Part shown: piece after piece, positions 1 through 64,000 of the stretch
Layout: every line of letters starts with the position of its first letter
How positions within the stretch are numbered: the stretch's first letter is position 1
DNA from: Streptomyces bacillaris
GTDB taxonomy: Bacteria > Actinomycetota > Actinomycetes > Streptomycetales > Streptomycetaceae
DNA: 64,000 nt
Assembly (NCBI RefSeq): GCF_003268675.1
Contig: NZ_CP029378.1
Coordinates: forward strand, 5,952,001 to 6,016,000
Direction of reading: 5' to 3'
Translations under genes and position numbers: made by a program
The notes under the pieces: generated by a model
Seen by the model: only the letters and a program-made list of their open reading frames with translations
Database searches by the model: none
What the model was told of the DNA's origin: nothing

Positions 1-1222
1 CCTCGCCCCCGACCTGCTCATGCGGGCCCCGGAGGCGGTGGCGATCCTGGGCGACCCGGAGGGGCTGACCCCCCGCACCCGGGAGCACCTGGAGCAGGAG
101 GTGCTGGCCGCGGTGGGGCGTGCGGACGGCGCGGAGTCGGCCGTCGCGGTGGTGCGCGGGGTGCGGCGGCGGGAGCTGTTCCGTACGACGGCCGCCGACA
201 TCATCGGCTCGTACGGTACGGAGGAGAGCCCGGCCGAGCAGGACCTCGGGGCCCTCGTCGACCGCGTCGGCTCCGCCGTCACCGACCTCAACGCCGCCAC
301 CATCGCGGGCGCGCTGCGGGCCGCCGTACGGGAGCGGTGGGGCGACACCCTGCCGACCCGGTTCGCCGTCATCGGCATGGGCCGCTTCGGTGGCCACGAG
401 CTGAGTTACGGCTCCGACGCCGACGTCCTCTTCGTGCACCGGCCGCGCGAGGGGGTGAGCGACGAGGAGGCGGGCAAGGCGGCCAACGCGGTCGTGGGGG
501 AGATGCGGCGGCTGCTGCAACTGCCCACCGCCGACCCGCCGTTGCTCATCGACGCCGACCTGCGCCCGGAGGGCAGGACCGGGCCGATGGTGCGGACGCT
601 GAAGTCGTACGAGGCCTACTACCGGCGCTGGTCGCTGGTCTGGGAGAGCCAGGCGCTCCTGCGGGCCGAACACATGGCGGGCAACGCCGAGTTGGGCGCC
701 GAGTTCATCGAGCTGGTGAACCCGTTGCGGTATCCGGCGGAGGGGCTCGGTGAGGACGCCGTACGGGAGATCCGCCGGCTCAAGGCGCGGATGGAGTCCG
801 AACGGATGCCGCGCGGCGCCGACCCCACCCTCCATGCGAAGCTGGGCCGGGGCGGGCTGAGCGACGTCGAGTGGACCGTCCAACTGCTGCAGATGCAGCA
901 CGGATGGGCCGAGCCGGGGCTCCGGACGACCCGCACACGCGAGGCGCTGGCCGCCGCGTGCGCGGCCGGGCTGATCCCGGGCGAGGACGCGGAGATGCTG
1001 GACGAGGCGTGGGTGCTGGCCACGCGCGTGCGGAACGCGGTGATGCTGGTACGGGGTCGGCCGGGGGACACGTTCCCGTCCGACCCGCGGGAGCTGGCGG
1101 CGGTCGGGCGGTACCTGGGATACGAGCCAGGGCACGTCGGGGACATGCTGGACGACTACCGGCGGATCACGCGGCGGGCGCGGGCGGTGGTGGAGGAGCG
1201 GTTCTACGGGGCGGTGTCCTGA
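1..1222 (+). CDS. glnE: Glutamine synthetase adenylyltransferase/deadenylylase, C-terminal part (5' end outside window)
   Basis: The reading frame is open from base 2, so the gene starts upstream of the window; about 406 C-terminal residues of a roughly 1000-residue protein are seen. GlnE adds AMP to, or removes it from, a tyrosine of dodecameric GlnA in response to nitrogen status. The visible part is the C-terminal adenylyltransferase half. The nucleotidyltransferase signature GMGRFGGHELSYGSDADVLF (bases about 374-433) holds the metal-binding DxD, followed by DADLRPEGRTGPMV and the helical GlnE C-terminal region with LGRGGLSDVEWTVQLLQMQH. Its substrate GlnA is encoded at 55,619-57,028. No convincing terminator follows; the next gene is convergent. 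The family assignment is very secure. Confidence 0.97.
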   Translation, partial: LAPDLLMRAPEAVAILGDPEGLTPRTREHLEQEVLAAVGRADGAESAVAVVRGVRRRELFRTTAADIIGSYGTEESPAEQDLGALVDRVGSAVTDLNAATIAGALRAAVRERWGDTLPTRFAVIGMGRFGGHELSYGSDADVLFVHRPREGVSDEEAGKAANAVVGEMRRLLQLPTADPPLLIDADLRPEGRTGPMVRTLKSYEAYYRRWSLVWESQALLRAEHMAGNAELGAEFIELVNPLRYPAEGLGEDAVREIRRLKARMESERMPRGADPTLHAKLGRGGLSDVEWTVQLLQMQHGWAEPGLRTTRTREALAAACAAGLIPGEDAEMLDEAWVLATRVRNAVMLVRGRPGDTFPSDPRELAAVGRYLGYEPGHVGDMLDDYRRITRRARAVVEERFYGAVS

Positions 1223-1328
1223 CGGGGCCTCAAGGCGGCGATTCGTTCGGTTTCTGCCCCGGCGGACATGGTCGCGTGGTGAGACCGTCGACCGTTCCCT
1301 CCGTGCCCGGGACACGCGCTGCGGCGGC

Positions 1329-1895
1329 TCAGCCGAACGAGTCGCCCTCATCGGCCTCCCACATGTAGAAGTAGCTGTCTTCCTCGTGCTTCCACTCAGG
1401 CCACAGATCACGTGTCCTCTCGACCCGAACACTGCGTGCGGGCAGTTCCTCGTCACGGAGGAACGCTCCGAGGCAGGCAGCGGCGTCGTTGCACAGATCG
1501 ATGACAGCGGCCCGCCGCTCCGTCCCCGTCCGTCTGTCATCGGGTGGGGAGAGCGGCATGTAGAACGTGTCTTCCCGGACACGCGTACGCAGCTTGGCGT
1601 CAGGGATGGAGTGGAGCAGGACCTGCACTTTCGCGATGCGATCGTGCAGCAGGCGCAAGCGCTGCCGCCACTCGTCTGCGTCCGGCGTCCTGGCCTTCCG
1701 GAAATCGCGGTGGATCTCCAGCAGTTCGACCAGCGACGCCTCCGCAGCCGCAACCGCGCGCGCCCGCTGCTCTGCGGCACGAGTCGTACGCTCCTGCGCC
1801 CTGTGGGTCCAGCGTCCTGACCAGACGGACAGGGCGCCGCCGGTGGCTGTGCCTACGATCCCGGCGATCGCGCCGATCCACACGGAGGTACTCAA
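1329..1895 (-). CDS. Small membrane-anchored protein of unknown function
   Basis: Encodes 188 residues from a TTG start (TTGAGTACC on the minus strand). Residues 5-25 (VWIGAIAGIVGTATGGALSVW) form one transmembrane helix. A long charged helical region follows (about 30-110, rich in R/E/A, probably coiled coil), then a C-terminal region ending in acidic residues with several aromatics (YFYMWEADEGDSFG). I do not recognise the family. The TTG start overlaps the TGA of a short upstream ORF (TTGA overlap), which suggests translational coupling. The gene is convergent with glnE and sits next to the left end of an insertion sequence. A function cannot be assigned; an N-in membrane anchor with a cytoplasmic coiled-coil domain is the plainest reading. 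Confidence 0.6.
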   Translation of the reverse strand: MSTSVWIGAIAGIVGTATGGALSVWSGRWTHRAQERTTRAAEQRARAVAAAEASLVELLEIHRDFRKARTPDADEWRQRLRLLHDRIAKVQVLLHSIPDAKLRTRVREDTFYMPLSPPDDRRTGTERRAAVIDLCNDAAACLGAFLRDEELPARSVRVERTRDLWPEWKHEEDSYFYMWEADEGDSFG

Positions 1896-2005
1896 CGGGG
1901 GTCCGGGCCGTTGCCGCCCAACAACACGGGCAGCAGTTTGCTCCCGTCCGGCAGGAGCGCTATCGGCCTCCCCGCGCGAGCCTCGCCGGACTTCCCGGAC
2001 TTCAC
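1892..2005 (-). CDS. Possible 37-residue ORF, or 3' remnant of a gene cut by the IS
   Basis: A GTG at 2005 is preceded on the minus strand by AGGGGGAA at suitable spacing and opens a 37-codon frame ending PDPR-stop. The stop overlaps the TTG start of the 188-residue membrane protein. The peptide is basic at its start (KSGKSGEARAGRP) and hydrophobic in the middle (IALLPDGSKLLPVLLGG). The frame continues upstream to the IS end at 2025 without a stop, so this could equally be the last codons of a larger gene truncated by insertion. Coupling to the downstream gene favours real translation, but there is no family evidence. Confidence 0.35.
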   Translation of the reverse strand: MKSGKSGEARAGRPIALLPDGSKLLPVLLGGNGPDPR

Positions 2006-2024
2006 TGTCTTCCCCCTATCGGGG

Positions 2025-2045
2025 GCCGTATCTCAACCGATCATG
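2025..2045. repeat. Left terminal inverted repeat of the IS5-type element
   Basis: Begins GCCGTATCTCAACCGA and continues TCATG. It matches the complement of 3324-3344 with one mismatch (T against A at position 17). Confidence 0.75.
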
Positions 2046-2289
2046 GAACGTGCAAGTCGATCAGAGTTCCTGGTCGGGTGAGCTTCCAACCGTGCGCGCA
2101 TGAAGGCAGGGCCTCCTGGTGGCTCGGGGGTGCGATCCCGTCCGAGCGGTTCCGGAGGCCCTGTTGTCGTTGTTGTACGCGCCCGAGCCCCTTCACTTCA
2201 ACTCGCCCGCTGTGTCGCGCGATTGCCTCGCGCACGTGTATGGCAACGCGGCGGATCATCCTGACCGGGTACGCCGGTATCCCTCCGAC

Positions 2290-3084
2290 ATGACGGACGA
2301 GGAGTGGGCGGCCGTCCGGCCTTTGCTGCCGGTGCCGGCCTGGCTGAAGGGCCGGGGCGGGCAGCCCGAGGGCTACTGCCACCGTCGGCTGCTGGACGCG
2401 ATCCGCTGCCTGGTCGCGGGCGGGATCTCCTGGCGGGCGATGCCCGCGGACTTTCCCGGCTGGGGCCGGGTCTAGGCCTTCTTCCGCCGCTGGCGCGAGC
2501 ACGGGCTGATCACCGAGTTCCACGACCGGCTGCGCGGGAGGGTCCGTGAACGCGAGGGCCGTGAGGCCGAGCCCAGGGCAGGAATCATCGACGCGCAGTC
2601 TGTGAAGGCCGCGGCCTCGGTTCCGGCCGCCTCACGCGGCTACGACGGCGGGAAGAAGGTGGGCGGCCGCAAACGGCACATCGTGACCGACTGCCTCGGC
2701 CTGCTGCTGGTCGTCGCGGTCACCGCCGCGAACATCGGCGACCGCGACGCCGCGACGGCCCTGCGGACCCGGTTGCGCCGTCTGCACCGCGACATGGTCC
2801 TCGTCTGGGCCGACGGCGGCTACACCGGCGGCCTCGTCGACTGGGCGCGGGAGAAACTCGCCCTGATCTTGGAGATCGTCAAGCGCACCGACGACATGAC
2901 GGGGTTCGTGGTGCTCCCCAGGCGGTGGGTGGCAGAGCGCACGTTCGCGTGGCTGATGCACTCGCGCCGGCCGGCCCGGCACTACGAGACCCTGCCCGCC
3001 ACCAGCGAGGCGATGATCCGTTGGTCGATGGTCACGCGGATGAGCCGGCGTCCGGCACGGCCATGGGCCGCCGACCGGCACTGA
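2290..3084 (+). pseudogene. IS5-family transposase, inactivated by an in-frame stop
   Basis: Starts MTDEEWAAVRPLLPVPAW, the usual N terminus of this very common Streptomyces IS5-family transposase; the frame is also open upstream to about 2119. A TAG at 2473-2475 interrupts GWGRV-stop-AFFRRWREHGL where homologues carry tyrosine, consistent with a single TAC to TAG change. Translation resumes in the same frame. The DDE residues are all visible: D in GIIDAQSVK, D in VWADGGYTGG, and E in ERTFAWLMHSRR. The last part is further diverged (HSRRPARHYETLP, extended tail AADRH). The enzyme would cut and join the element ends at 2025 and 3344, but this copy cannot make full-length protein without readthrough. 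Confidence 0.85.
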
Positions 3085-3283
3085 ACGCCCCCCACGCCTC
3101 CAGGAGGAGCCACCCGCGCTCGGGCAGACGCCGGGCCTTCGAGCGCACCCCCTCGACCTTCGCCGACGATGTCTCCAAGCCCAGCCGAGCCGTCATCTCC
3201 CTGGCCTTCAGCGGCTGCTGGCCCGCGGGCTGCCGCCCGTCGAGCACGCCCAGACGAAACAAGACGCCGCATGCCTCCCTCAC
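3081..3283 (-). pseudogene. Accessory gene of the IS5-type element, internally deleted copy
   Basis: The minus strand encodes PLKAREMTARLGLETSSAKV and VEGVRSKARRLPERGWLLLE, the winged-helix-like C-terminal domain of the protein preserved almost whole at 10,020-10,521. Here about 335 bp covering the coiled-coil N-terminal part is missing; the join lies near 3250, between GAGCACGCCC and GAAACAAGACGCC. A fortuitous frame (MREACGVLFRLGVLDG) runs across the join, so a short fused peptide could be made, but the domain order is broken. Comparison with the second copy is what identifies this as a gene remnant rather than spacer. Confidence 0.6.
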
Positions 3284-3323
3284 GCTGAGCTAGACCATGC
3301 CTGACCAGCGGAAATCAAGCGAT

Positions 3324-3344
3324 CATGTTCGGTTGAGATACGGC
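3324..3344. repeat. Right terminal inverted repeat of the IS5-type element
   Basis: Reads CATG then TTCGGTTGAGATACGGC. It is the complement of the left end at 2025-2045 with one mismatch. The same end is present at 10,596-10,616 in copy 2 (CACG in place of CATG). Confidence 0.75.
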
Positions 3345-3399
3345 TTCCTACCCCGCTCCACGCACAGTGCTCCCACCAGTCCTGACCACCCGGCTGTCC

Positions 3400-3738
3400 A
3401 GCCCCCCACCGCACCGACACCAAGACCGGCAAACAGAGCCGCGAGACCGTCTACGTCATCACCGACCTGACCAGTCGGCAAGCATCCCCCGAACGGATCG
3501 CAACGATCTTGAGGGCACACTGGGTGATCGAAAACAGGCTCCACTTCGTCCGGGACACCGCCTTCCGCGAGGACGCCTCCAAGATCCGCACCGGGCGCAG
3601 CCGGAGAACATGGCCACCCTCCGCAGCTTCGCCATCAACCAACTCCGCGACGCCGGCCACACCAACATCGCCGTCGGACTCCGCACCACAGCCCTCCGCC
3701 CCTACGAGCGGCCCTTGGCCCTCCTCGGCCTCAACTGA
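3400..3738 (+). pseudogene. ISAs1-type transposase, 3' fragment with frameshift
   Basis: From about 3419 one frame reads TKTGKQSRETVYVITDLTSR and HWVIENRLHFVRDTAFREDA, the conserved C-terminal third of ISAs1-family transposases, with the family's WxIEN..H..RD signature. Near 3595 the frame changes by one base, and the other frame continues NMATLRSFAINQLRDAGHTN to a stop at 3738, the normal C-terminal end. The N-terminal two thirds, including the first catalytic aspartates, are absent. It lies directly right of the IS5-type element and left of the RHS toxin island. The fragment is non-functional; family assignment is good. Confidence 0.75.
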
Positions 3739-3856
3739 TCTGTGCCGACACGCGATCAGAGGACTCTGCAATCGTCCTGCTGCCCGGGGGCCACGCTCGT
3801 TGCGCTTGGTGTACGTCACCTGATCGGGGTCCAGCTCGAAGAAGCTCAGTGGAATG

Positions 3857-3893
3857 CCGAGAGGCCGGGCTCTGGGAGAGCCCGGCCTCTCGG
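3857..3893. terminator. Strong hairpin downstream of the RHS/immunity genes
   Basis: A 16-bp perfect stem (CCGAGAGGCCGGGCTC and its complement) with a 5-nt loop lies just past the stop of the 101-residue gene on the minus strand. There is no strong T-run, as is usual in Streptomyces. It likely ends the RHS-immunity transcript. Confidence 0.8.
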
Positions 3894-3908
3894 GTGGTGA
3901 CGTGGCGC

Positions 3909-4214
3909 CTACCAGTAGGTGCGCGTGATCTTGCCAGGCAGTCGTCCCTGCCGTTTCCCTTCTTGGAATATCACCGATGCCGCGATCAGGAAAGCGCGGC
4001 GGAGTTCCGGGTCCGGATCGGGGTTTTCCACATTCCCGACGTTTTTATCGAGGAGCATGTTGCCGATGATTACTCCCTCCGGTGTGCAGGGGTGGGCGAC
4101 TGATTCCTCCGGGTCGATCAGGATGTTTCCGGTGACCCCTTCTGCGGTTTCCCAGGCATAGACAGATCCCGCTTCGAGAGAAGCGATCTTCCTGCACGTC
4201 AGTGATGCTGTCAC
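3909..4214 (-). CDS. Putative immunity protein for the adjacent RHS toxin
   Basis: Encodes 101 residues from a GTG start 37 bp after the RHS stop, on the same strand. It has no signal peptide or membrane segment, as expected for a cytoplasmic antidote. It is acidic in the middle (NILIDPEESVAHP, NVENPDPDPELRR) and ends in a basic tail (GKITRTYW-stop). I do not recognise the family. The assignment as immunity protein rests on position: polymorphic RHS toxins are regularly followed by a small cognate immunity gene. Codon use is clearly less G/C-biased at third positions (GAT, AAA, GAA, TCT, GTA, ATA) than neighbours, in line with horizontal exchange of toxin-tip/immunity cassettes. The frame is open upstream without another usual start; a strong hairpin follows. 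Confidence 0.6.
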   Translation of the reverse strand: MTASLTCRKIASLEAGSVYAWETAEGVTGNILIDPEESVAHPCTPEGVIIGNMLLDKNVGNVENPDPDPELRRAFLIAASVIFQEGKRQGRLPGKITRTYW

Positions 4215-4251
4215 GGGGATTTCTACCTGTTCGCTCGGGTCAGGGATTTGA

Positions 4252-7200
4252 TCACCTGAATCCTATACCGTCCGCCGCGGGCGCATGTTCGTTCCAGGTG
4301 CGGCCAGCGTCCAGGGTCGCTTGGTGGGCGCGGCGATAGTTCTGGTCGCCGTGCTGACGCATCCAGTTCGACTCGTACAGTTCATGCGCGAGCAGATCGA
4401 AATCGCTGGGGTGCGGATTTCCGTTCTGGAGGCGTTCCCAGGCCTTGGCGATACGCGGATTGGCGTCGAATCGCAGCATTCCCGCGTCGAGCTGATGCAA
4501 TTCGACGAACAGGTGGTTGTAAATCTGATTGATGTCGGCCGCGGAATAGCCGCGCGACGCTGCGGTCTGCGCCACCCGGTCGAGCTGGGCGTTGGTGCGG
4601 ATCGCGTCATAGGCGTGGTCCGCCCATTCCAGCTCGAAGTCCATCTCGCTGCGCGGCCGCCGGAAGGACGAACCGCCGGACTGCAGCTCCCGCTCCGTGG
4701 CAACCGCGGTCCGCCGCCACCCGGTCAGCCCGCCGACCCCGGTGAGGACCAGTTGCTGGGCGAGTTCGTCGGTGGTCTCCGCGTACAGGTCGGCGAGCGC
4801 GTCGCAGCCCTGCTGCCGGAGCATGTACTCGGCGCGGTAGAGCCGGTAGGCGGGTCGGACGGGAAGGTACTTGTCGATGAACGCGTCCGCGCCGCCGTTC
4901 TCGCCGGTGAACGCGTCCTCCAAGTCCCCGAGGAACACGAACGGCGACTTGGCGACGTCGACGAAGGCGTCACCGAAGATGCCGAGCGCCTCGCCGAGAC
5001 TGTCGACCCGGTCGTTGTTCGGGTCGTCAGGGGTCAGACCGCTGGGGTCGGTGAGCATGCTGGGCACGTTGTCGGCGTAGGCGTACGCGGACACGTACGG
5101 CGTCGACAGATCCCGGGCGGCCGGATCGGACCGCGTGAAGCGGCCGGTGGCGGTGTCGTACTGGCGGGCGTGCAGGTCGAGATTGCCGGTGCTGGTCTCG
5201 TACCGGGCGCCGGTGTACGACGGGGTGCTCGCGGGCGCGCCGCTGGTGGTGGTGTTCAGGACGCGGGTGCCGAACGAGTCGTAGGCCCAGCGCTGGTAGA
5301 GGGTCCCGGTGCTGCCGGCGACGTCGACCGGGGAGCCCTGGATGTCGTGGTGGTAGAAGAAGAGCGCCCCGGCGCCGGTTTTGGTGGCGGTGGGCTGACC
5401 GAGCGGGTCGTAGCGATAGGACTGCTTGACCGCCCAGGCACTGTCGTACTCGGTGGCCAGGATCGGCAGCGGTGCGTTGGGGTCCCACTGGGTACGGTGG
5501 GTGACCGTGCCGTCCTTGAGGGTGGCGACCTGGTTGCCACTCGCGTCGTGGTCGTAGGTGTAGGCGGCGCCCCCGACGGTGGCGGCGGAGATCTGTCCGG
5601 CCAGGTCGTAGGTGTAGGTATCGGCGCCGGCCTTGGTCCGGTTGCCCTCGGCGTCGTGGTCGTAGGCGGTGGTCGTGGTGCCGGTGGTGGTCGAGGTGAG
5701 CTGGTCGGCCGCGTCGTAGGCGTAGCTGGTCGAGACGGTGCCCAGGGTGGAGGTCAGCCGGTTGCCGACCTTGTCGTAGGTGTAGGACGTGGTGCGGCCG
5801 GCGGCGCAGCCGGTGACCCAGGGCTGCGGCGCGCAGCCGGAGGTGAGCCGGCCGGCCGCGTCGTAGGTGAGGTCGTAACCGCCGGTGCCGACGCCGGCCC
5901 GGGTGACGTCGACACGCGAGGGCAGGCCCGCCGCGGACAGCGTCATCGCCGTCTTGGTGACCGTGGCGCCCGCCTTGGTGGCGGTCACCGCGGTGACCCG
6001 GCCCGCCCGGTCGTACGTGCGGTCCTCGGTCTCGGTGTTGGGCAGGGCCGATGTGACCAGGTTGCCCGTCGGGTCCCAGGTGTACCTGGTGGCCTTGCCG
6101 TCGGCCGCCATCGTCGCGGTGCGGCCGTCGGCGTCGTACGTGTACGTGATCGTGTTGCCGTCGGAGTACTTGCGGGTGAGCATCTGCCCGGCGGCGTCAT
6201 AGGTGTAGGCGAAGCCGCGCGTCTTGGTCAGATTGCCGACCGAGTCGTAGACGAAGTCCTCGGTGATCTTGGAGTTCGCGCGGGCGGTCAGCTGCCCGGC
6301 GTCGTCGTAGCCGAAGGTCGCGTCAGGGGTGGCGTCGGAGTAGTCGATCTTGGTGAGCAGACCGCGCGGGTCGTAGGTGTACCCGGTGGTGCCGCGGGGC
6401 GTGGTTTTCCCGGTGACGTTGCCCTCCGCGTCATACGCGTAGGTCGTCTTCCGTTCCAGCGGGTCGGTGACCGAGGTGAGGCGGTGTGTCGCGTCGTAGC
6501 CGTACGCGGTGACGTGGCCGTTGGCGTCGGTGCGTTCGGTGAGGTTGCCGAGCTTGTCGTAACCGTAGGCGGTGACCGCGCCGTCGGGGGCGGTGACCTT
6601 GGTCAGCTGGTCCAGGTCGTCGTAGCCGTATGAGGTGATGCGCCCGTCGGCGTCCTTACGCTCGACGAGCTTACCGAGAGCGTCGTAGGCGGTGGTGGTC
6701 ACACCGCCGAGCGGGTTGGTGACCTTGGTGGGGTTGCCCGCCGGGTCGTAGCCGTACGTCGTCGTGTACTGGGCGGGGTCGGCGCCGGTGGCGTTGCCGC
6801 GCGGATCGACCGCGGTGGCCTGGCGGCCGTCGCTGTCGTAGGTCCAGCTCGACTTGTGGCCGAGCGGGGAGGTGCGGCTGAGCAGGTTGCCGTCGGCGTC
6901 GTAGGCGTAGGTCGTGGTCTTGCCCAGCTGGTCGGTGCTGCTACTGAGACGGTTGTTCTTGTCGTGGACCGCGGTGGTCGTCTTGCCTGCGGCGTCGGTG
7001 GTCTTGGTGACGTTGTCGTTGGCGTCGTAGGTGTAGCCGGTGGTGTGGCCCAGCGGGTCGGTGACCACGAGCGGCCGGTTGATCGCGTCGTAGGTCGTCT
7101 TCGTGATCGCGCCGGTGGGACCGGTGGTCTCGGTAAGGTTGCCGACCGCGTCATACACATAGGACGTGGTGTAGGCGGCAGGGTCGGTGCCGGAGACGTT

Positions 7201-9597
7201 CCCGCGCGGCGAGACGCTGCTGAGCAGTCGGCCCACCTTGTCGTAGGTGTAGGTGGTCTTGCCGCCGGCCGCGTCGGTCTCGGAGGCGAGCCGTCCGCTT
7301 GCGTCGTAGGTGCGGGTGAGGGACTTGCCTGCCTGGTCGGTGGTCCGGGTCAGGTTCCCCACGTCGTCGTAGCCGAGCGTGGCGGTGTCGCCCGCCGGGT
7401 TGCGCACCGCCGTCAACTGCTCGGCGCCGTTGTACTCGTAGGTCGTCGTACGGCCCAGGGCGTCCGTGGCCGAGCTGAGCAGACCGCGGCCGTCATAGGT
7501 GTACTTCGTGGTGTACGCGGCCGGGTCGGCGCCGGAGGTGTTCCCGCGCGGGTCCGTCCTGGTCAGGACGCGACCCGCCTTGTCGTACGTGAACGTCGTC
7601 TTCTTGCCCAGCGGCGTGGTGACCGACGTCCGGTTGCCCGCGGTGTCGTACCCGTACCTGGTGACCTTGCCGCGCGGGCTCGTCATGGTCTCCAGCGAGC
7701 CGAGCGCTGTGTACGTGTAGACGGTCTTGCCACCCGTCGGGTCCGTCGCCGACGTCAGCCGGTTCGCGGTGTACACGTACGTCGTCTTGTTGCTGCGGCC
7801 GTCGGTGTGGCTGGTGAGGTTGCCCGCAGTGTCGTAGCCCCAGCTCTCCTTGTAGCCGAGCGTGGCCGGTGCGGTGCGGGTGAGCATCCGCCCCGCGGTG
7901 TCGTACGTCATCTCCGTGGTGTTGCCGCGCTGGTCGGTGATGGCAGCGGGGCGCAGCTGACGGTCGTAGTCGTAGGTGATGCTCTTGCCGTACGGGTCGA
8001 TCGTCTGCATCAGGACGTTGCTGGCGTAGACGTCGGTCCACACGCCGCCGTCGGGCGCGGTAGTGTGCGACTCGCTCTTGCCGTCCCAGGCGAACGTGGT
8101 GGTCTTGCCGTTCTGGTCGGTCTGGGACTTGACGCGGCCCGCGCTGTCGTAGACGTTGCTGACTTTGCCGCCCCCCGGGTCGGTGTAGGACGACAGCCGC
8201 TTGTTCGTGTCGTACGTGTACGAGGACGTCCTGCCCGCCGGGTCGGTTACCGAGGTCAGCAGGCCGTCGGTGTAGCCGTACGAGACCGACGTGCCGTCCG
8301 GCAAGCTCACCTTGGACAGCAGTCCGTCGGCGCCGGGTGTGAAGGAAGTGGTGCGGCCGGCGGCGTCCTTGACAGAGGCGAGCTTGCCCGACGCGTACGT
8401 CAGGCTCAGGCCCTTGCCCGCTGCGCCGACCACGGAGGTCAGCAGACCGGCGCTGTCGAAGGTCCGCACCGTGTGGTCCGGGGTGGTGACCGTATACGTA
8501 CTCGTCCCCTTGACCAGCTTGGCCGTCGTGCCCGCCGGGGCCGTGTACGTGCCGTCGCCCGCCTGCGTGAACACGAACGACGCCCCGTCGCCCGTCCGGT
8601 ACGTCACCTTCCCCGTCGCGAGGGTCAGCCGCGCGTCGAACGGCGTCGCCCAGCCGCGCCCCAGCAGACCGGTGGCGGTCGAGTCCGACCGATAGGTGCG
8701 CTCCAGAGTCAGCTGCACCCCCGGACCCGTCAGAGAGGCGTCGGTGAGCTGCTCGTAGAACATGCCGGTCGCCGTGTTGACCGGGTCGGCGCGGTGGGCC
8801 TGGGCGTAACAGGTGCAGGTGCCCGCTGCTGCGCCGGGGATGCCGGGCGTGTAGAAGGCCTCCACCAGCGGCGAGGTGGTGCCGCCCGGGCTCGAGCCGT
8901 CGGCGTTGTTCAGGAAGACCCAGGCGTAGTACTTCTTGCCGTCCGCCAGGATTCCGCCCAGTTCACTGCCGGCCCACCAAAAGCACTGGTCGGTGGGGTA
9001 TGAGTTACTCGACCACCAGTCGTAGCACCAGGCGCCGGTGTCCGGGGTGTCCCCGCTGGGGTCGTCGGTGGACTTCTTGATCTCCTGCTGGACGACGGGG
9101 AAGCCCGCCTCGTCCAGGACGTACAGCCACATCCCGGTGTACGTCGATCCCCGCTTCGGCAGTTTCACCTGCCCGCCGATCGACAGCATGCCGGGGTACG
9201 CGGTCGCCCAGGCCGACACCGAAATCGGGTTCTCGGGAGCAGCGGCGAGGCGCTGCGCGGCCGCGCTCGTCTCGGCGGCGGGACCGCGCTCAATGCGCTC
9301 CGTCTTTGGCCGGCCGTGAGGCGTGCCCTTGGCATTCCGCTCCGGCGCGTTCATATAGCCCCGCATGGGCGACAGTTCGTGTCGGTCCTTTGCGACCTGC
9401 TTGCGGCGCTCGGCCAGCGTCATTGCCTTGGGTGGATCGGGCAGGTCCTCGGCCGTACGGGCCTTGACCTGGGCGACGCCCGCCGCAGCACCGCCCGGCC
9501 GGTCCCGGGGAGCCGCCCAGGATGGGGCGGCAGCCGATATCGCAAGGAGAATGAAGGCCAGGAAGGCCGTGACGAGTCTTCGCGCTTGTGTGCGCAT
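4252..9597 (-). CDS. Secreted RHS/YD-repeat polymorphic toxin
   Basis: Encodes 1781 residues. Residues 1-28 are a Sec signal peptide (basic MRTQARR, hydrophobic core, cut near SWA-AP). An N-terminal region follows, then a DUF6531-type motif (DPVNTATGMFYEQ, about 290) and several dozen YD repeats of the form YDxxGnlTsxTDxxGxxTxY. Next is the RHS core, closing with DLHARQYDTATGRFTRSDP and LTDPSGL at about 1516, the usual border before a variable toxin tip. The C-terminal 265 residues differ in composition and base use. They end in an alpha-helical region with HELYESNWMRQHG (about 1736), whose HExxE-like histidine and glutamate could be catalytic or metal-binding; the tip family is not recognised. 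Such proteins form a beta-cage around the toxin and act in contact competition. The next gene is the probable immunity gene. The island lies between two copies of an IS. ATG start with AGGTG upstream. Confidence 0.88.
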   Translation of the reverse strand: MRTQARRLVTAFLAFILLAISAAAPSWAAPRDRPGGAAAGVAQVKARTAEDLPDPPKAMTLAERRKQVAKDRHELSPMRGYMNAPERNAKGTPHGRPKTERIERGPAAETSAAAQRLAAAPENPISVSAWATAYPGMLSIGGQVKLPKRGSTYTGMWLYVLDEAGFPVVQQEIKKSTDDPSGDTPDTGAWCYDWWSSNSYPTDQCFWWAGSELGGILADGKKYYAWVFLNNADGSSPGGTTSPLVEAFYTPGIPGAAAGTCTCYAQAHRADPVNTATGMFYEQLTDASLTGPGVQLTLERTYRSDSTATGLLGRGWATPFDARLTLATGKVTYRTGDGASFVFTQAGDGTYTAPAGTTAKLVKGTSTYTVTTPDHTVRTFDSAGLLTSVVGAAGKGLSLTYASGKLASVKDAAGRTTSFTPGADGLLSKVSLPDGTSVSYGYTDGLLTSVTDPAGRTSSYTYDTNKRLSSYTDPGGGKVSNVYDSAGRVKSQTDQNGKTTTFAWDGKSESHTTAPDGGVWTDVYASNVLMQTIDPYGKSITYDYDRQLRPAAITDQRGNTTEMTYDTAGRMLTRTAPATLGYKESWGYDTAGNLTSHTDGRSNKTTYVYTANRLTSATDPTGGKTVYTYTALGSLETMTSPRGKVTRYGYDTAGNRTSVTTPLGKKTTFTYDKAGRVLTRTDPRGNTSGADPAAYTTKYTYDGRGLLSSATDALGRTTTYEYNGAEQLTAVRNPAGDTATLGYDDVGNLTRTTDQAGKSLTRTYDASGRLASETDAAGGKTTYTYDKVGRLLSSVSPRGNVSGTDPAAYTTSYVYDAVGNLTETTGPTGAITKTTYDAINRPLVVTDPLGHTTGYTYDANDNVTKTTDAAGKTTTAVHDKNNRLSSSTDQLGKTTTYAYDADGNLLSRTSPLGHKSSWTYDSDGRQATAVDPRGNATGADPAQYTTTYGYDPAGNPTKVTNPLGGVTTTAYDALGKLVERKDADGRITSYGYDDLDQLTKVTAPDGAVTAYGYDKLGNLTERTDANGHVTAYGYDATHRLTSVTDPLERKTTYAYDAEGNVTGKTTPRGTTGYTYDPRGLLTKIDYSDATPDATFGYDDAGQLTARANSKITEDFVYDSVGNLTKTRGFAYTYDAAGQMLTRKYSDGNTITYTYDADGRTATMAADGKATRYTWDPTGNLVTSALPNTETEDRTYDRAGRVTAVTATKAGATVTKTAMTLSAAGLPSRVDVTRAGVGTGGYDLTYDAAGRLTSGCAPQPWVTGCAAGRTTSYTYDKVGNRLTSTLGTVSTSYAYDAADQLTSTTTGTTTTAYDHDAEGNRTKAGADTYTYDLAGQISAATVGGAAYTYDHDASGNQVATLKDGTVTHRTQWDPNAPLPILATEYDSAWAVKQSYRYDPLGQPTATKTGAGALFFYHHDIQGSPVDVAGSTGTLYQRWAYDSFGTRVLNTTTSGAPASTPSYTGARYETSTGNLDLHARQYDTATGRFTRSDPAARDLSTPYVSAYAYADNVPSMLTDPSGLTPDDPNNDRVDSLGEALGIFGDAFVDVAKSPFVFLGDLEDAFTGENGGADAFIDKYLPVRPAYRLYRAEYMLRQQGCDALADLYAETTDELAQQLVLTGVGGLTGWRRTAVATERELQSGGSSFRRPRSEMDFELEWADHAYDAIRTNAQLDRVAQTAASRGYSAADINQIYNHLFVELHQLDAGMLRFDANPRIAKAWERLQNGNPHPSDFDLLAHELYESNWMRQHGDQNYRRAHQATLDAGRTWNEHAPAADGIGFR

Positions 9598-9977
9598 GGC
9601 GGATCACCTGTGAGGCAGCAGCGAGCAGAGACATCGGTGATGTTGAGCCACAAAGTTGCCGCAGTAACGCGCGGTACGAAATGCGGCTGGATTGCGGTGG
9701 CAAGGCTGAAGTAATGAGAGGGGAAGCGCATGGTCACGAGGGTGGCCAAGGGCGGGCAGGTGCTCAAGTTGGCGTGGACGCGACGATGCGAGCGGGCCGG
9801 TGTACGTGAACGCGCCATCACCGGTGGAGGACTGGGCAGAGGACAGCCCTCGAACGGGCGAGGCAGCCCAGGTCGCGAGGCCGCCACGGACGGCGCTGCG
9901 AGGCCGACCCGGGAGCAGGCACAGAGGCCGAGCGCGCACCGGACGGCCTCGACGTGTGAGTGGGCGTGTTAGTGGCA
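9598..9977. other. Region upstream of the RHS gene, no independent gene seen
   Basis: About 380 bp that should hold the RHS promoter on the minus strand. No ribosomal, tRNA or palindromic element was recognised. The only long minus-strand frame here is a readthrough extension of the IS accessory gene from the right, with arbitrary-looking composition. Confidence 0.4.
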
Positions 9978-10521
9978 GGTCACGCGGATGAGCCGGCGTC
10001 TGGCACGGCCGACCGGCACTGAACGCCCCCCACGCCTCCAGGAGGAGCCACCCGCGCTCCGGCAGACGCCGGGCCTTCGAGCGCACCCCCTCGACCTTCG
10101 CCGACGATGTCTCCAAGCCCAGCCGAGCCGTGTTCTCCCTGGCTTTCAGCGGTTGCCGGCCCGCGGGCTGCCGCTCGTCGAGCACGCCCGGAATCCGCTG
10201 GTAGTCCGGCACCAGCACCGTCACCAACAGTCCTTCGCGCCACGGCGGCACGATCGAGCCCGGCACCGGTGCGGGCGAGGACACGGATTCGGCCGCCGCC
10301 TCGGCCTCGGTCACGGCGGTGGTCTCGGCAGCCGAGGCCGCCAGGACCTCCATCAGCTCCTCCCGCGCGATCACCCGCCGGTCCAGCTCGATCTCCGCGG
10401 CCTCCAACACCCCAGCCAGCCGCGCGGCTTCCTCCCCCAAGCCCTCCACCCGCACCCGGGCCGCTGCCTCCCGCTCCTCCAGCATTCCCAGCACCCACGC
10501 CATCGCGCACCCCTCGATCAC
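9604..10521 (-). CDS. IS accessory protein: coiled coil plus winged-helix-like domain, with readthrough tail
   Basis: Residues 1-167 are element-encoded. A basic/acidic helical N terminus (MAWVLGMLEEREAAARVRVE then GLGEEAARLAGVLEAAEIEL) predicts a coiled coil. A low-complexity A/E/S linker follows, then WREGLLVTVLVPDYQRI, and a helix-turn-helix-like block (PLKARENTARLGLETSSAKV, then EGVRSKARRLPERGWLL). Similar coiled-coil/winged-helix proteins are, from memory, frequent in Streptomyces and annotated as hypothetical. In copy 1 this frame ends shortly after AFSAGRR; here a 10-bp deletion shifts the end, and the frame runs on for about 130 residues of unrelated sequence, so the natural C terminus is lost. 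The start could be 10,521 or the ATG at 10,503. A role in regulating transposition or binding the element ends is conjecture. Confidence 0.5.
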   Translation of the reverse strand: MIEGCAMAWVLGMLEEREAAARVRVEGLGEEAARLAGVLEAAEIELDRRVIAREELMEVLAASAAETTAVTEAEAAAESVSSPAPVPGSIVPPWREGLLVTVLVPDYQRIPGVLDERQPAGRQPLKARENTARLGLETSSAKVEGVRSKARRLPERGWLLLEAWGAFSAGRPCQTPAHPRDLPLTRPLTRRGRPVRARPLCLLPGRPRSAVRGGLATWAASPVRGLSSAQSSTGDGAFTYTGPLASSRPRQLEHLPALGHPRDHALPLSLLQPCHRNPAAFRTARYCGNFVAQHHRCLCSLLPHR

Positions 10522-10616
10522 GGAGCCGAAACAAGACGCCGCATGCCTCCCTCACGCCGAGCTAGAACATGCCTGACCAGCGGAAATCAGGCGATCACGT
10601 TCGGTTGAGATACGGC
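9978..10616 (+). mobile_element. IS5-type element, degraded copy 2 (transposase lost)
   Basis: Homologous to 3030-3344 in the same orientation. It opens with the last transposase codons (GTCACGCGGATGAGCCGGCG), then carries the accessory gene in full, and ends at the same terminal repeat (TTCGGTTGAGATACGGC, ending 10,616). Almost the whole transposase and the left terminal repeat are missing. Relative to copy 1 there is a 10-bp deletion near 10,008 (ATGGGCCGCC missing), and the roughly 335 bp absent from copy 1 are present here. The two copies are therefore complementary remnants in direct orientation, bracketing the RHS island. Confidence 0.72.
10596..10616. repeat. Right terminal repeat of IS copy 2
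   Basis: Contains TTCGGTTGAGATACGGC as at 3328-3344. The flanking 60 bp to its left are also nearly identical to those at 3285-3343. Confidence 0.7.
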
Positions 10617-10797
10617 TTCTCAGCCCGCCTCATTTCCCGTACGAGAAGTCCTGTGCCCTGTGCTCCGACGGTGCCGGAACAGGGCTGCCGACGACCGGCG
10701 AATGGACGAACCGGTGAAGTTCAGCGGCCGGACCGGCTCCGTGCGGGCATCTGTTGCCGGGGACGGGCGACGCGCTGTGATCACGCCGCCCGCCCCG

Positions 10798-11169
10798 TCA
10801 GTGACCGTCCTCGCTTCGGCGGAACTCGTGGACCACCTGGATCTCGCCGACGATGTGGGCGTTGAACTCCTCCAGCTCCTCGGCCGGAACCCAGAGTTCG
10901 AGGATCGTCCGCCCGCCGGCCTGCTGCACGGGATACCGGCTCAGGAACTCCGACTCGACGTCGAAACGGGTGACGAAGCCGGCGCCGTCGTGCTTCACGT
11001 TCCAGTCCCGCGCGATTCTGATCGCATAGTCCTCGTTCAGGACCGGGTAGAAGATCGGCTGCTCGGGCAGCCGGGGCGGCCAGGCGCGCCAGTTCAGCTC
11101 CCGGACCAGCTCCAGCTCCTTGGGGCCGGTGGGGCGCCACAGGGTCGTCGTCGCTCGGCGGCTGGTCAT
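10798..11169 (-). CDS. Conserved small protein of the type annotated ADP-ribosylation/crystallin J1
   Basis: Encodes 123 residues from ATG 11,169. It begins MTSRRATTTLWRPTGPKELE and contains LPEQPIFYPVLNEDYAIRIA, RDWNVKHDGAGFVTRFDVES and QQAGGRTILELWVPAEELEE, a highly conserved soluble protein of actinomycetes. From memory, database entries call it ADP-ribosylation/crystallin J1, but it lacks the ADP-ribosylglycohydrolase metal motifs, so the name should not be read as activity. It has no signal peptide or membrane segment. The frame is open far upstream on this strand; this start was chosen because homologous sequence begins here and an AGAG-containing weak ribosome site precedes it. Monocistronic. 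Confidence 0.7.
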   Translation of the reverse strand: MTSRRATTTLWRPTGPKELELVRELNWRAWPPRLPEQPIFYPVLNEDYAIRIARDWNVKHDGAGFVTRFDVESEFLSRYPVQQAGGRTILELWVPAEELEEFNAHIVGEIQVVHEFRRSEDGH

Positions 11170-11318
11170 GGGGGTGCTCTCTGGCCGTGGGCCGCCGGGG
11201 GTGGCGGGCCGGGAGGTCGGACGATACCGGTGTTGCGGGGGTGGTGGCGACGTGGTTTTCGTGCGCTGGTCGGGGCTGTGACCAGCGGATACGGGGCGTT
11301 GGCTGGGGTGCGGCCGTG

Positions 11319-11483
11319 CGGGGCGCCGCCCCGGGCCCCTCGTGGGGCGCTGCCCCGGACCCCGCTCCTCAAGCGCCGGACGGGCTGGAATTCGCGGAGG
11401 AGCTGGATTTCCGGGCCCCCGGCGGTGAACGGGTGTCCCTGGTCCGGGGCGGAAGGATGTCCTCAAGCGCCGGACGGGCTGGA
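11319..11483. repeat. Copies of a common Streptomyces intergenic repeat (CTCAAGCGCCGGACGGGCTGG)
   Basis: The word CTCAAGCGCCGGACGGGCTG occurs at 11,368-11,388 preceded by GCCCCGGACCCCGCTC, and again from 11,462. This GGGGC-GCCCCGGACCCC-CTCAAGCGCCGGACGGGCTGGA string is, from memory, scattered many times through Streptomyces chromosomes between genes. The second copy forms the last codons of the TetR gene (NPSSPSGA-stop), so that regulator's C terminus derives from the repeat. Confidence 0.6.
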
Positions 11484-12170
11484 GGGGTTCCCGGACAGGT
11501 TGGAGGAGGGGGCGCCCGCGCCGGATGGGGCGGACGGGCTGGAATCGGTGGACGGGCCGGAAGGCGGGCCCACGTGGGACCGGCAGTGGGCCACGAATGC
11601 CTCCAGGGCCAGTTCGAAGGCCGCGTCCGCTCTTCTCGGGCCCGTCGCCGCCAGGGCCTCCGCCAGTTTCGCCGTCTCCGGGGAGTCCTGCGGCAGCTCC
11701 CACATCGTCTCCGGGGCGGCCAGGTCCAGGGCCGAGCCCAGGACCAGGTTCTCCAGGGCCGTGATCACCGTCATCACCCGCGCCACGGGGAAGCCGGTCT
11801 TCAGGAGCAGGCGGACCGCGTGTTCGTACTGGGCCAGGACCTTCGGGGCCCGTACGGGGGAGGTCATCAGGAGCGGGATCGTGTGGGGGTGGGCGGCGAA
11901 GGCGGCCCGGTAGGAGCGGGCCCAGGCGGTCAGGGCCCGGTCCCAGGGGCGGAGGTCGAGCGTGGCCGTGTCGATGGAGGCGCTGACGCGTTCGCGTACC
12001 AGCTCGATCACCCCGGCCCGGCCGTCCACATGGTGGTACACCGAACCCGTCTGCACCCCCAGCCTCCGGGCCACCTGGGGGACGCTGAACTCGCCCTGCT
12101 CGTCGATGAGTTCGAGCGCCGTGGCGCCGATGCGCTCCCGGTCGAGCAGCGGTGTGCGCGGCCGTCCCAT
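11463..12170 (-). CDS. TetR-family transcriptional regulator
   Basis: Encodes 235 residues with an N-terminal HTH: MGRPRTPLLDRERIGATALE, then GEFSVPQVARRLGVQTGSVY and HHVDGRAGVIELVRERV. This is the GSVYHHV variant of the TetR recognition helix. A TetR_C-type helical ligand domain follows (about 80-195). The last 35 residues are a Ser/Pro/Gly-rich tail encoded in a chromosomal repeat and are probably dispensable. The gene is divergent from an amino-acid permease/amidohydrolase pair across about 190 bp with a palindrome, so it is likely their repressor, binding a permeated substrate or its product. ATG start with AGGAG 8 bp upstream. Confidence 0.88.
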   Translation of the reverse strand: MGRPRTPLLDRERIGATALELIDEQGEFSVPQVARRLGVQTGSVYHHVDGRAGVIELVRERVSASIDTATLDLRPWDRALTAWARSYRAAFAAHPHTIPLLMTSPVRAPKVLAQYEHAVRLLLKTGFPVARVMTVITALENLVLGSALDLAAPETMWELPQDSPETAKLAEALAATGPRRADAAFELALEAFVAHCRSHVGPPSGPSTDSSPSAPSGAGAPSSNLSGNPSSPSGA

Positions 12171-12238
12171 GTGCGGTTCTCCTGATCTGCGGTGGCGAAG
12201 GTCTTCCCCGATGGCCTGGGGTGAGGCTACATTCCCCG

Positions 12239-12264
12239 AAACCGAAAGGCTTTAGGTTTAGCCT
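12239..12264. promoter_or_regulatory. Palindromic operator candidate in the TetR/permease intergenic region
   Basis: AGGCT-TTAGGTTT-AGCCT is a 5-bp-arm inverted repeat over 18 bp, nested with AAACC...GGTTT just outside. It lies in the AT-richest part of the 193-bp divergent promoter region, where a TetR dimer would be expected to bind. Resemblance to an iron box is limited to one half (TTAGG), so I do not call it one. Confidence 0.45.
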
Positions 12265-12265
12265 C

Positions 12266-12301
12266 GTCGGGTCCGTCGGGTCCGTCGGGTCCGTCGGGTC
12301 C
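12266..12301. repeat. Four tandem copies of the 9-bp unit GTCGGGTCC
   Basis: Four perfect copies run head to tail, followed by a degenerate fifth, in the leader of the permease gene. A perfect short tandem repeat of this kind is prone to copy-number change and could alter the spacing between promoter and start codon. Confidence 0.8.
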
Positions 12302-12363
12302 GCCCGGTCCCGTGTCGTGCGACCGCCGCCTGCCCGCCTGCCGCAGAAGGGCTCCTCCTGCAC

Positions 12364-13845
12364 ATGTCTGCGCCCACCCTCAGAAAAGGCACCCTCGGCA
12401 CCGCCGACATCGCCTTCTTCGTCGTCTCCGCCGCCGCCCCGCTCACCGTCATGGCCGGCGTCGCCCCCATCGCCCTCCTGCTCGGCGGCATCGGCGCCCC
12501 GGTCGGCTACCTGGTCGCGGGCGTCACCCTCGCGGTCTTCGCCGTCGGGTTCACCACGATGAGCCGCCACGTCCGCAGCGCCGGGGCCTTCTACGCGTAC
12601 ATCACGCGCGGGCTCGGCAGGCCCGTCGGGATCGCCGCCGCGCTCATCGCCATGCTCGGCTACAACGGCATGGAGATCGGCGTGTACGGACTCCTCGGCT
12701 CCGCCACCGCCGACACCTCCCGTGCCCTGTGGGGCATCGACGTGCCCTGGCTGCCCGTCTCCCTCCTCGGGCTGGCGCTCATCTGGTACGGCGGCTTCCG
12801 CTCCATCGACTTCGGTGCCAAGGTCCTGGGCGTTCTGCTCGTCGCCGAGACCGGGATTCTCGTTCTGCTCGCGGGCGGGGTGCTGCTGGAAGGCGGCTCC
12901 TCCGAGGGGCTTTCGCTCGCCTCCTTCTCCGCCGGGAACGTCTTCGTCCCTGGCATGGCCGCCGTCCTCGCCTGCGCCTTCGCCGCCTTCACCGGGTTCG
13001 AGTCCACCGTCATCTACCGCCGCGAGGCACGTGCCCCGGAGCGGACCGTTCCGCGCGCCACCTACATCGCCGTCGGCTTCCTCGGGCTCTTCTACGCCTT
13101 CATCGTCTGGACCGTCGTCCAGGCCTTCGGGGACGCGAAGGTCGTCCAGGCCGCCGCCGACGATCCCGGTGGGCTCTTCTTCTCCGCCATCACCACCTAC
13201 GTCGGGCCCTGGGCCGCCGACCTGATGCACATCCTCATCGTCACCAGCGTCCTCGCCTCGCTGCTCGCCTTCCACAACGCGATCAACCGGTACGGGCTCG
13301 CCCTCGCCGAGGAAGGCGTCCTGCCCGCCGCCCTCGGGCGCGTCCACCCGCGCCACCGCTCCCCGTACGTCGCCGGGGCCGCGCAGACCGTGCTCGGGGC
13401 GCTCGTCGTCACCGGCTTCGCCGCCGCGGGAGCCGACCCGTACGCGCAGCTCCTGCTCTGGGTCAACACCCCGGGCATGATCGGGCTCATGGTCCTCCAG
13501 TTGCTCGCCGCTCTGGCCGTGTTCCTCTTCTTCCGGAGGATTCCGCACCGCGAAGGCCGCCTGCGCACCGTCGTCGCCCCGCTGGTGGCGGCCGTGCTGC
13601 TGACCGGGGCCATCGGGCTCGTCTCGTACAACGTGGACCTGTTCACCGGGGCCTCCACCGCCGTGAACGTCCTCCTCGTCGCGCTCGTGCCCGGCGTCTT
13701 CCTGCTCGGGCTCCTCCTCGCCCGCCGCCTCCGGCGCCACCGGCCCGAGGTGTACGCCTCCTTCGCCGCCGAGCCGCCGCAGGAGGGCCACGAGGGCCTC
13801 CCGGACCCGCCCGCGCAACCCGTCTCCACCTCCGTAACCCTCTGA
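12364..13845 (+). CDS. APC-superfamily amino-acid permease
   Basis: Encodes 493 residues, almost wholly hydrophobic, with about 12 predicted transmembrane helices. The first pair is the APC signature: LGTADIAFFVVSAAAPLTVM and the discontinuous helix with GGIGAPVGYL. Also visible are SRHVRSAGAFYAYITRGLG after helix 2 and AAFTGFESTVIYRREARAPE in helix 6 and its loop. The last 40 residues are cytoplasmic and charged. It should import an amino acid or amine by cation symport or antiport. An amidohydrolase follows 23 bp downstream and a TetR gene is divergent, suggesting uptake plus hydrolysis of an amide or N-acyl compound. The ribosome site in front of ATG is weak. The substrate is not deducible. 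Confidence 0.88.
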   Translation: MSAPTLRKGTLGTADIAFFVVSAAAPLTVMAGVAPIALLLGGIGAPVGYLVAGVTLAVFAVGFTTMSRHVRSAGAFYAYITRGLGRPVGIAAALIAMLGYNGMEIGVYGLLGSATADTSRALWGIDVPWLPVSLLGLALIWYGGFRSIDFGAKVLGVLLVAETGILVLLAGGVLLEGGSSEGLSLASFSAGNVFVPGMAAVLACAFAAFTGFESTVIYRREARAPERTVPRATYIAVGFLGLFYAFIVWTVVQAFGDAKVVQAAADDPGGLFFSAITTYVGPWAADLMHILIVTSVLASLLAFHNAINRYGLALAEEGVLPAALGRVHPRHRSPYVAGAAQTVLGALVVTGFAAAGADPYAQLLLWVNTPGMIGLMVLQLLAALAVFLFFRRIPHREGRLRTVVAPLVAAVLLTGAIGLVSYNVDLFTGASTAVNVLLVALVPGVFLLGLLLARRLRRHRPEVYASFAAEPPQEGHEGLPDPPAQPVSTSVTL

Positions 13846-13868
13846 CCAGCCTGCAAGGAGCCTTCACC

Positions 13869-15473
13869 GTGTCGTCCTCAGCCGATCTCCTCATCACCGG
13901 GGCCCGCGTCCGCACCCTCGACCCCGACCGGCCCACCGCCTCCGCCGTCGCCGTCCGGGGAGGGACCATCGTCGGGGTCGGGGACGCCGACGACCTGCGT
14001 GCGCTGCGCGGGCCCGGGACCGAGCGGATCGATCTCGGCGGGGCAGCCACCCTCACCCCGGGGCTCACCGACGCCCACAGCCACCCCGTCTGGGGGCTGG
14101 AGATGGCCACCGGCACCGACCTCACCGCCGTCCGCGACCTCGACCAGCTCCGCGCCGCCCTCGCCGCCGCCCCGCGCACCGAGGGGTGGGTGATCGGGTG
14201 GGGGCTGGACCACAACGCCTTCGGGGACCGGCCCGTCGGCCACGTCCTCATCGAGGACGCCCTCGGTGGTGCGCCCGCCTTCCTCCGGCTCTACGACGGG
14301 CACTCCGCCCTCGCCTCCGCCGCCGCCCTGGAGCGGGCGGGCGTCACCGGGCCCCGTACCTTCGCCCAGCGCGCCGAGGTCGTCTGCGACCGGGACGGGC
14401 GGCCCACCGGGCACCTCGTCGAACATGCCGCGATGGACCTGCTCACCCCGTTCCTGCCCCGGCCGTCCCTGGCCGAGCGGCGGGCCGGGCTGGTGGAGCT
14501 GCTCTCCGCGATGGCCGCCACCGGGCTGACCGGGGCCCATGTGATGGACCTCGGGGACGGTTCCGTGCCCGCCTTCCTCGCCGCCGTGGAGGAGGACGCC
14601 GACCTTCCCGTACGGCTCCGGCTCGCACCCTGGTGCATGCCGGGCGTCAACAAGGAGGGGCTGGAGGAGCTGGTACGGCTCCAGCGGGAGGCCGGGCGGC
14701 TCTGGCGGGTCGGCGGGGTCAAGTTCTTCATGGACGGGACCGTGGAGGGCGGCACCGCCTGGCTGGAGGAGGCCGACTGCCACGGCCAGGGCACCGAGGC
14801 GTTCTGGCCGGACCCGGCCGCGTACAGCGAAGCCGTCACCCACCTCCACCGCGCCGGGGTCCGCACCGCCACCCACGCCATCGGGGACGCGGCCGTACGG
14901 CATGTCCTGGACACCGTCGAGGGGCTGGGGGACAGCGGGCGGCTGTGCCACCGCGTCGAGCACATCGAGTCGATCCCGCACGCCGTGGCCGAGCGGTTCG
15001 TCCGGCTCGGGGTGATCGCCTCCATGCAGCCCACCCACACCGCCTACACCCGCGCCGACCACACCGACGCCTGGTCCCGGCGGCTCGGCGACGAGCGCGC
15101 CGCCCGCGCCTGGCGCTGCCGGGACCTGCGGGACGCGGGGGCCTACCTGGCGCTCGGCTCGGACTGGCCGATCGCCCACTACGACGTACGGCAGGTGCTG
15201 GCCACGGCGCGGCTGCGGCGGCTGCCGGGGGCCTACGACACCGAGCCCGTCGCCCCGGAACAGGCGCTGACCGGGCTGATGGCCCTGGAGGGGTGCACCT
15301 CGCACGCGGCCGTCGCGGCGGGGGATCAGGCGGTGGCGGGGCGGATCGCGCCCGGGTTCCGGGCCGATCTGACCGCCTTCGGGGTGGATCCGGTGGAGGC
15401 CCCGGCGGACGAGCTGGGCGATGCGCCGGTCCGGCTCACGGTCACGGGAGGGCGGGTCGTGCACCGGGGGTGA
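13869..15473 (+). CDS. YtcJ-type metal-dependent amidohydrolase
   Basis: Encodes 534 residues from GTG 13,869, with AAGGAG 8 bp upstream and only 23 bp after the permease stop. It begins with a beta-sandwich segment (ADLLITGARVRTLDP), then GLTDAHSHPVWGLE with the HxH of strand 1. FMDGTVEGGTAW, THAIGDAAVRHVLD, CHRVEHIES and ALGSDWPIAHYDVR supply the carboxylated/ligand histidines and the final aspartate of the amidohydrolase barrel. YtcJ-like enzymes hydrolyse C-N bonds of imides, formamides or N-acyl compounds. It probably acts on the substrate brought in by the upstream permease. Long overlapping frames on other strands are by-products of high GC. The family is secure; the substrate is unknown. 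Confidence 0.88.
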   Translation: MSSSADLLITGARVRTLDPDRPTASAVAVRGGTIVGVGDADDLRALRGPGTERIDLGGAATLTPGLTDAHSHPVWGLEMATGTDLTAVRDLDQLRAALAAAPRTEGWVIGWGLDHNAFGDRPVGHVLIEDALGGAPAFLRLYDGHSALASAAALERAGVTGPRTFAQRAEVVCDRDGRPTGHLVEHAAMDLLTPFLPRPSLAERRAGLVELLSAMAATGLTGAHVMDLGDGSVPAFLAAVEEDADLPVRLRLAPWCMPGVNKEGLEELVRLQREAGRLWRVGGVKFFMDGTVEGGTAWLEEADCHGQGTEAFWPDPAAYSEAVTHLHRAGVRTATHAIGDAAVRHVLDTVEGLGDSGRLCHRVEHIESIPHAVAERFVRLGVIASMQPTHTAYTRADHTDAWSRRLGDERAARAWRCRDLRDAGAYLALGSDWPIAHYDVRQVLATARLRRLPGAYDTEPVAPEQALTGLMALEGCTSHAAVAAGDQAVAGRIAPGFRADLTAFGVDPVEAPADELGDAPVRLTVTGGRVVHRG

Positions 15474-15518
15474 GGCGGAGACGGAGGCGGGGACGGAAAC
15501 GGAAGCGGAGACGGAAAA

Positions 15519-15557
15519 CGGCGGTGCGGGCGGACCTGACGTCCGCCCGCACCGCCG
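15519..15557. terminator. Bidirectional terminator hairpin
   Basis: A 17-bp perfect stem (CGGCGGTGCGGGCGGAC and its complement) with loop CTGAC sits between the convergent amidohydrolase and PAP2 genes. It is preceded by purine-rich GGAGACGGA-type repeats. Confidence 0.85.
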
Positions 15558-15575
15558 TGGTGTCTGCAGTGGTGG

Positions 15576-16616
15576 CTAGGGTCTCCGTGCTCCCGCGGGC
15601 TCCGGGTCCCCGGAAGGCTCGTCGGAAGGTCTCCCGGAGGGCTTTCCGGAAGCCTCACCCGATCCCGAGCGACTTCCGGAAGGTTCCCCGGTCGGAGCGC
15701 CCGTCTGCTCCCCGGACCGGGTGCCCGCCGCCTCTGCCGCCCGTTCCTCCGCCGGGCGTGGCAGCCGTGCCGTCCGTACCCCCGTCAATCGCCCGCCCTG
15801 CTTCGGCGGCACCCACTTCGGCAGGTGGTGCGGCAGCGAGCCGTACCAGACGCGGGAGACCGCGTAGCCGAAGGCGAGGCAGATCATGCCGCCCACCGCG
15901 TCCAGCCAGAAGTGGTTGGCGGTGGCCACGATGACGACCAGCGTCAGCGTCGGGTAGAGCAGGCCCAGGATGCGGGCCCAGGGGGCCGAGGCCAGGGCGA
16001 AGATGGTCAGGCCGCACCAGAGGGACCAGCCGATGTGCATCGACGGCATCGCCGCGTACTGGTTCGACATGTTCTTGAAGTTGCCCGAGGCCATCGAGCC
16101 CCAGGTCTCGTGCACGAGCACGGTGTCGATGAAGTTCGCGCCGTTCATCAGCCGCGGTGGCGCCAGCGGGTAGAGGTAGTAGCCGAGCAGGGCCACCGCC
16201 GTCGTCGCGAAGAGGACCAGCCGCGTCGCCGCGTAACGGCCCGGGTGGCGGCGGAAGAGCCAGACGAGGACGCCGATGGTCACGACGAAGTGCAGCGTCG
16301 CGTAGTAGTAGTTCATCGACACGATCAGCCATGTCACGGAATTGACCGCGTGATTGACCGTTTCCTCGAACGCGAGGCCCAGCGACTTCTCCGCCGACCA
16401 GATCCAGTCCGCGTTCCGCAGGGCCTGGGCCTTCTGCTCGGGTACGGCGTTGCGCACGAGCGAGTACAGCCAGTAACTGACCGCGATGAGCAGGATCTCG
16501 AACCAGAGCCGGGGCCGGCCGGGCGATCGCAAGGAACGGAAGCGGTCCGACCAGCCGGTCTTCCCGTCTTCCTGTGCTGTCACCTGCGTTTCACCCATAG
16601 GCAGAGAGTCTTCCAT
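15576..16616 (-). CDS. PAP2-superfamily membrane phosphatase/lipid transferase
   Basis: Encodes 346 residues from ATG 16,616 (MEDSLPMGETQ), with AGGGGA 7 bp upstream; a further in-frame ATG at 16,664 lacks this. It has about six transmembrane helices: LWFEILLIAVSYWLYSLV, SMNYYYATLHFVVTIGVLVW, LFATTAVALLGYYLYPLAPP, then NQYAAMPSMHIGWSLW, which carries the PSMH phosphatase motif, and TANHFWLDAVGGM, which carries the HxxxD catalytic pair. This is the inositolphosphotransferase/Aur1-like branch of PAP2, acting on phosphorylated lipids with the active site outside the membrane. The C-terminal 80 residues are a hydrophilic S/G/E-rich tail. Convergent with the amidohydrolase; transcribed away from malR. 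Confidence 0.85.
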   Translation of the reverse strand: MEDSLPMGETQVTAQEDGKTGWSDRFRSLRSPGRPRLWFEILLIAVSYWLYSLVRNAVPEQKAQALRNADWIWSAEKSLGLAFEETVNHAVNSVTWLIVSMNYYYATLHFVVTIGVLVWLFRRHPGRYAATRLVLFATTAVALLGYYLYPLAPPRLMNGANFIDTVLVHETWGSMASGNFKNMSNQYAAMPSMHIGWSLWCGLTIFALASAPWARILGLLYPTLTLVVIVATANHFWLDAVGGMICLAFGYAVSRVWYGSLPHHLPKWVPPKQGGRLTGVRTARLPRPAEERAAEAAGTRSGEQTGAPTGEPSGSRSGSGEASGKPSGRPSDEPSGDPEPAGARRP

Positions 16617-16695
16617 AGAGATTCCCCTGCCCCCGATCATCCTCCGGTCGGGTTCCGGTCGCACATCCTGCGCCTCAAGGACGAGGGCATCGGCC

Positions 16696-17739
16696 TCAAG
16701 GACGAGACGGGGACCCTGATCCGCCTGCGGGTCCGGAGGCCGTCGTCCCGCGGACCACCAGCTCCGGCATGAAGACGAACTCGCTGTGCGGGGCCGGGGT
16801 CCCGCCGATCTCCTCCAGCAGCGTGCGCACCGCGGCCTGGCCCATTGCCGTCACCGGCTGCCGGATGGTGGTGAGCGGCGGGTCCGTGAACGCTATGAGC
16901 GGCGAATCGTCGTAGCCGACCACGGAGAGGTCCCGGGGGACCTCCCGGGAGAGCCTGCGGGCCGCCCGGATCGCCCCGAGCGCCATCATGTCGCTCGCGC
17001 AGACGACCGCCGTGCAGCCGCGCTCCATCAGGGCGGAGGCGGCGGCCTGGCCGCCCTCCAGCGTGTACAGGGAGTGCTGGATCAGCTCCTCGGTCTCCTC
17101 CGGGGCCAGGCCCAGCTGCTCCCGCATCGTGGCGTGGAAGCCCTCGATCTTGCGGAGCACCGGAACGAACCGCTTGGGGCCGACCGCCAGGCCGATACGG
17201 GTGTGGCCCAGCGCCACCAGATGCGTCACCGCCAGCCGCATCGCCGCCCGGTCGTCGGGGGAGATGAAGGGGGCCTGCACCTTGGCGGAGAAGCCGTTGA
17301 CCAGGACGAAGGGGACGCCCTTGCCGCGCAGTTGCTCGTAGCGCTGCATGTCGGCCGAGGTGTCGGCGTGCAGCCCGGAGACGAAGATGATGCCCGAGAC
17401 GCCCCGGTCCACCAGCATTTCGGTGAGTTCGTCCTCGGTGGAGCCGCCGGGGGTCTGGGTGGCCAGCACCGGGGTGTACCCCTGCCGCGTCAGCGCCTGG
17501 CCGATGACCTGGGCCAACGCCGGGAAGATGGGGTTCTCCAGCTCGGGGGTGATCAGTCCGACCAGGCCCGCGCTGCGCCGGCGCAGCCGTACGGGGCGTT
17601 CGTAGCCGAGGACGTCGAGCGCCGCGAGGACGGATTCGCGGGTGGTCGCCGCGACCCCGGGCTTGCCGTTCAGGACTCGGCTGACCGTCGCTTCGCTGAC
17701 CCCCGCCTGAGTTGCGATATCGGCAAGCCGTGCGGTCAT
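16696..17739 (-). CDS. malR: LacI-family repressor of maltose/maltodextrin genes
   Basis: Encodes 347 residues from ATG 17,739. The N-terminal HTH is canonical LacI: ARLADIATQAGVSEATVSRV then LNGKPGVAATTRESVLAALD. A periplasmic-binding-protein-like effector domain follows (RSAGLVGLITPELENPIFPA, GLHADTSADMQRYEQLRG, VVGYDDSPLIAFTDPPLTTI). The divergent position opposite malEFG is that of MalR in S. coelicolor and Reg1 in S. lividans, which repress maltose transport and amylase genes and release DNA on maltodextrin binding. A paralogue with very similar sequence is encoded at 23,139-24,185. The start was placed where LacI homology begins, although the frame is open far upstream. Confidence 0.9.
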   Translation of the reverse strand: MTARLADIATQAGVSEATVSRVLNGKPGVAATTRESVLAALDVLGYERPVRLRRRSAGLVGLITPELENPIFPALAQVIGQALTRQGYTPVLATQTPGGSTEDELTEMLVDRGVSGIIFVSGLHADTSADMQRYEQLRGKGVPFVLVNGFSAKVQAPFISPDDRAAMRLAVTHLVALGHTRIGLAVGPKRFVPVLRKIEGFHATMREQLGLAPEETEELIQHSLYTLEGGQAAASALMERGCTAVVCASDMMALGAIRAARRLSREVPRDLSVVGYDDSPLIAFTDPPLTTIRQPVTAMGQAAVRTLLEEIGGTPAPHSEFVFMPELVVRGTTASGPAGGSGSPSRP

Positions 17740-18168
17740 GTCAGTGGACTGTACCGGGCCCGTGTCGGATTGCCCACTGTGCGGCATCGCGGGGCGGGGG
17801 CCCGGCCCCGGGGCCCTTGTGCCGCACTGCGGCGGCAGGGTGGTCGGCTGCCGTGCCGCGCCGTGAGCGCCCGTGCTCCGCGCCCTGACGGCACGACGTA
17901 CGGCAAGGTCTTGCAAGCTCTTGCGGGGCCGTCGTTGCGGGGTGCAGTCGTATCGTCGCACTGCGGTCATGCCGTACCTGACCTGCCCCTGCCAGGGCTC
18001 CACCGCTTCCGTCAAGGGGCTTGACGGCAACCTTGAGGACACGCGAATGTAACGATCAACAGGGCTTGCAGAAATCTTCCGCAAGGTCTTTCGGTGTTCT
18101 TTCATCCTTGTTACGTTCACGTTGACCCGGCGCCGCGACGGAGCGGTACGGCAGTTGAAGGAGTTCAG
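17740..18168. promoter_or_regulatory. malR-malE divergent promoter region with MalR/Reg1-type operator words
   Basis: The 429-bp gap holds no gene. The perfect palindrome CTTGCAAG is at 17,910-17,917, followed by CTCTTGCGG. Nearer malE, CTTGC at 18,065-18,069 and GCAAG at 18,081-18,085 form an inverted repeat 11 bp apart. These CTTGC/GCAAG words match the type of site reported for MalR/Reg1 at streptomycete maltose and amylase promoters, and the same words recur in front of the amylase gene at 24,381-24,532. The malE ribosome site AAGGAG is at 18,158-18,163. Confidence 0.75.
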
Positions 18169-19440
18169 ATGCGACGTGGCATAACGGCCACCGCCCTGGT
18201 CGCGGCCCTGGCGCTCGCGGCGACCGCGTGCGGCGGTGGCGACAAGTCCGACGGCGGTTCGAGCTCGGGCGAGCTCTCCGGCACCGTCACCTGGTGGGAC
18301 ACCTCCAGCGTCGGCAGCGAGGACAAGGTCTTCAAGAAGCTGGCCGAAGGCTTCGAGAAGAAGCACCCGAAGGTCGACGTCAAGTACGTCAGCGTCCCCT
18401 TCGGTGACGCGCAGAATAACTTCAAGAACGCGGCCCAGTCCGGCAAGGCCGCGCCCGACGTGATCCGCTCCGAGGTCGCCTGGACCCCGGACTTCGCCTC
18501 CCTCGGCTACCTGGCCCCGCTGGACGGCACCGCCGCCCTGAAGAACCAGGACGACTTCCTGCCGCAGGCCCTCGCGTCCACCAAGTACGAGGACAAGACC
18601 TACGCCGTCCCGCAGGTCATCGACTCCATGGGCATCTTCTACAACAAGAAGCTGCTGGAGAAGGCCGGCGTCAAGCCGCCGGCCAACCTGGACGAGCTGA
18701 AGACCTCCGCCAAGGCGATCAAGGACAAGACCGGCAAGACCGGCCTCTACCTGCGCGGCGACGACCCGTACTTCTTCCTCTCCTTCCTCTACGGCGAGGG
18801 TGGCGACCTGGTCGACGCCAAGACCAAGACCGTCACCGTGGACAAGCCCGAGGGCGTCAAGGCGTTCAAGGCGGTCAAGACCCTGGTCGACGACGGCACC
18901 GCGAAGACGGATGCCTCCGACGGCTGGGAGAACATGATGCAGGCGTTCAAGAACGGCGACGTCGCGATGATGATCAACGGCCCCTGGGCCGTCGCCGACA
19001 CGCTGACCGGCAAGGAGTTCACGGACAAGGACAACCTGGGCATCGCCACGGTCCCGGCCGGCTCCGCCGCGCACGGTGCCCCCCAGGGCGGTCACAACCT
19101 CGCCGTCTACGCCGGTTCGAAGAACCTGGAAGCCTCCTACGCCTTCGTCGAGTACATGACGTCCGTGGAGGCCCAGGCCACCGCCGCCGGCGAGCTGGGC
19201 CTGCTGCCGACGCGCACCTCCGCGTACGCCAAGAAGGAAGCGGTCAACAGCGAGATCGTCGGCTTCTTCAAGCCGGTCGTCGAGACCGCCGTCGAGCGCC
19301 CCTGGATCCCCGAGGGCGGCAGCCTCTTCGCCCCGCTGGGCGTTGAGTACACCAAGGTCCTCACCGACCAGACCACGCCGGAGAAGGCCGCCAAGGCCGT
19401 CGGCGACGAGTACCGCAAGCTCCTGAAGGACTGGAAGTAA
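18169..19440 (+). CDS. malE: Maltose/maltodextrin ABC transporter substrate-binding lipoprotein
   Basis: Encodes 423 residues from ATG 18,169, five bases after AAGGAG; a longer frame from 18,094 lacks a site. Residues 1-22 are a lipoprotein signal (MRRGITATALVAALALAATA then lipobox cysteine in ATACGGG), so the protein is anchored outside the membrane. The mature part is a type-1 extracellular solute-binding protein: SGTVTWWDTSSVGSEDKVFK, IFYNKKLLEKAGVKPPANLD, NGPWAVADTLTGKEF, and the C-terminal VEYMTSVEAQATAAGELGLL. It delivers maltodextrins to MalFG. First gene of malEFG; strongly C/G-ending codons and a good ribosome site suggest high expression. Confidence 0.93.
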   Translation: MRRGITATALVAALALAATACGGGDKSDGGSSSGELSGTVTWWDTSSVGSEDKVFKKLAEGFEKKHPKVDVKYVSVPFGDAQNNFKNAAQSGKAAPDVIRSEVAWTPDFASLGYLAPLDGTAALKNQDDFLPQALASTKYEDKTYAVPQVIDSMGIFYNKKLLEKAGVKPPANLDELKTSAKAIKDKTGKTGLYLRGDDPYFFLSFLYGEGGDLVDAKTKTVTVDKPEGVKAFKAVKTLVDDGTAKTDASDGWENMMQAFKNGDVAMMINGPWAVADTLTGKEFTDKDNLGIATVPAGSAAHGAPQGGHNLAVYAGSKNLEASYAFVEYMTSVEAQATAAGELGLLPTRTSAYAKKEAVNSEIVGFFKPVVETAVERPWIPEGGSLFAPLGVEYTKVLTDQTTPEKAAKAVGDEYRKLLKDWK

Positions 19441-19459
19441 CAGGAAGGTTGGCCGACTG

Positions 19460-20479
19460 ATGGCTGTCCACACCAGCCAGTCGGTGGTGAAGGCCGCGGG
19501 CGGGAACACCGCTCGCGGCCGGAGCCGCGGTACTGGCACCCCACCACCGGCCCCCGGCCGTATCCGGCGCGGCCTGTCGACCCACTGGTACGCCTGGACC
19601 ATGGTCGCCCCGGTCGTCGTCGTGATCAGCGTGATCATCGGCTACCCGCTGCTGCGCGGGATCTACCTGTCGATGACCGACGCCGACGAGCGCAACGTCG
19701 CCCGCTCCATCGGCGTCAACGAACTGCCCGCCACCTACGAGTTCGTCGGCGTGGACAACTACGTCGACGCGCTGACCGGCTCGCAGTTCCTCGGCACGCT
19801 CGGCTGGACGCTGGTGTGGACGGTCGCCTGCGTGAGCATCACGTTCGCGTTCGGCATGGCGCTGGCCAACCTCCTCAACCGGAGGATCGCCGGCCGCTCC
19901 GCCTACCGCATGGCCCTCATCCTGCCCTGGGCCATCCCCGGCTTCGTCTCGGTCTTCGCCTGGCGCTTCCTCTACAACGAGGAGCGCGGCCTGCTCAACA
20001 AGATCCTCGGCGGCGCCGGCTTCGACGCCGTCCCCTGGCTGAACGACCCGACCATGGCCAAGTTCGCGGTCATCGCCGTCAACGTCTGGCTCGGCATCCC
20101 CTTCATGATGGTCGCCCTGCTCGGCGGGTTGCAGTCCATCCCCTCGGAGCAGTACGAGGCCGCCGAGATGGACGGCGCCACCGCCTGGCAGCGCTTCCGC
20201 CACATCACGCTCCCCGGGCTGCGCCCGGTCTCCACCACGGTGGTCCTGCTCTCCACCATCTGGACCTTCAACATGTTCCCGGTGATCTTCCTGCTCACCC
20301 GCGGCGGACCCGGTGAGGCCACCCAGATCCTCGTCACCCAGGCGTACAAGTTCTCCTTCGAGATCAGCCCGCGCGACTACGCCCAGTCCTCCACCTGGGG
20401 CGTGCTGATCCTCGTACTCCTGATGCTCTTCGCCGTGATCTACCGGCGAGTCCTGCGCTCCCAGGGAGACAACTGGTGA
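19460..20479 (+). CDS. malF: Maltodextrin ABC transporter permease MalF
   Basis: Encodes 339 residues, 19 bp after malE. About six to seven transmembrane helices; the first is VAPVVVVISVIIGYPLLRGI after a 45-residue cytoplasmic N terminus. The EAA loop contacting the ATPase is SEQYEAAEMDGATAWQRFRH with ITLPGLRPV. It forms the membrane channel with MalG. Its last four bases overlap malG (GTGA), so the two are translationally coupled. No ATPase gene is in this cluster; in streptomycetes the shared ATPase MsiK, encoded elsewhere, is known to energise such sugar transporters, and that is inferred here. Confidence 0.93.
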   Translation: MAVHTSQSVVKAAGGNTARGRSRGTGTPPPAPGRIRRGLSTHWYAWTMVAPVVVVISVIIGYPLLRGIYLSMTDADERNVARSIGVNELPATYEFVGVDNYVDALTGSQFLGTLGWTLVWTVACVSITFAFGMALANLLNRRIAGRSAYRMALILPWAIPGFVSVFAWRFLYNEERGLLNKILGGAGFDAVPWLNDPTMAKFAVIAVNVWLGIPFMMVALLGGLQSIPSEQYEAAEMDGATAWQRFRHITLPGLRPVSTTVVLLSTIWTFNMFPVIFLLTRGGPGEATQILVTQAYKFSFEISPRDYAQSSTWGVLILVLLMLFAVIYRRVLRSQGDNW

Positions 20480-21354
20480 CCACCGCGACCGAAACCCCCG
20501 CCCGGCACGCCGTGCGCAAGGTCCGGCTGCGCGGCGAGCGCTCCCCGCTCGCCTCGGTCGGACTCCACCTCACCCTGATCGTCGCCTCGGTGATCGCGGT
20601 CTTCCCGGTGCTGTGGGTCCTGCTGACCTCGCTCAAGCCCGCCAAGTACGCCACCACCACGGACTTCTTCCGCGAGACCACGCTCGTCAACTACACGAAC
20701 CTGATCCGCGACACGGAGTTCCTCACCTGGTTCGCCAACTCCGCGATCATCGCCGGGCTCTCCACCGTCATCGGCGTCTTCGTCGCCGCCACCACCGGCT
20801 ACGCGGTCAGCCGCTTCCGCTTCCCCGGCAAGCGCGGGCTGATGTGGACGCTGCTGATCACCCAGATGTTCCCGGTCGCCGTCCTCATCGTGCCGATCTA
20901 CAACATCATGGCGAGCATGGGTCTGCTCAACCAGCCCGCCGGTCTCGTCATCACCTACCTCACCATCTCGGTGCCCTTCTGCGCCTGGATGATGAAGGGC
21001 TTCTTCGACACCATCCCGCGCGAGATCGACGAGTCGGGCGAGGTCGACGGCCTCACCCCGTTCGGCACCTTCTGGCGCCTGATCCTGCCGCTGGCCAAGC
21101 CGGGCCTCGCGGTCACCGCGTTCTACTCCTTCATCACCGCCTGGGGCGAAGTCGCGTACGCCTCCGCCTTCCTGGTCGGTGACGAGAACCTGACGCTGGC
21201 CGGCGGACTCCAGAAGTTCGTCAACCAGTACGGCGCCCAGTGGGGCCCGATGACCGCGGCCTCCGTGCTCATCGCCATCCCGGCCGCCCTGGTCTTCCTG
21301 TTCGCGCAGAAGCACCTGGTCACCGGTATGTCCGCCGGAGCCGTCAAGGGCTGA
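20476..21354 (+). CDS. malG: Maltodextrin ABC transporter permease MalG
   Basis: Encodes 292 residues from a GTG that overlaps the malF stop. Six predicted membrane helices; N-terminal helix LHLTLIVASVIAVFPVLWVL; EAA loop PREIDESGEVDGLTPFGTFW with LILPLAKPG; C-terminal helix before FAQKHLVTGMSAGAVKG, the usual MalG ending. It forms the inner-membrane pore with MalF. The alpha-glucosidase gene follows after 111 bp, long enough for processing or a secondary start but with no obvious terminator. Confidence 0.93.
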   Translation: MTTATETPARHAVRKVRLRGERSPLASVGLHLTLIVASVIAVFPVLWVLLTSLKPAKYATTTDFFRETTLVNYTNLIRDTEFLTWFANSAIIAGLSTVIGVFVAATTGYAVSRFRFPGKRGLMWTLLITQMFPVAVLIVPIYNIMASMGLLNQPAGLVITYLTISVPFCAWMMKGFFDTIPREIDESGEVDGLTPFGTFWRLILPLAKPGLAVTAFYSFITAWGEVAYASAFLVGDENLTLAGGLQKFVNQYGAQWGPMTAASVLIAIPAALVFLFAQKHLVTGMSAGAVKG

Positions 21355-21465
21355 CACCGCCAGGACGCCACCACCCGCACGCACCACCGCATTCGTCACG
21401 GCGGCGCCGGACACACCCCGACCGGTCACCGGCGCCGCTCCCCACCCAGACACCCCAGGGACGAC

Positions 21466-23138
<1,673 letters not shown>

Positions 23139-23142
<4 letters not shown>

Positions 23143-24185
23143 CACTGCCCGCACCCAGGACCGGCGCCGCGCCCCGGCTCTCCGACATCGCCGGCCAGGC
23201 GGCGGTGAGCGAGGCGACGGTCAGCCGGGTCCTGAACGGGAAGCAGGGCGTCGCGGACACCACGCGGCAGCGGGTGCTCGCGGCGCTCGACATCCTGGGC
23301 TACGAGCGGCCGCTGCGGCTGCGCCGGCGCAGCGCCGGGCTGATCGGTCTGGTGACGCCCGAGCTCACCAACCCGATCTTCCCGGCGTTCGCCCAGTCCG
23401 TGGAGCAGGTGCTGGCCGGGCACGGCTACACCCCCGTGCTCTGCACCCAGCTCCCGGGCGGTGCGACGGAGGACGAACTCGTCGAGCAGCTCGTGGAGCG
23501 CGGCGTGGGCGGCATCGTCTTCCTCTCCGGGCTGCACGCCGACACCTCGGCCGACCCGGCCCGGTACGCCGCGCTCTCCGAGCGCGGGGTGCCGTTCGTC
23601 CTGATCAACGGCTACAACGAGCGGATCAGCGCCCCGTTCGTCTCGCCCGATGACAACGCTGCCGTACGGATGGCCGTCGGCCATCTCGCGGACCTCGGCC
23701 ACCGCCGGATCGGCCTGGCCATCGGCCCGCAGCGGTACGTCCCCTCGCGCCGCAAGCGGGACGGGTTCGTGGAGGCGGCCATCTCGCTGCTCGGTATGGA
23801 CCGGGCGGAGGCCGAAGGGCACGTCTGCTCCACGCTGTTCAGCGTCGAGGGCGGCCAGGTGGCGGCGGGCGCCCTGCTGGACGCCGGGTGCACCGGCATC
23901 GTCTGCGGCAGCGACCTGATGGCCCTGGGCGTCGTGCGTGCGGCCCGGGGGAGGGGGCTCGACGTCCCGCGTGACGTCTCGGTCGTCGGCTTCGACGACT
24001 CGCAGCTCATCGCCTTCACCGACCCGCCGCTGACCACCGTCCGCCAGCCCGTGCAGGCGATGGCGGCCGCGGCGGTGGGGGCCCTGCTGGAGGAGGTCGG
24101 CGGGAGCCCGGTGCAGCGCACCGAGTACGTCTTCCAGCCGGAGCTGGTGGTACGGGGCTCGACGGCGGCGGTACGGAGCGACTGA
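23139..24185 (+). CDS. Second LacI-family regulator, paralogue of MalR
   Basis: Encodes 348 residues from GTG 23,139, overlapping the aglA stop by GTGA. HTH PRLSDIAGQAAVSEATVSRV then LNGKQGVADTTRQRVLAALD, effector domain RSAGLIGLVTPELTNPIFPA, GLHADTSADPARYAALSERG, VVGFDDSQLIAFTDPPLTTV. The recognition helix is the same as in MalR (EATVSRVLNGK), so the two probably read the same or overlapping operators, while the ligand pockets differ. Placement as last gene of the mal-agl operon means it would rise with induction, suggesting feedback. The upstream open frame is noise; the coupled GTG is preferred because LacI homology begins there. Confidence 0.88.
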
Positions 24186-24208
24186 CCCGGACACGGGCGA
24201 TACGTACA

Positions 24209-24275
24209 GGAGAGGCACCAGGAGTCGGCCCAGGGAGGGCCGGCGGGGAGTTACAGCGACTCCGGGTGCCTCTCC
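24209..24275 (+). terminator. Long terminator hairpin after the mal-agl operon
   Basis: GGAGAGGCACC (24,209-24,219) pairs with GGTGCCTCTCC (24,265-24,275), and GGAGTC pairs with GACTCC inside, with an inner GGCCC...GGGCC arm. TTGTCG follows on the plus strand. Confidence 0.8.
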
Positions 24276-24380
24276 TTGTCGTGACCGGCCCGGCCGGCCG
24301 GGCGCGTGGAGTCCGGGCACCGCGAGGCGGAACCGGAACCCTCGGCCGACCGGACCGGAGTCGGATGAAACATAACAGGC

Positions 24381-24532
24381 CCGCAATATCTTGCGAAAGA
24401 CCTTGCAGCAAGAAACCGCGAAGAAAAATGGCTTGTTTCGTGGATGTGAGCGGGGGATGTCCAAAGGGTTGACCGGTGCCTGACGGCCTCGTACGGTCTG
24501 GTCCGCAGCAAGGTTTGCAGTCTTGCAGCAAG
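24381..24532 (+). promoter_or_regulatory. Amylase promoter region with repeated MalR/Reg1-type operator words
   Basis: CTTGCAGCAAG occurs twice, at 24,402-24,412 and 24,522-24,532. Around it lie GCAATATCTTGCGAAAG (24,383 onward) and GCAGCAAGGTTTGCAG (24,505-24,520). Such CTTGCAG/CTGCAAG repeats upstream of streptomycete amylase genes are known to mediate glucose and maltose control, and they match the words in the malR-malE gap. The rest of the 433-bp gap 24,186-24,618 holds the terminator above and no gene. Confidence 0.75.
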
Positions 24533-24618
24533 AACCTTCAGGAGCCTTGAGGGCATGGCGCGTTGCCGACTGAGGCTGCACCGTCACCCGCGTTTCCCCC
24601 ACCCGCAGGAGGAAAGAC

Positions 24619-26352
24619 ATGGCACGCAGACCCCTGTCTGCCGCGCTCGCCCTCGTGGCCGGCGCCGCTGCCGCCCTGGTCATCCCCACCGGATTCGGCA
24701 CCGCGTCCCCCGCGCAGGCCGCCGCTCCGGGCGACAAGGACGTCACGGCCGTGCTGTTCGAGTGGAAGTTCGCCTCCATAGCCAAGGCCTGCACGGACTC
24801 CCTGGGTCCGGCGGGCTACGGCTACGTCCAGGTCTCGCCGCCCCAGGAGCACATCCAGGGCAGCCAGTGGTGGACGTCCTACCAGCCCGTCAGCTACAAG
24901 ATCGCCGGCCGCCTCGGTGACCGCGCCGCCTTCTCCGCCATGGTCAACACGTGTCACGCGGCCGGGGTCAAGGTCATCGCGGACTCCGTCATCAACCACA
25001 TGTCGGCGGGCAGCGGCACCGGCACCGGCGGCTCGTCGTACACCAAGTACAACTACCCGGGCATCTACTCCGGCAGCGACATGGACGACTGCCGGTCGGA
25101 GATCACCAACTACCAGGACCGCGGCAACGTCCAGAACTGCGAACTGGTCGGCCTGGCCGACCTGGACACCGGCGAGGAGTACGTCCGCGGCCGGATCGCC
25201 GGCTACCTCAACGACCTGCTCTCCCTCGGCGTCGACGGCTTCCGCATCGACGCGGCCAAGCACATGCCCGCCGCCGACCTGGCCAACATCAAGTCCCGCC
25301 TCACCAACCCGAACGTCTACTGGAAGCACGAGGCGATCTACGGGGCCGGTGAGGCGGTCTCGCCCTCGGAGTACCTGGGCAGCGGAGACGTCCAGGAGTT
25401 CCGTTACGGGCGGAGCCTGAAGCAGGTCTTCCTCAACGAGAACCTGGCCCACCTGAAGAACTTCGGCGAGGGCTGGGGCTTCATGGAGTCCGGGAAGTCC
25501 GCAGTTTTCGTCGACAACCACGACACCGAGCGCGGCGGCGACACCCTCAACTACAAGAACGGCTCCGCCTACACCCTCGCCAGCGTCTTCATGCTGGCCT
25601 GGCCCTACGGCTCCCCGGACGTCCACTCCGGCTACGAGTTCAGCAACCACGACGCCGGGCCGCCCAACGACGGCCAGGTGAACGCCTGCTACAGCGACGG
25701 CTGGAAGTGCCAGCACGACTGGCGCGAGATCTCCTCCATGGTCGGCTTCCGCAACGAGGCGCGCGGCCAGGCCGTCACCAACTGGTGGGACAACGGCGGC
25801 GACCAGATCGCCTTCGGCCGGGGCAACAAGGCGTACGTGGCCATCAACCACGAGGGCTCCTCGCTGACCCGGACCTTCCAGACCTCGCTGCCCGCCGGTG
25901 ACTACTGCGACGTGCAGTCCGGCCGGGGCGTCACGGTGAACGGCTCCGGCCAGTTCACCGCCACCCTCGGCGCCGGTACGGCGGTGGCCCTGCACACAGG
26001 CGCCCGTACGTGCTCCGGCGGCGGCTCCAACCCCGACCCGGGCCCGGGCAACGGCCAGTCCGGCGCCTCCTTCGGCGTCAACGCCACCACCCAGCTCGGC
26101 CAGAACATCCACGTCACCGGCGACCAGGCGGCCCTGGGCAACTGGAACCCGGCGAACGCGCCGAAGCTCGACCCGGCCACGTACCCCGTCTGGAAGCTGG
26201 ACGTGAACCTGCCCGCCGGGACCACGTTCGCCTACAAGTACGTCCGCAAGGACGCGGGCGGCAACGTCACCTGGGAGAGCGGCGCCAACCGCACCGCCAC
26301 CGTCCCTGCCTCCGGAAAGGTCACGCTCACCGCCGACGTCTGGCGCAGCTGA
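24619..26352 (+). CDS. aml: Secreted GH13 alpha-amylase with C-terminal starch-binding domain
   Basis: Encodes 577 residues, with AGGAGGAAAGAC before ATG. Residues 1-34 are a twin-arginine/Sec-like signal ([20 protein letters not shown], cut near AQA-AAP). The actinobacterial amylase barrel follows: [50 protein letters not shown], nucleophile Asp in [12 protein letters not shown] (about 209), acid Glu in [11 protein letters not shown] (about 238), and [11 protein letters not shown] (about 300). A Gly/Pro/Asn linker (about 465-480) joins a CBM20-type domain ([35 protein letters not shown]). It is an endo-acting alpha-1,4 hydrolase of starch that feeds MalE. A hairpin lies in the 88-bp gap before the next glycosidase gene. 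Regulated by the CTTGCAG sites upstream. Confidence 0.93.
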
Positions 26353-26366
26353 CCCGTACATCCCTC

Positions 26367-26401
26367 GGTGGGCCGGAGGCGCGCGCTGCCTCCGGCCCAC
26401 C
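26367..26401 (+). terminator. Hairpin between the amylase and amylase-pullulanase genes
   Basis: A 14-bp perfect stem GGTGGGCCGGAGGC with loop GCGCGCT. With only 88 bp between genes and no separate operator words seen, it may act as a partial terminator that lowers downstream expression. Confidence 0.75.
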
Positions 26402-26440
26402 GCCAACCCTCCTGCACACCAGCCGAGGAGCAACCCTCTC

Positions 26441-29400
26441 GTGTCCAGAACCACCCTCAGACGAGGGGTGATCGCCGCGCTCTGCGCGGCGCTGCTGCCC
26501 GTCGTCCCGGCGGCCACCGCCGCCGCATCGCCCCGACCGCCCGCCCCGCCCTCCGACGCGAAACTGGCGAAGGAGACGGCCCGGCACGACCTCACGCGCG
26601 AGCAGTTCTACTTCGTGCTGCCGGACCGGTTCGCCAACGGCTCCACCGCCAACGACCGCGGCGGACTGACGGGTTCGCGCCTGGAGCACGGCTTCGACCC
26701 CACCGACAAGGGGTTCTACCAGGGCGGCGACCTCAAGGGCCTGACCCAGAAGCTGGACTACATCAAGGGCCTCGGCACCACCGCCATCTGGATGGCCCCG
26801 ATCTTCAAGAACCGTCCGGTCCAGGGCACCGGCAAGGACGCCTCGGCGGGCTACCACGGCTACTGGATCACCGACTTCACCCAGGTCGACCCGCACTTCG
26901 GCACCAACGCCGATCTGAAGAAGCTGATCGACCAGGCCCACGCCAAGGGCATGAAGGTCTTCTTCGACGTCATCACCAACCACACCGCCGACACCGTCGA
27001 CTACGCGGAGAAGGCCTACGGCTACAAGCCGAAGGGCGCCTTCCCCTACCTCGACAAGGACGGCCGCCCCTTCGACGACCGCGAGGGCGTCAAGAAGGTC
27101 GACCGGGACTCCTTCCCGTACACCCCGGTCCAGGCGCCCGGCGCGGAGAAGAAGGTGCCGTCCTGGCTCAACGACCCGACCATGTACCACAACCGGGGCG
27201 ACTCGACGTGGGCCGGTGAGTCCAACGAGTACGGCGACTTCTCCGGCCTCGACGACCTGTGGACCGAGCGTCCCGAGGTCGTGAAGGGCATGCAGAAGAT
27301 CTACGAGAAGTGGGTCCGCGACTTCCGTATCGACGGGTTCCGCATCGACACCGTCAAACACGTCGACCTGGACTTCTGGACCCAGTGGGCCACCGCGCTC
27401 GACGCGTACGCGGCCAAGCAGGGCCGGAAGAACTTCTTCATGTTCGGTGAGGTCTACTCCGCCGACCCGGCGATCACCTCGCCGTACGTCACCCGGGGCC
27501 GCCTCGACTCGACGCTGGACTTCCCCTTCCAGGAGGCCGCCCGCCAGTTCGCCTCCCAGGGCGCCCCGGCCGACCGGCTCGCCTCCGTGTACGGCCAGGA
27601 CTACCGCTACACCACGGACAAGGCCAACGCCTACGAGCAGGTCACCTTCCTCGGCAACCACGACATGGGCCGCATCGGGACCTTCCTCAAGCAGGACAAC
27701 CCGGACGCCGACGACGCGGAGCTGCTGAAGCGGGCCCGCCTCGCCAACGAGCTGATGTTCCTCGGCCGGGGCAACCCGGTGATCTACTACGGCGACGAGC
27801 AGGGCTTCACCGGAGCGGGCGGCGACAAGGACTCCCGCCAGACCCTCTTCGCCTCGAAGACCGCCGACTACCTGGACGACGACCAGCTCGGCACCGACCG
27901 CACCCACGCCTCGGACGCGTACGACACCACGCACCCCATCTACCGCTCCATCGCGGGCCTTTCGAAGCTCACCAAGGAGCACCCGGCGCTGCGGGACGGC
28001 GTCCAGAGCGAGCTGGCCGTCGAAGGAGCGGCAGGGTCCGTGTACGCCACCTCGCGCATCGAGACGAAGCGGCCGTACGAGTACCTCGTCGCCTCCAACA
28101 ACGCGACCACCCCGAGGACGGTCCGGCTCGACACCGAGTCGGCCGGGATGAACTTCCGTACGCTCTACGGCGGTTCCGGCGCGGTCCGCAGCGGTACGGA
28201 CCGGAAGGTCACCGTCACCGTGCCCGCGCTCTCCAGCATCGTGCTGCGCGCGGAGAAGCCGGTCGGCGCTCCCGCCGCCAAGCCCGCGATCACCCTGAAG
28301 GCCCCGGCCGCCGGTGCCACCGGCACCGTCGAGATCGACGCCGACGTGGACGGCGGGCAGCTCAACCGGGTCGTCTTCGCCGCCCAGGTGGGCAACGGGA
28401 AGTGGCAGACGCTCGGTTCGGCCGACCACGCCCCGTACAAGGTCACGCAGTACCTCGACGAGAGCGTCAAGGCCGGAACGCCCCTGCGCTACAAGGCCGT
28501 TGTCGTCGACCGCTCGGGCCGCACCTCCAGCGCCCTCGCCGCCACCACCGCCGGGCAGACCCCGCCGAAGCAGAAGCCCGTCGCCGTGGAGCGGGACCGG
28601 GCCGTCGTCCACTACCAGCGCCCCGACGGCGACTACGACGGCTGGCAGCTGAAGTCCGGTGAGAAGACGGCCGAGTTCATCGGGCGGAGCGCGTACGGCG
28701 CGTTCGCCTGGCTCGACCTGGAGAAGGGCACGGACTCCGTCCCGTACACCGTCGAGAAGAACGGCACGGCGGACGGCCCGCAGCGGACCGTCGACCTCTC
28801 GGTCACCGGGCAGGTCTGGATCGAGCAGGGCAAGGACGGGCAGGCGGTCGAAGCCCCCGAGGCCCCGCCGCAGGACACCACGAAGGCGGTCCTCAACTAC
28901 CACCGCCCCGACGGCGATTACGACGGCTGGGGCATCCACACCTGGACCGGCGCCAAGGAGCCCACCGACTGGGCCAAGCCGCTGATGCCGGTGAAGCGGG
29001 ACGCCTACGGGGTCACCTTCGAGGTGCCGCTCACCGACGGGGCCACCTCGCTCAGCTACATCCTGCACAAGGGCGACGAGAAGGACCTCCCCAGCGACCA
29101 GTCCCTGGACATCGCCACGTACGGCCACGAAGTCTGGCTGATCGGCGGCAAGTCCGGCTATCTGCTCCCGCAGACCGGCGGCGGCGCGGCCCCCGACCTC
29201 ACCAAGTCCGAGGCCCAGTGGATCGACGCGGACACCGTCGTCTGGAAGGTGAAGGCGACCGACGCCACCAGCCAGCAGCTCGTGTACGCGAAGAAGGGCG
29301 GCATCTCCGTCGTCGACGGGGCGCTCTCCGACGAGGGCCAGTGGCTGCGGCTCCGGCAGGGCGAGCTGAGCGACGCGCAGAAGGCCAAGTTCCCGCATCT

Positions 29401-31768
29401 GAAAGAGTATCCGGCCTTCACCGTCGACCCGCGTGACCGCGACCGCGTCCGTGAGTCCCTGCGCGGCCAGCTCATCGCCACCCAGCGGGCCGCCAATGGC
29501 GCCCTCCTCGCCGCGACCGGCGTACAGACGGCCGGAATCCTCGACGACCTGTACGGGAAGCACGCGGCCACCGCCGAACTCGGCCCGGTCTTCCGGAAGT
29601 CGGCCCCCACGCTCTCCGTGTGGGCGCCGACCGCCGCGACCGTCGCCCTCGAACTCGACGGCCGTACGCACCCGATGAAGCGCGACGACCGCACCGGCGT
29701 CTGGTCCGTCACCGGCAAGAAGGACTGGAAGGGCAAGCCCTACCGGTACGTGGTCACCGTCTGGGCGCCCACTGTCCAGAGGCTCGTCACCAACAAGGTC
29801 ACCGACCCCTACTCCACCGCCCTGACCGCCGACTCCGCCCGCAGCCTCGTCGTCGACCTCACCGACCCGAAGCTCGCGCCCAGCGGCTGGTCCGGGCTGA
29901 AGAAGCCCGCCGCCACCCCGCTGCGGGACGCCCAGATCCAGGAGCTGCACGTCCGGGACTTCTCCATCACGGACCGCACCGCCAAGCACCCCGGTGAGTA
30001 CCGGGCGTTCACCGACACCCGCTCCAAGGGCATGCAGCACCTGAAGAAGCTCGCGGACGCCGGCACCAACTACGTCCACCTGCTGCCCGTCTTCGACATC
30101 GGGACCATCCCCGAGAAGAAGAAGGACCAGACGAAGCCCGCCTGCGACCTGCACGTCTACGCCCCCGACTCCGAGGAGCAGCAGGCCTGTGTGAGCAGGG
30201 CCGCCGCCAAGGACGGGTTCAACTGGGGGTACGACCCCTTCCACTACACCGTCCCCGAAGGCTCGTACGCCTCCGACCCCGACGGCACCAAGCGCACGGT
30301 CGAGTTCCGGCAGATGGTCCAGGGCCTCAACCAGGCCGGACTGCGCACGGTCATGGACGTCGTCTACAACCACACCGTCGCCTCCGGCCAGGACGACAAG
30401 TCGGTCCTCGACCGCATCGTGCCCGGCTACTACCAGCGGCTCCTGGAGGACGGCACCGTCGCCACCTCCACCTGCTGCGCCAACACCGCGCCCGAGAACA
30501 CCATGATGGGCAAGCTCGTCGTGGACTCGGTCGTCACCTGGGCCAAGGAGTACAAGGTCGACGGCTTCCGCTTCGACCTGATGGGGCACCACCCCAAGGA
30601 CAACATCCTTCAGGTCCGCAAGGCGCTGGACCGGCTCACGCCCGCCAAGGACGGCGTGGACGGCAAGAAGATCATCCTGTACGGGGAGGGCTGGAACTTC
30701 GGGGAGATCGCCGACGACGCCCGCTTCGTCCAGGCCACCCAGAAGAACATGGCCGGCACCGGCATCGCCACCTTCTCCGACCGGGCCCGTGACGCCGTGC
30801 GCGGCGGCGGCCCCTTCGACGAGGACCCCGGCGTCCAGGGTTTCGCCTCCGGCCTCTACGCCGACCCCAACTCCTCGCCCGCCAACGGCACCCGCGACGA
30901 GCAGAAGGCCCGGCTGCTGCACTACCAGGACCTGATCAAGGTCGGCCTCTCCGGCAACCTGGCCGACTACACCTTCACCGACACCTCCGGCCGTACGGTC
31001 AGGGGCTCGGACGTCGACTACAACGGGGCGCCCGCCGGGTACGCGGCCGTCCCCGGTGACGCCCTCGCCTACTCCGACGCCCACGACAACGAGACGCTCT
31101 TCGACACCCTCGCCTTCAAGCTCCCGGCGGGGACGAGCGCCGCCGAGCGGGCCAGGGCCCAGGTGGTCGCCATGGCCGCCTCCGTCCTCTCCCAGGGACC
31201 CTCGCTCTCCCAGGCGGGCACCGACCTGCTGCGCTCCAAGTCGCTGGACCGCAACTCCTACGACAGCGGCGACTGGTTCAACGCCCTGCACTGGGACTGC
31301 CGGGACGGCAACGGCTTCGGCCGGGGCCTGCCGCCCGCCGCCGACAACCAGGACAAGTGGTCGTACGCCAAGCCGCTGCTGACGGCCTCCGCCACGATCG
31401 CGCCCGACTGCACCCAGATCGACGGGGCCTCGGCCGCCTACCGCGACCTGCTCACCATCCGCACCACCGAGAAGGAGTTCTCCCTCGCCACCACCGCCCA
31501 GGTGCAGTCCGCCCTGTCCTTCCCGCTCTCCGGACCGGCCGAGACCCCCGGCGTGATCACCATGCGCCTGGGCAAGCTCGCCGTGGTCCTCAACGCCACC
31601 CCGCAGACCGCGACACAGAAGCTCGCCGCCCCGGCGGGGAAGACGTACGCCCTGCACCCGGTCCAGGCCAAGGGGGCGGATCCTACGGTCAAACGAGCCA
31701 CATACGACGCGAAATCGGCCAGTTTCACCGTCCCGGGACGTACGGCGGCGGTCTTCGTCCTGCGCTGA
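26441..31768 (+). CDS. Secreted bifunctional alpha-amylase/type I pullulanase fusion
   Basis: Encodes 1775 residues from GTG, with GAGGAG 10 bp upstream. Residues 1-28 are a signal peptide ([20 protein letters not shown]). Module 1 (about 50-590) is a complete GH13 amylase: [22 protein letters not shown] (about 303), MFGEVYSAD (about 335), FLGNHDMGR (about 405). An Ig-like region and two CBM41 repeats follow, each with [11 protein letters not shown] (about 723 and 817). Next is a pullulanase N domain, a CBM48-like segment ([17 protein letters not shown], about 1055), and module 2, a full pullulanase barrel: [25 protein letters not shown] (about 1373), [10 protein letters not shown] (about 1413), [13 protein letters not shown] (about 1545), plus the DUF3372-type end. 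It attacks alpha-1,4 and alpha-1,6 links of starch or pullulan outside the cell. Both catalytic triads look intact. Confidence 0.93.
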
Positions 31769-31835
31769 CTCCCACCGGCACTACGGTGACGGCAGACGTC
31801 GGCGAAGGAGCCGCGACAGCCGTCCCGGTCCACCC

Positions 31836-31904
31836 GGCCGGTCCCGCTTTCCCCGTGGGGGCCTCCTCGTCGAGGCCCCCGTCGAAGGGGAGGCGGGACC
31901 GGCC
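31836..31904 (+). terminator. Terminator of the glucan-hydrolase operon
   Basis: Outer stem GGCCGGTCCCGC (31,836-31,847) pairs with 31,893-31,904; inner stem GGGGGCCTC (31,857-31,865) pairs with 31,872-31,880. A large compound hairpin closes the starch cluster. Confidence 0.8.
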
Positions 31905-31980
31905 CGGTTCTGCGGCAGGAGCCCCGTCCGGGGCGGTCGGCCCCACCGGCGCCCTCTGCCCCAGCGTGCCGGACGGTGTG

Positions 31981-34323
31981 ATGATGACCCAGGTGGGATT
32001 CCTTCCCGACGAGACGAGCAGCTTCGTCGGGAGGCGGGCCGAACTGGCCCGGCTGGAGACCGCGTTGGCCACGCGGCGGATGACCACCCTGATCGGCCCC
32101 GGCGGCGTCGGCAAGACCCGGCTCGCCGTCCGGGCCGCCCGCGCCGCCGCCGACCGCTACCCCGACGGCGCCTGGTGGGCCGATCTCTCCCCGCTCTACG
32201 ACGACGCCCTGCTGCTCCCCACCGTCTCGGACGCGGTCGGGCTCGCCGACCACACCCTGCGGATGCCCGTCGAGGCGCTCTGCGAATGGCTCAGCGACAA
32301 GCGCCTCCTGCTCGTCCTCGACTCCGCCGAACACCTCCGCGGTCCCTGCTCCCATCTGCTGGCCGAACTGATCACCACCTCGCCCGGTCTGACCGTCCTG
32401 GTCACCAGCAGGCAGCCGCTCGCCACCCGGGGCGAGCACGTCGTCCGCATCCAGCCGCTCCCGGTCGACGGCGCCCCCGACGCGCTCCGGCTCTTCGAGG
32501 ACCGGCTGCGCGCGGCCGACCCGCACGCGGACCTGGCGGCGCCGGGGGACCGGGCGGCCGCCGCCGACATCTGCCGCCGCCTCGAAGGCATCCCGCTCGC
32601 CATCGAACTGGCCGCCGCGGGCATCGGCCGCCACACCGTGGCCCAGCTCGCCACCCGGATCGGCACCCGCTTCGACGCCCCGGTCGACGCCGAGGACCTC
32701 ACCGCCTCCCGGCTCGACCTCCTCGCCGACGACTCCCTCTGGCCCCGCCGCCACCGCACCCTGCGCACCACGATCGGCTGGAGCCACGAGCTGTGCACCC
32801 CGCTGGAACGCCTCCTCTGGGCCCGTCTCACCGTGCTCCGTACGGACTTCGACGAGGAAACCGCCCGCGAGGTCTGCACCGGAGGGCCGCTCACTCCGGA
32901 CGCGGTGGACCGGGCGCTCCAGGGACTCGTCGCCCAGTCCGTCGTCCAGTGGGACGGCACCCGCTACCGGATGCTCGACACCCTGCGCGAGTACGGCCGC
33001 ATGTGGCTCACCGAGCTGGTCGAGGAGCGGGCCGCCGCCGACCGGCACGCGAGGAGCTTCCTCGGCCTGGCCCGCCGCGCCCACGACGGCTGGACCGGCC
33101 CGGACCAGATCTCCTGGTACCACCGGATCTCCGACACCCATCTGGACCTGTGCGCCGCCCTGGACCACCTGCTCGCCCACGATGTGACGGCGGCCCAGGA
33201 GATGGCGGGCCTGGTCGGCTTCTTCTGGGCCTGCTGCGGCCACCTCTCGGAGGCGCGCGGCTACGCCCAGCGGGCCCTGGAGGCGGGCCCGGTGGAGGGC
33301 GCGCACCGCACCCGGCTGCAGTGGGTGCTCGGTGTCGCGGCCCTGCTCCAGGGGGACTTCGCGACCGCCGAGAAGTACGGGGCCCTCTGCACGGCCACCG
33401 CCCTCTACGACCGCGACGACGACGGCATGCTCGGCGCCACCTACCTCTCGGGCCTCACCCAGCTGATGACGGGCGAACCGGCGGCGGCGCTGGAGGCGGC
33501 GGAGCGGGTGTTACGGATGACGGAGCCGGGGCGGGCGGAGGGCGGGGCGGGGGCGCCGGGGGAGCCGGGGGCGTCCGGAGATTCAGGGGAGCCGCGGCCG
33601 TACGGGGGGTCCGGCGAGGCCGGAGAACCAGAGCTGTCCGGGGGGCCGGGAGCACCCGGGGCGTCCGGAGAACCGGGGGAGGCAGGGGCGTCACGAGACT
33701 CGGGGGCGCCCGGGGCGCAGGGGCAGGACGGGGCGCCCGGGGAGCCGGAGCCGCCCGGAGATCCAGAAGAGCCGCGGGCGTCCGGGATGCCCGGGGAGTC
33801 CGCCCACCGGCTGCGCTGCCGCCTCATCACCGTCTTCGCGCTCACCGCCCTCGGCCGGCTCACCGAGTCCCTGCCCGCCGCCACCGCGCTCCGCCGCTCC
33901 TGCGAGCGGGGCGGGGAGTACTGGACCCGCTCCTACGCCGACTACCAGCTCGCCCTGATCGCCCTCCTCCAGGGCCGCCCGGAGGACTCCGCCGCCCACG
34001 CCCGGGACATGCTCGCGGGGAAGCACCGGCTCCGCGACAGCTTCGGCATCGCGCTGGGCCTGGACATCCTGGCCGCCGCCATCGCCGCCCAGGGCGCGGG
34101 GGCCCAGGCCGCCCGGGTGTACGGCACCGGGCACGCGTACTGGCGGATGGTCGGCCACCCCCAGCGCGGCACCCCGGAGCTGGGCGCGGTCCGCGAGACC
34201 TGCGAGCTCCAGGCCCGGGCGGCGGTGGGCGACGAGGCGTACCAGCGGGCCTTCGAACGCGGGCAGGCGGACAACGCGGAGGTCGGTCTCGCCGCCGCGC
34301 TGCAGAGCGGGCTCCAGCCGTGA
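31981..34323 (+). CDS. NB-ARC-type ATPase/TPR regulator without a DNA-binding domain
   Basis: Encodes 780 residues (ATG 31,981; GTG 31,978 and ATG 31,984 also possible; weak ribosome site). It opens SSFVGRRAELARLETAL, P-loop GPGGVGKTRLAV (about 38-49), Walker B LLLVLDSAEHLRG, sensor VLVTSRQPL, winged helix RLDLLADDSLWPRRHRTLRT, then TPR-like helices. This is the ATPase half of LuxR/AfsR-type regulators (BTAD and HTH lacking), so it probably acts through protein partners. An 80-residue Gly/Pro/Glu low-complexity insert of collagen-like GxP/GxS triplets splits the TPR region (bases about 33,540-33,800, residues about 520-605), with DNA rich in GGGGGCGCC-type repeats. It sits alone after the starch cluster; a link to it is unproven. 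Confidence 0.8.
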   Translation: MMTQVGFLPDETSSFVGRRAELARLETALATRRMTTLIGPGGVGKTRLAVRAARAAADRYPDGAWWADLSPLYDDALLLPTVSDAVGLADHTLRMPVEALCEWLSDKRLLLVLDSAEHLRGPCSHLLAELITTSPGLTVLVTSRQPLATRGEHVVRIQPLPVDGAPDALRLFEDRLRAADPHADLAAPGDRAAAADICRRLEGIPLAIELAAAGIGRHTVAQLATRIGTRFDAPVDAEDLTASRLDLLADDSLWPRRHRTLRTTIGWSHELCTPLERLLWARLTVLRTDFDEETAREVCTGGPLTPDAVDRALQGLVAQSVVQWDGTRYRMLDTLREYGRMWLTELVEERAAADRHARSFLGLARRAHDGWTGPDQISWYHRISDTHLDLCAALDHLLAHDVTAAQEMAGLVGFFWACCGHLSEARGYAQRALEAGPVEGAHRTRLQWVLGVAALLQGDFATAEKYGALCTATALYDRDDDGMLGATYLSGLTQLMTGEPAAALEAAERVLRMTEPGRAEGGAGAPGEPGASGDSGEPRPYGGSGEAGEPELSGGPGAPGASGEPGEAGASRDSGAPGAQGQDGAPGEPEPPGDPEEPRASGMPGESAHRLRCRLITVFALTALGRLTESLPAATALRRSCERGGEYWTRSYADYQLALIALLQGRPEDSAAHARDMLAGKHRLRDSFGIALGLDILAAAIAAQGAGAQAARVYGTGHAYWRMVGHPQRGTPELGAVRETCELQARAAVGDEAYQRAFERGQADNAEVGLAAALQSGLQP

Positions 34324-34472
34324 GGACTCCGGAGCAAGCGTCAGCCGTGACCGGGGACGGGCGCCCGGAGGAGTGGCGGCGGACACACGGAGGAGTAAGG
34401 GCGGACACCCCCGAGGAGTGATGCGGAAGGACGGATTCTGACAGCGGACTACCCCGACGCGCGCAATGTGAG

Positions 34473-34491
34473 TTAGGTTAGGCATACCTAA
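34473..34491 (+). promoter_or_regulatory. Iron box (DmdR1/IdeR operator)
   Basis: TTAGGTTAGGCATACCTAA is a 19-bp near-perfect palindrome matching the actinobacterial DmdR1/IdeR consensus (TTAGGTTAGGCTAACCTAA) at 17 of 19 positions. It lies 41 bp before the DUF2470 start, so that gene should be repressed when iron is plentiful. Confidence 0.9.
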
Positions 34492-34531
34492 GTAGTCGCT
34501 TGGGATTCCTGACCGCCTCTGGAGAACTCGG

Positions 34532-35236
34532 ATGCGTCCTTTCAGCGCCCGTGCCACGCAGCCGACCCGCGCCGAGCGCGTCCGGTCGATCCTCGTCGTC
34601 GCCCACTCGATGACGGTGGTGAGCGACGGCGTGCACACCGAAGTCCGCCGCCTGGACGGCACGGGGGCGATGGGCCACATCCACCTGCACGCCCCCGCCG
34701 AGGGCGGCCACGCCCCGGCCGGTGAGCGGGTCCCGGCCCGCCTGGAGTTCACGGACATCGCCCCCACCCCCGTGCGCGACCGGCTGCGCGCCCGCGTCAC
34801 GGTGACCGGGCTGCTGGCGTCCCCGTACAGCACGGACACCGAGGCCTCCACCTGCATGGAGTTCGGCCAGGCGGTCCTGGAGGACGCCGAGGGCCGTACG
34901 TTCGTCACGCTGGAGGAGCTGGAGCGGGCCGAGACGGACCCGGTCGCCGCGTGCGAGGCGGGCATGCTGACGCACCTGGTCGACGACCACAGCGAGCTGG
35001 TGCCCCTGCTGCTGCGCCTCGTCCGCCCCACCCCGGCGCGGGACATGGTCCGGGCCGTGCCGCTCGCCCTGGACCGGTACGGGGTGACCCTGCGCCTGGA
35101 GTACCCGCGCAGCCACCGCGACGTACGGCTGCCCTTCCCCAAGCCCGTCACCGACATCGACCAGGCGGGCCCGCAGATCCATGCCCTCCTGGCCGCCGCC
35201 CGCCGCGTCTCGCACCGCAACGGGCTGCCCGCCTGA
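34532..35236 (+). CDS. DUF2470/PNPOx-like protein, iron-regulated
   Basis: Encodes 234 residues with GGAG about 10 bp before ATG. It has a split-barrel N-terminal part (SILVVAHSMTVVSDGVHTEV, GHIHLHAPAEGG, RVTVTGLLASPYS) and a C-terminal DUF2470 region with HLVDDHSELVPLLLRLVRP, the conserved H..DDH motif, ending VSHRNGLPA. In the family, similar two-part proteins (HugZ/HutZ-like) bind or degrade heme. The iron box directly upstream supports a role in heme or iron acquisition. No signal peptide, so cytoplasmic. Heme activity itself is inferred; the family call is good. Convergent with a TetR gene 8 bp away. Confidence 0.82.
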   Translation: MRPFSARATQPTRAERVRSILVVAHSMTVVSDGVHTEVRRLDGTGAMGHIHLHAPAEGGHAPAGERVPARLEFTDIAPTPVRDRLRARVTVTGLLASPYSTDTEASTCMEFGQAVLEDAEGRTFVTLEELERAETDPVAACEAGMLTHLVDDHSELVPLLLRLVRPTPARDMVRAVPLALDRYGVTLRLEYPRSHRDVRLPFPKPVTDIDQAGPQIHALLAAARRVSHRNGLPA

Positions 35237-35244
35237 ACGTCCCG

Positions 35245-35979
35245 TCAGTCCGCCTCGCGGGGCAGCCGCTGCTCCGGGACGGCCGGTACGGCGGGGGTGA
35301 GCGCCGAGAGCCGGGCCAGCAGGTCCGCGAACGGGCCCTCGGCCGGCTCCTGGGAGAGCGCCCGCAGCACGATGCCCGCCATCTCCTGGTCGTAGGCGGC
35401 GCTGACGGCGGCCAGCGCCGCGAAGTCGTGCACGAGCTGCAGCTCCAGCTCCGCGCGCGGGATGCGCCGCCCGTCCAGCCAGATCAGCGCGGTCGACTCG
35501 GCCAGCGAGACCCAGGAGCGGACCACCAACTCCAGCCGCGCGGGCGGCTCTTCCACTCCCAGATGGGTGAGGATCTGCTCGTACGCGGCCTGCCGCACCC
35601 CGTCGATCAGGGCGTTCGCCGCCGAGGAGCCGGCCGCCGGACCGCCGCGCATCAGCGCGGAGAACCCCGGACCGTGCTCGTCGACGAAGTCGAAGAATCG
35701 GCCCATCACCCGCAACAGCCGTGCGCCCAGCGGCCCTTCGAGCGGTTCCAGGAAGCGGCCCGCCAGCTCGTCGGCCGCCCGCCGCAACGCCGCCTCGTAC
35801 AGGCTCTGTTTGCCCGGGAAGTAGTGGTAGACCAGCGGCCGTGAGATGCCCGCGGCGGCGGCGATCTCGTCGATCGACACATCCTCGGGGGAGCGCCGGC
35901 TGAACAAGTCCAGCGCGACGCCGATCAGTTGCTGCCTGCGCTCGTCGACGCCCATCCTGCGCCGTACCCCGGTCGTCAT
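35245..35979 (-). CDS. TetR-family regulator of the PF10118/reductase operon
   Basis: Encodes 244 residues. HTH: DERRQQLIGVALDLFSRRSP, VSIDEIAAAAGISRPLVYHY, FPGKQSLYEAALRRAADEL. The C-terminal ligand domain is all-helical (about 85-225). It lies 35 bp downstream of the ferredoxin-reductase gene on the same strand and is probably the last gene of that three-gene operon. In homologous loci TetR regulators of this kind respond to fatty or hydrophobic compounds, which would suit an oxygenase-type operon; that is inference. It is convergent with the iron-boxed gene, and only 8 bp separate their stops. Confidence 0.88.
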   Translation of the reverse strand: MTTGVRRRMGVDERRQQLIGVALDLFSRRSPEDVSIDEIAAAAGISRPLVYHYFPGKQSLYEAALRRAADELAGRFLEPLEGPLGARLLRVMGRFFDFVDEHGPGFSALMRGGPAAGSSAANALIDGVRQAAYEQILTHLGVEEPPARLELVVRSWVSLAESTALIWLDGRRIPRAELELQLVHDFAALAAVSAAYDQEMAGIVLRALSQEPAEGPFADLLARLSALTPAVPAVPEQRLPREAD

Positions 35980-36014
35980 CCGGACAGCCTAACCGGGGCA
36001 CGCACCGGAGCCTC

Positions 36015-37094
36015 CTAGAGGTCGAGCACCAGCCGCCCGCCCCGGCAGCGCGAGACGCAGATCAGCATGGAGTCGCCGCGCTCGTCGTCGGTCAGCAGCT
36101 CGTCGCGGTGGTCGATCTCGCCCTCCAGGACGCGCTGTTGGCAGGTTCCGCAGAAGCCCTGCTCGCAGGAGTACGCGACATGCGGCAGCTCCTCGCGGAC
36201 GGCCGCCAGCACCGACTGCCCGGCCGCCACCTGTACGGTCCGCCCGGTGCGGTGCAGCTCCACCTCGAAGGCGCCGGAGTCCGCCGGACGTGCCGTGGCC
36301 GCCGCGGAGAACCGCTCCAGATGCAGGGTGCACCCCTCGGGGAGCACGGCGGTGACGGCGTCCATCAGGGGCTCGGGGCCGCAGCAGTAGACGGCCGTGC
36401 CCGGGGCGATGCCCGCCAGCACGGCGGCGGCGTCCGGATGCCCCGCCTCGTCCTGCGCGACCACGGTCACCCGCCCGCCCTCGGCACCGAGCTTCTCGAT
36501 CTCGTCCAGGAACGGCATCGATCCCCGGGACCGGCCCCCGTACACCAGCCGCCAGTCGGCCCCCCGCGCGGCCAGCGCACGCAGCATCGGCAGGATCGGG
36601 GTGATCCCGATGCCGCCCGCCACGAAGACGTACGTATCCGCCTCCACCAGCGGGAACCGGTTCCGCGGCCCGCGCACCTCGATCTCCTGGCCCTCCCGGA
36701 GCTGCTCGTGCACCTCCCGCGAACCGCCCCGCCCGTCCGCCACCAGCCGGGTCGCCACCGTGTACGTACCCGGGTCGTCCGGATCACCGCAGAGCGAGTA
36801 CTGCCGCACCAGCCCGGAGGGCAGCACCAGATCCAGATGCGCCCCGGGCTGCCAGCGCGGCAACGCGGGCCCCTCCAGCCGCAGTTGTACGACCCCGTCG
36901 GCGACGGCGGTCCGCTCGGTGACGGTCAGCCGCCGAATGGCGGTGGCCCGCCGCCGGGAGTGCCCGGATATCGGCTCGGGCAGCGCGGGCATCGGCCACA
37001 GCGGCGACCGGGCGATCCGGCGCCGCAGCGCCCGACGGGTGAGCAGGGCGGCACCGGCGACGACGGCGACGGTACGGAGACGGGGCAGCGCCAT
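36015..37094 (-). CDS. Ferredoxin reductase with C-terminal 2Fe-2S domain (PDR/VanB type)
   Basis: Encodes 359 residues. After an N-terminal membrane-affine stretch (VVAGAALLTRRALRRRI) come the FAD domain (AHLDLVLPSGLVRQYSLCGD, with RQYSL), the NAD(P) domain (TYVFVAGGIGITPILPMLRA, YCCGPEPLMDAVTAVLP), and a plant-type ferredoxin (LPHVAYSCEQGFCGTCQQRV then LICVSRC, giving the four cluster cysteines). It transfers electrons from NAD(P)H to a partner oxygenase. Its start is 3 bp after the stop of the PF10118 gene, so that metal protein is the likely electron acceptor. The TetR gene follows. Confidence 0.9.
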   Translation of the reverse strand: MALPRLRTVAVVAGAALLTRRALRRRIARSPLWPMPALPEPISGHSRRRATAIRRLTVTERTAVADGVVQLRLEGPALPRWQPGAHLDLVLPSGLVRQYSLCGDPDDPGTYTVATRLVADGRGGSREVHEQLREGQEIEVRGPRNRFPLVEADTYVFVAGGIGITPILPMLRALAARGADWRLVYGGRSRGSMPFLDEIEKLGAEGGRVTVVAQDEAGHPDAAAVLAGIAPGTAVYCCGPEPLMDAVTAVLPEGCTLHLERFSAAATARPADSGAFEVELHRTGRTVQVAAGQSVLAAVREELPHVAYSCEQGFCGTCQQRVLEGEIDHRDELLTDDERGDSMLICVSRCRGGRLVLDL

Positions 37095-37097
37095 GGC

Positions 37098-38003
37098 TCA
37101 GGACGCTCCCGTCGTACGGGACTCGGCGGCCAGCGCCGCGGGCGAGTTGGCCAGGTAGGCGACGGCCTGGGCCGTACTGCCCTCCTGGGAGGGGTGGTAG
37201 GAGCGGCTCAGATAGCTGGGGATGGACCGCAGGATCGCCCCTGTGCTGGGCAGCGTCCCCTCCTTCCCGCTGGTGTGGAACGCCTTGAAGGTGGCCTTGC
37301 CGTCCAGCAGGCTCGGGTCGTTCTCCATGAAGAACCGGGTCCCGCGCTGCCAGAGGAAGACCAGCGCCGAGAAGGCCGCCGCCCAGGTCCGCACCCGCCT
37401 GCGGTAGCCGCCGTCGACATGCATGAACACCTCGAACGCCACCGACCGGTGCTCCACCTCCTCCGCCCCGTGCCAGCGCAGCAGGTCCAGCATGGTCGGA
37501 TCGGCGCCCTTCCGGTCCAGCGCCTCCGCGTTGAGGATCCAGTCCCCGAGGAACGCCGTGTAGTGCTCGATGGCCGCGATCATCGCCACCCGCTCCATCA
37601 GCCACCACTGCGACGGCCGCCCCGGCGGCAGCGTCCGGTCCCCGAGCAGCTTCTCGAAGAACCAGTCGACCTGCGCGGTGTACGGGGTCGGGTCGAGCCC
37701 CAACTCCCGCATGTGCGGCAGCACATCGTCGTGCGCCTGCGAGTGCACGGCCTCCTGCCCGATGAACCCGATGACGTCCTCGCGGAGTTGCTCGTCATGG
37801 ATGAAGGGGAGGACCTGCCGGTACACATGGATGAACCAGCGTTCCCCGGCCGGGAGCAGCAGATGGAGCACGTTGATGGTGTGCGTGGTGAACGGGTCGC
37901 CCGGCACCCAGTGCAGGGGGGTCTTCTCCCAGGCGAAGGAGACCTTCCGGGCCTTGAGCGTCGTCCGCTCCGACGCGACCGCCGCTGGCTGCGTGTTAGA
38001 CAT
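37098..38003 (-). CDS. PF10118-type predicted metal-dependent hydrolase/diiron-like protein
   Basis: Encodes 301 residues from ATG 38,003; first gene of a three-gene operon. The all-helical fold carries spaced His/Glu residues typical of PF10118: FIGQEAVHSQAHDDVL, ERVAMIAAIEHYTAFLGDWI and RWHGAEEVEHRSVAFEVFMH. The E..HxxxH / E..H / EExxH pattern looks like a carboxylate-bridged diiron site, though the family is labelled metal-dependent hydrolase. The partnership with a 2Fe-2S reductase argues for an oxygenase or desaturase activity; that is inference. Cytoplasmic or membrane-associated, with a C-terminal hydrophobic part (WAAAFSALVFLWQRG). Substrate unknown. Confidence 0.8.
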   Translation of the reverse strand: MSNTQPAAVASERTTLKARKVSFAWEKTPLHWVPGDPFTTHTINVLHLLLPAGERWFIHVYRQVLPFIHDEQLREDVIGFIGQEAVHSQAHDDVLPHMRELGLDPTPYTAQVDWFFEKLLGDRTLPPGRPSQWWLMERVAMIAAIEHYTAFLGDWILNAEALDRKGADPTMLDLLRWHGAEEVEHRSVAFEVFMHVDGGYRRRVRTWAAAFSALVFLWQRGTRFFMENDPSLLDGKATFKAFHTSGKEGTLPSTGAILRSIPSYLSRSYHPSQEGSTAQAVAYLANSPAALAAESRTTGAS

Positions 38004-38117
38004 GGTGTCAATGTACTGACGGGTACCTCGGGGGGCCAGAGGCGCGCACGGATTTCCCGCCCCGCGCGGAAGGGGCCGGGCCGTGACGAAGGGGGGACTG
38101 ACGCCCATCTTGGAGGG

Positions 38118-38891
38118 ATGACGACGCACTCGGCCCGTGCCCGCTCGTTCGACGCGGTCGCCGCCTCCTACGCCGCCAACCGTCCCTCCTACCCGCCCGC
38201 CCTGCTCGACGCGATCGAGGAGCTGTCCGGGCGCCCGCTGGCCGGGGCCCGGGTCGCGGACGTCGGGGCCGGGACCGGTATCGCCACCGCCCTGCTGGCC
38301 GGGCGGGGTGCCCGGGTGACGGCGGTGGAGCCGGGCGACGGGATGGCCGGGCAGCTCCGCCGGGGGCTGCCGGAGGTGCCCGTGGTCCGGGGCGACGGCA
38401 ACCGGCTGCCGTTGCGGACCGGTTCGCTGGACCTGATCACGTACGCCCAGTCCTGGCACTGGACCGACCCGGCCCGCGCGGTCCCCGAGGCGCACCGGGT
38501 GCTGCGGCCCGGCGGGGCGCTCGCCCTGTGGTGGAACGACGCCGATCCGCGCGTGGGGTGGATCGGGGACCAGAAGCGCCGGGTGCTGGAGGCCTTCGGT
38601 ACGGAGACGGGCGAGGGGGACGAGGGCGTGGCGGCGTACGACCCCGATGCCCGGCTCCGGGCCGAGCTGCCCGCCGGACCCGACTTCCGTACCCGGCAGG
38701 TGGAGTGGGCCCGGGAGGTCCCGCTCGGCGTCCACCTCGCCAACCTCGCCAGCCACTCCGTCTTCCTGGTCGCGGACCGGGCGGTGGCCACGGCCGTCCT
38801 GGAGCGCGAGCGGGCGCTGCTGGCCGATGTCTTCCCGGGCGGCAGGGTCCGGGAGGCCTATGTCACGAGCCTCGGCATCGCCCGTACCTGA
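38118..38891 (+). CDS. Class I SAM-dependent methyltransferase
   Basis: Encodes 257 residues from ATG 38,118, with GGAGGG just upstream. It begins with the UbiE/TAM-like N terminus (SFDAVAASYAANRPSYPPAL). Motif I is VADVGAGTGIATALLAGRGA; VTAVEPGDGM carries the acidic ribose-binding residue; motif II/III is LDLITYAQSWHWTDPARA, then [18 protein letters not shown]. The QSWHW variant places it in the group often annotated trans-aconitate or SAM methyltransferase; the substrate is not deducible. Divergent from the PF10118 operon. No signal or membrane segment. Confidence 0.87.
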   Translation: MTTHSARARSFDAVAASYAANRPSYPPALLDAIEELSGRPLAGARVADVGAGTGIATALLAGRGARVTAVEPGDGMAGQLRRGLPEVPVVRGDGNRLPLRTGSLDLITYAQSWHWTDPARAVPEAHRVLRPGGALALWWNDADPRVGWIGDQKRRVLEAFGTETGEGDEGVAAYDPDARLRAELPAGPDFRTRQVEWAREVPLGVHLANLASHSVFLVADRAVATAVLERERALLADVFPGGRVREAYVTSLGIART

Positions 38892-38918
38892 GACGGGTTT
38901 TGGGTGCAGGATGGGCCG

Positions 38919-39416
38919 ATGGCGACAGAACCGGAACGGCGAGTCGGAGTCGGCCCCCGGGCCGCGGGCACCCTCCTGGCAGCGCTGCTGCTCCTGACCG
39001 GATGCAGTGCGGGCGGCGTACAGGAAGCGGCCGACGGTGCCGGGAAGGACCATCCCTCGGCACCGCCGACCGCGACGGGAACGCTGGAGCAGCTGGCCGA
39101 GAAGGCCGGCTGCGAGCCCAAGGTGCAGACCGACGCCGATGAACTGCGTCAGGCCAACTGCACCACGTCGACCGGGCGTTATGTGCTGACCACCTTCGCC
39201 ACCGACCGCGGCCAGCGCGAGTGGATCAACGAGGCCAAGGACTACGGCGGCTCGTATCTCGTCGGCCGCCGCTGGGTCGCGGTCGGTGAGGCGAAGGTGG
39301 TCGCGGCGCTGCGCGGCCGGCTCGGGGGGACGGTGGAGACCGCCTCGCCGCACCACTCGGGGGAGAGCGGTGATGGGGGGAACGAGGAAGGGCACTCCGG
39401 TCACCACGGGAGCTGA
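38919..39416 (+). CDS. Putative secreted lipoprotein
   Basis: Encodes 165 residues from ATG 38,919; ATG 38,911 is out of frame and GTG 38,904 in frame is possible. After a polar N terminus, GTLLAALLLLTGCSAGG gives a clear lipobox (LLTGC). The mature domain (about 45-140) has a conserved-looking pair CEPKVQTDADELRQANC that could form a disulfide, then TSTGRYVLTTFATDRGQREW and VGRRWVAVGE. The tail is His/Gly/Glu-rich (HHSGESGDGGNEEGHSGHHG), which could bind metal. I do not recognise the family; proteins of this layout are common extracytoplasmic lipoproteins of streptomycetes. Follows the methyltransferase by 27 bp. Confidence 0.75.
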   Translation: MATEPERRVGVGPRAAGTLLAALLLLTGCSAGGVQEAADGAGKDHPSAPPTATGTLEQLAEKAGCEPKVQTDADELRQANCTTSTGRYVLTTFATDRGQREWINEAKDYGGSYLVGRRWVAVGEAKVVAALRGRLGGTVETASPHHSGESGDGGNEEGHSGHHGS

Positions 39417-39436
39417 CCGCGCAGGTTCAGGGGACA

Positions 39437-39474
39437 GGCGCTGCCGGGCGCCGACGCCGGCACCCGGCAGCGCC
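39437..39474. terminator. Bidirectional terminator hairpin
   Basis: A 12-bp stem GGCGCTGCCGGG/CCCGGCAGCGCC separated by 14 nt lies between the convergent lipoprotein and DUF1996 genes. Confidence 0.75.
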
Positions 39475-39535
39475 GAGGTCGTGGCGCCGGCGCGGGGGCC
39501 GTGCCGGACCGGCGGTGGCGGCGCCGGGAGGTGGA

Positions 39536-41083
39536 TCAGCGGCAGCGGCGCCCGTCGTTGATGCACCGCACCATCTTCTGCATCAGCCGCTGGTCGAAGA
39601 CGTTGATGAAGTCGCCGTGGTCGGTGATCGGCTTGTGCAGCTGCTCGGGGAAGGAGTCGACGGCGAAGCCGGGGCCCGGCGGCACGTCGTACACGATCCG
39701 CTGGACCAGCTGCGGAATCGCCCGGAACCCCTTCGGGCAGCGCCCGTCGGCCCGTGCGAACGCCACATGGGTGCGGTGGTTGGCGCTGTCGGTGTTCCGC
39801 CCGTCCCAGCAGCTCTGGAAGGCGAACGTCCGCACCACCTGACTGCCTTCGGGGCAGATCGGGTACTTGTCCCTGAGCTGGCGGTCCTCGAAGCCGGTGC
39901 AGCTCCAGGAGGCGTTCGCGTTGGCGTCGCCGTTGGTGAACGCCTTCGCGTCCCCGGTGATGATCCGCAGGAAGCGCGGCATCGCGGTGACCCTGCCGAC
40001 GGGGGAGCCGACGAACTTCAGCGTGACCTCGGACGGTGTCTGGATCTCACCGACGTTCTGGTCCCGCCCGCCGCCGTCGGCGTCCACGTCGGCCTCGTCC
40101 TGCCCGTTCTGCAGCCGCAGCACGGGCCAGTAGTAGGTCGAGCGGTCGCCCTGGTTGCGGCAGGTGGTGGCGCCGTTCGCCAGGACGTCGTCGGTGGCGA
40201 AGGCGTCGTTGGCCTGGTTGCCGATGTAATCGTGCATATGGTGCGCGCCGTTGCTCACGCCGGGCGCGACGATGACGTTGTCCGGGTTGAACTTCCCGTT
40301 CTCGTTGCGGCCGCAGTCAGTGGTGAAGGTGCCCCGGGAGGCGCCGCGGCGCTGCCGGGGGCGGTCGACGTTGGGCTGGACGGACTGGATGTCGACAAAA
40401 TCGGACGCCTGGGGACCGTTCCCGGCCTGGCCGCCGTTGCCGCCGCCGTTGCCACCGCCCTGGCCACTGTCGTTGCCGTTGCCTCCGGTCCCTGTGTCGT
40501 TCCCGTCACCTGTATCGCCAGAGCCGGAGTCGCCGGAGCCGCCGGTCCCGCCCGGGTTCCCCGGGGCGTTGTCGTCGGCGCGCAGGCTGCACCCGGCGAG
40601 GCTCTCGATCCCCGTCGGCCGCTCCCCGACGCGGCCGATGGCGATGGCGATGCGGTCGAGGCTCGCCGTCCGCTTGCTCCGCAACGGGCCGAGCACGGCG
40701 TTCTCCGCGAGCCCGGGATCCTGGGATATCTGCTCCTTCCGGTCGGCGAACTGCCGGTAGGCATCGGTGATCTGGGTATCCATCGCCGCGAGTTCGCGGT
40801 CGACCTCGCCGCGTGCCTGCTCGGGCACCTCGCGCAGTTCGATACCGGCATCGGGACAGTCGATGGTGGACATCTGGCGGCCCACGTTCTGGGCCCGGGT
40901 GGGCGGCGCGGCGGACGGCCGCCCTTCCCCCGCGGAGGCGTAGACATTGACCGCCACCAGCCCGCCCCCGCCGAGGATCAGGGCGGCGGAGGCGGCTATG
41001 GCCCGGTTGGCCAGGCTGGATCGTTTCTTGCGGGACGTACGGGACGTACGGGACGTACGGGGGGTACGTGCTGAGCGTGGCAT
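39536..41083 (-). CDS. Secreted/membrane-anchored DUF1996 protein
   Basis: Encodes 515 residues from ATG 41,083, preceded by AGAGGAG at 5 bp; the in-frame ATG at 41,122 lacks this. The N terminus has tandem TSR units (from GGGACGTAC DNA repeats) and a basic stretch, then one hydrophobic helix ([20 protein letters not shown]), a non-cleaved anchor or signal. A helical stalk region and a Gly/Asn/Asp linker (about 190-240) lead to the DUF1996 domain: [64 protein letters not shown] and the C-terminal [20 protein letters not shown]. The domain occurs in actinobacterial and fungal secreted proteins, with conserved His and Cys residues; the molecular function is unknown. Confidence 0.85.
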
Positions 41084-41340
41084 GGGACTCCTCTGCTTCG
41101 AGGGAGAAGCGTGACGTCCCATACGGGCGGCCCCGGCTCCCCGTTCAGCTCCCCGCCCGAACCCCCCGAGGATTTGTCGGAAGCTCCAGCGGGAAAGCGG
41201 TCCTAACCCCCAACTGCCGTGTGAAAAAGGTCAATCCGGCACCGACCGGTGGTATTGCTCAGCCCCTGTCCAGGTAGGCCCCACAGGCCACAGGCGACAG
41301 GCGACAGGCGACCGGGACCGGCGGGACGTGACACGCGGCA

Positions 41341-41381
41341 GCGGCCCCGGTCCACGGCAGAAGACCGTGGACCGGGGCCGC
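41341..41381. terminator. Terminator of the winged-helix regulator gene
   Basis: A 17-bp perfect stem (GCGGCCCCGGTCCACGG and its complement) with loop CAGAAGA lies 20 bp past the stop on the minus strand. Confidence 0.88.
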
Positions 41382-41400
41382 CGAAGGAGCAACGAGCCGG

Positions 41401-42063
41401 TCAGGGCGTGTACTTGTACCCCACCCGGCGGACCGTCTGGATCGAACGGCGGTGCTCCGCCCCGAGCTTGCGGCGCAGCCGGGCCACATGGACATCGACG
41501 GTGCGCCCGTCGCCCACGTGTCCGTACCCCCACACCGTCGTCACCAACTGGTCGCGGGTGTGCACCCGGTGCGGGTGCGCCACCAGATGGGCCAGCAGCT
41601 CGAACTCCAGGTAGGTCAGGTCGAGGGTGACCCCGTCGACGGAGGCCGTACGCCGGGTCGAGTCGATCCGGACCGGCCCGGGCGCCGCCTCCTGGGCCGG
41701 CTCGTCCGCCACCTGCTGCGGGAAGGCCGCGCGGCCCTGCCGGTCGATCTGCTGGCGGTGCTGGGAGGCGGCCACCGCACCGGCGAGCGCCGGCTGCTGG
41801 TCGGCCGGGACGAGCACCAGGTAGCCGATCATCGGCGGCTGGCCGGGCAGGGTGGGCAGCGTGTGCTGGGGTGCGGGCAGCCAGGTCGCGCCCGGCGGCA
41901 GGAAGTCGGCCACGTCCGAGAGCCGGGCGACCTCGTCCCGGTCGACGGCGCGCAGGCGGTGGCGGTTGGGGGAGAGGGAGCGGGCGGAGGGGTGGGCCGC
42001 AGCGGGTGCCGGGGAGGCTGCGGTGGCAGCGGAAGCGGCGGAGAAAGTACGGGTGTTCGCCAT
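41401..42063 (-). CDS. OmpR-type winged-helix regulator lacking a receiver domain
   Basis: Encodes 220 residues. The first 40 are Ala/Ser/Pro-rich. Residues 40-110 form an unassigned domain (DEVARLSDVADFLPPGATWL, PPMIGYLVLVPADQQPALAG) and do not contain the aspartate/lysine set of a phosphoryl receiver. The C-terminal 100 residues are a Trans_reg_C winged helix: VTLDLTYLEFELLAHLVAHP, RVHTRDQLVTTVWGYGHVGD, GRTVDVHVARLRRKLGAE, IQTVRRVGYKYTP. It is thus a DNA-binding regulator without classical phosphorylation control. Conserved next to glnII in streptomycetes, from memory; a 50-residue ORF precedes it by 82 bp on the same strand, probably in one transcript. Confidence 0.82.
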   Translation of the reverse strand: MANTRTFSAASAATAASPAPAAAHPSARSLSPNRHRLRAVDRDEVARLSDVADFLPPGATWLPAPQHTLPTLPGQPPMIGYLVLVPADQQPALAGAVAASQHRQQIDRQGRAAFPQQVADEPAQEAAPGPVRIDSTRRTASVDGVTLDLTYLEFELLAHLVAHPHRVHTRDQLVTTVWGYGHVGDGRTVDVHVARLRRKLGAEHRRSIQTVRRVGYKYTP

Positions 42064-42145
42064 GGAGGGTCAGCTCTTTCGCGCGAGGAGTCGTCGAGGA
42101 CGGACTTACGTCGTGCGCGCGGACCGAAGGCCGGGGTGAGCGGCT

Positions 42146-42298
42146 TTAGAGGGCCTGCGCGTTCCACGCGCGGCAACACACCCGGTCGAAATCGTGGTGC
42201 TGACGGGAAGGCCAGAACGGCTCGAGGTCGCTGCGACCCGACGCGATGTACTGGAAGCTGGCCATGGCTCCATTGAAGCAGACATTGCGGCTGTGCAT
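42146..42298 (-). CDS. 50-residue conserved-looking small protein upstream of the winged-helix regulator
   Basis: ATG 42,298 is preceded by GAGAGAAG at suitable spacing and opens a 50-codon frame ending RAWNAQAL-stop at 42,146. The peptide (MHSRNVCFNGAMASFQYIAS, then GRSDLEPFWPSRQHHDFDRV) has three cysteines (CF, then VCCRAW) and several aromatics, unlike a random high-GC frame. A shorter start at the second Met (MASFQYIASG) is possible. Same strand as the regulator, 82 bp upstream; could be a small functional protein or a translated leader. Function unknown. Confidence 0.6.
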   Translation of the reverse strand: MHSRNVCFNGAMASFQYIASGRSDLEPFWPSRQHHDFDRVCCRAWNAQAL

Positions 42299-42407
42299 CA
42301 GACTTCTCTCACCCGTCGATACGGCCGCCCGGCGTTACCTTCCTCACGCTGCGCTTTATCGCGCTCACTTTTTGTTCCGTACGCCTCGAACGAGCGCGAA
42401 AACGTAC

Positions 42408-42447
42408 GTGAGGGGCCCGCCGGTCCGGATACCGGCGGGCCCCTCAC
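42408..42447. terminator. glnII terminator
   Basis: A 17-bp perfect stem (GTGAGGGGCCCGCCGGT and complement) with loop CCGGAT. On the minus strand it is followed by GTACGTTTTCG, giving a short T-run. Confidence 0.9.
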
Positions 42448-42465
42448 GGATGCGTGGCGTCGGGA

Positions 42466-43509
42466 TCAGACCTGGTCGGCCTTCTCCAGCGCGGTGCAGC
42501 ACGTGTCGACGATCAGCCGCGTGACGACGTACGGGTCGACGTTGGCGTTGGGACGGCGGTCCTCGATGTAACCCTTCCGGTCCTGCTCGACCTGCCAGGG
42601 GATACGGACCGAGGCGCCGCGGTCGGAGACGCCGTAGCTGTACTCGTTCCACGGGGCGGTCTCGTGCAGACCGGTGAGCCGGTCGTCGATGCCCGCGCCG
42701 TAGTTCTTCACGTGGTCCATCGGCTTGGAGCCCTCGCCCAGCGACTCGCACGCGGTGATGATCGCGTCGTAGCCCTCGCGCATCGCCTTGGTGGAGAAGT
42801 TGGTGTGTGCGCCCGCGCCGTTCCAGTCGCCCTTGACCGGCTTCGGGTCCAGCGTCGCGGAGACGTCGAAGTCCTCGGCGGTGCGGTAGAGCAGCCAACG
42901 GGCCACCCACAGCTGGTCGGAGACGTCCAGCGGGGAGAGCGGGCCCACCTGGAACTCCCACTGGCCGGGCATGACCTCGGCGTTGATGCCGGAGATCCCG
43001 AGCCCCGCCTTCAGACAGTTGTCGAGGTGCTTCTCGACGATCTCGCGGCCGAAGATCTCGTCCGCGCCGACCCCGCAGTAGTAGCCGCCCTGCGCGGCCG
43101 GGAAGCCGCCCTCGGGGAAGCCGAGCGGCCGGTGGCCGTCGAAGAAGGTGTACTCCTGCTCGATGCCGAAGATCGGGGCCTGGCCCGCGAACTGCTCGGC
43201 GACCGGACGCAGCGCCGCCCGCGTGTTGGACTCGTGCGGGGTCATGTCGATGTTGAAGACCTCGCACAGGACGAGGATGTCGTCACCGCCGCGGATGGGG
43301 TCCGGGCAGCTGAAGACGGGCTTCAGCACCCGGTCGGAGGCGTGGCCCTCGGCCTGGTTGGTGCTCGAACCGTCGAAGCCCCAGATCGGCAGGTCCGCCG
43401 CATCGCCCGACGGCGTGCCGTCCATGATCTTCGTCTTGGAGCGAAGCTTGGCGGTCGGCTCGGTGCCGTCTATCCAGATGTACTCAGCCTTGAACGTCAC
43501 GGACGCCAT
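42466..43509 (-). CDS. glnII: Glutamine synthetase II (eukaryotic-type)
   Basis: Encodes 347 residues from ATG 43,509 (MASVTFKAEYIWIDGTEPTA); an upstream in-frame ATG at 43,620 would run through the GlnR site and is rejected. This is the short, octameric, non-adenylylated GSII: LPIWGFDGSSTNQAEGHASD, GIEQEYTFFDGHRPLGFPEG, GGYYCGVGADEIFGREIVE, INAEVMPGQWEFQVGPLSPL, WNGAGAHTNFSTKAMREG, RIPWQVEQDRKGYIEDRRPN. It makes glutamine from glutamate, ammonia and ATP. It lacks the adenylylation tyrosine region, so GlnE does not act on it. A GlnR box is 47 bp upstream; a strong terminator follows. Confidence 0.97.
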   Translation of the reverse strand: MASVTFKAEYIWIDGTEPTAKLRSKTKIMDGTPSGDAADLPIWGFDGSSTNQAEGHASDRVLKPVFSCPDPIRGGDDILVLCEVFNIDMTPHESNTRAALRPVAEQFAGQAPIFGIEQEYTFFDGHRPLGFPEGGFPAAQGGYYCGVGADEIFGREIVEKHLDNCLKAGLGISGINAEVMPGQWEFQVGPLSPLDVSDQLWVARWLLYRTAEDFDVSATLDPKPVKGDWNGAGAHTNFSTKAMREGYDAIITACESLGEGSKPMDHVKNYGAGIDDRLTGLHETAPWNEYSYGVSDRGASVRIPWQVEQDRKGYIEDRRPNANVDPYVVTRLIVDTCCTALEKADQV

Positions 43510-43555
43510 CCTTTGCGGGTGCAGCGGTCTATGCAGCGCAGCTTCGCAAGGTGCG

Positions 43556-43593
43556 ATTTCCCGTCCGTTGCCCAAGTGTGAACCCCGTGTTAC
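43556..43593 (-). promoter_or_regulatory. glnII: GlnR binding site upstream of glnII
   Basis: On the minus strand the site reads GTAAC-n6-TTCAC-n6-GCAAC-n6-GAAAT, with all three 6-bp spacers exact. This matches the GlnR consensus gTnAc-n6-GaAAc in two tandem units. It indicates nitrogen control of glnII by GlnR. Confidence 0.82.
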
Positions 43594-43665
43594 CGAGGAT
43601 TCCTGCGTTAAAAAGGGCACCTTGTGGGCTCTCGTCCCACACTGCTCCCCGTCATCTTCCCCTGC

Positions 43666-44823
43666 TCACACATTGCCCTTGAGGAGCTGGGAGAATCCGG
43701 CCGCCCGGATGCGCCGCACCAGCTCCTCGCGGCTCGTCCCGAGCGCCCCGGCGGCCCGGGACAGCTCCCACTCCGCGCCGGCCAGGGTGTGGAGCAGATG
43801 GCCGCGCCGGACCTGGGCGTCGGAGAGCCGGAACGTCTTGAGGTAGGCGACCTGCCCCTTGTGGTCGGTGATCGTCTCCCCGATGTGCTGACCGCTCCCT
43901 TCCCGGACGAACGGGGGCAGGAACCGCCACAGGGTGAACGACCCCATCCGGTACGCCCGCTCGAAGCCGTACGAGGTGTTCAGCAGCTCCCGCGCGAACA
44001 GTCCGTCGTGCGCCTCCTCCCACGCCCGTTCCTGCCCCCGCGCCGCCGCCCGGAGACCGGCGAGCGTGCGGATGTGCTCCTCGCCCCGGATACGTGCCCC
44101 GAACTCCGCCACCGGGGCCCCGTACAGCCCGTACTGGTGCACCAGCTCCCCGTACAGGTCCTCCACCAGCGAGGCGTGCAGCAGCCGGTAGTCCTCCGGG
44201 TGCGGCACCACGAAGGCGCCGGCGAGCGCGTCGGAGACGTACACCATCACCCCGCACTGGCCCGGGTGGATCTCGAAGACCCGCAGCGCGTCCCCGAGCC
44301 CGCGCACCGACCACCCGAGGTACGCGTCCTCCGCGCGCGGCGAGAGCCCGTCGCGCAGGGCCTGGCGCGACCACTCCTCCCAGGCGGTCGACGGCCCGCC
44401 GAAGTGCAGCGCGAGATACCCCTCCAGGGCCAGGTGCAGCGGCAGGAACCGCAGCCGGTCGCCGGGACGCCGCTTGGCCATGCGGTGGTGGGCGAGCCGG
44501 GGCAGCCGGACGGTGCGCGGCGCCTCCCGCCCGCCGAGCTGGGTCCCGTACGCGGCCGACTGCCCGCCCCCGTCCCGTACGCCTGCGCCCTCGCGGTTAC
44601 CGTCGCCGTCGCCGGACCAGTCGGCGACGAGCCCGTGGGGGATGTACGAGACGTAGTGCGTACGGGGCCCGAGCTCGACGACCCCCGCACCGAGCCGCTC
44701 GTACACCTCCCGGTGCAGCCGGAGCCCGGCGACCGGCTCCCCACGGACGAGCGGCACGAGCCGGACACCGCCCCAGACCTGCGAGGGCCGGGCGGTGAGC
44801 CCGGTCAGCTCCAGACGGTTCAC
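43666..44823 (-). CDS. Partner protein of the vWA/TROVE-like gene, with C-terminal Fis-like HTH
   Basis: Encodes 385 residues from GTG 44,823, which overlaps the stop of the upstream gene by 4 bp. The N-terminal domain (LELTGLTARPSQVWGGVRLV, PLVRGEPVAGLRLHREVYER) is followed by a region with LRFLPLHLALEGYLALHFGG, PGQCGVMVYVSDALAGAFVV and GLYGAPVAEF. The C terminus (MGSFTLWRFLPPFVREGSGQ, then LSRAAGALGTSREELVRRIR-AAGFSQLL) closely resembles a Fis/NtrC-type HTH. From memory, similar proteins fall in the ARPP-type families of Aravind and colleagues; I cannot confirm this. No signal or membrane segments. Tight coupling means it acts with the 567-residue protein. Confidence 0.65.
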   Translation of the reverse strand: MNRLELTGLTARPSQVWGGVRLVPLVRGEPVAGLRLHREVYERLGAGVVELGPRTHYVSYIPHGLVADWSGDGDGNREGAGVRDGGGQSAAYGTQLGGREAPRTVRLPRLAHHRMAKRRPGDRLRFLPLHLALEGYLALHFGGPSTAWEEWSRQALRDGLSPRAEDAYLGWSVRGLGDALRVFEIHPGQCGVMVYVSDALAGAFVVPHPEDYRLLHASLVEDLYGELVHQYGLYGAPVAEFGARIRGEEHIRTLAGLRAAARGQERAWEEAHDGLFARELLNTSYGFERAYRMGSFTLWRFLPPFVREGSGQHIGETITDHKGQVAYLKTFRLSDAQVRRGHLLHTLAGAEWELSRAAGALGTSREELVRRIRAAGFSQLLKGNV

Positions 44824-46523
44824 GAGCCGTCTCCCTCTCCGGTGAACCGCGCCACCCGCCGGTCCAGATAGGCGTACAGCTCCGCCGCCCCGGTCCGCCC
44901 CTCCGCGAACCGGGCGATCTCCACCAGCGCGGGCAGATCCTCCGCGTCCCGGATCCCGGCCGTCGGAACCCCCGCCGCCAGCCGCCGTACGTCGAATCCC
45001 CCGGCGTCGTATACGGGGTTGAGGTGCACCACGGCCGTCCGCCGCCCCGGGTCCAGCCGCTGCCGCCACACCCGCAGCACCTCACCCGCCAGCCCGGCCG
45101 GAGCGTTGTCCCACCCGTCGGAGACGATCACCAGCCGGTCGGGTGCGGTGCTGCGGGGCCCGTCCGGGTCGGTGCTGTCGGGCCTGTCCGGCGTCGTGCC
45201 CACTGGCCCGTCCGGGTCCGCGCCGCCGGGTCCGTCCGGCTCCGAGCCCACCGGCCCGTCCAGGGCCGCGCTGCTGGGCCCGTCCGGCTCCGTACCGCCC
45301 GGCTCTGTACCGCCAGGCCCGGCGCCGACCGGCCCGTCCTGCTTCCCGCCACCCGACCCGTCCGGTTCCCCTCCACCCGGCCCGGGCTCCAGCGCGTCCA
45401 GGATGCGCATCCCGAGCGGGGTCGGCCCCCAAGGGCGTACGAGCAGGGCGTCGCCCCGGCCCGAGGTCCACAGCCCCCGGTACGCGCCCGGGGCGGCCAG
45501 CGCCTCCAGCAGGTAATGGCAGGCCAGGGCCACGGCAAGGGGCCGCCGCCGCTTCTGCCCCGACCCGGACGAGGAGAAGCTGTCGTCCAGCACCGCGTGC
45601 ACCCGCCCCCAGCTCCCGGCATGGCCGCCCGCGGCACGTCGGGCCGCCGTACGCAGGGCACCGGTCAGCTCGGCACGACGGGCGACGCGCTGCTCGAAGG
45701 GGAGCGCGAGGACGTACAGCGCCAGCCGGGTCAGCGGCATCACGGCGAGGTCGGCATCGGGCCCCAGGCCCTCCACCGCCCGCTGCTCCTGGGTACGCAG
45801 CCGCTCCAGCCGGGTCATCCGGGGCGCCGCCCGCTCCAGGAAGACGGCACGCTTCATCCCGTGCCGGGCCGCGAACCCCTCCGCGACGGTGAACGGCAGC
45901 TCGGCCACGGCCCCCTGCTCGTAGTGCGCGCGCCGCCAGGCGTCCAGCAGCGGATGCGCGTACCGCGGCAGCTTCCCCGGCCGGAACAGGAACGCCCCGA
46001 CCTCGGCAAGCGGCTCGGCCCCCGGCGGGCAGCGCAGATGAACATGAAGGGCGGCCGTTTTCACGCCACTGCGGTACTTCACCGCGTCGTGCCCCAGATC
46101 CGGCCGGGCCGCCAGCCAGTCCCGCATGATCGCCCGGGTACGCCGGTTGTTGATCCCGGCCCGGCGAACGGCACCGAAGAGGCGGTACACGCGCTGAGGC
46201 GGGAGCACCGCCAGCCGGGCGGCGATCAGCCGGCCCTCGACGCGCCGCTCCTCTGCGCCGGCCTCGCCCGCGCTCTCCAGGAGCCCGAGGACGATACGGG
46301 CGGCGTTGTGGTCGTTGATGTCCAGGGCGAGGGAAGCGGCGTAGACACGGCGGTAATTGACCCGTACGTAGGTGTGCAGGAAATCCAGCGAAAGCTGCTG
46401 GTCCATGGCGCCCGAAACACCTGAGCGGAACTCGCGCTGTCCGGTGGCGGTGATCGCGGCGTTCACGAAGAGCAGGACGTCCTCGGCGGCGACGAGATCG
46501 GCGAGGCTCTCGGACGTATTCAT
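44820..46523 (-). CDS. TROVE-like/vWA-like protein with a collagen-like insert
   Basis: Encodes 567 residues. The first 300 are helical repeats (LDFLHTYVRVNYRRVYAASL, INNRRTRAIMRDWLAARPDL, VKYRSGVKTAALHVHLRC) that resemble a TROVE/HEAT ring. At about 310 comes AVLDDSFSSSGSGQKRRRPL, a DxSxS metal site of von Willebrand A domains, followed by ALACHYLLEALA; after the insert, DRLVIVSDGWDNAPAG and VVHLNPVYDAGGF continue the vWA fold. Ro60-like proteins have just this TROVE-plus-vWA order and bind Y RNAs and misfolded RNA; that function is inferred by resemblance. The insert (about 380-460) is a Gly/Pro/Asp triplet repeat (GPVGSEPDGPGGADPDGP). First gene of a coupled pair. No Y-RNA candidate recognised nearby. 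Confidence 0.6.
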   Translation of the reverse strand: MNTSESLADLVAAEDVLLFVNAAITATGQREFRSGVSGAMDQQLSLDFLHTYVRVNYRRVYAASLALDINDHNAARIVLGLLESAGEAGAEERRVEGRLIAARLAVLPPQRVYRLFGAVRRAGINNRRTRAIMRDWLAARPDLGHDAVKYRSGVKTAALHVHLRCPPGAEPLAEVGAFLFRPGKLPRYAHPLLDAWRRAHYEQGAVAELPFTVAEGFAARHGMKRAVFLERAAPRMTRLERLRTQEQRAVEGLGPDADLAVMPLTRLALYVLALPFEQRVARRAELTGALRTAARRAAGGHAGSWGRVHAVLDDSFSSSGSGQKRRRPLAVALACHYLLEALAAPGAYRGLWTSGRGDALLVRPWGPTPLGMRILDALEPGPGGGEPDGSGGGKQDGPVGAGPGGTEPGGTEPDGPSSAALDGPVGSEPDGPGGADPDGPVGTTPDRPDSTDPDGPRSTAPDRLVIVSDGWDNAPAGLAGEVLRVWRQRLDPGRRTAVVHLNPVYDAGGFDVRRLAAGVPTAGIRDAEDLPALVEIARFAEGRTGAAELYAYLDRRVARFTGEGDGS

Positions 46524-46700
46524 GGTCTTCCCCCGGGTGGACGCAGCTGCCGGCCGGGGAATGGAGGCGCGAACAACGAAATCATCGCTTCAGAGGCACG
46601 TCCCGGAAGTCGCAGCCGAAGTCCCGCGGCCGGCCCGGGAAACGTAGCGGGCCGGGGCAGGCTTTGGCCACCGTATTCCGGCACCGGGCACACTGACTCC

Positions 46701-47633
46701 ATGACGACATCCCCGGCTGCTTCCACCACTCCCGCCGCCGCATCCCCTCTCCGGATCGGCCTCCTCGGCGCGGGCCCCTGGGCGCGCAACACCCATGCCC
46801 CCGCCCTCGCGGCCCACCCCGACGCCGTACTGACCGGGGTGTGGGGCCGCAGGGCCGAGGCGGCGGAGGCTCTCGCGACCGCGCACGGGACCCGGGCGTA
46901 CGCGGGGGAGGCGGGGATCGACGCGCTGCTGGAGGCGAGCGACGCGGTGGCCTTCGCGCTGCCGCCGGACGTACAGGCTCCGCTCGCGGTCCGGGCGGCG
47001 AAGGCGGGGTGCCACGTCCTGATGGACAAGCCGGTCGCCACGACGGTCGAGGGAGCGCGGGCGGTCGCGGAGGCGGTGGCAAGGGCGGAGGTGGCCTCGG
47101 TGGTCTTCTGCACGCTCCGTTTCGCGCCCGAGACCGCGGCGTGGATCGCGGAACAGACGGCGGTGGGCGGCTGGTTCACCGCCCGCGCGCAGTGGCTGGG
47201 CTCGCTCTACGCGGCGGGCTCGGCCAGCGAGTACGCCGACTCGCCGTGGCGGCGGGAGAAGGGCGGCCTGTGGGACGTCGGCCCGCACGCGCTGTCGGTG
47301 CTGATCCCGGTGCTCGGTGAGGTCACGGAGCTGACGGCGAGGCGGGGCCCGGCCGACACCACCCACCTGATCCTGCGCCACGGTTCCGGCGCCTCCAGCA
47401 CGGTGGCCCTGGGCCTGAGCGCCCCGCCGGCCGCGGCGGGCATGGGCATCGAACTGCGGGGCGAGCACGGGACGGCCGAGATCCCGGGGTGGGACGGCGC
47501 GCAGCCGGCGCTCCGGGGCGCGGTGGACGCGCTGGCGGAAGCGGTACGTACGGGGGTGCCGCACGCCTGCGACGCCCGCTTCGGCCTCCGGCTGACGGAG
47601 CTGCTGGCGGAGGCGGAGCGGCAGGCGGGGTGA
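46701..47633 (+). CDS. Gfo/Idh/MocA-family oxidoreductase
   Basis: Encodes 310 residues. Rossmann dinucleotide motif LRIGLLGAGPWARNTHAPAL (residues 17-36), then the family catalytic/cofactor lysine in HVLMDKPVATTVEGA (about 110-124) and VVFCTLRFAPETAAW. The substrate domain includes SPWRREKGGLWDVGPHALSV with the GxxxDxGxH signature. NAD(P)-dependent oxidation or reduction of a sugar, inositol or related hydroxyl compound; no sugar transporter is adjacent, so the substrate is open. Divergent from the TROVE-like operon by 177 bp; convergent with the ArsC-like gene. Confidence 0.9.
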   Translation: MTTSPAASTTPAAASPLRIGLLGAGPWARNTHAPALAAHPDAVLTGVWGRRAEAAEALATAHGTRAYAGEAGIDALLEASDAVAFALPPDVQAPLAVRAAKAGCHVLMDKPVATTVEGARAVAEAVARAEVASVVFCTLRFAPETAAWIAEQTAVGGWFTARAQWLGSLYAAGSASEYADSPWRREKGGLWDVGPHALSVLIPVLGEVTELTARRGPADTTHLILRHGSGASSTVALGLSAPPAAAGMGIELRGEHGTAEIPGWDGAQPALRGAVDALAEAVRTGVPHACDARFGLRLTELLAEAERQAG

Positions 47634-47839
47634 CGGGGCGGCAGGGCGACGGGGGCCTGACGACGACGGCCGCGCGGGCCCCCGGGGCACGGCCCAGCAG
47701 GAACGGCCGACTCCGCGAGCGCCCGGCAGCTACGGCCCCCTTGGCCCCCTCCCTTGGCCACCCCCCGGCTACGGCCCCCCTGGCCGCCACCTCCGGCTAC
47801 CGCCTCCTCAGCTACGCCCCCTGGCCATCGGCCCCCGGG

Positions 47840-48199
47840 CTACCGCCCCAGCGCGTCCCGTACGGCGTCCTCGCTCCGCGCCACCACGGCGGTGCCGTCG
47901 TCGGCGGTGATGATGGGCCGCTGGATCAACTTGGGGTGCTCGGACAGGGCGGCGATCCACCGCTCCCGCGAACCGGAGTCCCGCGCCCACTCCTTGAGCC
48001 CCAGCTCCTTGGCCACGGCCTCCTGCGTCCGCGTGATGTCCCACGGCTCCAGGCCGAGCCGGTCCAGGACGGTCCGGATCTCCTCGGGCGAGGGCACGTC
48101 CTCCAGGTAGCGCCGGACGGTGTAGTCCGCCCCCTCGGCGTCGAGCAGAGTGAGTGCGCTGCGGCACTTGGAACAGGCCGGATTGATCCAGATCTCCAT
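47840..48199 (-). CDS. ArsC/Spx-family thioredoxin-fold protein
   Basis: Encodes 119 residues. It begins MEIWINPACSKCRSALTLLD, with the nucleophilic cysteine of ArsC-like reductases in PACSKC (first Cys) and a second Cys three residues on. YLEDVPSPEEIRTVL and PKLIQRPIITADDGTAVVAR give the conserved Q-R-P-I motif before the last strand. Members reduce arsenate with glutathione or act as Spx-like regulators; in actinomycetes lacking glutathione the role is uncertain. No arsenic operon genes nearby. Convergent with the Gfo/Idh gene. Confidence 0.88.
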   Translation of the reverse strand: MEIWINPACSKCRSALTLLDAEGADYTVRRYLEDVPSPEEIRTVLDRLGLEPWDITRTQEAVAKELGLKEWARDSGSRERWIAALSEHPKLIQRPIITADDGTAVVARSEDAVRDALGR

Positions 48200-48318
48200 G
48201 GGGCCAAGGTTACGCGAGGAAGCCCCGAAAACGCCTCTGGCCAGGGGCGATTGTCAGTGGTGGGCAGTAAAATGGAGGGAGTTCGTGAGGGTTCCACCAC
48301 CCTGCCAGGAGGATGCCG

Positions 48319-48624
48319 ATGGCCGTTGCCGCAGCCACCACCGAGCCGCTCGACCGACAGCTCCCGATGCCCTTCCGCCCGCCCCTGCCCACCCCGCCGG
48401 CGAAGAAGCGCCTGCCCGCGGGCCGCCCCCGCGAGTGGTACGTCTCGCACAATCGCCGCCTGAAGGCCATGCGCCTGGCGATCGCCCTGCTCGACAGCGG
48501 GGTCTACCAGCCGGCCAGCGCGGGCAACCACAAGATACGGACCACCGCCGAGCGCCTGGGCATGCACCCGCCGTCCGACACCACCTGCCGCATGGTCCGC
48601 GCCCTGATCCGCTACGGCCGCTGA
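48319..48624 (+). CDS. Conserved small protein of streptomycetes, function unknown
   Basis: Encodes 101 residues from ATG 48,319, six bases after AGGAGG; an in-frame ATG at 48,313 lies inside that site. Pro-rich N terminus (EPLDRQLPMPFRPPLPTPPA) followed by a basic helical domain: PREWYVSHNRRLKAMRLAIA, LLDSGVYQPASAGNHKIRTT, AERLGMHPPSDTTCRMVRAL. The latter half has HTH-like spacing but no recognised family. No membrane segment. Divergent from the ArsC-like gene by 119 bp. Confidence 0.7.
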   Translation: MAVAAATTEPLDRQLPMPFRPPLPTPPAKKRLPAGRPREWYVSHNRRLKAMRLAIALLDSGVYQPASAGNHKIRTTAERLGMHPPSDTTCRMVRALIRYGR

Positions 48625-48719
48625 CCCGACCGCCACCACCACCCACTGACGTACTGTGCCCGGCGGAACGGAAGCCGTTCCGCCGGGCACAGCCATGCCC
48701 GCTGCCCCCTCCCGGGGCC

Positions 48720-48986
48720 CTACGACCCCTCCGTGCTCCCGCCCCGCACCTCGTCCAGAGAGGTGCTCATGATCTCGGTGGCGCGGGTGAACCAGTCGGA
48801 GAGCACGGCGATCTCGTCGGGGGAGTAGTCGGCGAACAGGGCGGCGAACCGCTGGTAGTTGGGCCCGTACACCTCGAAGAGCCGGGCGGCGGCGGTCTCG
48901 TCGGCGACCACCCGTACCCGCCTGCGGTCGGCCGGGTCGCTCTGCCTGCGGGCGTACCCGGCGCGTTCGAGCCGGGTGATGACCCC
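48720..48986 (-). pseudogene. MarR-family regulator, N-terminally truncated
   Basis: The minus strand encodes GVITRLERAGYARRQSDPAD-RRRVRVVAD, the recognition helix and wing of a MarR domain, then the dimerisation helices (RFAALFADYSPDEIAVLSDW, FTRATEIMSTSLDEV) to a stop at 48,720. The N-terminal half of the domain and any start codon are missing: homology stops at about 48,985, exactly where a plus-strand membrane-protein gene begins. This looks like a deletion that joined two convergently oriented genes head to head. No functional product is expected. Confidence 0.72.
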
Positions 48987-49322
48987 ATGGGCCACACGGT
49001 CGCCGGCTGGACGGGCACCGCGACGGCGGTCGTGGGTTGCACGGTCCTGGGGGTGGCCGTGGCGGCGGTCTCCCTCCCCATCGCCCTCGCCGGCACCGGC
49101 CTCACCCTCGGCGCGGCGCTGCTGACCTGGCTCCTCCACCTGGCGGGCTGGGGCAAGCCGAGCGGCCCGCGCCCGGAGAGCGAGTGGTCCTGGAAGGTAC
49201 GGGACCGCTCGGCCCGCCGGGGCCACCCCGGCTGCCTGGGCTGCCGCATGGCGGGTCGGAGGGGGCACGCCCCCGAAAAGGCATCGAACGCCGTACCGGT
49301 TGCCTCTACTGTGACCGGATGA
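48987..49322 (+). CDS. HGxxPAAW-type small membrane protein
   Basis: Encodes 111 residues from ATG 48,987 (MGHTVAGWTGTATAVVGCTV). The GHTVAGWTG start corresponds to the HGxxPAAW motif found at the N terminus of a family of about 100-residue actinobacterial membrane proteins. Two transmembrane helices follow (VVGCTVLGVAVAAVSLPIAL, LTLGAALLTWLLHLAGWGKP), then a cytoplasmic tail with HPGCLGCRMAGRR. Function unknown. The start lies directly at the apparent deletion junction with the MarR remnant, so a few N-terminal residues and the native promoter may have been lost; no good ribosome site is seen. Confidence 0.65.
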   Translation: MGHTVAGWTGTATAVVGCTVLGVAVAAVSLPIALAGTGLTLGAALLTWLLHLAGWGKPSGPRPESEWSWKVRDRSARRGHPGCLGCRMAGRRGHAPEKASNAVPVASTVTG

Positions 49323-49389
49323 CGATCGAGGCGATCACGTACAGGGGCGCCCCCGCCACCACCCGTCGCCCCCAGCCGGGGGGAGCGCG

Positions 49390-49956
49390 ATGAGCGACCT
49401 GTGGACCGGCGAGAAGGTACGCCTGCGCGGCATCGAACCCGACGACTGGGAGGGCTTCCGGGCCCTGGCCCTGCACACCGTCGACGCCCGCAACGCCGAC
49501 GTGGTCGAGCCCCCGCGCTCCGACGAGAGCTTCCGCGCCTGGACCGCCGAACGCGCCGGCCGCCCCCCGAACCCGGCCACGTACCGCCTGGTCATCGAGA
49601 CCCGCTTCGAGCACGCCTTCGTCGGCGCGGTGACGGTCGGCGAGACGGACGCCCGCGCCGGCCGTTTCCGTACGGGCATCGAGGTCACCCGCGAACACCG
49701 CCGCCAGGGCTACGCGTCCGAGGCCACCGAACTGGTCCTCACCTACATGTTCGCCGAACAGCGCAGCCACAAGTGCGAGGTGGAGGTCTACGCCTTCAAC
49801 GACGCCTCCCTGGCCCTCTACCGCTCCCTCGGCTTCGTGGAGGAAGGCCGCCTGCGCCAGCACGAGTTCTTCGCGGGCACCTACCACGACGTGGTCCTGC
49901 TGGGCATCACGGCGGACGAGTACTGGGCGGGGCGCGCGCGGCCCTCGCTGCGCTGA
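49390..49956 (+). CDS. GNAT-family N-acetyltransferase (RimJ-like)
   Basis: Encodes 188 residues from ATG 49,390 with GGGAG about 5 bp upstream. GNAT fold: VRLRGIEPDDWEGFRALAL, then IEVTREHRRQGYASEATELV, which contains the acetyl-CoA pyrophosphate-binding R-R-x-G-Y/A motif, and VYAFNDASLALYRSLGFVEE, the conserved motif B (N..S..Y..LGF). The layout is that of RimJ/RimL-type acetyltransferases modifying N termini or small amines. The substrate cannot be assigned. Single gene, 67 bp after the membrane protein. Confidence 0.88.
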   Translation: MSDLWTGEKVRLRGIEPDDWEGFRALALHTVDARNADVVEPPRSDESFRAWTAERAGRPPNPATYRLVIETRFEHAFVGAVTVGETDARAGRFRTGIEVTREHRRQGYASEATELVLTYMFAEQRSHKCEVEVYAFNDASLALYRSLGFVEEGRLRQHEFFAGTYHDVVLLGITADEYWAGRARPSLR

Positions 49957-50080
49957 GGCCGAGTCGGCTTCCGGTCGCCCAAGGTCTGGAACCAGCCGAA
50001 ACGCACAGGGGCGACGGACGTGGGACGCGCCTGTCCCCGACGATGCTCTCAGTGGACCGGCGGACGGCTCGGGAGGCTCC

Positions 50081-50224
50081 ATGGGCAAGCAGGTCACGTG
50101 CGGATCGCTGAAGACGAAGACCGGCAAGCCGTGCCGGAATCCGGCGATGATCGGCTACTCCCGGTGCCAGTTGCACCGGGGCGAGTGGACGCCCCCGCAG
50201 AAGAGGAAGACCAAGAAGCGGTAG
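50081..50224 (+). CDS. 47-residue Cys/His zinc-knuckle-like protein
   Basis: ATG 50,081 follows GGGAGG by 4-5 bp and opens 47 codons: MGKQVTCGSLKTKTGKPCRN, then PAMIGYSRCQLHRGEW and a basic tail (KRKTKKR). The C-x10-C-x9-C-x2-H pattern resembles the small CGAxTRxGxPC..C..H zinc-binding proteins common in phages and mobile elements and next to their homing or packaging genes. It is close to a frameshifted regulator gene and to the 49-bp repeat that opens the accessory locus at 50.9 kb. Function unknown; too short to be sure it is expressed. Confidence 0.6.
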   Translation: MGKQVTCGSLKTKTGKPCRNPAMIGYSRCQLHRGEWTPPQKRKTKKR

Positions 50225-50292
50225 CCGCACCCGGGCGCAGCACCGGGAGCGCGACGGGCACGCCGACCCGGCCGACTCGGGACGAGGGAGAC

Positions 50293-50914
50293 GTGGACGC
50301 AGTGACCAGTTCCGTGCCATGGCAGGAGCGCCTGTCCGCAGGCGCCGAAGCCGTCCAGGACGAAGTGATCCGCTGGTACCAGCAGACGTCCGAAGGCCTG
50401 GCGTATGTGCCGGACATGGTCTGGGGGGACGCTCCAGACGGACGCGTACGCCACCGTGATCCTGGGGCGGGTCGTCGACTTCCTGGGGGTCCCGGACGAC
50501 GTGCCCGCCGGGGTGGCCAAGCGGATGGAGCGGCAGCGGGTGCTGTACGACGGTGAGCACCGTTACGACGTCGTCCTCGGGGAACAGGCCCTGTACACGA
50601 ACGTCGGCGGGGCCGAGGTCATGGCCGAGCAGATCGACCGGATCCTCCGTGACCTCGACCTGCCCTCACTCGACCTCGGCATCATCCCCGCCTCGGCGCC
50701 GGTGGGCATGTGCCCCGTCCACGCCTTCAGCCGGCACGGCGACGAGGTCCACGTAGAGCTGGTCTCCTCGGGGGTGAAGGTGACCGAGCCCGCCGAACTC
50801 GCTCTCTACCGGAAGGCGTTCGGTCGGCTCGGCGATGCGGCCCTCCGCGGCGAGGGCGCCCGGAAGCTCCTGCACAAGGCCCGGGACTTCTGGGCTGAAG
50901 GCGGGCGGGGCTGA
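50293..50914 (+). pseudogene. DUF5753 protein, frameshifted and lacking the HTH
   Basis: GTG 50,293 has GAGGGA upstream and begins VDAVTSSVPWQERLSAGAEA, VQDEVIRWYQQTSEGLAYVP-DMVWG. At a run of six G (50,423-50,428) the frame must shift by one to continue GTLQTDAYATVILGRVVDFL, RVLYDGEHRYDVVLGEQALY, IIPASAPVGMCPVHAFSRHG to a stop at 50,914. This is the DUF5753 domain that normally follows a XRE-type HTH in Streptomyces (LQTxxYA and the Y..V..E.aL motifs); the HTH is absent. Either a genuine mutation or an assembly error in the G-run; even if corrected, it would be a domain without its DNA-binding half. Confidence 0.72.
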
Positions 50915-50930
50915 CCGCACGGCGTTCGCG

Positions 50931-50979
50931 GGCACGGCCGAGGGCCGCCACCTCCGGGAGGAAGGGGCGGCCCTCGGTG
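50931..50979. repeat. 49-bp direct repeat, left copy (terminator-like)
   Basis: Identical to 55,547-55,595 over the first 32 bp (GGCACGGCCGAGGGCCGCCA...) and the last 13 bp, with a 4-base differing stretch between (AGGG against GATG). It forms a hairpin CGAGGGCCGCC...GGCGGCCCTCG. The right copy is the glnA terminator, so this looks like a duplicate of it at the other edge of a 4.6-kb locus. Confidence 0.8.
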
Positions 50980-51003
50980 CCCGGGGTCAGGGAGACGAAG
51001 GTG

Positions 51004-51023
51004 TCACCAGTGCCGGCTGGTGA
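51004..51023 (-). terminator. Small hairpin downstream of the excisionase-like gene
   Basis: TCACCAG-n6-CTGGTGA, a 7-bp stem with a 6-nt loop, lies 76 bp past the stop of the minus-strand operon. Confidence 0.45.
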
Positions 51024-51098
51024 AGGTGGCTTGCCAGTCACTGAGCGAACCACCCTGACGGGAAGACCAGGTGCAGGGTGAGCGAGTGGCCCGAAGCG

Positions 51099-51347
51099 TC
51101 AGGCACCGTGGTCCAGCGTGTAAACGGCGCGCTCATCCACACCGATGGCGCGCATCAGCTCGATGGTGGGCACCCTGTACCGGTTGCCGATCCGCAGGAT
51201 CTTGCAAGGAAAATCACCTCTGCGGGCCAGTCGGTACGCGGTGGTCGGGCAGATGCCCAGAGCCCGAGCGGCGGTCGGCACGTCCACGGTGACCGGAAGG
51301 TCGAATGCTTCCACGAAGCTCAGCGGGACGTGCCTGCCCGCGCTCAT
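51099..51347 (-). CDS. Small excisionase-like helix-turn-helix protein
   Basis: Encodes 82 residues from ATG 51,347, overlapping the upstream gene's stop by ATGA. The core VPTAARALGICPTTAYRLAR-RGDFPCKILRIGNRYRVPT is an HTH_17/excisionase-type winged HTH, with the basic turn and the RIGNRYRV wing. From memory, proteins with this LPVTVDVPTAARALG start are found beside integrases and in integrated elements of actinomycetes. No integrase is seen here. Likely a DNA-binding recombination-directionality factor or small regulator. Confidence 0.75.
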   Translation of the reverse strand: MSAGRHVPLSFVEAFDLPVTVDVPTAARALGICPTTAYRLARRGDFPCKILRIGNRYRVPTIELMRAIGVDERAVYTLDHGA

Positions 51348-52093
51348 CGGTGCCCCGCCCCGCGGCTGCGGGGACCGTCGGCGGCCTGCCGCCTGCGACC
51401 CGTGTCGCGCCGCCGGCAGCCGGCCCCCCTCCCTTCGGCTGACTCCGTGAGCGCGGCCAAGGCCCGTCGGCCCACGCTCTCGGGAGACACGGTGAAGCGC
51501 AAGTGGGCCCGGAGCCCGCCAACCTGCTCGTGCCGGGTGACTTCGACCTGTCGCGGCCGGACCCGTTCGGTGATCTGTGGCCCGTCGCACGGTACGCCGC
51601 GGCTGTCGGAGAGACGCTCCAGCGTGTCGTCGGCGAATTCACGAGCTCCGGACCGGGCGAGGCGCCACGCCCGGCTGCATACCGCCTTCAGCAGACCGTC
51701 CACCGAGTCGGCCGGCGGCTGCTCGCAGCCCTGCAGGCCTTCCAGCAGGGCCAGAACCATCTCCGCCTCCAGATCGGCCCGATCGGCGCGCAATCGGCGG
51801 CTGATGCGGGCGGCGGTGCCGTTCAGCCTGGGCAGAGCCAGCCAGACCAGCAGCAGCCGCCCCATCCCGGCGGGCCCGTGTTCCGCCGCCGCGGCCCGCA
51901 CGACCGCCTGCCAGATCGGGGTGACGAGGGTGGGGTCGCGATCCGGGCCGTAGAGGGCCTCCCGTGCTTGGCCAGGTGTCAGCACAAGGGGCGTCGTACT
52001 GTCCGTGACGACGGTCAGCCGGATCGCCTCCGTCGTCCCGGGGTCGTCGAAACGCCGTGATACGGCAGCGAACACGCTGCTGGTGTTGGCCAT
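51344..52093 (-). CDS. Conserved actinobacterial protein of unknown function, helical
   Basis: Encodes 249 residues from ATG 52,093 (MANTSSVFAAVSRRFDDPGT). N-terminal part: TEAIRLTVVTDSTTPLVLTP, GQAREALYGPDRDPTLVTPI. Middle: GRLLLVWLALPRLNGTAARI, SRRLRADRADLEAEMVLALL, EGLQ..., AVCSRAWRLARSG, an alpha-helical block whose DLEAEMVLALLEGL reminds me of sigma-factor region 2 (D-x-E-x-E-x-x-L-x-L-L-E), although no region 4 follows. The C-terminal third is basic and low complexity. From memory, relatives occur on integrated elements next to small HTH genes, as here. No signal or membrane segment. Function not known. Confidence 0.65.
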   Translation of the reverse strand: MANTSSVFAAVSRRFDDPGTTEAIRLTVVTDSTTPLVLTPGQAREALYGPDRDPTLVTPIWQAVVRAAAAEHGPAGMGRLLLVWLALPRLNGTAARISRRLRADRADLEAEMVLALLEGLQGCEQPPADSVDGLLKAVCSRAWRLARSGAREFADDTLERLSDSRGVPCDGPQITERVRPRQVEVTRHEQVGGLRAHLRFTVSPESVGRRALAALTESAEGRGAGCRRRDTGRRRQAADGPRSRGAGHR

Positions 52094-52283
52094 GGTCAAG
52101 GCACAGTCCTCTCTTGCTGTCCGCCTGACGGCAGAAATGTCGTTGAGTGGTAACGCGTGCCACGCAGGGGTATCCCGTTGCGGCCTGTGAACTCGGCGGG
52201 CCGCAGCGGTAGGAAGGGCGAAGGGTCCTCCCGGGGGTGCCCCTCCTATGGAGGGGCACCTGATACGGACCGCGCCGCTGATC

Positions 52284-52445
52284 TCAGACCTCGGACGGCG
52301 ACGGGTTGTCCGGGGTGGTGTCGGACGGGGTTGCCGATGTCGACGGCAGTTCCTTCCCGCGGGTCCGACGCTTGATGCCCGTCGGGAAGCCGCCGGAAGC
52401 CCGCTTGGCACGTCCTCCCCGGCGCCCGGGCAGACGGTTGCTCAT
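52284..52445 (-). CDS. 53-residue basic small protein, divergent from the AfsR-like activator
   Basis: ATG 52,445 is preceded by AAGGA 8 bp upstream. The 53 residues split in two: a strongly basic N-terminal half (MSNRLPGRRGGRAKRASGGF, PTGIKRRTRGKELP) and a Ser/Thr/Pro/Asp C-terminal half (STSATPSDTTPDNPSPSEV). No cysteine and no obvious leader-protease site, so it is not a clear RiPP precursor. First gene downstream of the shared promoter region and on the same strand as the 249- and 82-residue genes. It may be a nucleic-acid-binding peptide; function unknown. Confidence 0.55.
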   Translation of the reverse strand: MSNRLPGRRGGRAKRASGGFPTGIKRRTRGKELPSTSATPSDTTPDNPSPSEV

Positions 52446-52552
52446 GCTCTTGTCCTTCCTCGTTCTGGCAGTTCTCCGGTTCATCACCGCCCTGTTCGGC
52501 GAGCGACTGACGCCATGGTGCCCAGCGGGGCGGCACCCGGACGGGAGCGGAA

Positions 52553-52581
52553 CTGAGGAATCTCTGAGTCGGATCTGAGGG
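52553..52581. promoter_or_regulatory. SARP-type direct repeats (three CTGAG units, 11-bp period)
   Basis: CTGAGGA at 52,553, CTGAGTC at 52,564 and CTGAGGG at 52,575 are spaced exactly 11 bp, so they lie on one DNA face. Heptamer direct repeats with 4-bp spacers are the known binding pattern of SARP/AfsR-family activators. They lie in the 244-bp divergent region between the small gene (52,445) and the AfsR-like gene (52,690), the expected place for autoregulation or activation of the small operon. Confidence 0.6.
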
Positions 52582-52689
52582 GGCGTGAAGTAGTGCGTTG
52601 GTGTAAAGCGATGTCCGGATACGCACAGATCTCTGTGGTGTCGGCGCAGTGGCCCCAGGAGGTCACCGTGAAAGCGGAGGGGAGCGGAC

Positions 52690-55446
52690 GTGGAGGGACG
52701 GGTGCTCGGGGTCGTCACCGTCGGGCCGACGGGTTCGAGCGATGGCCCGACGGTTACGGGAACCAAGAAGTCGGCCGCCCTGTTCGCCCTGCTGGTCACC
52801 TCGGAGGGGGGCCGCTGCCCTGTGTCTGAGGTGTTCGACTGTCTCTGGCCTGGATCGCCGTTTGTGCGCAACCGCCTCGACCGAGTGATGTCGGACTTGC
52901 GGAGTGCCCTGCGGAACAAGGAATTCCTGACCACGGACTCGGGAGTCTGTTCCCTTCGCCTGCCGAGGGAACAGATCGACCTCTACCGCTTTCGGGATTC
53001 GCTGCGAAGCGCGGAAACGCTGTCGGGGAAAGAGAAGTTCGAGGCCATCTCCGCCGCGCTGACGCAGTGGCCACGCGGTCTGGTGCCGTTGAGTGGCCTG
53101 GAGGACCCGTGGGCGGCAGTCCGCCGAGAGGAGCTGCATCGGGAGCGGATGGAGGCGCTGCAGGCTCAGTTCGAAGTCGCGCTGCGGGCCGGCCTGGACG
53201 AGTGGCTGCATGTCGAGTCGAAGCGCCTGTACCACGACCTCCCGGAGGAATCCTGGCTGTTCCGGTTCTACCTCATGCAACATGGAGGCACGCTGTCGCC
53301 GTCGAAACTGGAGAGAGCGATCAGGCGATGGACCAAGCGGTTCCTGCAGCCGGACGACAAGCTGCAAGCCGTCATCGACCGACTGCACGGGAAGGCGCCC
53401 AGCGCGCGTATCCCTACCCTGGCGCACGTGCCCGATCAGCTGCCTCCCCTTGGGCGCCCTGCGCTGGGCCGGGAAGCGGAACTCCATCAGGTGGTGGAGA
53501 CGGTGCGCCGACGGCAGAAGTCAGGCCGTCCCACCGTGGTGGTGATCAGCGGACTGCCCGGAATCGGGAAGAGCCTGCTGGCGAACCACGCCGCGCACGC
53601 GCTACGGCAGATCTTTCCGGACGGGGTGCTCTTCGCGGAACTCGGAGGCTTCGCGGAGCCGGGGGTGAGGCCCGCTGACCCGGAGAGCGTCATCGATGGA
53701 TTTCTGGCGGAGTTCCCGGTTCCCACGAAACCCGTCGGCCTGGCACAGAAGGTCACGGCGCTACGGTCGGTGCTGGCGAACAGGGCTGTGCTCATCGTGC
53801 TCGATGACGCATGGGACGACCAGCAGGTACTGCCACTGCTGCCCGGTACGGGTGCCGGCGCGGTGCTGATCACCAGCCGGCGCCGCTTGGAGACGCTTCG
53901 AGCCGATCCCCAGGTGGAGGAAGTGCTCCTGGGGGAGCTGGACGACGAGGCCTCCACCGCGCTGTTGGAGGAGCGCATGCCCCAGGCCCACCGCGGCAAG
54001 ACCTCGCGAGAGGTCAAGGCCATCGTGGAGCTGTGCCGAGGCCATCCCTTGGCCCTCTCGGTGACCGCCCGAAGGCTCGACGGCCACGCCTTCGCGGCGA
54101 TCCATCATCTGCACCAGAAGCTCAAAGTGGAGGAGGAGCGGCTCGATGCCCTGGACCACCGGCCGTCCCAACTGTCCGTCAAGGCCGCGCTGGCCTGCTC
54201 GGTGGACACCCTGTCCGAGCAGGCGCGTTGCCTGCTCTGGCAGCTCGCAGTGCATCCAGGACCCTCGATCAGCTGGTCGGCGGTGTTGGACCTAGGCCTG
54301 GCGGGCGAGGAGTTGCATACCGACCGGGCGATCGAGGAACTTCTGACGGCGAATCTGGTGGAGCTGCGGTCGGATCGCTATCGCCTGCATGATCTGGTGC
54401 GGACGTTCGCCCGTCAGCGGGTGCTTCCCGAGGCTTTCCGTGCGAACGCCGACTTCGAGGCGGCGACTGTCCGGCAGGTTCTGGAACACCAGCTCCAGAA
54501 GGTCTGGGCCTGCGACCAGTGGCTCGACGGTCAGCGGTCGTTGCCCGTCGGCGAACCGGAGGGCATCACGGTGGACCGGCCCGAGGGGCTGGAAGCTGCT
54601 CTGACCATGCTCGATGACTCGTACGACGAGGTCGTCCGGGGCATTGAGCTGTCGCTCGGACACGGCAGCCGACGCCATACGTGGCTGCTGCCGATGGCAC
54701 TGGTCACCTACCTGTGGCGCCGCCGCCGTTTGAGGGATGCTCAGCGGTTCCTCACCCTGGCCGGGGAAGCCGCGGAGCAGTGCGGGGCGCCACCGGTGGA
54801 GCAGGCCATGACACACCGGATGCTCGCGGGGACCTACTGGCACCAGGGCCGGTTCGACCTGGCGGCCAATCAGCTGGTCCGGGCGGTGCGGCTGAGTGAG
54901 CAGGACAGCAGTGCCCGAGGCAGGCTGAGCCTCGCGAGGTCACGGCACACCCTGGCGATCACTCGGCGTAAGCAGGGGCGTGAAGCGGAGGCGGAGCAGG
55001 ACCACCGGTCGGCGCTGGGCGTGTACCGGGAGCTGTCCGATGCAGCGGGGGCGGCCGCGGCGCTGAACGGCTTGGGGACGATCCACCACGATCGAGGTGA
55101 GGACGACGAGGCCCTCGCCGCCTGCACCGAGGCGCTCGACCTGGTCCGCGGGACGACGGACCGCAGAGGCTTGGCCGATGTGCTGCGCACCCTGGCCGAG
55201 ATCCGTTTTGCCATGGGGGACAGGGAGCCGGCGCTCGAGCTGTTCGGACGGGCAGTTCTGATCTACCGCGAGCTGGGCTCGTGGATCGAAGAGGACCGGG
55301 CGCTGGACCTTCAGGCCGATGCTCTGGTGATGGCCGGCCGGAAGGCCGATGCGGTGGCTGCCCTGGAACGAGTGATGGCCTTGCGCGAGCTGATGGGCGG
55401 CATGGATCTCGCCGAGGTGCGTGACCGGCTGGAATCGCTGCGGTGA
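52690..55446 (+). CDS. AfsR-like SARP activator: winged helix, BTAD, NB-ARC, TPR
   Basis: Encodes 918 residues from GTG 52,690, with GGAG 8 bp upstream. Residues 20-95 are an OmpR-like winged helix (TKKSAALFALLVTSEGGRCP, VRNRLDRVMSDLRSALR); 100-235 is a BTAD helical domain. The NB-ARC ATPase begins LGREAELHQVVETVRRRQKS, with P-loop VISGLPGIGKSLLANHAA (about 285-300), Walker B AVLIVLDDAWDDQQVL, sensor GAVLITSRRRLETL, GHPLALSVTARRL. C-terminal TPR repeats (about 720-910) include NGLGTIHHDRGEDDEALAAC. AfsR-type proteins hydrolyse ATP and bind direct repeats to recruit RNA polymerase. No antibiotic cluster is adjacent; likely targets are its own promoter and the divergent genes. The whole locus lies between 49-bp repeats. 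Confidence 0.87.
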   Translation: MEGRVLGVVTVGPTGSSDGPTVTGTKKSAALFALLVTSEGGRCPVSEVFDCLWPGSPFVRNRLDRVMSDLRSALRNKEFLTTDSGVCSLRLPREQIDLYRFRDSLRSAETLSGKEKFEAISAALTQWPRGLVPLSGLEDPWAAVRREELHRERMEALQAQFEVALRAGLDEWLHVESKRLYHDLPEESWLFRFYLMQHGGTLSPSKLERAIRRWTKRFLQPDDKLQAVIDRLHGKAPSARIPTLAHVPDQLPPLGRPALGREAELHQVVETVRRRQKSGRPTVVVISGLPGIGKSLLANHAAHALRQIFPDGVLFAELGGFAEPGVRPADPESVIDGFLAEFPVPTKPVGLAQKVTALRSVLANRAVLIVLDDAWDDQQVLPLLPGTGAGAVLITSRRRLETLRADPQVEEVLLGELDDEASTALLEERMPQAHRGKTSREVKAIVELCRGHPLALSVTARRLDGHAFAAIHHLHQKLKVEEERLDALDHRPSQLSVKAALACSVDTLSEQARCLLWQLAVHPGPSISWSAVLDLGLAGEELHTDRAIEELLTANLVELRSDRYRLHDLVRTFARQRVLPEAFRANADFEAATVRQVLEHQLQKVWACDQWLDGQRSLPVGEPEGITVDRPEGLEAALTMLDDSYDEVVRGIELSLGHGSRRHTWLLPMALVTYLWRRRRLRDAQRFLTLAGEAAEQCGAPPVEQAMTHRMLAGTYWHQGRFDLAANQLVRAVRLSEQDSSARGRLSLARSRHTLAITRRKQGREAEAEQDHRSALGVYRELSDAAGAAAALNGLGTIHHDRGEDDEALAACTEALDLVRGTTDRRGLADVLRTLAEIRFAMGDREPALELFGRAVLIYRELGSWIEEDRALDLQADALVMAGRKADAVAALERVMALRELMGGMDLAEVRDRLESLR

Positions 55447-55546
55447 CGGCCGTCGTACCACGTCCGTGGACAGGCGGTTCCCTCCTCGGAAACTCGCGTG
55501 GCCGGGCCGGGAGACCGCTTCGAGTCGCTGCTGCGCACCGACCCCC

Positions 55547-55595
55547 GGCACGGCCGAGGGCCGCCACCTCCGGGAGGAGATGGCGGCCCTCGGTG
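55547..55595. repeat. 49-bp direct repeat, right copy; glnA terminator
   Basis: The hairpin CGAGGGCCGCCA (55,555-55,566) with TGGCGGCCCTCG (55,581-55,592) is a 12-bp stem located 24 bp past the glnA stop on the minus strand, and so is its terminator. The same 49 bp, with four or fewer mismatches in the loop, recurs at 50,931-50,979. Confidence 0.82.
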
Positions 55596-55618
55596 TGCGA
55601 CACCGTCGTTCGGACGGC

Positions 55619-57028
55619 TCAGAGGTCGAAGTACAGCTCGAACTCGTGCGGGTGCGGGCGCAGCTGGATCGGGGCGATCTCGTTCGTGCGCTTGTAGTCG
55701 ATCCACGTCTCGATCAGGTCCGACGTGAAGACGCCGCCCGCCTGGAGGTACTCGTTGTCCGCCTCCAGGGCGTCGAGCACGGCCGGGAGGGAGGTCGGGA
55801 CCTGCTGGACGTTGGCGTGCTCCTCGGGAGCCAGCTCGTAGAGGTCCTTGTCGATCGGCTCGGCCGGCTCGATCTTGTTCTTCACGCCGTCCAGGCCCGC
55901 CATCAGCAGCGCGGAGAACGCGAGGTACGGGTTGGAGGACGGGTCCGGGGCGCGGAACTCGACGCGCTTGGCCTTCGGGTTCGAGCCGGTGATCGGGATG
56001 CGCATCGCGGCGGAACGGTTCCGCTGCGAGTACACCAGGTTGACCGGGGCCTCGAAGCCGGGGACCAGGCGGTGGTACGAGTTCACCGTCGGGTTGGTGA
56101 AGGCCAGCAGCGACGGGGCGTGCTTCAGGATGCCGCCGATGTAGTAGCGCGCGGTGTCCGAGAGACCGGCGTAGCCCTGCTCGTCGTAGAAGAGCGGCGA
56201 GCCGCCCTGCCACAGCGACTGGTGGACGTGCATGCCCGAGCCGTTGTCACCGAAGATCGGCTTCGGCATGAAGGTCGCGGTCTTGCCGTTGCGCCAGGCG
56301 ACGTTCTTCACGATGTACTTGAAGAGCATCAGGTCGTCGGCCGCGGCGAGCAGCGTGTTGAACTTGTAGTTGATCTCGGCCTGGCCGGCGGTGCCGACCT
56401 CGTGGTGCTGGCGCTCGACCTGGAGGCCGTTCTTGTCCAGCTCCAGGGAGATCTCGGCGCGCAGGTCGGCGAAGTGGTCGACCGGCGGGGCCGGGAAGTA
56501 GCCGCCCTTGTAGCGGACCTTGTAACCCCGGTTGTTCTCGACCGCACCGGTGTTCCAGGCGCCGGCCTCGGAGTCGATGTGGTAGAAGCTCTCGTTCGCC
56601 GACGTCTGGAAGCGGACGTTGTCGAAGACGTAGAACTCGGCCTCCGGGCCGAAGTACGCGGTGTCCGCGATGCCGGTCGAGGCCAGGTACGCCTCGGCCT
56701 TCTTGGCGATGTTGCGCGGGTCACGGCTGTACTGCTCGCCCGTGATCGGGTCGTGGATGAAGAAGTTGATGTTGATCGTCTTGTCGCGGCGGAACGGGTC
56801 CACCCGAGCCGTCGACAGGTCCGCGCGCAGCGCCATGTCCGACTCGTGGATGGCCTGGAAACCGCGGATCGACGAACCGTCGAAGGCCAGCTCCTCGGCC
56901 GGGTCGAACGTCGCCGCCGGGATCGTGAAGTGCTGCATCACCCCGGGCAGGTCGCAGAACCGGACATCGATGAACTTGACGTCGTTGTCCGCTACGTACT
57001 TCTGCACTTCGTCGGCGTTCCGGAACAT
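55619..57028 (-). CDS. glnA: Glutamine synthetase I (GlnA)
   Basis: Encodes 469 residues from ATG 57,028 ([20 protein letters not shown]), with AGGAGG upstream; a longer in-frame start at 57,139 would enter the GlnR region and is rejected. Signatures: [94 protein letters not shown]. The adenylylation tyrosine is in [13 protein letters not shown] (about residue 397), the target of GlnE encoded at the left edge of the window. Dodecameric; main ammonium-assimilating enzyme. Regulated by a GlnR box upstream and terminated by the hairpin at 55,547-55,595. Confidence 0.98.
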
Positions 57029-57126
57029 CCAACTCCTCCTACTCCCGGCCCAGGAGGGACGGGGTTGTAGCTCGTTGAGCGGCCAGTGCGGGTGGCACAC
57101 GCTGGACCCGACCATAGGCAGACGTG

Positions 57127-57165
57127 GTTTCTCAAGCATGACCCATTTGTTTCGCTCAAGTTAAC
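57127..57165 (-). promoter_or_regulatory. glnA: GlnR binding site upstream of glnA
   Basis: On the plus strand it reads GTTTC-n6-ATGAC-n6-GTTTC-n6-GTTAA, i.e. on the glnA strand two tandem gTnAc-n6-GaAAc units with exact 6-bp spacers. It is 99 bp before the start codon and matches the known GlnR box of streptomycete glnA closely. Confidence 0.9.
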
Positions 57166-57263
57166 CGCGCCGGGGGTGACCGGCATCTCAGCGCCGCTCC
57201 CCGCACGGTTCTTTCCCTGCCCCGCCCGGCCGGGTGTGAACGGGGGCGCAGTACCGTGGTCGG

Positions 57264-57731
57264 GTGGACAACAGGCAAGCAATCGGATCGTGGCTCTCGG
57301 GGCCCCGCGCGGCCGCCGAAGAGATGGGCGCCGACTTCGGCTACCGCGGCAAGCGGCTCGGGCTGCCCGAGGAGGGGCCGGGGGCCATCGCGCCGATCGG
57401 CCGTCGTTTCGGGGCGATCTTCATCGACTGGTCGCTCTGCATGGTGATCGCATACGGGCTGCTCGCTCGCGGTGACCAGCAGGCGGCGGGGAACTGGGCG
57501 CTCGGCGTCTTCCTCCTGATGAGCGCCCTCACCGTCGGCACCATCGGCTGCACCCCCGGCAAGCGCCTCCTGGGGCTGCGCGTGGTCTCCGAGGACGGCG
57601 GCCGCCTCGGCTTCGGCCGCGTGGTCGTACGGACCGTGCTGCTCCTGCTCGTCATCCCCGCCCTCGTCTGGGACCGGGACGGGCGCGGACTGCACGACCG
57701 GCTCGGCCGCGCCGTACAGGTGCGGATGTAG
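57264..57731 (+). CDS. RDD-family small membrane protein
   Basis: Encodes 155 residues from GTG 57,264. The N-terminal 45 residues are soluble (MDNRQAIGSWLSGPRAAAEE), then IAPIGRRFGAIFIDWSLCMV starts the RDD domain with Arg and the first Asp in a transmembrane helix (R..D). A second helix (GVFLLMSALTVGTIGC), TPGKRLLGLRVVSEDGGRLG and LLLLVIPALVWDRDGRGLHD supply the remaining conserved residues. Such proteins may be ion antiporters or transporters; the role is unproven. Divergent from glnA. Degenerate duplicates of its last codons follow (57,714-57,865). Confidence 0.87.
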   Translation: MDNRQAIGSWLSGPRAAAEEMGADFGYRGKRLGLPEEGPGAIAPIGRRFGAIFIDWSLCMVIAYGLLARGDQQAAGNWALGVFLLMSALTVGTIGCTPGKRLLGLRVVSEDGGRLGFGRVVVRTVLLLLVIPALVWDRDGRGLHDRLGRAVQVRM

Positions 57732-57865
57732 CTCCGCCCGTACAGGTACGCATGTAGCTCTGCTCGTGCTCGTACGGGTACGCATGTGCTCCGCCCGGGC
57801 AGGTGCGGATGCGCCCTTGTCGTACAGGTGTGGATGCAGCCCTGCCGTTCACGTACGGACGCAGC
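57714..57865 (+). repeat. Degenerate tandem repeats derived from the 3' end of the RDD gene
   Basis: The unit GTACAGGTGCGGATGTAGCTC recurs with mismatches from about 57,714, 57,740, 57,772, 57,797, 57,822 and 57,853, a spacing of 25-32 bp. The first unit contains the last RDD codons (VQVRM-stop), so the array grew out of the coding 3' end. Confidence 0.65.
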
Positions 57866-57913
57866 CCCCAGCAGCAGGCGATGTGGCCCGCACGAACATC
57901 CGCGGCACGCAGC

Positions 57914-57945
57914 GCGGCCCCGGACCTTCCTCGGTCCGGGGCCGC
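57914..57945. terminator. Bidirectional terminator between RDD and DUF4191 genes
   Basis: A 13-bp perfect stem GCGGCCCCGGACC with loop TTCCTC, followed on the plus strand by TGCGTTTCC. Confidence 0.88.
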
Positions 57946-57973
57946 TGCGTTTCCGGCGCGCGTACGTCCGGTG

Positions 57974-58681
57974 TCAGCGCATCTTTCCGCCGCGCGGCAT
58001 CCGCATGCCCTTGGGCATCGGGCCCTTAGGCAGCGGCATGTTGCTCATCAGGTCGCCCATCGCGCGCAGCCGGTCGTTGGTGGTGGTCACCTGCGGGCCG
58101 GTCAGGACGCGGGGGAGCTTCAGCATCTTGGTGCGGACCTTCTTCAGCGGCACCTGGCCCTCGCCGTTGCCGACGATGATGTCGTGGACCGGGACGTCCA
58201 CCACGATGCGGGCCATCTTCTTCTTCTCAGCCGCCAGCAGGCCCTTCACCCGGTTCGGGTTGCCCTCGGCGACCAGGACGATGCCGGCCTTGCCGACCGA
58301 CCGGTGCACGACGTCCTGGCTGCGGTTCATCGCCACCGCGGGGGTCGTGGTCCAGCCGCGGCCGATCCGGTCCAGGACGGCGGCCGCCGCGCCGGGCTGG
58401 CCCTCCATCTGGCCGAAGGCCGCCCGCTCGGCCCGTCGCCCGAAGACGATCGCCATCGCGAGGACGGCCAGGACGAAGCCCAGGATGCCCAGGTAGACCG
58501 GGTGCCCGATCGCGAAGCCGATACCGAGGAGGACACCGAAGGTGGCGATTCCGACACCCGCGATGACAAGACCGATCTTGCTGTCGGTCCGCCTGGTCAT
58601 CTTGTAGGTCAGGGCGATCTGCTTGAGCCGCCCCGCGTTCTCGGCGCTGTCCGCGCCTTCAGTTTTTGCCTTCCTCGCCAT
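57974..58681 (-). CDS. DUF4191-family membrane protein
   Basis: Encodes 235 residues. The N-terminal cytoplasmic segment (MARKAKTEGADSAENAGRLK, QIALTYKMTRRTD) is followed by two transmembrane helices (KIGLVIAGVGIATFGVLLGI, HPVYLGILGFVLAVLAMAIV), then a soluble domain with WTTTPAVAMNRSQDVVHRSV, IVLVAEGNPNRVKGLLAAEK and a basic Met/Pro/Gly-rich tail. Conserved next to lipA in streptomycetes and mycobacteria, hence possibly linked to lipoylation; unproven. Same strand as lipA/lipB but separated by a small gene and a hairpin. Confidence 0.85.
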   Translation of the reverse strand: MARKAKTEGADSAENAGRLKQIALTYKMTRRTDSKIGLVIAGVGIATFGVLLGIGFAIGHPVYLGILGFVLAVLAMAIVFGRRAERAAFGQMEGQPGAAAAVLDRIGRGWTTTPAVAMNRSQDVVHRSVGKAGIVLVAEGNPNRVKGLLAAEKKKMARIVVDVPVHDIIVGNGEGQVPLKKVRTKMLKLPRVLTGPQVTTTNDRLRAMGDLMSNMPLPKGPMPKGMRMPRGGKMR

Positions 58682-58711
58682 GTATCGAAGTTTACGTGGC
58701 GAGGAAGCGAC

Positions 58712-58912
58712 CTAGGAACGGTGGTCGGCCACCGCGTCCAGGACGTACTCGGCCTCCACCCGGTCCTTGGCCCGGCGGCGGTCCTCCAGGACGGCCGTCC
58801 AGGCGTTGCGGCGGGCGGTGCGCTGGCCGCCGCTCAGCAGCAGCGACTCGACGGCGCGCAGGGCGGTGGTGACGGACGGAAGGGCGTGGGCGCGGACCGG
58901 TGCGGCCTGCAT
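58712..58912 (-). CDS. 66-residue conserved small protein
   Basis: Encodes 66 residues from ATG 58,912, with GGAG 6 bp upstream. Helical and basic: MQAAPVRAHALPSVTTALRA, VESLLLSGGQRTARRNAWTA, VLEDRRRAKDRVEAEYVLDA. No family recognised, but a small gene at this place between the DUF4191 gene and lipA is, from memory, kept in other Streptomyces genomes (the SCO2195 position). Its stop is 30 bp before the DUF4191 start, so the two are probably co-transcribed. Confidence 0.68.
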   Translation of the reverse strand: MQAAPVRAHALPSVTTALRAVESLLLSGGQRTARRNAWTAVLEDRRRAKDRVEAEYVLDAVADHRS

Positions 58913-59111
58913 GGTGTCTCCCCCTCGGAGCGGGTGCGCCACCCGGGACACGGGTCGGCGCGGACTGAGTACGGGGACCTCGGTACGGGGACCGTGGCGG
59001 CGGCCGCGGGAGCTGCCGCCGTACATGTACCTAGGGTCACTGCTCGGTGTTACCAGCGCGTGACCGGTCGGTCAAACACCAATGAACCCTTCATTCCGGT
59101 GCCCCGCACGC

Positions 59112-59163
59112 CGAAGCGGCCCATACGCGTCCCTCACCTGCGGGGAGCGTACGGGCCGCTTCG
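59112..59163 (-). terminator. lipA terminator
   Basis: Outer stem CGAAGCGGCCC/GGGCCGCTTCG (11 bp) with inner TACGC/GCGTA and GTCCC/GGGGA pairing gives a 52-nt extended hairpin 64 bp past the lipA stop. Confidence 0.75.
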
Positions 59164-59226
59164 ATCCTGCGGTTACCGACCGGTAGTCCGGGTGAGCGGA
59201 CTCACACGGCCAGGTGCTGCGGACAC

Positions 59227-60216
59227 TCAGACGGCCTGGGCCGTGGGGAGGGTCGTCGGCACGGCCCCGGCGGCCGCGCCGCGGGCCTCCATCGCCTGCT
59301 GGAAGAGCCGGCCCGCGCGGTACGAGGAACGCACCAGCGGCCCCGACATCACGCCGGAGTACCCGATCGCGTCGGCCTCGTCCTTCAGCTCGACGAACTC
59401 CATCGGCTTCACCCAGCGCTCGACCGGGTGGTGGCGCACGGTGGGCCGCAGGTACTGCGTAATCGTGATGAGCTCGCAACCCGCGTCGTACAGGTCCTGG
59501 AGCGCCTCGCTGACCTCCTCGCGGGTCTCGCCCATGCCGAGGATCAGGTTCGACTTGGTCACCAGACCGGCCTCGCGGGCCCGCGTGATGACCTCCAGCG
59601 ACCGCTCGTAGCGGAAACCGGGGCGGATGCGCTTGAAGATGCGCGGCACCGTCTCCACGTTGTGCGCGAGCACCTCGGGGCGCGAGGAGAAGACCTCGGC
59701 CAGCTGCTCGGGCTCCGCGTTGAAGTCGGGGATCAGCAGCTCGACCTTGGTCGCGCCCGCCTCCCGCTCCGCGGTCAGCGTGTGGATCTGGCGCACGGTC
59801 TCCGCGTACAGCCAGGCACCGCCGTCCTCCAAGTCGTCGCGGGCGACGCCGGTGATGGTGGCGTAGTTCAGGTCCATCGTGACGACCGACTCGCCGACCC
59901 GGCGGGGCTCGTCACGGTCCAGCGCCTGCGGCTTGCCCGTGTCGATCTGGCAGAAGTCACAGCGCCGCGTGCACTGGTCGCCACCGATGAGGAACGTGGC
60001 CTCGCGGTCCTCCCAGCACTCGAAGATGTTGGGGCAGCCCGCCTCCTGGCAGACCGTGTGCAGCCCCTCGCCCTTCACGAGATTCTGCAGCTGCTTGTAC
60101 TCGGGGCCCATCTTCGCCCGCGTTTTGATCCACTCGGGCTTGCGCTCGATGGGGGTCTGGCTGTTCCGGACCTCCAAGCGCAGCATCTTGCGCCCGTCGG
60201 GTGCGACAGCGGACAC
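59227..60216 (-). CDS. lipA: Lipoyl synthase
   Basis: Encodes 329 residues from GTG 60,216, 6 bp after GGGGAG; an in-frame upstream start at 60,294 is weaker. This radical-SAM enzyme inserts two sulfurs into octanoyl groups on lipoyl domains. The auxiliary cluster is [20 protein letters not shown] (three Cys); the SAM-binding cluster is [15 protein letters not shown] (CxxxCxxC). [39 protein letters not shown] and the C-terminal [13 protein letters not shown], with the serine that ligates the auxiliary cluster, are all present. Follows lipB on the same strand after 183 bp. Confidence 0.98.
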
Positions 60217-60399
60217 TCCGGCTCCCCTTTGCTTTCGCTGCATTGGATTCGCATTGGATTCTTCGGCGAACACCAGGGTACGCCCGTAAATCAAACGGCC
60301 TTACGTCTGGCCAACCTGCGGCCGACGGGGCCTATTCCCCCGGCCGGTCTACTGGCGGGTAGACCCACCGGTAGCCACCACGCGGGGTTCCGGCGGGGA

Positions 60400-61215
60400 C
60401 TACGCGGGCGCGGGGGCCTGCTCGGCCGCCCGCTCGATCACGCGGGGTGCCAGATCCGCGTTCTCCAGGATGTCCCGCAAGTGCTTCTCGGCGACCGGCA
60501 GCACCTCCTCGATGGTGATCTCCCGGCCCAGCTCGTTCGAGAGTGAGGTGACCCCCGCGTCCCGGATGCCGCACGGCACGATCCGGTCGAACCAGGTGTT
60601 GTCCGGGTTCACGTTGAGCGCGAAGCCGTGCATCGTGACGCCCTTGGCCACCCGGATCCCGATCGCCGCCAGCTTGCGGTCCTCGCGGCGCTGGCCCGCG
60701 TTGGACGGGGCGTACTCCGGGCCGTTCAGCCGCGGGTCGAACTCCTCGTCCTGGAGTCGCGGGTCGAAGTCGAGCGAGAGCCCGCCGAGCGCCTGGCGCT
60801 GCTCGACCGGGTCGCCCAGCACCCAGACACCGCTGCGGCCCTCCACCCGCGAGGTCTCCACCCCGAAGTCGGCGGCCGTACGGATCAGCGCCTCCTCCAG
60901 GCGGCGGACGTGCGCGACGACGTCGACCGGGCGCGGCAGCTTCTGGATCGGGTAGCCGACGAGCTGCCCCGGGCCGTGCCAGGTGATCTTCCCGCCCCGG
61001 TCCACATCGATGACCGGGGTGCCGTCCAGCGGACGTTCGCTGTCGGCCGTGCGCCGCCCCGCCGTGTAGACCGGCGGATGCTCCAGGAGCAGGCAGGTGT
61101 CCGGCACCAGGTCCTCGAACCGGGCGGCATGCACCTCACGCTGCTTCTGCCATGCCTCCTGGTACTCGACCGCCTCCGGACCGAAGCCCAGACGGACGAA
61201 CCGCAGCTCGCTCAC
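60400..61215 (-). CDS. lipB: Octanoyl-ACP:protein octanoyltransferase
   Basis: Encodes 271 residues from GTG 61,215 ([20 protein letters not shown]), with GGGAGG 9 bp upstream. It moves octanoate from acyl carrier protein to lipoyl domains before LipA acts. Motifs: [54 protein letters not shown] with the catalytic Lys, and [20 protein letters not shown] with the catalytic Cys (IVPCGI). The insert [20 protein letters not shown] lengthens the usual protein by some 20-25 residues. Divergent from the TPR regulator. Confidence 0.97.
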
Positions 61216-61570
61216 GACAGATGCCTCCCTACGTCGGACGCCGCGTGCCCGGAGGGGTGTCCCCGGGATGACGGCACCCTGCACTGGTCGCGCCCGCAAC
61301 CACTGTACGACCGTCACCCGGTCGGCCCACCGGCAGGGCGAGGGGCGGGCCGGCGGGGGACAGCCGCGGATCGGTCGTGGATCGGCTGGAGAGTGGTCGT
61401 CGATCGGTGGCGGATCACCATCCGGGCGCCGCCGTCAGCTCGGTTCGCAATCCTCACACGATCGGATGAACGTGGAGCAAAGGGTGTCACCGGCCGCCCC
61501 GGCGGACGCTAAATTCGCGCCGTTCCCCAGGGGCTGTCCCGGCCCCCGAAGGCAGGAGACCGTACAGCTG
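61216..61570. other. Divergent lipB / TPR-regulator intergenic region
   Basis: About 355 bp that must hold both promoters. An ATG at 61,466 is in frame with the regulator and would add 35 residues, but homology-like sequence starts at 61,571. No hairpin or recognised operator was identified. Confidence 0.4.
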
Positions 61571-63352
61571 ATGTCGGAACGACCCCCGCAGCGCACGCCC
61601 AACCGCCGCCTCGCCTCACTCATCGCGGAAGCCGGGTTCTCCCATGCGGGCCTCGCCCGCCGGGTCGATCAGCTCGGCCTCGAACACGGACTGGACCTGC
61701 GGTACGACAAGACCTCGGTCACCCGCTGGCTGCGGGGACAGCAGCCGCGCGGCACCACCCCCGCCCTGATCGCCGAGGTCTTCACCCGGCGCCTCGGGCG
61801 GCGGCTCTCCGCCCAGGACCTCGGCCTCGACGCCTGCGCGCCCGTTTACGCGGGGCTGGAGTTCGCGGCCACGCCCAGCGAGGCCGTCGACATCGTCAGC
61901 GGCCTCTGGCGCAAGGACTCCGGTTCGCACACGGAACTGCGGAAGATCGCCTTCACCCCGGCCGGGCTCGTCGTCCCCAGCCGCGACTGGCTGATCGGCC
62001 GCGCCGACGAGTGGGTGGCCCGCGACGGCGGTGCGGACCGGCCGCCCGCCCCGCATCGCAGGCCGGGTGCCGGGGGAGCCGGTGGTCCGTCGCCCGGCCG
62101 CCCGGATGCGCCCGGGCGTACGGACGGGGGGTCGCGCACCGACCTCCGCGGCGCGCCCCGGCCCGGCGGGCCCGTACGCCCCGGTGGCCGCCCCGCCACG
62201 TCCGTCGGCCACTCCGGCCAGACAGGTGGCCACCCCGTGCCGACCGGAGGCCGTCCGTCCGCGGCGGACCCGTCCGGGGCGGGCGCCCGATCCGGAACGG
62301 GCGCCCTGCACGGCGGGGTGTCCACCGGCACGCCGGGCGGGCTCCTCGGCGGTCTGCCCGGCGGAGGTCCGGCCGGCTCCGGTGCCTCTTCCGGTACGGA
62401 GACGCTCCCCGCGGTCCCGCGCCAGCGGCAGACCGAGCGCGGGCCCGGCCTGCGGGTCGGCACCGGTGACGTCTCCGCCCTGCGCTCGGTCGGGGAGCTG
62501 TTCCGTACGCTCGACCACGCCTACGGCGGCGGCCACGCCCGCCAGGCCCTCGTGCGGTATCTGGAGCACGAGGCCGAGCCGATGCTCCGCGGGAGCTACG
62601 GCGAAGCCACCGGGCGCCGCCTCTTCGCCGCCGTCGCGGACCTTACCCGGCTGGCCGGCTGGACCTCGTTCGACATCGCCGCCCACGGTCTCGCCCAGCG
62701 GTACTTCGTCCAGGCCCTGCGGCTCGCCCAGGCCGCCGGGGACCGGGGGTACGGGGCGTACGTCCTGATCACCATGAGCCGCCAGGCCGTCCACCTCGGC
62801 CACGGCAGGGAGGCGGTCCAGCTCGCCCGCGTCGCCCAGCAGGGCATCGGCTCCGCCGCCCCGCCCCTCGTCCAGGCCCTGCTGCACTCGGTGGAGGCGC
62901 GCGGCCACGCGATCCTCGGCGAGGCGCGGGCCTGCACCGCCGCCCTGACCCGGGCCGAGCACGCTCTGGAGACGGCCCGGCCCGGGGACGAGGCGCCGCC
63001 GTGGGCCCGCCCCTTCGACGAGGCCCAGCTCGCCCACGAGCTGGGCCACTGCCACCGCGACCTCCAGCAGTACCGGGCCGCCGCCCAGCACGCCGAGCGC
63101 TCGCTCCAGCTCCGCGCTCCGGCGTACGCCCGCAGTCGGCTGCTCTGCCGGGTGGTGCTCGCCTCCGCCCGGCTGGGCCTCGGTGAGCTGGAGCAGGCCT
63201 GCCAGCTGGGGGCCGAGGCCGCCCAGCAGGCCGCCGAGATGCGCTCGGTCCGTGCCACCGAGTACGTACGCGCCTTCGAGCGCAGCCTGGAGCCGTACCG
63301 GGACGCGGCCGCCGTACGGGGCTACCGCGACCGGGTGGCGGCGCTGGGCTGA
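61571..63352 (+). CDS. XRE-like/TPR regulatory protein (NsdA-like layout)
   Basis: Encodes 593 residues from ATG 61,571, with CAGGAG 11 bp upstream. N-terminal DNA-binding-like domain: NRRLASLIAEAGFSHAGLAR, RVDQLGLEHGLDLRYDKTSV, TRWLRGQQPRGTTPALIAEV, FTRRLGRRLSAQDLGL, as in the family of Streptomyces regulators that includes NsdA-type repressors of antibiotic production. A Gly/Pro/Arg-rich linker (about 155-290) then leads to helical repeats (LRSVGELFRTLDHAYGGGHA, YLEHEAEPMLRGSYGEATGR, YFVQALRLAQAAGDRGYGAY, LGHCHRDLQQYRAAAQHAER), TPR-like to the end. The assignment as regulator is by domain layout; targets unknown. Confidence 0.78.
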   Translation: MSERPPQRTPNRRLASLIAEAGFSHAGLARRVDQLGLEHGLDLRYDKTSVTRWLRGQQPRGTTPALIAEVFTRRLGRRLSAQDLGLDACAPVYAGLEFAATPSEAVDIVSGLWRKDSGSHTELRKIAFTPAGLVVPSRDWLIGRADEWVARDGGADRPPAPHRRPGAGGAGGPSPGRPDAPGRTDGGSRTDLRGAPRPGGPVRPGGRPATSVGHSGQTGGHPVPTGGRPSAADPSGAGARSGTGALHGGVSTGTPGGLLGGLPGGGPAGSGASSGTETLPAVPRQRQTERGPGLRVGTGDVSALRSVGELFRTLDHAYGGGHARQALVRYLEHEAEPMLRGSYGEATGRRLFAAVADLTRLAGWTSFDIAAHGLAQRYFVQALRLAQAAGDRGYGAYVLITMSRQAVHLGHGREAVQLARVAQQGIGSAAPPLVQALLHSVEARGHAILGEARACTAALTRAEHALETARPGDEAPPWARPFDEAQLAHELGHCHRDLQQYRAAAQHAERSLQLRAPAYARSRLLCRVVLASARLGLGELEQACQLGAEAAQQAAEMRSVRATEYVRAFERSLEPYRDAAAVRGYRDRVAALG

Positions 63353-63392
63353 CGGGGGAGGCCGGGCGGTTCCGTACGCGTCCCTTAGGCGT

Positions 63393-63532
63393 CCCGTGCG
63401 CGGGCTTCATCGAGCGGCGAAGCCCGTGCCAGGCGAAGCGCGCGTACGAGACGCGTACGGGGCGCGTACGGAAGGGCGAAGGCCCGCCCTCGCGGCGGAG
63501 TCCACGCCCCGACGGCGAAGCCCGCGCACGGG
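63393..63532. repeat. Inverted repeats in the convergent 3' region
   Basis: CCCGTGCGCGGGCTTC at 63,393-63,408 is the exact complement of 63,517-63,532; a nearer partial copy (GAAGCCCGTGCC, about 63,419-63,430) gives an alternative short hairpin. CGCGTACG-type words recur between them. The 303-bp gap 63,353-63,655 holds no gene; the repeats probably act as terminators for both convergent genes. Confidence 0.65.
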
Positions 63533-63655
63533 AACGGCCTCCCTGCTTGCCCGCCCGCGCGAGGCCGGGGCGGCGCGGCGCGGGGGCGTGTTGTGCGCGG
63601 CGCGCTGAGGCGGAGCCCGTACGCCCCACCTGCCTACGCCCCTGCGCTCCCGTCC

Positions 63656-64000
63656 CTACGCCGCCTCCCGCAGCCCTGCGCCCCCCGCGTGCGCCGGGCG
63701 TATGCCCAGGTCGGTGAGGATCGCCTCGGCCGCCCGGCGCCCCGAGTGCAGCGCCCCCTGGACCGTGCTCGTGTCGCGGTGGTCGCCGCACACGTAGAGC
63801 CCGGCCAGCACCCGTACCGGCCGGCGCGGGTCGTGCGGGGCCTCCATCGCGGGGACCGCCTCCGGGTCGTGGTGGGCGGCCAGCAGCTCCCAGTCGTCCG
63901 TCGGCGTCCCGTACAGCCGCGCCAGCTGGGCCCGTACCGAACGGTCCAGCTCCGGCGGCGGCGTCCCGAGCACCGTCGAGGTGATCAGCGCCCGGCCCTC
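63656..64000 (-). CDS. FAD-dependent oxidoreductase, C-terminal part (5' end outside window)
   Basis: The frame is open to the window edge, so only the last 114 residues are seen. LYVCGDHRDTSTVQGALHSG followed by RRAAEAILTDLG is the C-terminal FAD-binding signature of flavin amine oxidase/phytoene-desaturase-like proteins (GD....S..GA..SG..AA). Upstream are LITSTVLGTPPPELDRSVRA and the helical PTDDWELLAAHHDPEAVPAM. It probably oxidises an amine or a C-C bond with FAD. The substrate cannot be judged from this part. Convergent with the TPR regulator. Confidence 0.82.
   Translation of the reverse strand, partial: EGRALITSTVLGTPPPELDRSVRAQLARLYGTPTDDWELLAAHHDPEAVPAMEAPHDPRRPVRVLAGLYVCGDHRDTSTVQGALHSGRRAAEAILTDLGIRPAHAGGAGLREAA

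What the first reader, a model, noticed from the sequence alone, without database searches (positions are those of the whole stretch)
50931..55595. 4.6-kb locus bracketed by 49-bp direct copies of the glnA terminator
The terminator of glnA is duplicated at the far side of a block holding an excisionase-like HTH gene, a 249-residue helical protein, a 53-residue peptide and an AfsR-like activator. A duplicated 3'-end sequence around foreign-looking genes is what site-specific integration leaves (attL/attR). No integrase is present, so it could be a remnant or a passenger mobilised in trans. A terminator as integration site would be unusual, since tRNA genes are typical.
Basis: partly seen in the sequence, partly recalled or inferred. 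Interest (0 to 1): 0.7.

Follow-up and report, generated by a model that had tools for sequence, protein, structure and literature searches.

The report
Leftover control genes of defence island
A 4.6-kb block of foreign genes beside a Streptomyces glutamine-synthetase gene is most likely the control end of a larger Argonaute-like (PIWI-RE) defence island whose cutting enzymes have been lost; it is probably not a phage-like element that inserted itself at a terminator.

Summary
The repeat is real: 50931-50979 and 55547-55595 match at 46 of 49 bases, each is a strong hairpin, and six relatives have one such hairpin beside glnA and not this block (G080 is an almost exact empty site). The block is foreign. 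The att reading is not supported. Streptomyces sp. PTY087I2 carries the same four genes (83% DNA identity) in the same place, as the start of a pPIWI-RE island: HTH, 249-aa protein, 53-aa protein, SARP/NB-ARC regulator, then kinase, PD-(D/E)XK, REase, DinG helicase, PIWI-RE. Of 20 genus loci examined, 9 have the SARP, and all 9 have PIWI-RE at 13.0-13.6 kb; in a second collection 16 of 16 evaluable SARP loci carry the next four genes in order. The window lacks all five effectors. So this is most likely an orphaned regulatory half. The SARP keeps a conserved operator (CTGAG three times at 11-nt period). The 249-aa protein resembles sigma-factor region 2 by fold and profile (both weak alone) and was paired with the HTH protein at every locus examined, some beside TIR, Crp-type or STAND genes. 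That pair as a split sigma factor for defence islands is the boldest reading. How the hairpin was doubled remains open.

The parts
50931..50979 (.). left copy of the 49-bp terminator-type hairpin (counterpart of the hairpin beside glnA in empty-site relatives, next to the DUF5753 gene)
51099..51347 (-). 82-aa HTH_17 DNA-binding protein, partner of the 249-aa protein (ATGA overlap)
   Evidence: HTH_17 E 1.3e-10; next to the 249-aa gene in 20 of 20 and 27 of 27 loci examined, partly the same genomes
51344..52093 (-). 249-aa helical protein (h249), sigma-region-2-like by fold and profile
   Evidence: no Pfam or NCBIfam family
52284..52445 (-). 53-aa basic protein, conserved in PTY087I2 (77%)
   Evidence: dN/dS 0.39 against PTY; not found by tblastn in the other loci
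52553..52579 (+). SARP-type operator: CTGAG three times at exact 11-nt period, beginning 137 nt before the SARP start
52690..55446 (+). 918-aa large SARP: weak SARP-type DNA-binding end, NB-ARC, TPR
   Evidence: NB-ARC 6.3e-13, TPR_12 1.2e-29, Trans_reg_C 0.014 below cut-off; AfsR-like below cut-off
55447..55474 (.). last 28 nt that BLAST aligns to PTY087I2; in PTY these are the last codons of the convergent kinase gene (read by eye); inferred deletion edge
   Evidence: weak similarity further right is not excluded
55475..55546 (.). 72 nt of unknown origin between the inferred deletion edge and the right hairpin
   Evidence: six hits in other genomes that I looked at were pieces of unrelated genes
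55547..55595 (.). right copy of the hairpin, between SARP and glnA
55619..57139 (-). glnA; stop TGA here, TAG in 8 of 8 clade members compared

Best explanation
The block is the surviving regulatory end of a pPIWI-RE defence island that had settled in a variable interval between a conserved gene at 48313-48624 and glnA. The complete island in relatives runs HTH - h249 - (53 aa, in PTY) <- -> SARP/NB-ARC/TPR - kinase - PD-(D/E)XK nuclease - REase - DinG helicase - PIWI-RE; in PTY and G173 it ends about 100 nt before glnA. In the window everything from the tail of the kinase gene to the end of the PIWI gene is gone (about 9.9 kb measured on PTY). Shown: gene identity, order in relatives, absence here, empty sites. 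Inferred: that the loss was a deletion after arrival; that the STAND-type SARP senses an infection signal, binds its own CTGAG operator and switches on the island; that h249 and the HTH protein form a second transcription control. In this genome the regulators probably now control little but themselves. The doubled hairpin is most simply the resident glnA terminator on the left and, on the right, the hairpin that came with the island or its glnA-side flank, by homologous or homology-assisted recombination at glnA; this step is the least certain.
For: PTY087I2 cassette 83% identical over window 51108-55474, in the same neighbourhood (arsC, 103-aa gene, GNAT), followed by kinase, PDDEXK, RE, DinG, PIWI and glnA. 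G173: PprPIWI E 0, PprDinG 2.4e-262, PprPDDEXK 1.2e-170, PprRE 4.3e-78. Of 20 genus loci examined 9 have SARP, and all 9 have PIWI-RE 13.0-13.6 kb from h249; in genome contigs 16 of 16 evaluable SARP loci have kinase-PDDEXK-RE-DinG in order, the 17th runs off its contig (the two sets share genomes). A second remnant cut differently: G157/L199 keeps HTH, h249 and a PIWI C-terminus. G080 empty site. The interval is variable: 82 nt to 16.3 kb from the 103-aa gene to glnA in the 31 of 45 genomes where both were found in the stretch held. In PTY the left side keeps the resident hairpin and spacer up to the glnA stop while the glnA-side hairpin is another type, as expected if the right end came from a donor.
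Against: No fragment of the PIWI gene is recognisable in 55475-55546, so deletion is inferred from relatives, not from debris. The four genes are open and conserved (dN/dS against PTY 0.10, 0.44, 0.39, 0.24), though that divergence mostly predates the loss. The two hairpins are more alike (94% over 49) than either is to most relatives (79-92%; the right copy is 97% like G139 over 39 nt), which also fits a duplication at insertion. The window and PTY left junctions differ, so they may be separate insertions. SARP was looked for at 20 genus loci and 27 contigs only, so SARP-only copies elsewhere are not excluded.
Confidence: 0.75

Rival explanations
1. A small integrative element mobilised in trans: a recombinase supplied elsewhere inserted a 4.6-kb passenger at the glnA terminator, leaving attL and attR; the HTH protein is its excisionase.
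For: 46 of 49 direct repeat; single-hairpin sites without the block in six relatives; at the three differing positions the left copy matches G005 at two and the right copy at one, the pattern of a crossover inside the repeat (read by eye); weak TIGR01764 resemblance; one integrase-like match about 1 kb from the HTH gene in L088.
Against: The same genes are the start of a 14.5-kb island elsewhere; no repeat pair at 6 of 6 other-site islands or in G209 and G373; no match to six own-genome integrases in 56 of 57 stretches searched, some of them overlapping; spacer and glnA tip differ from empty sites.
Confidence: 0.1
2. The four genes travel and work as an independent regulatory cassette, acquired without the effectors, perhaps acting in trans on the second PIWI-RE locus of this genome at 1.41 Mb.
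For: All four ORFs are intact; the SARP operator is intact; the genome has another PIWI-RE locus without h249 or HTH.
Against: No other SARP-bearing copy without effectors was found (0 of 9 genus loci, 0 of 16 evaluable contigs); the exact triple operator occurs only at this SARP gene in the genome; the other PIWI-RE locus is of a distant branch (PIWI 34% identical to G173's).
Confidence: 0.15
3. The two hairpins are unrelated terminators of a common Streptomyces type that merely look alike.
For: Hairpins with this kind of stem stand beside glnA in several relatives, and the right-junction query scores in 196 of 392 genomes at E<=0.001, counting short chance pieces; G173 has two that are only 79% alike.
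Against: 46 of 49 identity including bases outside the stem, while the next best site in the genome is 85%.
Confidence: 0.1

Closest known systems
pPIWI-RE (PADLOC Ppr) systems: REase - DinG helicase - PIWI-RE (Burroughs et al. 2013, PMC3702460)
   Same: the full-length relatives carry the same REase-DinG-PIWI order; a kinase and PD-(D/E)XK nuclease also stand at the distant second locus of this genome (L269)
   Different: here preceded in addition by a STAND-type SARP, h249 and an HTH protein; the window keeps only those regulators. The 2013 section on gene context describes a standalone gene or a three-gene operon (section 8 read)
Large SARP regulators (AfsR, RslR3, PolY type)
   Same: SARP-NB-ARC-TPR order of about 1,000 aa; three repeats at 11-nt period upstream, the classical SARP site (PMC10972967 passages)
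   Different: sits in a defence island and by inference controls its own gene; AfsR equivalog score 204.6 against a cut-off of 1430
[quoted passage not shown]
   Same: a region-2-like protein and a separate DNA-binding HTH protein encoded together
   Different: the HTH partner is of HTH_17 type and was not compared with sigma region 4; no RNA polymerase binding shown. A sigma-like HTH domain in BrxL of BREX is read as plain DNA binding (PMC12839542 passages), so likeness to sigma need not mean transcription

Membership tests
pPIWI-RE defence system | PIWI-RE, DinG and REase genes at the locus | tested here: not met
   absent from the 64-kb window; present in PTY, G173, G209, G373. The window locus is a remnant, not a member
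pPIWI-RE defence system | the same flanking regulators as full islands | tested here: met
   HTH, h249 and SARP in the same order and orientation
Integrated mobile element with attL/attR | direct repeat at both ends, one copy in empty site | tested here: met
Integrated mobile element with attL/attR | integrase gene in the element or its relatives | tested here: not met
   none in the window; 1 of 57 relative stretches with an integrase-like match, BLAST with six own-genome integrases only
Integrated mobile element with attL/attR | same repeat brackets other copies of the element | tested here: not met
   0 of 6 other-site islands; none in G209, G373; PTY left only; G173 79% gapped pair
Excisionase (TIGR01764) | score above family cut-off | tested here: not met
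   16.4 bits, cut-off 28.8
Large SARP | SARP DNA-binding domain, NB-ARC, TPR | tested here: inconclusive
   NB-ARC and TPR above cut-off; Trans_reg_C E 0.014 below cut-off; SARP-type operator supports it
Sigma factor | sigma region 2 fold | tested here: inconclusive
   VIA Z up to 6.4 with sigma factors or polymerase holoenzymes in nearly all 50 rows shown; Foldseek E 0.8 or worse; HHalign E 0.0032, score 25.0 against 16.3 best of 60 permuted controls, probability only 9.85%
Sigma factor | binds RNA polymerase and directs initiation | not testable with these tools
   needs biochemistry

The most novel reading that the evidence does not exclude
h249 and its translationally coupled HTH partner are a two-subunit (split) sigma factor dedicated to defence islands of actinobacteria: a portable transcription switch that has been joined to unrelated effectors (PIWI-RE with a STAND-type SARP in one class; TIR, Crp-type and STAND genes in another), and that here survives after its effectors are gone.
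Probability: 0.25. Interest if true: 0.75.

Novelty: new variant of a known kind. Interest (0 to 1): 0.5.

Why it matters
It replaces a story about a terminator as an integration site by a concrete one: a nine-gene PIWI-RE island with two layers of transcription control, which is also lost in pieces. The pPIWI-RE paper that I could find for Streptomyces in the held library describes a lone gene or a three-gene operon, so the conserved regulators (STAND-type SARP with its operator, h249 with HTH) are testable leads on how such systems are kept silent and switched on. If the h249/HTH pair is a split sigma factor shared by different defence systems, defence islands would have their own dedicated transcription machinery.

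Tried and rejected
Excisionase/att reading: rejected as above. Left post-repeat flank as leftover glnA spacer: looked plausible by eye, but scores no better than shuffles (z -1.3, -0.3, 1.6, 0.4 against G005, G080, G371, G150), so I dropped it; the PTY left flank does match (z 3.6, 5.9, 4.3, 2.7). Homology past 55474: 100 nt after SARP against PTY score above all but 1 of 500 shuffles, mostly through the first 28 nt; left open. Mosaic glnA from a distant donor: sliding identity shows the window gene inside its clade (about 97% to the nearest); only the last codons and stop differ. TGA with the same tip also occurs in G023 and G004 of the wider genus, which I did not follow. Origin of 55475-55546: the six hits I looked at were pieces of unrelated genes. 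A pure defence hotspot: intervals of 18 relatives hold mixed genes as judged from ORF translations, not from family searches. Promoter motif upstream of h249: no clear shared motif. Plasmids and phages: no h249 match; DNA of the block finds only short SARP pieces in 4 plasmid records. Viral fold library: nothing with E<=0.001. Literature searches; 'pPIWI-RE' with 'Streptomyces' gives one paper, PMC3702460. Papers seen: PMC3702460 section 8 and passages; PMC10991935 outline and abstract; PMC7641849 (its 'PIWI-RE' hits shown were 'Piwi-related'), PMC7159879, PMC12839542, PMC8103513 and PMC10972967 passages only.
Full report
What was checked. The 49-bp direct repeat exists at the stated places, 46 of 49 identical. 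Both copies fold as strong hairpins on both strands. The own genome (G000, 7.89 Mb, one contig) holds no other close copy; the next is 85% alike, and the exact stem occurs four times in all. No tRNA gene lies within 40000-64000.

Empty sites. In six genomes of the nearest clade one hairpin stands next to glnA and the block is not there. G080 (L172) matches the window from 49272 to 50980 (84.6%), has one hairpin, and continues straight into glnA (94.2%). G005 has one hairpin between a DUF5753 remnant and glnA. G371, G150, G139 and G151 also have one; G150 has about 2.7 kb of other DNA between GNAT and the hairpin. G311 and G202, also in this clade, show no close copy of the hairpin, and G090 and G227 had no glnA in the stretch fetched. 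Among the six only G080 has any h249 match, a weak one on another contig (E 9.9e-6). So the block is an insertion.

What the block is. h249 has matches in 37 of 392 genomes of the genus. I examined 20 loci from 19 of these genomes: the HTH gene stands next to h249 in 20 of 20, and 9 of the 20 also have the SARP. The genes beyond SARP in G173 are a protein kinase, a PD-(D/E)XK nuclease, and the pPIWI-RE REase, DinG and PIWI-RE proteins (Pfam and PADLOC). PF13032 (PIWI-RE RNase H) is found in 111 of 392 genomes, so most PIWI-RE genomes lack this arrangement; the nine h249+SARP loci (G361, G126, G142, G173, G124, G072, G232, G373, G209) all have it 13.0-13.6 kb from h249. Across a second collection (27 loci; some are the same genomes) HTH stands next to h249 in 27 of 27 and 17 have SARP: 16 carry kinase, PDDEXK, RE, DinG in the same order, the 17th (L200) ends inside SARP at its contig end; the PIWI gene lies beyond the 9-kb flank fetched there. 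The other 10 have no SARP; one of them, L199 (G157), keeps HTH, h249 and a PIWI C-terminus, i.e. another remnant.

The closest relative, Streptomyces sp. PTY087I2 (L189, L221), has the four genes at 83% DNA identity over 51108-55474 and in the same chromosomal neighbourhood, with the whole PIWI-RE island and then glnA. BLAST homology stops 28 nt after the SARP stop; in PTY those bases are the last codons of the convergent kinase gene (my reading of the sequence). A looser alignment of the next bases is not clearly better than chance once these 28 are set aside, but was not tested on its own. In the window none of the five effector genes is found in 64 kb (tblastn with the G173 proteins, E 1e-10). 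The window genome has another PIWI-RE locus at 1.41 Mb, of a distant branch, without h249 or HTH.

The place. G173, G209 and G373 also carry full islands between the 103-aa gene and glnA, in the same orientation as in the window; 2.0 and 4.6 kb of other DNA separate PIWI from glnA in G209 and G373. Other islands sit elsewhere. The distance from the 103-aa gene to glnA varies from 82 nt to 16.3 kb in the 31 of 45 genomes where both were found in the stretch held. It is a variable interval with mixed contents.

The doubled hairpin. It is not a general property of the island: 0 of 6 islands at other sites have a flanking pair, G209 and G373 have none, PTY has the left one and another type at glnA, G173 has a pair that is 79% alike with gaps. 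In PTY the left flank keeps the resident hairpin and the spacer up to the glnA stop (z 2.7 to 5.9), so that island went in at the end of glnA. In the window neither outer flank matches empty sites beyond the hairpin, and the glnA tip reads TGA where 8 of 8 clade members read TAG. Against my view, the mismatches between the two copies fall as a crossover inside the repeat would leave them (by eye). I favour recombination with a donor tract on the glnA side, but cannot exclude duplication during insertion; this step is inferred.

How it would work. The 918-aa protein has NB-ARC and TPR parts and resembles AfsR below the equivalog cut-off. CTGAG-N6-[CT]TGAG lies 126-142 nt before the SARP start in 9 of 11 SARP loci (window, PTY, L081-L083, L085-L088; not L089; L090 has a degenerate form), against 0.15 expected per 64 kb. 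The window has three in a row, the only exact triple in the genome; allowing one mismatch adds one site, and the backward control gives two. Three heptamers with 4-nt spacers are a described SARP site (PMC10972967 passages). Hence self-activation of the SARP gene is likely. h249 has no family. Its AlphaFold model (mean pLDDT 73.8, core near 90) matches sigma factors over about residues 1-151 in nearly all of the 50 rows shown (best Z 6.4; I take the F/E/G chains of polymerase entries as sigma subunits), though Foldseek alone is weak and the tool warns that such Z values are common for helical models. A profile comparison with 30 sigma region-2 segments of the own genome aligns residues 87-151 in the expected register (E 0.0032, score 25.0; best of 60 column-permuted controls 16.3; reversed 12.3; probability 9.85%). 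I rate the region-2 likeness as probable and a working split sigma factor as possible. The pair also stands beside TIR-like, Crp-type and STAND genes, so it is not tied to PIWI-RE.

Verdict. A real, foreign insertion and a remnant, but of a PIWI-RE defence island rather than of an integrase-borne element.

Noticed in passing
window 50405-50914: DUF5753 gene without its HTH part, beside the left hairpin; the reading frame upstream seems broken (by eye), and G005 has lost most of the gene.
   Followed up: partly
G000:C1:1404000-1423500 (L269): A second, distant pPIWI-RE locus in the same genome with kinase, PDDEXK, RE, DinG and PIWI, and a SARP-like gene nearby, but no h249/HTH.
   Followed up: partly
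L092, L097 (and similar ORFs in L093, L094, L098): h249/HTH pair beside TIR-like effector, 263-282-aa proteins that look cyclase-like by eye, a Crp-type regulator and a 1487-aa STAND protein: a possible cyclic-nucleotide defence type.
   Followed up: partly
L199 / L084 (G157): HTH and h249 directly followed by a PIWI-RE C-terminal fragment: a second, differently cut remnant of the island.
   Followed up: partly
L088 11126-11530: Integrase-like match about 1 kb from the HTH gene in G232, the only one in 57 stretches searched.
   Followed up: no
L270 (G265): PIWI-RE gene and an h249/HTH pair about 9.5 kb apart without the SARP layout, next to a 1419-aa protein.
   Followed up: no
window 48313-48624 to glnA: The interval from this 103-aa gene to glnA ranges from 82 nt to 16.3 kb among relatives, a variable spot with no tRNA gene in the window stretch.
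   Followed up: partly
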